Shown here: positions 1 to 7,364 of the stretch, piece after piece
Layout: each line of letters opens with the position of its first letter
How positions within the stretch are numbered: the first letter of the stretch is position 1
Assembly: GCA_022572485.1 (NCBI GenBank)
Contig: JACZVU010000134.1
Coordinates: forward strand, 1-7,364
From: Myxococcales bacterium
GTDB taxonomy: Bacteria; Myxococcota_A; UBA9160; SMWR01
Length of the DNA: 7,364 nucleotides
Reading direction: 5' to 3'
The notes under the pieces: model-generated
Seen by the model: only the letters and a program-made list of their open reading frames with translations
Databases searched by the model: none
What the model was told of the DNA's origin: nothing
Program-made: the position numbers and the translations under genes

Positions 1-41
1 CACCGCGGAGGTCGGAGGTTCGACTCCTCTACGTCCCACCA
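1..41 (+). tRNA. 3' part of a tRNA gene, probably tRNA-Val
   Basis: The visible piece holds the 3' anticodon stem, a five-base variable loop, the T arm (GGAGG, loop TTCGACT, CCTCT) and the 3' acceptor strand ACGTCCC, followed by discriminator A and an encoded CCA at 39-41. The 5' part lies outside the window. Bases 1-3 (CAC) would be anticodon position 36 and loop positions 37-38, so the anticodon ends in C and reads a GNN codon. Discriminator A argues against Asp and Glu. Position 70 is C, so the G3:U70 pair diagnostic of tRNA-Ala is absent. Val fits best but the anticodon itself is not visible. It is seven bases from the next tRNA, so the two are probably co-transcribed. Confidence 0.8.
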
Positions 42-48
42 AGATTTT

Positions 49-125
49 GGCCCGGTAGCTCAGCTGGATAGAGCACCAGCCTCCGAAGCTGGGGGTCGCG
101 CGTTCGAATCGCGCCCGGGTCACCA
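49..125 (+). tRNA. tRNA-Arg, anticodon CCG (reads CGG)
   Basis: A complete 77-nt cloverleaf can be folded by eye. The acceptor stem GGCCCGG (49-55) pairs with CCGGGTC (115-121) with one G-U. The D stem is GCTC/GAGC. The anticodon stem CCAGC/GCTGG encloses loop CTCCGAA (81-87) with CCG at 83-85. The variable loop is GGGTC, the T stem GCGCG/CGCGC encloses TTCGAAT, then discriminator A122 and encoded CCA 123-125. A tyrosine recombinase gene ends six bases downstream on the opposite strand, so the 3' end of this tRNA is the likely integration target. The gene looks intact, as expected when an element rebuilds the tRNA 3' end on insertion. Confidence 0.97.
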
Positions 126-131
126 TTTCTT

Positions 132-1295
132 TCAGGCACTTACCCCACTTGTGACATTATCCCGTGTCTGGTTGGCGCCGTCGTAGCGCCGTCCAGCGCC
201 GGCGCCAGATCCAGGCAAGTATGACAGGTCTCTTTCTTCGTCGGGAAGGGCGTGCGCGTAGACGTTCAGAGTTAGCGCCGCGTCACGATGCCCCAGTTGT
301 TGCGATACCCACTTAACCGATTTTCCGCTCTCTAGGCTCAGCGTTGCGAACGTATGCCGGAGCGAGTGCATCGTCAGGGGTCGAACTCCGTAAGACGCCA
401 GCAAGGTTCTGATCCGTGTCCAAGCGCGGTAGGCGGTCGTCTCTTCAAGCGGCGTACCGTTCCGGCTCGCGAACACCCATCCGCCAGACCGCTTGTAACG
501 GAACGTCCGCAGTCCTGTCAGAGCATCTTCCATTGCGGGTGTAATGGCGACGAAGCGTGGCGCGTCCCTTTTCTTGCGATGCTTGGGCAACACCGTCCGC
601 GAGTTCACACGCGCACGCCTGATTGCGATTCGCCTGCGCTTGAAATCCACATCCGACCACTTCATTCCGAGGGCTTCCCCACGCCGGCAGCCCGTATGAA
701 GCAGAGTCAGGATGAGCGGGTAGTAGCGGGGCTCGTCCTTACGGACCAATCTCAGTAGCTTCTCCGCCTCTTCAAAGGTCCACGAGTCGATAGATCGAAT
801 CTCTTCTGCGCGTGAGGTCTCGGCTCTTTCAAATATCTCGGCGGTGTCGAGAGTGAGTTCGGGGATGTCTGGATGGCTACGTCGCAAGCGCCTCAAGGCC
901 TTGCGAAGTACGTTCACGCAGCCGCGTACGAACGATGGCGAGTATCTCTGTAGCTTGGCCTCGATGAACGCAACAACGTTAGCCTCTTGAATGTCCCTCG
1001 CGTCGAGATGTCCGAACTCGGGGATCAGATGGTTTTTAATCTGGCCTGACTGAAGAACCTGGGTACTGTGTTTCAGGTTGCTCACGTACATGCGCTGATG
1101 GTTTTCCAGTACGATCTTGAGCGGTAGAGGATCTGGCAGTCCAGCCCGCGAGCGCGCGTCTTCGGCCTCTATCTCTTTGGCCAGCGTGTGCGCCTTGTCC
1201 CAGTCTCCGATCTTGCGCTGCTTCCTCTTTCCTTTGCGGTAGACAATAATCCAGGCATTCCCGTCGCCCTTTAGGTCGCGGACTTTGACTCCCAT
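132..1295 (-). CDS. int: Tyrosine recombinase (site-specific integrase)
   Basis: This 387-aa protein catalyses strand exchange between element and chromosomal attachment sites. Residues 1-50 resemble an AP2-like arm-binding domain, 61-165 a SAM-like core-binding domain, and about 172-355 the catalytic domain. Visible catalytic residues are R204 (in TGCRRGE), a Lys-rich turn near 238-242 as candidate for the catalytic Lys, H310 and R313 (HSLRH), H336 (LGH) and nucleophile Y346 (NVYAHA). The length is typical of phage and island integrases. The ATG start is preceded at a short 2-nt spacing by a strong Shine-Dalgarno run, AAGGGGGAG (1298-1306). The gene lies 21 bp after the small HTH gene and is probably co-transcribed with it. 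Its stop is six bases from the tRNA-Arg CCA end, and the two genes converge with no visible terminator. The residues after about 358 are low-complexity and overlap the probable attachment region. Confidence 0.95.
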   Translation of the reverse strand: MGVKVRDLKGDGNAWIIVYRKGKRKQRKIGDWDKAHTLAKEIEAEDARSRAGLPDPLPLKIVLENHQRMYVSNLKHSTQVLQSGQIKNHLIPEFGHLDARDIQEANVVAFIEAKLQRYSPSFVRGCVNVLRKALRRLRRSHPDIPELTLDTAEIFERAETSRAEEIRSIDSWTFEEAEKLLRLVRKDEPRYYPLILTLLHTGCRRGEALGMKWSDVDFKRRRIAIRRARVNSRTVLPKHRKKRDAPRFVAITPAMEDALTGLRTFRYKRSGGWVFASRNGTPLEETTAYRAWTRIRTLLASYGVRPLTMHSLRHTFATLSLESGKSVKWVSQQLGHRDAALTLNVYAHALPDEERDLSYLPGSGAGAGRRYDGANQTRDNVTSGVSA

Positions 1296-1316
1296 AGCTC
1301 CCCCTTCGTGGACATC

Positions 1317-1607
1317 TTATTCCATCTCTCGAAGAATTGATCGAGCCTGTTCGGAGGCTGGGTGCTGCGTCTCTGGCGCAGCTCCGACCAACGCCCACAC
1401 ATCGCACGCCACGATGAATACCAACCCCCGCACTTTGGTTGCTCTGAGAGTGCCGTCAGCGGTGAGCGAATCCACAAAATCCTGAGAGCATCCGAGGGTT
1501 TCGGCCACTTCTGCGCGGGTCAGCGTTACCCGGCGTGCAAAGCAGATGGGAATTGCATCGCAGCAGAACGTCGTTTGGGGGGATGAGGTCATTAGCCGGG
1601 CCGCCAT
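1317..1607 (-). CDS. Small excisionase-like helix-turn-helix protein
   Basis: This 96-aa protein has a MerR/excisionase-type (HTH_17-like) fold at about residues 28-73. The stretch VTLTRAEVAETLGCSQDFVDSL has the usual two helices, and DGTLRATKVRGLVFI looks like the following beta hairpin (wing). Proteins of this size and position, directly upstream of int, usually act as recombination directionality factors that bend DNA at att sites to favour excision; some are AlpA-like regulators instead. The role here is inferred from fold and position. The ATG at 1607 has only a weak GGA upstream. A second ATG at 1592 is possible and would shorten the non-domain N-terminus. The C-terminal 20 residues are polar and probably unstructured. 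Confidence 0.75.
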   Translation of the reverse strand: MAARLMTSSPQTTFCCDAIPICFARRVTLTRAEVAETLGCSQDFVDSLTADGTLRATKVRGLVFIVACDVWALVGAAPETQHPASEQARSILREME

Positions 1608-1781
1608 TCGTCCGGCACAGGTCCGTTGTTATCGTATCCACACACTAAGTTGTGTATATCCATGTAGCCGAACACTCTCCGTCACGCCGCTGACGGCCTT
1701 TCCGGCGACCGAAACTCTTTCTGCGCTTGTTCGCGGGCCACCCATCCTCGCGCTGGATCTGTCTGATTTGTGGCTCCCGCA
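1608..1781 (-). promoter_or_regulatory. Probable control region of the xis-int pair, with an ACACA/TGTGT dyad
   Basis: This gap separates the primase gene (and repeat site A) from the small HTH gene. It holds a short inverted repeat, ACACA (1640-1644) and TGTGT (1651-1655), separated by six bases, within the most AT-rich part of the gap. Reading on the minus strand, this lies roughly 35-50 bases before the HTH start, where an operator or promoter would be expected. No clear -35/-10 pair could be assigned, and a 5-bp dyad can occur by chance, so the regulatory call rests mainly on position. No gene is recognised in the gap. Confidence 0.3.
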
Positions 1782-1841
1782 ACCCGACATCCGACCTAAT
1801 TCCCCTTTTGCAACGGTGGTTTGTCTGTCGGGTGTCGGACA
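1782..1841 (+). repeat. Composite dyad site A (inverted copy of site B at 5814-5873)
   Basis: The site begins with a 15-bp block (1782-1796, ACCCGACATCCGACC), then a 24-bp spacer, then a 21-bp block (1821-1841, starting TTGTCTGTCGGG and ending TGTCGGACA). On the opposite strand, site B has the same two blocks (14/15 and 21/21 identical) with the same 24-bp spacing, while the spacers show no obvious similarity. Inside the site, CCGAC occurs twice with a 7-bp period (1784-1795, one mismatch to the site B version) and faces an inverted pair GTCGGGTGTCGG (1827-1838). It overlaps the last codons and stop of the primase gene. Likely a multi-contact protein-binding site such as an iteron-type origin or operator; the function is inferred. 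Confidence 0.85.
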
Positions 1842-3880
1842 AGACGGTAATGGTTGCTGCGAGATCCAGCTGGTTTACTTCGATCAACGTCGTCCATCGC
1901 TTCGACTACCGCACGAAGCTCCCTGGCGGCTGGAGCAGCTGCGTTGGGCCAACCGCGTTGGAGATCTCGAACGGAGTGCCAGGTCTTCGGTCGCTTCGCG
2001 AGCAGCCTGCGAATATTCTTTTCCAAGCTGGACGTCCGTACAGGCCCCCAATCTGGCTGGCGAGCGAGTAGCAGACGCCGATAACTCTCGGACAGGAAGG
2101 CCCCGACTTCGATGGCCGGGAGAAGATCGTCAGATGTTACGACTGTGCGACCTGCGTCCGTCGCGAACGTGAGAGCCAGTCTCGCCACGTGATCGCGCAC
2201 GCGTTTGACGCAGGCAGCTTCGTCAACCGGGAGATCCCGAAGCCGAGCGTCGTGGCTGGACGAGAATGAAATCCAGATCGGTTCGGCAGCGGTCGAAAGT
2301 TCGACGACCTCGGATTCCATTCCGGTGAGTTGTTCAAGGTGCTCGCGGAGGTCAAGAGCGAGGGCCTCATCCGGGCTCTTCGTCCTGGGCAGACTTCTTC
2401 CGTTCTCGACATAGAAGAACGCCAATCTATTCACGAATCCGCCCGCGATGGCGAGAGTCGCATCGCCGATTGTTCTCCAGAAGGTCTCTGGATGGGTACC
2501 TGCGAGAAGGCACGCGAATGGTTCAGAGATTCGCCGTCGCCCCGCTCCCTCTCGTCCACGCCGGGACAAGTTCCGATCGAGAAACCTCGGAGCCGCCCAA
2601 AGCCGATTGAGCATCGCATCCAAAGTGGATCCGCTGAGGCTTGACATCCGGAGCAAAAAGCCCAATTCGTCGAAATGAAAAAGGGCAGGCCCCCCGTTCG
2701 CATCGTGGAGGGCGTCGAACATTCCCGCATCCGAGCTGGTACCGTCAATCCGAAGTAGCGATTCGGGGAGGAGTTCGGCAGCAGCATCCATGGCGGAGCT
2801 CTTGTGATCTCCGGTTGAGCCGATGAGTGTCGCGTACACGACAGGTACGACCCGGCCGCTCCATGTCCCCCATCGACTGCGGCCGATGCAAGATCCCAAG
2901 ACTGCCCACCAAGCTGCGAACGCGTGAGCCGACGATGCGCCGGTAATCGGTCGAAGAAAGGTCCGGAATTGTTCGAAGGAACCGCGGAATGCAACCTCCG
3001 GGAATTCGAGGGAGGCGTTCCGCTCGCTGGGGGTCTCTTCATATGACGAGCCAACGCTGATGCAATCGTTGTGCCGTCCCGCCCAATCGATTTCCAGCCA
3101 GGCGAATGCGGTGCGAACTGCCTTCTCTGGCATCAAGGTCCCGAGTGTGGGAAGGCCGGTGGCTGGCTCGCCGCTGTTTAGTCTCCGAATTGTTGTGGCA
3201 ACGTTTCCCTCCCGCTGAAGCCACTCTTCATCTTTAGCGGCTCGACACACTGCATTCACAAAGTGAATTGCATCTTGTTCACTCCACCCCGCTCGAATGA
3301 GGCCTCCGACGAGCGCGTTGGTCCAGTTGTGACGATTTCCCGTCGACGGGTAGTAGCGCGTGAGTATCGTTGCGGCCGCTAAACGATGAACCTGCGCAGC
3401 GAGCTGGTCAAAAGGGACGGAGCTAGGTATGCCTTCGCGTTCCTGAATTACGAATTCGCCGGACGGATGGACGGATGGCGGCACCATGGTCAAACAACCA
3501 TTTGCCCGCAGTTCGATCAACATCGTTCCGTTGATCGGATCTGCGAACTTTCGAGTGGTGCAGCCGGGGGCCAGGTAGATGTGGTGGCTCCCAGGTGCGC
3601 CCTCGCGACCGTGCAGCCAGGATGTATCGGGAAGGAAATCGCGCGCCAATTCGATCGCCTGCGCCACGTCCAAGTCAACATCCACCAAGGTTTCGCCAGT
3701 TATCAGACCTACGTTCGCTTCCGGTCCAAAACACTGCGATACATTGGCGTTGGTTAGTTCGAACGATGGCCAATCGCGTATCGAAGGCTTCTTACTCTTC
3801 GGATAGAGAGGGATCGGGCGCAGCCCCTGTTGCAGGTATCGACTGGCTGCCTCCCTAGCGCTTGGTGTCTTGTTCAGCAT
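1796..3880 (-). CDS. Primase-polymerase fused to a DUF3987-type ATPase (replication initiator)
   Basis: This 694-aa protein probably initiates replication of the element: a Prim-Pol domain that makes primers, joined to a helicase-like ATPase. The Prim-Pol domain spans about 8-150: LVDVDLD carries the metal-binding D67 and D69, GSHHIY the conserved His (99/100), and MVPPSVHPSG (132-141) follows. A helical linker follows to about 265. The ATPase part shows a Walker A variant, GSTGDHKS (354-361), with His where Gly is usual, Walker B LFHFDELG (400-407), and GGFVNR with R485 as possible arginine finger. The C-terminus looks like a winged helix. The ATG at 3880 is preferred over one at 3952. It sits before the conserved domain and overlaps the upstream gene's stop by seven bases (ATGCTGA), and no Shine-Dalgarno is seen, so translational coupling is likely. 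The 3' end overlaps repeat site A. Confidence 0.9.
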   Translation of the reverse strand: MLNKTPSAREAASRYLQQGLRPIPLYPKSKKPSIRDWPSFELTNANVSQCFGPEANVGLITGETLVDVDLDVAQAIELARDFLPDTSWLHGREGAPGSHHIYLAPGCTTRKFADPINGTMLIELRANGCLTMVPPSVHPSGEFVIQEREGIPSSVPFDQLAAQVHRLAAATILTRYYPSTGNRHNWTNALVGGLIRAGWSEQDAIHFVNAVCRAAKDEEWLQREGNVATTIRRLNSGEPATGLPTLGTLMPEKAVRTAFAWLEIDWAGRHNDCISVGSSYEETPSERNASLEFPEVAFRGSFEQFRTFLRPITGASSAHAFAAWWAVLGSCIGRSRWGTWSGRVVPVVYATLIGSTGDHKSSAMDAAAELLPESLLRIDGTSSDAGMFDALHDANGGPALFHFDELGFLLRMSSLSGSTLDAMLNRLWAAPRFLDRNLSRRGREGAGRRRISEPFACLLAGTHPETFWRTIGDATLAIAGGFVNRLAFFYVENGRSLPRTKSPDEALALDLREHLEQLTGMESEVVELSTAAEPIWISFSSSHDARLRDLPVDEAACVKRVRDHVARLALTFATDAGRTVVTSDDLLPAIEVGAFLSESYRRLLLARQPDWGPVRTSSLEKNIRRLLAKRPKTWHSVRDLQRGWPNAAAPAARELRAVVEAMDDVDRSKPAGSRSNHYRLVRHPTDKPPLQKGN

Positions 3881-4755
3881 TCGAGCAACCGAAGCATCTG
3901 GTCCGCCACTGGGATCGTGAAATCTCCGACGAATCCGCACTTGGCCCTGCAACTAATCTCGAACCGGAATTCGACAATCGGGATAACACCGCCACTCTGG
4001 ATGGGTTGGGAATCGGTAACAGCGGACACCAGTCGGGTACCCCCCCCTCGTAGAATGAAATCGCAGCTCGGGCAATTGAAATCCAAGTAGTCGGTATGTG
4101 TGCAAGTTCGAAGCGTAGGGCGACACTTGCGATCAACTCGACTGGTATCTTCTTCGGAAACAATCTGGATCGGAGCCGTACGAGGCTCATCCGGTCGCCG
4201 CGCTCGACGGCTTTGTGACTGGGGAAGCGGTTTCCCAGGCCAATATTTCGCGTGCTGGTCGACCGGGATTTTGAAGTGGTCCGCGAGTCCGCAGTACCAG
4301 CAATGGACCTCGAACACACAGATGGACGTGGGGGGAATGTCGTTGTCCGAGGAGATGTAGCCCCACTCGACGAAGTCGTTACTCACGCCCGCTAAATGCG
4401 TGATCAGTCCTGTGTCGCAACCGGGGCAGATGAAGTGAAGGCGGCTTCCGTCGTCTGTCTCGCCTTTCAACGCACCTCCGCGGACCTTGTCGCTTCCATG
4501 GATTAAGCACCAATCTTCGTCGGCGATGACCGGGATCCATGCCATCTGCATGCTCTCGCTCCTGGGAGCGGCGACGCTCGTTTCATTGGCTCTTAACGCC
4601 TCAAGTGCAGGATCGATCGGGATGATACGACGACGCCCGACTCGGAGTGACGGGATCCGTCCCGCGCTGATCAGTCGCCAGACATGGCGGACGCTAAGGC
4701 TGGTTTTAGCGGCGAACTCAGGAACAGAGACAAGTATGGAACCGTGATCGTGCAT
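3874..4755 (-). CDS. Excisionase-type HTH protein with two zinc-ribbon-like repeats
   Basis: The protein is 293 aa. Residues 8-50 form an excisionase/MerR-like HTH (VPEFAAKTSLSVRHVWRLIS, then the wing RIPSLRVGRRRIIPI), predicting DNA binding. The rest holds two related modules. The first begins LHFICPGC and ends CWYC...FKIPVDQ (C110, C113, C152, C155). The second begins LDFNCPSC and ends CRAKC...FTIPVADQ (C228, C231, C269, C273). The spacing between cysteine pairs is about 41 residues in both, which points to an internal duplication of a metal-binding unit. A basic, Pro-rich linker (about 176-215) separates them. The ATG has an excellent Shine-Dalgarno, GGGAGG at 4763-4768, seven bases away. 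The stop overlaps the primase start, so the two are probably made together. I do not recognise the full family. A role as element regulator or primase partner is inferred from position only. Confidence 0.8.
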   Translation of the reverse strand: MHDHGSILVSVPEFAAKTSLSVRHVWRLISAGRIPSLRVGRRRIIPIDPALEALRANETSVAAPRSESMQMAWIPVIADEDWCLIHGSDKVRGGALKGETDDGSRLHFICPGCDTGLITHLAGVSNDFVEWGYISSDNDIPPTSICVFEVHCWYCGLADHFKIPVDQHAKYWPGKPLPQSQSRRARRPDEPRTAPIQIVSEEDTSRVDRKCRPTLRTCTHTDYLDFNCPSCDFILRGGGTRLVSAVTDSQPIQSGGVIPIVEFRFEISCRAKCGFVGDFTIPVADQMLRLLEC

Positions 4756-4797
4756 GCGTGTACCTCCCTATACTGAAGAGGCTGACAGCGCATGCAC
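4750..4797 (-). promoter_or_regulatory. Inverted repeat enclosing the start codon and Shine-Dalgarno of the HTH-zinc ribbon gene
   Basis: GTGCATGCG (4750-4758) and CGCATGCAC (4789-4797) are perfect 9-bp inverted arms separated by 30 bases. In the minus-strand mRNA the 3' arm contains the ATG, and the Shine-Dalgarno GGGAGG is in the loop. A CCUC a few bases into the loop could pair with its GAGG. This could hide the start from ribosomes, or the arms could be a DNA operator, since each contains the palindrome GCATGC. A 9-bp dyad somewhere in a window of this size is not very improbable by chance; its exact position at the start codon is the reason to list it. Confidence 0.35.
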
Positions 4798-4847
4798 AGG
4801 CACGCTTCCCCGCGTTTTCGCGAAAAGTTGGGGAGATTTCGGTGTGG

Positions 4848-5747
4848 CTACGAATGCTCGTGTTCGCGGGGAGTCAATCTTAGTTCTGGATGCTTCTTCA
4901 TCCACGCTGCAATGCTGGTTCGGAACAGGATCCGATCTCGAAGGTCAGCTAGTAGGGTGGAAACCTGCTTTTCGCCAATGGGTGGCTCTTGGCGGCGGCC
5001 CCAGACGGTTCTTGCCGCCAGGTCTGGCGTCAGGTCTCTGATGTCCACCGGATCTTCGAGGAAACTCTCCAGCTCCGGAAATCTTTCCTTGAGCTTCGTG
5101 CAAAGCTCATCCCGCTTCTGCTCTCTCACGCGTTTCGATGGCAGGATTGCTTTCAATTCGAGCTTGAGATTTTCGATCTCGCGCACGACCTCGAATTCCC
5201 GCAATGGATGGATACGGTCTTTCGCCTGCTTCACTGTGAGAGGGACTGTGACAGGCTCGTCCTCGCTAAGGCAGTAGGTATCGCGAAGAGAGCATGCATC
5301 GCTGAGTGCAAAGGGGTGCCGGTGCAGGACCCGAGCATGCTGTTCACCCCGTGTTTTGCCGCCGCGTGCGGCATCCAAGAGATTGTCGATGATGACGTCC
5401 GCGAGCTCCGCTATCGCCTCACGTTTGCCCTTTGCGTCTCCTGGCCTCTTGCACTCGTTTCGGAGCATTCCTTGGCACATCGGGACAACCAGCCCGAACA
5501 CCTTCTCCTCGGCAGGTAGGGGAGGCCCCACGTCGGAGAGGACTTCATCGAGTCCGATTGACGGATTCCGAACGCCGGGAAGCGAATAGAAGGCGAGGCG
5601 GGCTTCGATCTCTTCGTTGGTTAGGCCTTCGAAGATGAATCCAATGGCCTCCCACAGCTTCCGGTGCGGATCATGCCGCACGTCGCGTTGTTCTTCGGGA
5701 TCATCAGATTTGGTCCCCGAGGGGCCTATGTAGATTCCACCAGGCAT
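4848..5747 (-). CDS. Hypothetical protein of the element, 299 aa
   Basis: I do not recognise this family. From the ATG at 5747 the product is 299 aa, apparently soluble, charged and mostly helical, with no signal peptide or membrane segment. Residues 30-60 (KLWEAIGFIFEGLTNEEIEARLAFYSLPG) could be a helix-turn-helix-like pair. Residues about 172-232 are rich in Lys, Glu and Leu and look like a coiled coil. The last 50 residues are basic. The frame stays open upstream to a TTG at 5834 inside repeat site B, but the ATG start is preferred because the extra 29 residues look like non-coding sequence over the repeat. Neither start has a clear Shine-Dalgarno. It is the first gene after site B and lies 92 bp before the HTH-zinc ribbon gene, so it may belong to the replication operon. 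Confidence 0.75.
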   Translation of the reverse strand: MPGGIYIGPSGTKSDDPEEQRDVRHDPHRKLWEAIGFIFEGLTNEEIEARLAFYSLPGVRNPSIGLDEVLSDVGPPLPAEEKVFGLVVPMCQGMLRNECKRPGDAKGKREAIAELADVIIDNLLDAARGGKTRGEQHARVLHRHPFALSDACSLRDTYCLSEDEPVTVPLTVKQAKDRIHPLREFEVVREIENLKLELKAILPSKRVREQKRDELCTKLKERFPELESFLEDPVDIRDLTPDLAARTVWGRRQEPPIGEKQVSTLLADLRDRILFRTSIAAWMKKHPELRLTPREHEHS

Positions 5748-5887
5748 CGTCGTGCCAGTGTGTGCCAGCGTAGGACCCAACTGCAACCCAGGGCGGATTG
5801 ACTTACCACACCGTGTCCGACACCCGACAGACAACGGGTCGGATCTACTGAACTTTTTGGTCGGGTGTCGGGTGAAACAAATTACAG
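5748..5887 (-). promoter_or_regulatory. Intergenic control region upstream of the replication block, containing site B
   Basis: This 140-bp gap precedes the 299-aa gene and contains nearly all of its possible promoter space. Its main content is composite site B (5814-5873), whose outer end lies 14 bp from the stop of the upstream zinc-ribbon gene. The 24-bp spacer of site B and the bases outside it include the AT-rich patches CTTTTT and GAAACAAATTACA, where an open complex could form. No confident -35/-10 pair was found. Its position suggests that whatever binds site B could control the operon for the 299-aa protein, HTH-zinc ribbon protein and primase. Confidence 0.4.
5814..5873 (-). repeat. 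Composite dyad site B (inverted copy of site A at 1782-1841)
   Basis: Read on the minus strand, the site begins ACCCGACACCCGACC (5873-5859), then has a 24-bp spacer, then a 21-bp block (5834-5814) identical at every base to 1821-1841. On the plus strand it shows CCGACACCCGAC (5817-5828) and its perfect inverse GTCGGGTGTCGG (5860-5871), 31 bases apart, the same spacing as in site A. Each 12-mer is itself a pair of CCGAC units with 7-bp period. The spacer differs from site A, so the flanking blocks and the spacing are what has been kept. It lies just upstream of the 299-aa gene. Confidence 0.88.
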
Positions 5888-6481
5888 TTAGACAGCACCA
5901 TCGAGAAGAACTCTTCGAAGCCTCCGGGGCGTGAGTCGAAGGCGGCCCCTACGCTGAGCTTTTTCAATCAACCAGGCGGTAACAATCGCGGATCTCAAGC
6001 CGCGGAGGTGAGCGCGCCGCTCCAAGAACGCCCGGGGATCAAGGCGAGCCAGATTCACCCGGTGATCGCTTTTTTGCGCGGAGGCATAACCGAGGCCGCA
6101 GCAGCGTCTACAGCCAATTCGGCGATTCTCTGGAAGCAGAAAAAGTGATCTTGCCCGACCACCGCAGCCAGCTGGGCACCGAGCGTGCGTCCGCATGGAA
6201 AAGCCGACCGCTACCGGCTCCAGGGCCAAGTGGGTCATCCGCCCCCACCCCTCGAATTCGAGGGTGAGGATGCGGCTGCCGTTCTCTCCTTTCGCCCCCA
6301 ACTCGAACGCAGCCTGGGCTATGCAACTCCCGGTGGAATCTGTCCAGCGCAGGTTTCCGGAAGCCGTCGAGTGCTTCAAAACGGCCCGCCACTCGGGGCT
6401 CCCGAAATCGAGGCGGTTAGTTTCCTCGACTAACCGCCTCGGCTGATGTCCACGCCATCGAGTGCTCTTGCTACCGCCCAT
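5888..6481 (-). CDS. Basic zinc-ribbon protein of the 'MGGxGSxRW' hypothetical family
   Basis: The 197-aa product opens with MGGSKSTRW and has LVEETNRLDF at 17-26, resembling a group of uncharacterised proteins common in bacterial genomes and mobile elements that start MGGxGSGRW and carry a VEEC/LDI-type motif (recalled family resemblance, not a search). A zinc ribbon is clear: C102-PAG-C106 and C124-RR-C127, separated by LFLLPENRRIGC, the usual pattern of 'LYLP...FxCRxCxxLxY'. Residues 140-190 are very Arg-rich, suggesting nucleic-acid binding. The ATG has a Shine-Dalgarno GGAG (6489-6492) seven bases away. It is the first gene of the element from the right, and 140 bp separate it from the 299-aa gene, so it may be its own unit. 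The 5' coding region contains a perfect 12-bp inverted repeat. Function unknown. Confidence 0.8.
   Translation of the reverse strand: MGGSKSTRWRGHQPRRLVEETNRLDFGSPEWRAVLKHSTASGNLRWTDSTGSCIAQAAFELGAKGENGSRILTLEFEGWGRMTHLALEPVAVGFSMRTHARCPAGCGGRARSLFLLPENRRIGCRRCCGLGYASAQKSDHRVNLARLDPRAFLERRAHLRGLRSAIVTAWLIEKAQRRGRLRLTPRRLRRVLLDGAV
6409..6441 (-). repeat. Perfect 12-bp inverted repeat inside the zinc-ribbon gene
   Basis: CGAGGCGGTTAG (6409-6420) and CTAACCGCCTCG (6430-6441) are exact inverse complements around a nine-base loop. It encodes residues 14-24 or so (RRLVEETNRLD) of the zinc-ribbon protein, starting about 40 bases after its ATG. In mRNA this would be a very stable, GC-rich stem-loop. 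There is no T-tract after it in either direction, so an intrinsic terminator is unlikely. A stem this long with a short loop is not expected by chance in a window of this size. Confidence 0.7.
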
Positions 6482-6811
6482 CAGTTATCTCCGTCCAAGA
6501 TTTTCAGAAATCTACACTTAACTAGTCGTAATGCGAGGTTGGAGGCAGTTGATTGAGACGCCCCCCTCGAATTCCCCCCGCGGGGATCATTGTAGATCCA
6601 GGGTGGTAGGTCCACGAATCTGCCGAACCCAACAGTTTTGTGGAGGCCAGCGCAGCGCCTTCCATCAGAACATCAACGTCGTGAAAGCAGCAGCTTACGG
6701 TCTGCAAATCGAACAACGGACGCACCACTATGTGGGTCGCAAACAGGCGGCTGGCCCTCTCATTCCGTCGCGTGAGGGAACCGCACACAAGTGAACCCGG
6801 GGGCACCGTGG
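6482..6811. other. Non-coding stretch, probable right junction of the element
   Basis: No gene is supported in these 330 bases; open frames on both strands give low-complexity translations without recognisable motifs. The first 60 bases (6482-6540) are AT-rich and must hold the promoter of the zinc-ribbon gene. They include a small dyad AGATTT-TCAG-AAATCT (6498-6513) just upstream of its Shine-Dalgarno. AAGATTTT with CGTCC before it (6492-6504) resembles the tRNA spacer at 32-48. Bases 6559-6585 contain C-rich runs around CGAATT. The rest, up to the stop of the lipoprotein gene, shows no terminator, tRNA or repeat that I can recognise. Confidence 0.5.
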
Positions 6812-7081
6812 CTAATGCTGCGGAGTGCATTGGAAGCACGGCGGATTTGCGTCAGGAGCGCATTGCGACCGCTCACAGACGCCGAGTGGACCTTCAGGGA
6901 GCTGGCATTGCGCACCGGACTCTGTGCAGGTGACGGAGGGGCCGGTGGAGAGGGAGCCCGGGTCGCAGGCCAGGAGACCGACAGCCGCAATCGCCGCGAG
7001 TGTGTTGAAGAACGGGAGTAATCGCGGACTGCCAGGCGGGCCAGATGTCGAGAGGAGATTCATTTCAGATCTTCGATTCAC
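6812..7081 (-). CDS. Small cysteine-rich lipoprotein
   Basis: The product is up to 89 aa. A hydrophobic segment LLPFFNTLAAIAAVGLLAC (about 21-39) ends in a good lipobox (GLLAC), so C39 should be lipid-modified by Lgt and cleaved by LspA. Asp follows at +2, which in enterobacteria favours retention in the inner membrane; whether that holds here is unknown. The mature part has about 50 residues with six further cysteines (52, 59, 69, 74, 82, 85), suggesting disulfides or a metal-bound fold in the periplasm. The GTG start overlaps the stop of the PEGA-domain gene by four bases (GTGA). A second start, ATG at 7063 with weak GAAG upstream, would give 83 aa. The overlap and the Arg pair near the N-terminus favour GTG. 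No family is recognised. Confidence 0.7.
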   Translation of the reverse strand: MNRRSEMNLLSTSGPPGSPRLLPFFNTLAAIAAVGLLACDPGSLSTGPSVTCTESGAQCQLPEGPLGVCERSQCAPDANPPCFQCTPQH

Positions 7082-7364
7082 GAACTGGGCGACGAGGGAT
7101 CTAGGCTTGGCAGAGCTGGCTCAAGCTCTACGGAGACCGAGTCCGGCTCAAGGTCGTATCCCGAGCCAGTGCTCAGGTCAACGATCACGCCGATGAGCCA
7201 CCCGAGTGGGTGGATCCAGACGGCGTTTCGAAAAAGGCCAGAGGAGGCTTTACGTTCTATGATGATCGTCTGTGGTCGGTAGCCTTCCTTCTCGAAACGT
7301 AGCGACTGGTTGTACCGGCGTGCCAAGAGAACCTGCTCGGGTGTTTCGAAGTGTCGCCCTCCCG
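7078..7364 (-). CDS. PEGA-domain protein, C-terminal part (5' end outside window)
   Basis: About 95 codons are visible, open to the window edge. GGRHFETPEQVLLARRYNQS is followed by LRFEKEGYRP and QTIIIERK, the typical end of a PEGA beta-sandwich (TPA-V-L-R...FEKEGY). Then comes GLFRNAVWIHPLGWLIGVIVDLSTGSGYDLEPDSVSVEL, which matches the hydrophobic Gly-rich 'GNLLxGGxIGxxVDxxTGAMYxLxPDxVxVxL' tail seen in many PEGA lipoproteins of Gram-negative bacteria. Such proteins are usually exported and membrane- or envelope-associated; the signal sequence would be off the window. A TTG at 7326 could be mistaken for a start, but the PEGA motif continues upstream of it. The stop overlaps the start of the small lipoprotein gene. 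Probably host rather than element. Confidence 0.8.
   Translation of the reverse strand, partial: GGRHFETPEQVLLARRYNQSLRFEKEGYRPQTIIIERKASSGLFRNAVWIHPLGWLIGVIVDLSTGSGYDLEPDSVSVELEPALPSLDPSSPSS

Follow-up and report, generated by a model that had tools for sequence, protein, structure and literature searches.

Two 60-bp sites in opposite orientation bracket the replication genes of what looks like a tRNA-integrated mobile element, part of which makes up the window (the whole 7,364-nucleotide stretch analysed, from contig JACZVU010000134.1 of a Myxococcales bacterium). The site pair is real and non-random, and we think it somewhat probable that both belong, as cis sites, to the replicon of the element itself, that is, iterons which its replicase would recognise, bind and need in cis. 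The features on which the argument turns are the following, in coordinates of the window.

49-125, + strand: tRNA-Arg(CCG) gene, the presumed integration target
132-1295, - strand: tyrosine integrase of 387 aa (PF00589, E 3e-27), with 6 bp between its stop and the tRNA gene
1317-1607, - strand: excisionase-family HTH protein of 96 aa (TIGR01764, 29.1 bits against a cut-off of 28.8)
1625-1664, no strand: AT-rich stretch (62.5% AT, top 0.4% of 40-mers), 117 bp from site 1
1782-1841, + strand: site 1, with left block 1782-1796, 24-bp spacer 1797-1820 and right block 1821-1841
1796-3880, - strand: replicase (Pfam, AlphaFold, Foldseek) of 694 aa from the ATG at 3880, or 718 aa from an upstream TTG
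3874-4755, - strand: protein of 293 aa with conserved Cys pairs (HTH_17 and excisionase-like HTH matches, both below curated cut-offs)
4848-5747, - strand: protein of 299 aa, without family match
5814-5873, - strand: site 2, opposite in orientation to site 1, with right block 5814-5834 and left block 5859-5873
5876-5915, no strand: AT-rich stretch (62.5% AT, top 0.4% of 40-mers), 2 bp outside site 2
5888-6481, - strand: Cys-rich protein of 197 aa, without family match, the gene end adjoining site 2

With site 1 setting the orientation, each site has the form ACCCGACAYCCGACC-N24-TTGTCTGTCGGGTGTCGGACA. The first-pass annotation had described two oppositely oriented 60-bp sites with matching blocks at an equal 24-bp spacing and unlike spacers, and the gapless alignment of site 1 with the reverse complement of 5814-5873 agrees: the 15-bp block matches at 14 positions and the 21-bp block at all 21, giving 35 of 36 block positions as against 7 of 24 in the spacers, and no similarity is evident in the 60 bp outside either site. 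The left block of site 1 holds two CCGAC pentamers at a 7-bp step and the right block two GTCGG pentamers at the same step; the sole block mismatch between the sites (C/T) falls in the N2 separating the two CCGAC pentamers. A fifth GTCGG pentamer lies within the spacer of site 2 (5838-5842), so that site 1 has four pentamers and site 2 has five. When the window was searched for facing pairs with a gap of 10-80 bp allowed, the exact arrangement of CCGAC-N2-CCGAC facing GTCGG-N2-GTCGG was found at these two places only, each time across 31 bases, exactly as had been claimed; facing double pentamers occurred in none of 500 shuffled windows. The 21-bp exact inverted match between 1821-1841 and 5814-5834 is the longest in the window, with a maximum of 16 in 200 dinucleotide shuffles. 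A cruder test, the best inverted 60-mer identity (42/60), has no discriminating power, as one of 30 shuffles also reached 42. The two sites are 3972 bp apart.

After the integrase gene, the same strand carries in order the genes for the excisionase-family protein, the replicase (whose start is overlapped by the 293-aa gene), and the 293-aa, 299-aa and 197-aa proteins. Family matches in the window are those of the integrase, the excisionase-like protein and the replicase, apart from a PHROG terminase small subunit that the 293-aa protein matches weakly in its HTH part (E 0.022). PADLOC, run on four proteins, gave a single weak HTH match, also to the 293-aa protein (E 2e-4). A second tRNA copy that could serve as attachment site was sought in 6381-7364, where the best score was 9 compared with up to 12 in shuffles, and the other end of the element was not found there. 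The open frame at 7078-7326 has a weak LEPBI_I2678 family match (E 3e-6; 26.9 bits, where the cut-off is 240) and may be host flank past the right end of the element. A search of Rfam at E up to 0.5 returned the tRNA, plus YrlA far under its threshold. The first 41 bases of the window resemble, by eye, the end of another tRNA, for which the tool made no call.

The replicase has two Pfam domains, Prim-Pol (PF09250) and DUF3987 (PF13148), and its AlphaFold model has a mean pLDDT of 86. On Foldseek and VIA comparison of this model the DUF3987 part is predicted to be an MCM-like AAA+ domain, and the Prim-Pol resembles that of ORF904. DUF3987 also appears among the (putative) helicase domains fused to primases in the excerpted text of PMC5862659. 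The domain at the C-terminus (residues 637-704 of the 718-aa form), modelled within the full replicase and barely probed by the VIA list, is called winged-helix-like from its order of helices and strands and from a few MCM rows that reach residue 701-707 at an rmsd of 7.7-14.3. The model, along with the family matches, shows in part a predicted layout of Prim-Pol, MCM-like AAA+ and C-terminal winged-helix-like domain. P4 alpha is absent among the structure-match rows listed for the model, which excludes nothing. The model of the 299-aa protein, at a mean pLDDT of 50, is too low for use. One relative (P0007), in which a stretch covering 41% of the query is 62% identical, has a Prim-Pol with PF13481 in place of DUF3987, which suggests that the motor domain may be exchanged among these elements.

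Site 1 overlaps the last codons of the replicase gene and, as the first-pass annotation had it, the stop codon: the stop (1796-1798) starts at the final base of the left block, and the 21-bp right block falls within the reading frame, where it encodes VRHPTDK. Site 2 had been placed upstream of the operon. It does precede the 299-aa gene, but it is intergenic between this gene and the 197-aa gene of the same direction, and no promoter-like site was found at it in a sigma-70 pattern scan of 1200-6700 with a simple consensus. Terminator-like patterns in the same interval number nine, compared with 5.0 expected, and none is at either site. The 31-bp gaps of both sites are 55% AT (top 6.5% of 31-mers) in a window of 41.5% AT. 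Either of the two AT-rich stretches could be a melting region, and the one adjoining site 2 is a candidate for this role. The other, directly upstream of the excisionase-like gene, holds two DnaA-box-like 9-mers, GTATCCACA and ATATACACA, 8 bp apart in dyad at 1634-1642 (+) and 1651-1659 (-); with one mismatch allowed the window has two such matches and 1.9 are expected by chance, so that only the dyad arrangement stands out. This stretch is possibly an accessory part of an origin or an operator of the excisionase gene.

The following mechanism would account for a two-site origin. The binder of the pentamers is likely to be the C-terminal winged-helix-like domain of the Prim-Pol/DUF3987 replicase. 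Oligomers of the replicase, probably hexamers of its MCM-like motor, would form on both arms of a site, oriented towards one another; two facing oligomers per site are proposed because the two facing arms of each site suit them. The DNA between or beside the oligomers would then melt and be primed by the Prim-Pol domain. The two sites, 4 kb apart, would work as a pair in the manner of P4 ori and crr: replication would start at one of them, and the other would activate or limit it through replicase-mediated pairing. As the start point we slightly favour site 2, which is intergenic and has an AT-rich edge, although the PICI precedent would favour site 1. Several observations speak against an origin of this kind. 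The gaps are less AT-rich than the corresponding gaps of P4 (69% and 83%), and the most AT-rich positions are mostly away from the sites, since the 60 most AT-rich 40-mers occupy nine 30-bp bins, three near a site and six elsewhere. Each site has four or five pentamers, compared with five to six iterons per P4 array, and two further candidates for DNA binding, the HTH proteins, are encoded nearby.

These HTH proteins figure in the first alternative, which we consider unlikely but worth weighing, namely that the sites are a pair of operators without an origin. A repressor or autoregulator (the 293-aa HTH protein, the excisionase-like protein or the replicase) would bind both, and looping would silence the replication operon. 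Dyad sites 4 kb apart could loop, one of them precedes the 299-aa gene, and there is precedent in the initiator RctB, which represses its own promoter and handcuffs (pairs) its sites, according to the excerpted part of PMC6090056. On the other hand, the absence of a promoter-like site at site 2 in the simple consensus scan does not fit an operator, and the 3' end of the replicase gene, where site 1 lies, is an odd place for an operator and a usual one for such origins. Looping or autoregulation by the sites is possible, and the operator reading is compatible with that of a two-site origin.

It is rather improbable that only one site serves as the origin while the other governs copy number or incompatibility by handcuffing or titrating the initiator. 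The iteron plasmids P1 and F have iterons on both sides of rep, and the two sites here bracket the initiator gene. Inhibitory sites usually differ in iteron number or spacing, whereas both sites here are equally complete and have identical spacing. Handcuffing and titration by secondary sites do occur in the Vibrio ori2 system (PMC6090056, in excerpt). We give little credence to a more radical version of the origin, in which the 4.1-kb segment replicates as a self-contained cassette bounded by two equal, inverted initiator sites. A single bacterial enzyme that joins Prim-Pol, MCM-like motor and winged helix would set facing motors resembling a double hexamer on each dyad and pair the ends, making the cassette a movable two-ended replicon inside a larger integrative element; if true, a mobile element of bacteria would contain a loading site of the MCM style.

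The nested 4.1-kb mobile unit suggested in the first-pass annotation, with the sites as terminal inverted repeats, is very improbable: the exact inverted orientation does bound 1782-5873, but none of the three proteins inside matches a transposase, the flanks GGCTCCCGCA and GAAACAAATT show no target-site duplication, and one end falls within the replicase reading frame. We would likewise be surprised if the sites acted as nucleic-acid hairpins (a pRN1-like stem-loop origin, a terminator or an attenuator) and not as iterons read by a protein. In favour, a stem of ~12 bp closing a 31-nt loop is possible at each, and pRN1, whose replicase is also of the Prim-Pol kind, depends on a stem-loop located downstream of the replicase gene (excerpt of PMC4234260). 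Against this, the four strands fold with energies that differ from those of shuffles by only z -1.0 to -3.0, the pRN1 relatives as described in part keep the shape of the stem-loop and not its sequence while here the block sequence is kept, and the sole block change weakens the stem yet leaves the pentamers whole.

Conservation of the sites is weakly hinted at by the proteins of two relatives. The replicase of one (P0001) ends in LVRHPTDK, including the seven residues that the site 1 block encodes in the window; this is not strong evidence, because the two proteins are already 81% identical, a level at which all seven residues would agree roughly a quarter of the time. VRHPTDK is present at the end of none of the other 11 aligned homologues of the replicase. 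The search with the 293-aa protein gave four matches, the best 99% identical, and that with the 299-aa protein gave 11, one of them the window's own, leaving ten relatives. The genes for these two proteins are probably neighbours in relatives too (P0124 and P0133), as the longest contig listed has the same length for both, 2155 bases. In P0124 an N-terminal extension of the 299-aa protein contains SVGC, like that encoded from the site 2 block, but the residues after it would differ from the block; the remaining relatives are fragments or have later predicted starts. In the window itself the 299-aa frame is open upstream (5748-5834) to a TTG at 5834, inside site 2. Since the frame is open this far and P0124 has a similar predicted extension, translation of the 299-aa protein may begin within site 2.

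Scans for relatives at the DNA level used two to six peptide patterns per protein, and a miss in them is not proof of absence; the replicase alignment behind them comprised the window's protein and seven of the 120 homologues listed. In genome contigs, 11 stretches matched a pattern from the 299-aa alignment and 176 one from the replicase alignment, with no relative by tblastn among either. The same outcome was obtained in viral contigs for one stretch matching the 299-aa alignment, 15 the replicase alignment and 85 the 293-aa alignment, while the integrase query found four loci there at 25-29% identity. With the replicase, tblastn found two plasmid and eight phage records, none covering 80% of the query. 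The motif itself, GTCGGGTGTCGG, has no mention in the literature searched, and its exact form was absent from the viral contigs both with N31 and with N15-45. The 16-mer GTCTGTCGGRTGTCGG was found in eight viral stretches, none of the eight loci having the facing arm. A relaxed pentamer pattern with N18-48 gave ten stretches, four of them (L011, L013, L016 and L017) in one homologous gene, which leaves seven distinct sites. At one of these (L010, IMGVR_UViG_3300003320_000823, 1526-1570) a facing pentamer site, CCGACCCCCGAC-N21-GTCGGGGGTCGG, lies before a Prim-Pol gene, 22 bp from its TTG-started frame and 73 bp from the ATG of a 484-aa reading; the protein has weak DUF3987 similarity (E 0.009, under the cut-off). 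The 40-kb record contains no second facing pair, exact or with one mismatch, and a Prim-Pol was present in this one of the six relaxed-pattern records searched, the four repeated-gene records being left out. Picked post hoc, this related arrangement is suggestive. In each of two other viral records GTCGGRTGTCGG occurs twice in the same orientation, at a distance of exactly 809 bp (L004 at 584 and 1393, L008 at 11773 and 12582); they are probably related viruses sharing an unrelated repeated motif. The 60-bp motif may alternatively be a site of the host chromosome.

If the sites are indeed a two-site origin, an origin in the style of P4 has come about with a replicase from another family, and the bracketing of initiator genes by paired iteron sites is suggested to be a convergent solution for small integrated elements. 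The DUF3987 proteins, of "unknown function" in Pfam, would become candidates for MCM-like motors that act at origins, and their substrate would be a defined one of 60 bp. Others could be searched for by a signature of facing pentamer pairs, located both at the stop of the replicase gene and ahead of the operon.

Short iterons directly 3' of rep are found in PICI, SaPI and SCCmec elements, as far as the excerpted sources describe them. PICI origins directly follow the 3' end of the initiation gene and contain an AT-rich stretch flanked by two iteron sets (excerpt of PMC6092414), and Cch2 of SCCmec uses its C-terminal domain to bind iterons of 5 nt that lie downstream of the Cch2 gene (PMC7581432, in part). 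Site 1, with its two facing sets, is in the matching place, but compared with the PICI origins so described it overlaps the replicase stop and has no more than 55% AT in its gap. Unlike these islands, the element has a second equal site upstream and a different replicase, and the family matches in the fragment seen in the window are to integrase, excisionase-like protein and replicase. It shares with the pRN1 family (ORF904), as excerpted, a Prim-Pol, a C-terminal winged helix (here from the model) and a site downstream of the replicase gene, which in pRN1 is essential; pRN1, in the same partial source (PMC4234260), has a 100-nt stem-loop and an SF3 helicase without iterons, unlike the sites here. 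PICMI satellites, in the excerpt of PMC10803314, have an integrase, an AlpA regulator (the models include PF12728 HTH_17), a DUF3987 or DUF5906 primase and insertion downstream of fis. The element resembles them as there described in its small size, integrase, HTH_17-type regulator match and DUF3987 primase, but it sits at tRNA-Arg (integrase 6 bp away) and not at fis, with no helper phage known here. The Vibrio cholerae satellite PLE has iterons with inverted sub-repeats bound by its own initiator, which is of the RepA_N type, unlike here; the excerpted text (PMC7145576) makes no mention of a second bracketing site.

The closest comparison is with phage P4, and it changes what can be said of the first-pass annotation, whose idea of a bipartite origin read by the primase-polymerase is strengthened by the winged-helix-like C-terminal domain in the model and by the P4 layout, whereas its nested unit is unsupported and its statement that it knew of no described element with this arrangement does not stand, P4 ori/crr being comparable and PICI, SaPI and SCCmec origins, in the sources as excerpted, also lying 3' of rep. 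In the P4 record (NC_001609.1), crr (4291-4590) is 45 bp from the stop of alpha (4636-6969, minus strand), and the type-1 repeats of ori (9310-9413) are upstream of the same leftward genes. As in the window, two separated sites have a short iteron in common, one site lying beside the initiator stop and the other upstream of the same genes; the distance between them is 4.7 kb in P4 and 4.0 kb here. Each 120-bp crr repeat has its 8-mers in the order two forward, 35 bp, two reverse and one forward, and ori has one forward and two reverse copies facing across 35 bp, where the facing gap here is 31 bp. P4 alpha is a single primase-helicase that binds the origin repeats via a winged helix, and its primase is TOPRIM-type, as stated in the excerpt of PMC4234260; P4 crr and a P4 origin were also present, inactive, in a cosmid (excerpt of PMC9942202). 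By analogy, the site pair may work like P4 ori/crr. The iteron is TGTTCACC in P4 and CCGAC here, and P4 crr consists of two 120-bp direct repeats (98/120 identical), with extra type-2 repeats at ori, whereas the sites here are single, equal, inverted 60-bp units. Because its initiator is not of the alpha type but a Prim-Pol with an MCM-like domain, the element falls outside the P4 family. Thus, the geometry of the sites is already known, while the enzyme and the exact equality of both sites set the element apart from P4.
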